A stretch of DNA of 10,326 nt, from positions 1 to 10,326 of the forward strand of contig CAMFIW010000054.1 of the NCBI GenBank assembly GCA_945952355.1, read 5' to 3'. Shown piece after piece: positions 1-10,326 of this stretch. The notes under the pieces are model-generated. The model saw only the letters and a program-made list of their open reading frames with translations, had not been told where the DNA came from and ran no database searches. The DNA is from an uncultured Phenylobacterium sp. (GTDB lineage: Bacteria; Pseudomonadota; Alphaproteobacteria; Caulobacterales; Caulobacteraceae). The translations under genes were made by a program, and so were the position numbers. Each line of letters starts with the position of its first letter. Position 1 is the stretch's first letter.

Positions 1-90
1 GTTCTGGACGTCCGACAACTCGTCGTTGGTCTTGTTCAGGTTCTGCAGAGCCACGAGCGCGGACTTATTGGTGTGGACGCTGATCGTCAT
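1..90 (-). CDS. Flagellin, N-terminal 30 codons only (runs off window)
   Basis: The minus strand from 90 encodes 30 residues beginning MTISVHTNKSALVALQNLN and ending at the window edge. The SVHTN..ALVALQNLN pattern is the conserved D0 start of bacterial flagellins and aligns with the N-termini of the two complete flagellins upstream in this window ([15 protein letters not shown]). It is clearly a different paralog: ISVHTNKSAL replaces [10 protein letters not shown], and NDELSDVQN replaces NADL..TQ. The start is well supported by a perfect AAGGAGG Shine-Dalgarno at 103-97, six bases before the ATG. The gene lies 190 bp after the FlaG-like gene. I find no sigma54 -24/-12 motif ahead of it, unlike the other two flagellins. 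Only the N-terminus is visible, so length and subtype are unknown. Confidence 0.9.
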   Translation of the reverse strand, partial: MTISVHTNKSALVALQNLNKTNDELSDVQN

Positions 91-96
91 ACCCGG

Positions 97-118
97 CCTC
101 CTTGGCGCGCCCGGCGCC
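97..118 (-). promoter_or_regulatory. Strong Shine-Dalgarno with an adjacent GC hairpin
   Basis: On the minus strand a five-base-pair inverted repeat (GGCGC, 5-base spacer, GCGCC; 118-104) ends one base before a full AAGGAGG ribosome binding site (103-97) of the truncated flagellin. The hairpin could expose or modulate the site. Flagellin leader mRNAs are targets of the regulator FlbT in Caulobacter, but nothing here proves such a role. Confidence 0.4.
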
Positions 119-125
119 TTTGGAA

Positions 126-141
126 ACTCGTTATTGCGAGT
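126..141 (-). other. Small hairpin in flagellin leader region
   Basis: ACTCG (126-130) and CGAGT (137-141) form a perfect 5-bp stem around a 6-base loop TTATTG, 36 bases upstream of the truncated flagellin ATG. If the mRNA starts above this point, the hairpin is in its 5' leader. It is short and may be chance. The rest of 142-280 shows no recognisable promoter; a 12-bp palindrome CCGGGCGCCCGG sits at 227-238. Confidence 0.25.
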
Positions 142-280
142 CGCCCTGGTTGCCGGTTTTCCTGGCCGGGAAGCTAGGGAATCATGGTGTCCAGATGGTT
201 AACGCCCATACACCAATGCCCGCCAGCCGGGCGCCCGGGGCAGGTGAAACGGTCGGTTTGGACGCCTCTCGGCGACCGGA

Positions 281-571
281 TCAGGCGCGGGTTCGGATGA
301 CGTCGCCCGCTACGTAGTTCTCGCCTTCGCGCAGCTTCAGGATGTCCTCTCGCGGATACTGAGCGAGGACATCACCGGTGCGCCGGTCGACCGTCTTGTA
401 GACGTACGAGCCGTCGACCTCTTCGATCACAAGTCTCAGGTCCGCCTGGTCCAGAGCGCCTGCAGCAATACGGGATTGAACTGAACCCGTGTCGGGCGCC
501 GGCGCTTGGGGGGCCGGCTGGCTGAAGGTCGGATCGGGCGTGGCCGAGACGGCTGCCACTTTCTTTTCCAT
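281..571 (-). CDS. flaG: FlaG-like flagellar protein
   Basis: This encodes a 96-residue protein. Residues 1-42 are low-complexity and rich in Ala, Pro and Gln. Residues 44-80 hold the FlaG core: LRLVIEEVDGSYVYKTVDRR followed by TGDVLAQYPREDILKL, matching the family pattern of a beta hairpin, an 'xVDrxTGEVIxQxP' turn and an 'Exxl' helix. The length is close to that of typical FlaG proteins. FlaG proteins affect flagellar filament length or assembly, although their mechanism is poorly known. The gene lies between flagellin genes on the same strand, 127 bp after the stop of the 273-aa flagellin and 190 bp before another, which supports the assignment. The ribosome site GGAG (577-574) is only two bases from the ATG, unusually close. 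I find no sigma54 motif of its own, so read-through from the flagellin upstream is likely. The symbol reflects family similarity; orthology is not shown. Confidence 0.75.
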   Translation of the reverse strand: MEKKVAAVSATPDPTFSQPAPQAPAPDTGSVQSRIAAGALDQADLRLVIEEVDGSYVYKTVDRRTGDVLAQYPREDILKLREGENYVAGDVIRTRA

Positions 572-623
572 GTCTCCAATCGCCGGCGGGTCTCAACTGC
601 CGGCGTCCCTGTTGGTCCGAATG

Positions 624-649
624 CGGCGGGGAAGTCGCCCTCCCCGCCG
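624..649 (-). terminator. Second hairpin after flagellin gene
   Basis: CGGCGGGGA (624-632) and TCCCCGCCG (641-649) form a perfect 9-bp GC stem with an 8-base loop. It follows the 658-691 hairpin in the flagellin-to-flaG gap. Neither hairpin has a downstream T-run, so it may be an attenuator or an mRNA 3'-end stabiliser and not a classic intrinsic terminator. Confidence 0.4.
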
Positions 650-657
650 GCCACGAC

Positions 658-691
658 CGAAGGCGCGGCGCGACGACGCGCCACGCCTTCG
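658..691 (-). terminator. Hairpin directly after flagellin stop
   Basis: This long interrupted hairpin starts 7 bases past the flagellin stop. The outer stem GAAGGCG/CGCCTTC (659-665, 684-690, plus a C-G pair at 658/691) and the inner stem GGCGCG/CGCGCC (667-672, 677-682) are separated by one C.A mismatch, with loop ACGA. Stability should be high. No T-run follows on the minus strand, so termination may be partial and let flaG be transcribed. Confidence 0.5.
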
Positions 692-698
692 AATTTCC

Positions 699-1520
699 TT
701 AGCGGAAGAGGCTGAGGAGGCTTTGCGAGGAGCTGTTCGCGATCGACAGCGCCTGCACGCCAAGCTGTTGCTTGGTCTGCAGCGATGTCAGCTTCGCGGA
801 TTCCTTCGCGAGGTCGGCGTCGACCAGGTTGCCCACACCGGCGTCGATCGAGTCTTGCAGCTTGCCGATGAAGGTCAGGTGCGAGGCCAGGGCCTTCGAA
901 CCCGTACCCAGCTTCGACAGAGCGGTCGACACGTTCTGGATGGCGGTGGTGACGGTGGCGATCATTGTGCCAGCGCCCGATTGGGTGCCGATCGACGAAG
1001 TCGCGCTCAGACCGATACCCGCGAGGGACAGGTCTTGGGCGGCAACGGTCAGCTTCGAGCTGCCGCTATCGTCCGCGAGAGCGGCGATGGTCGTGCCGCC
1101 CGCATTGATCATGTTGATCCCGTTGAACGTGGCGTTGGTCACGGACTTGGTGATCTGATCGCGGAGCGACATGAAGTCTTGGTTCAGGGCGTCGCGCGAA
1201 GCGGTATCGAGCGAGGCGTCCGAAGCGGCCAGGGCCTTGGACTTCATCTGGACGAGCAGGTCGGAGACGGCTTCACCGCCGGCGATCGCGACGTCCACGG
1301 TCGATTGGGAGCGCTGGAGCGACTCCTTGACCGCATCGAGAGAGGTGGAGGTCGCGCGCTGGTTTTGCGCGATCGCCCAGATGGCGCCGTTGTCCTTGGC
1401 GCTGGCCACCTTCTTACCGGTGTTGATCCGGTTTTGGGTGGTCATCAGGTCGGCGTTGGTTTGGTTGAGGTTCTGCAGGGCGACCATGGCCCCGACGTTG
1501 GTATTGACGCTATTCGGCAT
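699..1520 (-). CDS. Flagellin (273 aa)
   Basis: This is a filament structural protein, exported by the flagellar type III system and polymerised at the filament tip. The N-terminal D0/D1 region is at residues 1-135 ([44 protein letters not shown]). The C-terminal D1/D0 region is at about 195-273 ([35 protein letters not shown]) and ends LFR. Only about 55 residues separate them, so the outer D2/D3 domains are absent; I recall C. crescentus FljK having the same length. The central part is rich in Ser/Thr (for example LSATSS, 171-176), the sort of surface that is O-glycosylated in Caulobacter. I chose the ATG at 1520: it gives the conserved MPNSVNTN start, has AAGGA seven bases upstream, and lies downstream of a sigma54 promoter. 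The frame stays open to 1616, but that would precede the transcription start. It is paralogous to the flagellin at 1811-2656: about 120 of 136 N-terminal and 64 of 76 C-terminal residues are identical by my count. Confidence 0.97.
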
Positions 1521-1592
1521 CACTAGATCCTTGTTCTCAGGTCTCGGCCGCCATTTTGGCAGCCAGAGGCGTTTTGCCTCGGAGAGCGAGAA

Positions 1593-1607
1593 GCAAGGCT
1601 CGGGCCA
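1593..1607 (-). promoter_or_regulatory. sigma54 (RpoN) promoter of the 273-aa flagellin gene
   Basis: The minus strand reads TGGCCCGAGCCTTGC from 1607 to 1593. The invariant GG (1606-1605) and GC (1594-1593) are separated by exactly ten bases, matching the TGGCAC-N5-TTGC consensus. The predicted start of transcription is near 1581, giving a leader of about 61 bases. Flagellin promoters in Caulobacter are known sigma54 targets activated by FlbD. Confidence 0.85.
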
Positions 1608-1681
1608 TACGCCCACGGGCGATCGACCCGCGATAAGATTTTGAAATCGTGAGGTTATACCCTTGTTAGGGACGTTCTAGA

Positions 1682-1698
1682 TCGGCAAAATTTGCCGA
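1682..1698. promoter_or_regulatory. ftr/FlbD-like enhancer palindrome 1
   Basis: TCGGCAAAATTTGCCGA is a perfect 17-base inverted repeat centred on 1690, about 110 bases upstream of the predicted flagellin transcription start. Spacing and CGGCA...TGCCG arms fit the ftr enhancer elements bound by FlbD, the NtrC-like flagellar activator of Caulobacter. The consensus is from memory; binding is inferred. Confidence 0.65.
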
Positions 1699-1711
1699 CT
1701 TGCGCGCAGAT

Positions 1712-1727
1712 GGGCAGAAATTGCCGG
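1712..1727. promoter_or_regulatory. ftr/FlbD-like enhancer element 2
   Basis: GGGCAGAAATTGCCGG matches palindrome 1 at 12 of 15 core positions and starts 29 bases from it, near three helical turns, so both sites would face the same side of the helix. It is centred about 138 bases upstream of the predicted transcription start. Confidence 0.6.
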
Positions 1728-1735
1728 CCTCACCC

Positions 1736-1742
1736 CGGCAAA
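1736..1742. promoter_or_regulatory. Possible third ftr half-site
   Basis: CGGCAAA repeats the left arm of palindrome 1 (1683-1689) exactly, 24 bases beyond element 2, but has no matching right arm. It may be a degenerate extra site or chance. Confidence 0.3.
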
Positions 1743-1773
1743 CGGCGCCCAGCGTTTCAAAGAGCTCGCCGGG

Positions 1774-1793
1774 GCGGCCCCCGAAGGGGCCGC
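1774..1793 (-). terminator. Hairpin terminator after the 281-aa flagellin gene
   Basis: GCGGCCCC (1774-1781) and GGGGCCGC (1786-1793) form a perfect 8-bp stem with loop CGAA, 17 bases after the flagellin stop. The minus-strand sequence that follows contains CTCTTTG, a weak pyrimidine tract. It separates the two flagellin units, in line with each having its own promoter. Confidence 0.65.
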
Positions 1794-1810
1794 ACCCGGC
1801 GCTGCGACCC

Positions 1811-2656
1811 TTACTTGAACAGGGCCATGATCGTCTGCGGCGTCTGGTTCGCGATGGTCAGCGCCTGGACGCCGAGTTGCTGCTTGGTCTGCAGCGCCGT
1901 CAGCTTCGCGCTTTCCTTGGCCAGATCGGCGTCGACAAGGTTGCCGATGCCCGCATCGATCGAGTCCTGCAGCTTTCCGATGAAGGTCAGGTGCGAGGCC
2001 AGGGACTTCGACCCGGTGCCCAACTTGGACAGGGCCGTCGACACACTGGCGATGGCATTCCCGATCCCGGTGATCATCAGACTGGCATTGGTCTGAGTTC
2101 CGATCGTGGAGGTCGCAGTCAGCGCCCCCAGAACCGATCCACCGAGAGACAGATCCTCGCCCTGCACGGTCAGCTTGGAGTTGCCCGTGTCGTCGGCGAG
2201 CGCCGCGATGGTCACGACGCCGCCAGGCTGGGTACCGTCCAGCATGTTGACGCCATTGAACGTCGCGTTCTTCACCGCCTTGGCGATCTGGTCCCGCAGC
2301 GACATGAAGTCCTGATTCAGCGCGTCGCGAGACGCCTGATCGAGACTCGCGTCCGAGGCTGCGAGGGCCTTCTGCTTCATCTGGACCAGCAAGTCCGAAA
2401 CCGTTTCACCAGCAGCCATGGCGACATCCACAGTGGACTGGCTCCGCTGCAGAGACTCTTTGACAGCGTCGAGCGATCCGGACGTTGCGCGCTGGTTCTG
2501 GGCGATCGCCCAAATAGCGCCGTTGTCCTTCGCGCTGGACACCTTCTTGCCGGTGTTAATACGGGTTTGCGTCATTGCCAGGTCAGCATTGGTCGCATTG
2601 AGGTTTTGGAGCGCGATCATCGCGCCCACGTTCGTGTTCACCGAATTGTACGGCAT
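1811..2656 (-). CDS. Flagellin (281 aa)
   Basis: This is the second complete flagellin, with the same two-part build: an N-terminal D0/D1 region at residues 1-138 ([40 protein letters not shown]) and a C-terminal region at about 205-281 ([35 protein letters not shown]) ending LFK. Eight residues more than its neighbour come from the start (one) and from central indels (TQPGG and SVLGAL regions). The central part, [19 protein letters not shown] (179-197), is Thr/Ser-rich. The start at 2656 is supported by AAGGA six bases upstream, by alignment to the neighbour, and by a sigma54 promoter 75 bases above. A longer reading to 2734 would begin inside the promoter. Tandem duplication with divergence concentrated in the middle and the last ten residues suggests distinct filament positions or glycan display. 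Confidence 0.97.
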
Positions 2657-2730
2657 TGGGTGTCCTTCCATTCTGGTCGGGGATGGTCCGGCTTTTGCCG
2701 GCAGGCAGTTCTTCGCCTGAGGCGCGCATC

Positions 2731-2745
2731 GCAAGCCGCGGGCCA
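2731..2745 (-). promoter_or_regulatory. sigma54 (RpoN) promoter of the 281-aa flagellin gene
   Basis: The minus strand reads TGGCCCGCGGCTTGC from 2745 to 2731, with GG (2744-2743) and GC (2732-2731) ten bases apart. The predicted transcript start is near 2719, with a leader of about 63 bases, almost the same as in the other flagellin gene. The first seven bases of the two promoters are identical (TGGCCCG). Confidence 0.85.
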
Positions 2746-2847
2746 GAACAGGCCCCGGAATTCACTTTCTATACCATTGTTTTTTATTGAATAATCTCGA
2801 CTTGACCGGGGGCCTGAATTAATCACGCCTGCGGACGAATCGAACGC

Positions 2848-2864
2848 CCGGCACGACTTGCCGG
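2848..2864. promoter_or_regulatory. ftr/FlbD-like enhancer palindrome of the 281-aa flagellin gene
   Basis: CCGGCA (2848-2853) and TGCCGG (2859-2864) form a perfect 6-bp inverted repeat with a 5-base spacer, centred near -137 of the predicted flagellin start. The arms match the elements at 1682-1727. An AT-rich stretch (2766-2800) lies between it and the promoter, where an IHF bend would be expected, but I see no clean IHF consensus. Confidence 0.5.
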
Positions 2865-2880
2865 TCCAATCCTGCGTAGT

Positions 2881-2907
2881 GGGAATACCCGTCCGCCCGG
2901 GCGGGAC
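2881..2907 (-). terminator. Weak hairpins after the decarboxylase gene
   Basis: Four bases past the stop, the minus strand has GTCC...GGAC (2907-2904 with 2894-2891), continued by a short GC stem with one bulge around loop CCGG, then a second small GGG-TATT-CCC hairpin (2890-2881). There is no T-run. This is a plausible but weak end for the glycosylation operon. Confidence 0.3.
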
Positions 2908-2910
2908 CAG

Positions 2911-3858
<948 letters not shown>

Positions 3859-3888
3859 ACCGTAGATCCCAATGCGGCGCCGGCGGGG

Positions 3889-6800
3889 CTAGGCCGAGCG
3901 CCTGCTCCCACGATCCGCCGGGCCGCGATCCAAGTCCAGGGCTTCAAGACTCGAGGTGTCGAACCCATGGAAGAGTGACAGGAAGCGGAACGGATGATCC
4001 CGGTAGGACGGGTACATCACGTTGTTGATATCGCTGGACGTATCGAATCGGCCGATGCGAGGAGCCTCGCCGTGCCGCTCCAGGTGATGGCGCGCGAACA
4101 GCAGGGCCGCCTGGTCGATCCAGCGCGTCACCGCGGACGCGGCCAGATGGCGCTCCAGATAGGCCCGCAGGCTTCGCAGGAAGCGGTGGGCGTTGGCGGT
4201 CGGGTTCACCAGCAGCAGGTTGGCCGTCAACCGCGACCCGGCGTTCCAGCTGATCTCATTCTCGTTGACTACGATGTCGTCGCCGGCGGTGCGATCCAGC
4301 AGGTCGGCGACCCCGCGTTGCAGGACGAGATCGATGTCGGAAACGAAGATCGGCCGCTCCAGCGCCGACAGCAGCCCGTCCAGCCGCAGGAATCGCACCG
4401 ACTGAAGGTGGGCGATCGGCTTGTCGGCCAGACCCTTTGGCGGCGCGTCATACGACTTCGTCGCCACGGCGGCTTCGTCGAAGGCGTCGGCGGTGAACAT
4501 CAGACGCGGGTCTCGCACGCCCACCTTGGCCGCGATCTCGGCGAGGCGCCCCGCGCCGCCGATCACATGGATGACCACCATTGCGGCGACATCTGCGTAT
4601 TTCAGCACCGACAGGGCGTACCAGCGCGCATAGAGATCGACATAGGCTTCATCGGCCGCGGCGAAGAACACGGCGCGCGCGCCGAGCTCGTCCGCCCTGC
4701 CCTTCAGCCCCCCGGGCGCAAGCGGCGACCCAGTGCTGTCGGCGATTTCGGCCGCCGCCTCATGCCCGGCGTCCGGTGTCGGAGCCTCGATGGCCGGTAG
4801 GTCGACCGCGTCCATCATCAGGCGGTAGTGAATCGCCCAGCCGGCCCACTCGCTATCGACCGGAAGCTCGATGACCAGCGCCCTCGCCGCGTCTTGCAGC
4901 CGCCTGACCCGCGCTAGGCCGCCGGCGTCCAGCGGGGCGCACAGAATTCGGCTCGCAAGGTCGTGGATGTCGCGCAGTCGGAGCAGCGGGTGAACATCCC
5001 TGGCCGGGTCCAGGACCTCGGAGATCTCCCCATCGAGGCTGTTCCCGGGCGAGGTCGGAGCGACTTCGGCGAGGGCCGCCAAGGCGGCCGGGTCCGCGGG
5101 GTCAAGCGCCAACAAGGCGCGCGCATAGTGCTCGACGCGATCGCGCCGCCCCAGGGCCTGGTTGCAGACAAGAGCGGCCGTGACCATGGGCGCGCTGAGC
5201 GGGGCGACCTCGGCCAGAGCCGCGGCATAGGCCTCGGCCTGCGCCATCTCGCCGGCGGCCAAATGGGCGTTGTATCGCTCGATGGCGACCAGGGCCTGGG
5301 CCCGGACGTCCTCGATCACGGTCTCCGGATCGCCAGCGGCCACCTTCAGCTCGATCAGCCGTTCAAGCGCCTCGAGGACACGTCCCATGGACGACAGCAG
5401 CCTCACCAGGGCGCGCAGGGTCTCGACATCTGAGGGGCGCGAGGCGTGCAGCTTCTGGAGCACCAGCAGCGCCTCCCCCGCCCGGCCCTCGCTGGCGAGT
5501 TCGGCGGCCATCGCTCGCAGCCGGTCGACCTCGGCCAGCGCCTCGGGCGTGTCGAACACCGCCGTCGTGTCGAACTGCTGCCGGCTGATCCGGTAGCCGT
5601 GGCCGCGCAACAGCGCTTCCGCGGCCGCCGTGTCCTCGCCGTTCAGGTGCTGGTGCTCGTAGTGCACCACGCCCGGCCGGAAACGGGCGAAGTCGAACAG
5701 CTTCAAGACCTCGAAATCGTAGCCCTCGGTGTCGATCTGCAGGATGTCGATCCGCTCGATTCCCCGCTCCGACAACAGGTGATCGAGGGTCTTGCAGGGC
5801 ACCTGGACCGGTTGAACCAGGGCGCGCAGGGCCGCGGTCGTCTCGGCGTTCGGGCTGGAGCGCCCCAGAACGCCCGTCTCCTTCAGGAGATCCTCCATCA
5901 GGAACGAGCTGATCCCGGCGAAGTGCGGCGGCAGGAGACCGCGCTCCACCGCCTCCGGATTGAACTTCCAGATGGTGCGCTCGCCGTCCTCGTCGGCCAC
6001 GGCGCAGTTGATCGGCGTGACCTTGGGGTTGCCGTCGTAGAGCGCCTGGAGCTTGTCGAAATACTGCGGGATCGGCTCGACGATGACCCCGGCGAGGTCG
6101 GCGGCCACCACGTGCGGCCGCAGCGGGTCGAAACTGACGCCGTCGAAGCCCCCGACCTGGACGAAGAAGGAGTCGGGCCGTCGCGCGACCAGTTCGGCCA
6201 TGGCGATATCGAAGGGGTCGTCGTGAGCGGACGGCGAGCCGGGGCGCTCGGATTCGGCGATCGCTTCGGCGGTCCACAGGCGCGCGTCCTCGCGGATCGG
6301 CCGGGCGGCGTGCCGTAGGCCTAGGGCGGCCCGGAACAGGCCGTGATAGTCGACCTCCCCCAGCATTTCGCGGTCGTCGTGGTCGAGCGCGATCGCCGCC
6401 TCCAGATAGTCGTCCAGATTGGCCAGGTCGGGACGAGGCAAGTCGCCCCGGCGATGGTCGTCGCACATCTGAGCGAACAGGTCTTCCAGGCGGTCGGCAA
6501 GCCTTTCCATGGCGAAGAGATCGCAGTCGGGCCTGGCCGCCTCCAGCCTGGCGCGCAGGGCCGCCAGGGTCGCCCGGTCGCGGCCGAGTTCCACGCCACG
6601 GGCCACGAAGTCGGCCGTGCGCTCGCAGACCAGATCCGGCAATCCCGCCGAGCGCACCAGGCTGCCACAGACTCGCGCAGCGAAGCTGCGGCCAGACAGG
6701 GTCAGGACGGGGACCCCCATCCAAAGTGCGTCGGACGCGGTGGTGTGCGCGCCGTAGGGCACGGTGTCGAGGAACAGGTCCGCCAAGGGATAGCGCGCCA

Positions 6801-8271
6801 GGTGCAGATCGTTGCGCAACTTGGGCGCGAAGATCAGTCTTGAAGGATCGACCCCCGCGGACACCGCGTGCTCCGCCAGCCGCGCCTGCGCCTCCGCATC
6901 GCTCTCGAGAAGCCACAGCACGCTTCCATCCACCGCGCGGAGGATCTCCATCCAGCGTCCGAAGGTGAAGTGCGTGATCTTGTGCGGCGCGTTGAAGCAG
7001 CAGAAGACCGTCGCACCCTCGGGCAGTCCGGCCTCGGCGCGGCTCGGCCTTTGCGCCGCCACCACCCGCTTGCGATCGTTCGGCTGGTAGCAGGCCAGAC
7101 GAAGGACGCGCTCCGAGTAGTAGAGCTCCTGGCCCGGCGGAATGATCCAGTCGTCCGCCACGATGTAGTGGTGGTAGGGGCTGGCCATGGTTCCCGGATA
7201 GCCCAGCCAGTTCACCTGGATCGGCGCCGGGCGCCGCGAGAACACGCCGGTGCGCGCGCTGCGCGTATGGCCGTTCAGATCCACGAGGACGTCGATCCGA
7301 TCGGCGGCGATCTGCGCCGCGGCCGCGTCGTCGGTGAGGCTGCTGATGTCGATCCAGTGCTCGACGGCCGCCTTGGCCCGGTGATGGATCGGATCGTCTG
7401 CAGGCACGCCGCAGTAGTAGGCGAACACTTCGACCCGAGCGCGATCGTGCAATTCCAGGAGTTCGGCCATCAGGTGCCCGACGGCGTGTTCGCGCAGGTC
7501 GGAGGAAACGTAGCCGACCCGGATCCGTCGCCCGGCCTCGATCGACGCGCGCCGACGGTCATGATCGCGGGGCGCCGGGATATGGTCGATGGACTCGCGC
7601 ACATAGCGTTCGGCCGAGCCGAGCTGCATCAACGGATCGTCGGTGTAGGCCGCCACCGACAAGGGATGCATGCCCCGCAGCTGAGCCGCCCTGTCGAGCT
7701 TCTCCAGCGGATCGATCGGCGGCCATTTGCACTGCCCCATCCGCATGGCCACGAACTGCTCGACCACGTCGCGGTGCGGCTGGCCCAGCGCCAGGGCCTC
7801 GCGCAGGGTCGCTTCCGCCTCGGCCATGCGATGCAGATCCGACTGCACGCGTGTGATCTGCTTCAGCAGCGCCAGTTTGTGGTCGATCGACGCGCCGGTG
7901 ACCATCGGCAGACGCGCGGCGCCGGCGCGCCACAGCTCGATGCCGTTGGCGGGCGATCCGGCCCGTTCCACCAGGCCGCCCAGATTGACATAGGCCGGGG
8001 CGAAGTCGGGATTGATCTCCAGCACCGCCTTCAGCGACTCAATCGCGGCCCCGACGTCGCCGATCTGGCTTTGCAGGCAGGCCTTGTTGAAGATCGCGAT
8101 GGCGACCTGCGGCTGCCCCGCATTGGCCGATGCCCAGGCCTCGTAGAGGGCGATCCCTTCCCGCTCGCGCCCCGCCGGGCCGAGGCCCGAGACGGCGACA
8201 ATCACGTCGGCGAGGCTCGCCGAGCCGGACTCCGTCAGCGGTGAAAGCGTGTCGGTCGGATGCTCAACCAT
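3889..8271 (-). CDS. Giant glycosylation fusion: TPR + GT41 (OGT/SPINDLY-type) + FkbM methyltransferase + TPR-like + GT-A glycosyltransferase
   Basis: This 1460-residue cytosolic protein has no signal peptide or membrane segment. Residues about 35-165 are TPR-like (AAIESLKAVLEINPDFAPAY). About 245-605 is a GT41 domain: VGYVSSDLREHAVGHLMAEL with H262 at the position of the OGT catalytic histidine, DLNGHTRSARTGVF (331-344), FNAPHKI with K431 matching the UDP-binding lysine, and YGAHTTASDALWMGVPVLTL (506-525). About 690-905 is a FkbM-type SAM methyltransferase: FVQVGGFDG (703-711), VEPIPQYFDKL (731-741), KTLDHLL (827-833), LQIDTEGYD (844-852). About 910-1075 is again TPR-like. About 1195-1440 looks like a GT-A glycosyltransferase with the metal-binding DID (1312-1314, in FVSDIDLVLQ) and WIDQAALL (1384-1391). 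Caulobacter FlmG, a TPR-GT41 protein, glycosylates flagellin, and flagellin genes lie just downstream; the extra two enzymes are not part of FlmG as I know it. The gene sits 30 bp ahead of the UDP-xylose synthase. The ribosome site is weak. Domains are firm for GT41 and FkbM, less so for the C-terminal GT. Confidence 0.9.
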   Translation of the reverse strand: MVEHPTDTLSPLTESGSASLADVIVAVSGLGPAGREREGIALYEAWASANAGQPQVAIAIFNKACLQSQIGDVGAAIESLKAVLEINPDFAPAYVNLGGLVERAGSPANGIELWRAGAARLPMVTGASIDHKLALLKQITRVQSDLHRMAEAEATLREALALGQPHRDVVEQFVAMRMGQCKWPPIDPLEKLDRAAQLRGMHPLSVAAYTDDPLMQLGSAERYVRESIDHIPAPRDHDRRRASIEAGRRIRVGYVSSDLREHAVGHLMAELLELHDRARVEVFAYYCGVPADDPIHHRAKAAVEHWIDISSLTDDAAAAQIAADRIDVLVDLNGHTRSARTGVFSRRPAPIQVNWLGYPGTMASPYHHYIVADDWIIPPGQELYYSERVLRLACYQPNDRKRVVAAQRPSRAEAGLPEGATVFCCFNAPHKITHFTFGRWMEILRAVDGSVLWLLESDAEAQARLAEHAVSAGVDPSRLIFAPKLRNDLHLARYPLADLFLDTVPYGAHTTASDALWMGVPVLTLSGRSFAARVCGSLVRSAGLPDLVCERTADFVARGVELGRDRATLAALRARLEAARPDCDLFAMERLADRLEDLFAQMCDDHRRGDLPRPDLANLDDYLEAAIALDHDDREMLGEVDYHGLFRAALGLRHAARPIREDARLWTAEAIAESERPGSPSAHDDPFDIAMAELVARRPDSFFVQVGGFDGVSFDPLRPHVVAADLAGVIVEPIPQYFDKLQALYDGNPKVTPINCAVADEDGERTIWKFNPEAVERGLLPPHFAGISSFLMEDLLKETGVLGRSSPNAETTAALRALVQPVQVPCKTLDHLLSERGIERIDILQIDTEGYDFEVLKLFDFARFRPGVVHYEHQHLNGEDTAAAEALLRGHGYRISRQQFDTTAVFDTPEALAEVDRLRAMAAELASEGRAGEALLVLQKLHASRPSDVETLRALVRLLSSMGRVLEALERLIELKVAAGDPETVIEDVRAQALVAIERYNAHLAAGEMAQAEAYAAALAEVAPLSAPMVTAALVCNQALGRRDRVEHYARALLALDPADPAALAALAEVAPTSPGNSLDGEISEVLDPARDVHPLLRLRDIHDLASRILCAPLDAGGLARVRRLQDAARALVIELPVDSEWAGWAIHYRLMMDAVDLPAIEAPTPDAGHEAAAEIADSTGSPLAPGGLKGRADELGARAVFFAAADEAYVDLYARWYALSVLKYADVAAMVVIHVIGGAGRLAEIAAKVGVRDPRLMFTADAFDEAAVATKSYDAPPKGLADKPIAHLQSVRFLRLDGLLSALERPIFVSDIDLVLQRGVADLLDRTAGDDIVVNENEISWNAGSRLTANLLLVNPTANAHRFLRSLRAYLERHLAASAVTRWIDQAALLFARHHLERHGEAPRIGRFDTSSDINNVMYPSYRDHPFRFLSLFHGFDTSSLEALDLDRGPADRGSRRSA

Positions 8272-8288
8272 TCAGTCTCGGCGGGTCG

Positions 8289-8323
8289 CGATTCGAGGTC
8301 CGCGATCATCGCACGCCGATTCG
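8289..8323. promoter_or_regulatory. Possible operator: palindrome between two direct repeats
   Basis: The perfect 11-base palindrome GCGATCATCGC (8302-8312) is bracketed by two identical CGATTCG copies (8289-8295 and 8317-8323). The cluster begins 18 bases upstream of the start of the large glycosyltransferase gene, where a repressor or promoter would act. I see no convincing -35/-10 or sigma54 match in 8272-8369. Confidence 0.25.
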
Positions 8324-8369
8324 CGCCGACCCAGAAATCGATCCAGCGACCGCTCGCCGCACGAAACCA

Positions 8370-8391
8370 CCCGCCGGACGGATCCGGCGGG
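8370..8391 (-). terminator. Hairpin terminator of the octapeptide-repeat gene
   Basis: CCCGCCGGA (8370-8378) and TCCGGCGGG (8383-8391) form a perfect 9-bp stem with loop CGGA, 28 bases after the stop of the repeat-protein gene. The minus strand continues TGGTTTCGTG, a weak T-rich tail. It suggests the repeat protein and the glycosyltransferase are separate or only partly linked transcripts. Confidence 0.65.
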
Positions 8392-8419
8392 CGGCGCACG
8401 TTCCCTTTGAGACTGCCGA

Positions 8420-10326
8420 TCAGCTGCCTGCCAGATAGGCAGCGGTCTGAGCGGTATCGAAGCTTTGCACCTGGGTCTGGGTGAAGGCCGCCATCTGGGT
8501 CGTCGACAGGGCCGCGATGTTGGTCGTCGACAGGCTGTCGAGCTGGGTCGCCGTGAGCCCCGGAGGCTGGGTGACGGCGAAGTTCGACATCGGGGGGGTG
8601 GTCAAGCCCGCGATCACCGTGCCCGTCAGGGCGCCGATCTGCGTCGCCGTCAGCGCCTTGGCCTGGGTAGCCGAGAGTTCGCTGAAGTCCGACGTCGACA
8701 GGCCCTTCACCTGGGTGGTGGTCACCCCGCGCAGCTGGGTGGCGTTGAGCGCACCGACCTGGGTCGCATTCAGAGCCGCGAAGCTCGTGGCGTTGAAGCC
8801 TCCGACCTGGGTGGCCGAAAGCGCGCCGACCTGGGTCGCCGACAGCTCGCCGACATCGGTGGTCGAAAGGCCGGCGATCTGGGTCGCGGTCAGGCCGCCC
8901 AGTTGGGTTGTCGACAGGGCCGCGACCTGGGTCGCATCGAGGCTGGAGATGTTGGCCGCGCTTAGCGCGCCGACCTGGCTGGCCGACAGCGCCCCGAGCT
9001 GGGTGGTGGTCAGTTCGCCGAAGTCTGTGGCCGACAGATTCTTGAGCTGGCTGGTCGTCAGGCCGCCGACCTGGGTCGTGCTGAGCGAACCGACCTGGGT
9101 CGCGTCCAGGGCCGAGAGCGAGGCATCCTTGAGCGCGCCGATCTGGGCCGGCAGAAGCGCCGCGATCTGGGTGGCGTTGAGCGCGCCGGCCTGGGTGGCG
9201 GTGAGTGCGCCCACCTGAGTGTTGGTGAGCGCGCCGACCTGGGTGGCCGAAAGTTCGCCGATGTCGCCTGTGCTCAGGCCGCCGATCTGGGTCGCCGTAA
9301 GGCCCTTGATCTGGGTCGTAGACAGGCCGCCCACCTGGGTTGCGTTCAGCGCCGAGACATTGGCGGGCGACAAGGCCGCGATCTGGGAGGTCGAGAGCGC
9401 CCCGATCTGAGTGGCGGTGATCTGGCCGAGGGTTGTCGCGCCGAGGCTCGAAAGCTGGGTCGCCGCCAGGCCCTTCACTTGGGTCGTCGACAGCGCCCCC
9501 ACCTCGGTGGCGTCCAAGCTGGCCAGGTTGGTGGCGCTCACCGCCCCGATCTGCGTCGCCGTCAGCGCTCCAAGCTGGGTCGCGGTCAGTTCGCCGAAGT
9601 CCGTAGACGAAAGGTTCTTCACCTGGGTCGCCGTCAGGCCGCCGATCTGGGTTGTGGTCAGGGCGCCCACCTGGGTCGCGTCGAGCTGGGCGAAGGCCGC
9701 ATCCGACAGGGCGCCGATCTGGCTGGCGCTGAGGGCGCCGAGCTGGGTCGCGTTCAGGCTGCCGATGCTGGTGGTCGACAGAGCTGCGATCTGGGCCGCG
9801 GTCAGCGCGCCGATCTGGGTCGCCGAGAACTCGCCGAGGTCGGTGGCGTCGAGCCCCTTCACCTGGGTCGTGGTCTGGCTCTTCACCTGGCTGACCGAGA
9901 GCGCCGCCACTTGGGTGGCGTTCAGCGCAGATAGATTGGTCGCGCTGAGACCCGTGAGCTGCGTGCCGGACAAGGCGCCGATCTGGGTGGCCGAGAACTC
10001 GCCCATGTCCGTCCCGGTGAGGCTGCCGAGCTGAGTGGCCTTCAGGCCGGCCAGCTGCGTGCCGGAAAGGGCGCCGACCTGGGTCGCGTCCAGCGCCGAG
10101 ACGTTGGCCGCCGACAGCGCGCCGACCTGGGAGGCGGTCAGGGCGCCGATCTGGGTGGCGTTGAGCTGGCCCAGCGTGGTGGCCGTCAGGGCGCCGATCT
10201 GGGTGGTCGACAGGCCCTTTACCTGGGTCGTGCTGAGTGCGCCGACCTCGGTGGCGTTCAGACTGCCGAGGTTCGTGGCGGACAGGGCGCCGAGCTGGGC
10301 GGCGCTGAGCGAGCCGAGTTGGGTCG
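8420..10326 (-). CDS. Octapeptide-repeat protein, Ser/Thr/Gln-rich (5' end outside window)
   Basis: I do not recognise this as a named family. The visible 634 residues are 77 full octapeptides plus one partial, consensus [ST]-[AT]-[TS]-Q-[VI]-x-[AG]-L, then a 12-residue tail ending AAYLAGS. The ATG at 10006 is not the start: it is the Met of an octad (TGTDMGEF), and the frame continues in perfect octad register to the window edge. Octads group into modules of 7 or 10 whose last octad is marked by Asp and GE[LF]. I see no Cys, Trp or His, one Arg, and very few charges in the visible part. The last nine octads are degenerate (TTPPMSNF, AVTQPPGL). Such composition suggests a secreted or surface filamentous protein, and an uncleaved C-terminal export signal is possible but unproven. 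Ser/Thr density makes it a conceivable O-glycosylation substrate of the enzyme encoded next. It could also be a structural or adhesive protein. The translation is certain; the function is not. Confidence 0.85.
   Translation of the reverse strand, partial: TQLGSLSAAQLGALSATNLGSLNATEVGALSTTQVKGLSTTQIGALTATTLGQLNATQIGALTASQVGALSAANVSALDATQVGALSGTQLAGLKATQLGSLTGTDMGEFSATQIGALSGTQLTGLSATNLSALNATQVAALSVSQVKSQTTTQVKGLDATDLGEFSATQIGALTAAQIAALSTTSIGSLNATQLGALSASQIGALSDAAFAQLDATQVGALTTTQIGGLTATQVKNLSSTDFGELTATQLGALTATQIGAVSATNLASLDATEVGALSTTQVKGLAATQLSSLGATTLGQITATQIGALSTSQIAALSPANVSALNATQVGGLSTTQIKGLTATQIGGLSTGDIGELSATQVGALTNTQVGALTATQAGALNATQIAALLPAQIGALKDASLSALDATQVGSLSTTQVGGLTTSQLKNLSATDFGELTTTQLGALSASQVGALSAANISSLDATQVAALSTTQLGGLTATQIAGLSTTDVGELSATQVGALSATQVGGFNATSFAALNATQVGALNATQLRGVTTTQVKGLSTSDFSELSATQAKALTATQIGALTGTVIAGLTTPPMSNFAVTQPPGLTATQLDSLSTTNIAALSTTQMAAFTQTQVQSFDTAQTAAYLAGS
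8675..9250 (-). repeat. Higher-order repeat, copy B (24 octads: 10+7+7)
   Basis: This 576-bp unit abuts copy A. Modules are 9250-9011 (10 octads, ending SATDFGEL), 9010-8843 (7, ending STTDVGEL) and 8842-8675 (7, ending STSDFSEL). The odd octad KDASLSAL at position 6 and TTSQLKNL at position 9 match copy A in register. It is followed by the degenerate tail octads 8674-8459. Confidence 0.75.
9251..9826 (-). repeat. Higher-order repeat, copy A (24 octads: 10+7+7)
   Basis: This 576-bp unit has three modules: 9826-9587 (10 octads, ending SSTDFGEL), 9586-9419 (7, ending GATTLGQI) and 9418-9251 (7, ending STGDIGEL). The ten-octad module carries the atypical octad SDAAFAQL at position 6 and TATQVKNL at position 9. 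These line up with copy B. Confidence 0.75.

Follow-up and report, generated by a model that had tools for sequence, protein, structure and literature searches.

The window, the whole 10,326-bp stretch of DNA from an uncultured Phenylobacterium that was analysed here, encodes a fused protein that in our reading is devoted to glycosylating the giant ALTTAQ repeat protein encoded upstream of it, which would then probably be exported. We put the probability of this reading at about 0.66. The main interest of the fused megaprotein is the partner that it points to, ALTTAQ.

The fused gene (3889..8271, on the minus strand, as are all features of the window given below) encodes 1460 residues in the order TPR-GT41-FkbM-TPR-GTA. 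Its N-terminal TPR region (residues 21-235; 7567..8211) would, by analogy with FlmG, be the substrate-binding part. The GT41 catalytic domain (residues 241-615; 6427..7551) was identified by Pfam Glyco_transf_41 at 3e-78, with 263.8 bits against a cut-off of 25, and its motifs are intact: it has a GAHTTASD-like motif, and His262 (codon 7486-7488) and Lys431 (codon 6979-6981) line up with H218 and K388 of XcOGT, the His and Lys at these OGT positions being ones we take to be catalytic. The domain would transfer a sugar to Ser/Thr. A tail and fusion linker (residues 616-690; 6202..6426), at which the C-terminus of unfused GT41s joins the N-terminus of unfused FkbM proteins, leads into the FkbM methyltransferase domain (residues 706-895; 5587..6156; Pfam 5.8e-20), which scores 72.6 bits with Methyltransf_21 (cut-off 22.7) and 50.9 with TIGR01444 (cut-off 37.7). 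The second TPR region (residues 906-1165; 4777..5556) forms helical repeats in the structure model, and the last domain (residues 1171-1450; 3922..4761) has both a GT-A fold and a DxD motif, here DID at residues 1312-1314 (codons 4330-4338). PDB sequence searches with the GT-A piece alone and the FkbM piece alone gave no relevant match, and Foldseek of an 820-aa model gave mostly TPR and OGT chains among the matches listed. An earlier sequence-only reading had proposed a single frame with GT41, FkbM, a DxD glycosyltransferase and two TPR segments, and suggested a domain search; all of these modules proved real, and in that search Glyco_transf_41, Methyltransf_21 and, in the second TPR region, TPR_19 were above cut-off and the N-terminal TPR matches below it.

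The upstream gene, separated from the fused gene by 148 bp, is the 3' part of a giant octapeptide-repeat protein that is cut by the contig end (8420..10326). It is a clear member of PF20080 (ALTTAQ_rpt; 2.9e-77, 254.5 bits against a cut-off of 26.4, in 23 stretches); its sequence aligns as an octapeptide array, and its structure model is an alpha-solenoid. Its C-terminal 240 residues were predicted, with a pLDDT of 94, to form a single short helix in each octad; Foldseek of this repeat model found only weak likeness (mesothelin, TMq 0.37), and no solved fold matched strongly. Among module-linked repeat proteins, Ser and Thr together make up 26-37% of residues in those measured and Cys occurs 0-3 times in those counted, and no signal peptide was seen by eye at the ALTTAQ N-termini read. 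PF20080 matches were also found in Caulobacter vibrioides, which might provide a laboratory model.

The GT41 subfamily to which the fused protein belongs is linked to ALTTAQ across genomes. We searched 199 genomes of the family, including the window's own, and found a close GT41 in 35 and PF20080 in 40, with all 35 among the 40 and neither in 159. The close GT41s comprise matches in 34 genomes at 2.1e-194 or better plus one genome (G189) in which the gene lies in two frames; the next match, of another gene, is at 3.9e-115. In 80 genomes of the genus/order set, close GT41s were found in 9 and ALTTAQ in 11, all 9 within the 11, the extras being G022 and G064 (a single weak match). Similarly, among 289 genomes of the class GT41 was found in 4 and ALTTAQ in 6, again all 4 within the 6 (extras G293 and G381), and in 23 other class genomes, in which the best GT41 was a weaker one (2.2e-115 down to 1e-80), PF20080 was found in none. 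Related genomes are not independent samples, which applies to these counts and to the adjacency counts that follow.

Within loci, ALTTAQ lies no more than 7 kb from GT41 in 52 of the 54 ALT-type GT41 rows, two of which are the window itself; the two misses are a 3-kb contig without upstream DNA (L045) and a slice that ends before the contig's repeat gene (L141). Where a relative has 4 kb or more of flanking DNA on each side, ALTTAQ was within 7 kb in 40 of 40 cases. In the slices of these same 40, a GT-A gene was present in 21, a UDP-xylose synthase (UXS) gene in 16, a flagellin in 2 and an FlgE-like gene in 2, although the UXS and FlgE-like genes can be more distant than ALTTAQ, as far away as about 9 kb. 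The order and strand of GT41 and ALTTAQ vary among loci, two of which are divergent (L127 and L130). Cultured relatives with the linked GT41 include Asticcacaulis sp. YBE204 (L041) and Siculibacillus lacustris SA-279 (L044), and the slice of neither contains a visible GT-A gene. By comparison, none of 14 other GT41s from ALTTAQ-positive genomes (12 from the family set and one each from the genus/order and class sets) had ALTTAQ or UXS in slices of 9-16 kb, a control that leaves out the second GT41 of each tandem pair in G406 and G486, which does lie near ALTTAQ.

The sequences of the enzymes follow the same division. ALTTAQ-linked GT41s matched the N-terminal TPR at 114-461 bits (the truncated L045 at 54), versus at most 18 bits for other GT41s, and every locus with a strong match, L045 excepted, has ALTTAQ upstream, although in L033 only a 134-codon ALTTAQ piece falls inside the slice. 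In a tree of 92 GT41 domains, 51 of the 53 ALTTAQ-adjacent domains fell into one clade (support 0.865), together with three unlabelled ones (L045, L141 and L033), whose DNA toward ALTTAQ is short or cut by the slice. The two ALTTAQ-adjacent domains outside the clade are the tandem copies of G406 and G486, and the remaining 36 of the 38 domains outside it have no ALTTAQ nearby.

The linkage does not run equally in the other direction. PF20080 occurs without a close GT41 in five family genomes (G022, G198, G107, G129 and G136). In one of these, G107 (98% complete), the repeat protein is 2135 aa long and Pfam detects no GT41, and the GT41s of G022, G198 and, from the class set, G293 are all more distant ones that lie well away from ALTTAQ. 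Orphan repeat genes are also present in genomes with the module, and second ALTTAQ copies are often orphans. Thus, either some ALTTAQ proteins are not glycosylated or their glycosylation falls to other enzymes. In one GT41-less slice (L143, from G129, 79% complete), ALTTAQ lies beside UXS, with the repeat frame reaching the slice edge.

Further support for an exported partner comes from more distant lineages. In G406 and G486, HlyD and a C39-like ABC exporter lie between the GT41 genes and ALTTAQ. The order in L101 is UXS-GT41-GT41-HlyD/ABC-ALTTAQ. Four genomes from another class of the phylum (G572, G578, G582 and G608), in which we assigned proteins by phmmer, have HlyD directly beside ALTTAQ together with an ABC protein of the same subfamily (889-905 bits, or 721 where the piece is cut), and a GT41 frame of 1259-1299 codons comes after the exporter; all of these except G578 also have further GT41s, one or two per genome, that score 453-482 bits and lie 8-19 kb from ALTTAQ. 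In G818, the repeat frame has 5446 codons and is followed after 84 bases by a GT41 frame (310 bits), and an ABC frame (179 bits) with a weakly HlyD-like sequence (29 bits) is close by; in G888 a GT41 (413 bits) is separated from ALTTAQ by one gene. No GT41 above 60 bits was found in the slices of eight other loci from the phylum sample, those of G601, G615, G618, G625, G629, G636, G693 or G835. A close match to the exporter was not found in the Caulobacteraceae slices, and the best ABC protein in six Caulobacteraceae genomes reached at most 250 bits versus 496 in G430, where it is not adjacent.

The fusion itself is genuine. A protein-database search that scored the 7986 candidates sharing most words yielded 38 proteins, which we sorted by domain. 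The full domain order occurs in two of them, the window protein and P0002 (1460 aa), the latter 74% identical to the former over the same full-length chain; 8 have FkbM-TPR-GTA matching the window FkbM, 7 have TPR-GTA preceded by a methyltransferase region that is divergent or of another kind, and 21 have GT41-TPR-GTA without FkbM, one of them (P0021) also lacking the first TPR. On another uncultured Phenylobacterium contig (L032), the protein is 88% identical and the frame is unbroken across the junction up to the contig end. The fusion thus recurs, but the full chain is rare in the data seen, being limited to the window, P0002 and, up to its contig end, L032. None of the 40 well-flanked relatives is fused: 21 have a separate GT-A gene beside GT41, and none was seen in the other 19. 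On this last evidence, the fusion might be two genes joined in error by annotation, assembly or a frameshift, and a frameshift joining separate genes was one of the outcomes that the sequence-only reading had named as fatal to its proposal. We looked for one and ruled it out, given the P0002 chain, the unbroken L032 frame and the low dN/dS between the window and L032 (0.10 for TPR1, 0.11 for GT41, 0.08 for FkbM, taken as residues 686-905, and 0.06 for TPR2, versus 0.34 for the linker), and we give an artefact of any of these kinds almost no credence. The dN/dS values indicate that the four compared domains are under purifying selection. The survey of architectures proposed earlier thus showed that the chain recurs and also that it is not the usual form. 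GT41 and GT-A occur fused with or without FkbM and as separate genes, so there is more than one way in which these parts were combined. The machine to "transfer, extend and methylate" envisaged by the sequence-only reading is a natural deduction from real modules, although the chain is only one arrangement of recurring parts. In a Rosetta-stone manner, the fusion ties the methyltransferase and the GT-A to one pathway.

That reading had also placed the enzyme in the class of Caulobacter FlmG, with flagellin as the implied substrate, and the flagellins are true neighbours. Two flagellin genes with Flagellin_N and Flagellin_C (1811..2734 and 699..1616), each an alternative or second substrate candidate, lie downstream, followed by a short FlaG-like gene (281-571; Pfam 16.4 bits, under the cut-off of 23.8), and flagellins also neighbour the module in L047, L048 and L108. 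According to a study in Caulobacter crescentus (PMC7591256), FlmG is a cytosolic protein of 596 residues, with a TPR part that binds flagellins and a glycosyltransferase domain that acts on them; a single enzyme can bind several flagellins, the pathway requires pseudaminic acid, and the word methyltransferase does not occur in the main text. The window protein has the same TPR and GT41 layout, and could be a glycosyltransferase of this kind that gained extension and methylation domains and targets the two downstream flagellins. Consistent with this, the best other GT41 match in the window's genome (74% complete) is only 1.8e-42, so no FlmG-like enzyme that might compete for flagellin was seen there, and NeuB was found in 14 of 17 genomes tested, the window's own included. 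However, among the well-flanked relatives flagellin is present in 2 of 40 versus 40 of 40 for ALTTAQ, separate FlmG-sized GT41s of 596 aa lie away from ALTTAQ in three genomes that have the module, the N-terminal TPR barely matches the TPRs of other GT41s, and NeuB was not found in G010, which is 100% complete and has the module. We therefore consider this explanation unlikely, and flagellin a weakly supported substrate. A broad cytosolic glycosyltransferase for both ALTTAQ and flagellins, with a shared donor and cap, would fit the window, where both candidates adjoin the fused gene, and has a precedent in the several flagellins bound by FlmG; flagellins stand beside the module in few same-genus genomes only, however, and we think it quite improbable. 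The neighbouring flagellins at these four loci, together with an FlgE-like hook protein gene directly after ALTTAQ and GT41 in a Rhodospirillaceae MAG (L046:12019-13566, plus strand), suggest that a flagellar link may still exist, and flagellin may be a second substrate. Compared with the other GT41s of these genomes, the clade of the window GT41 and the separate 596-aa GT41s hint that it may be distinct from FlmG, and orthology of the two is unsupported.

We favor the reading in which the fused protein serves ALTTAQ, and from the evidence above we infer its substrate, sugars, order of steps and the export of its product in the window's organism. The N-terminal TPR would hold the ALTTAQ repeat protein in the cytosol, where GT41 would place a first sugar on its Ser/Thr residues, the C-terminal GT-A would add a further sugar to the glycan and the FkbM domain would methylate it. 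The glycosylated alpha-solenoid would then probably be exported, as suggested by the type I exporter beside ALTTAQ in other lineages. The linkage suggests that giant ALTTAQ proteins are glycoproteins. If so, an OGT-class enzyme gains a concrete bacterial partner candidate with possible acceptor residues every 8 positions, and the ALTTAQ repeat would be useful for asking how GT41 TPRs select substrates.

The donor enzyme is probably encoded in the window as well. An SDR gene between the fused gene and the flagellins (2911..3858) matches human UXS1-type structures at 4e-125, which marks it as a UDP-glucuronate decarboxylase (UDP-xylose synthase, UXS) and suggests UDP-xylose as its product; it would probably supply a pentose donor. 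UXS is also found with the module in the distant genomes G406, G430 and G486, which supports a role with it, although UXS was not seen near GT41 in 24 of the 40 well-flanked relatives, including most of the g36 genomes. Pseudaminic acid as the sole donor was set aside on weak evidence, NeuB not having been found in searches of G008 (73% complete), G010 and G020.

How does this arrangement compare with known systems? Human OGT, XcOGT and SPINDLY, all GT41 enzymes, share the TPR and GT41 fold, the aligned His and Lys and the GAHTTASD-like motif; unlike them, the window protein has a recurrent genomic partner, and we know of no fused methyltransferase or GT-A in these three. In the HMW1A/HMW1C system, a dedicated cytosolic GT41-class enzyme is encoded with one giant exported protein, and the linked GT41 is likewise encoded near one giant protein in 40 of 40 well-flanked relatives. 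HMW1 is described as N-glycosylated with hexoses and exported by two-partner secretion, whereas here we find a Ser/Thr-rich alpha-solenoid and, in other lineages, type I exporters (HlyD/ABC). With FlmG, the likeness lies in a cytosolic alphaproteobacterial enzyme with a substrate-binding N-terminal TPR and an OGT-type domain that O-glycosylates an exported protein; the window protein differs in belonging to the ALTTAQ-linked clade, in adding FkbM, a second TPR and a GT-A, and in adjoining UXS. For PF20080, the links to glycosylation and export are newly proposed. No paper on ALTTAQ, and none on the window's type of domain arrangement, was found in literature searches with poor coverage of subscription journals. 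More tentatively, and at slightly less than even odds, we suggest an undescribed O-glycosylation and export system across proteobacterial classes, in which ALTTAQ solenoids would receive Ser/Thr sugars every 8 residues in the cytosol from a TPR-GT41, assisted by swappable and repeatedly fusing GT-A and FkbM parts, and would leave by type I secretion to form a stiff surface glycoprotein rod.

We also compared Ser/Thr content within octads. At octad position 5 the Ser/Thr fraction is 0.64-0.94 in 19 module-linked repeat proteins versus 0.15-0.61 in 4 repeat proteins from genomes in which no close GT41 was found, one of these genomes being 79% complete with UXS beside ALTTAQ. G198 (0.14) agrees with this pattern. 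The GT41-adjacent G818 and G888, however, have high values at position 4 and low ones at position 5 (0.09-0.10 and 0.21), and high scores also occur in several repeat proteins whose slices contain no GT41. Given these exceptions, the pattern, which was noticed post hoc, was dropped as proof.

Several other observations concern individual loci. P0013 (1025 aa) has an extra methyltransferase-like match (Methyltransf_25, just under cut-off) ahead of FkbM and TPR-GTA, so the modification module may be swapped or stacked. In L180-L183 (G582, G572, G578 and G608), the long GT41 frames are divergent from the type I exporter, sometimes with 800-aa GT41s beyond. The module in L131 (G189), with its linked GT41 split over two frames and its repeat protein broken into several pieces, may be decaying or mis-sequenced. 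Shorter orphan ALTTAQ genes occupy a recurring spot beside the same neighbour genes in L088, L093, L097 and L095; judging from their N-termini, these neighbours resemble priA and terC, with L095 showing the priA side only. Finally, giant PF20080 frames recur in the window, L047-L053, L034-L044, L046 and L108-L139, many of them about 1000 to 3200 aa long, and reach 5446 codons in G818.
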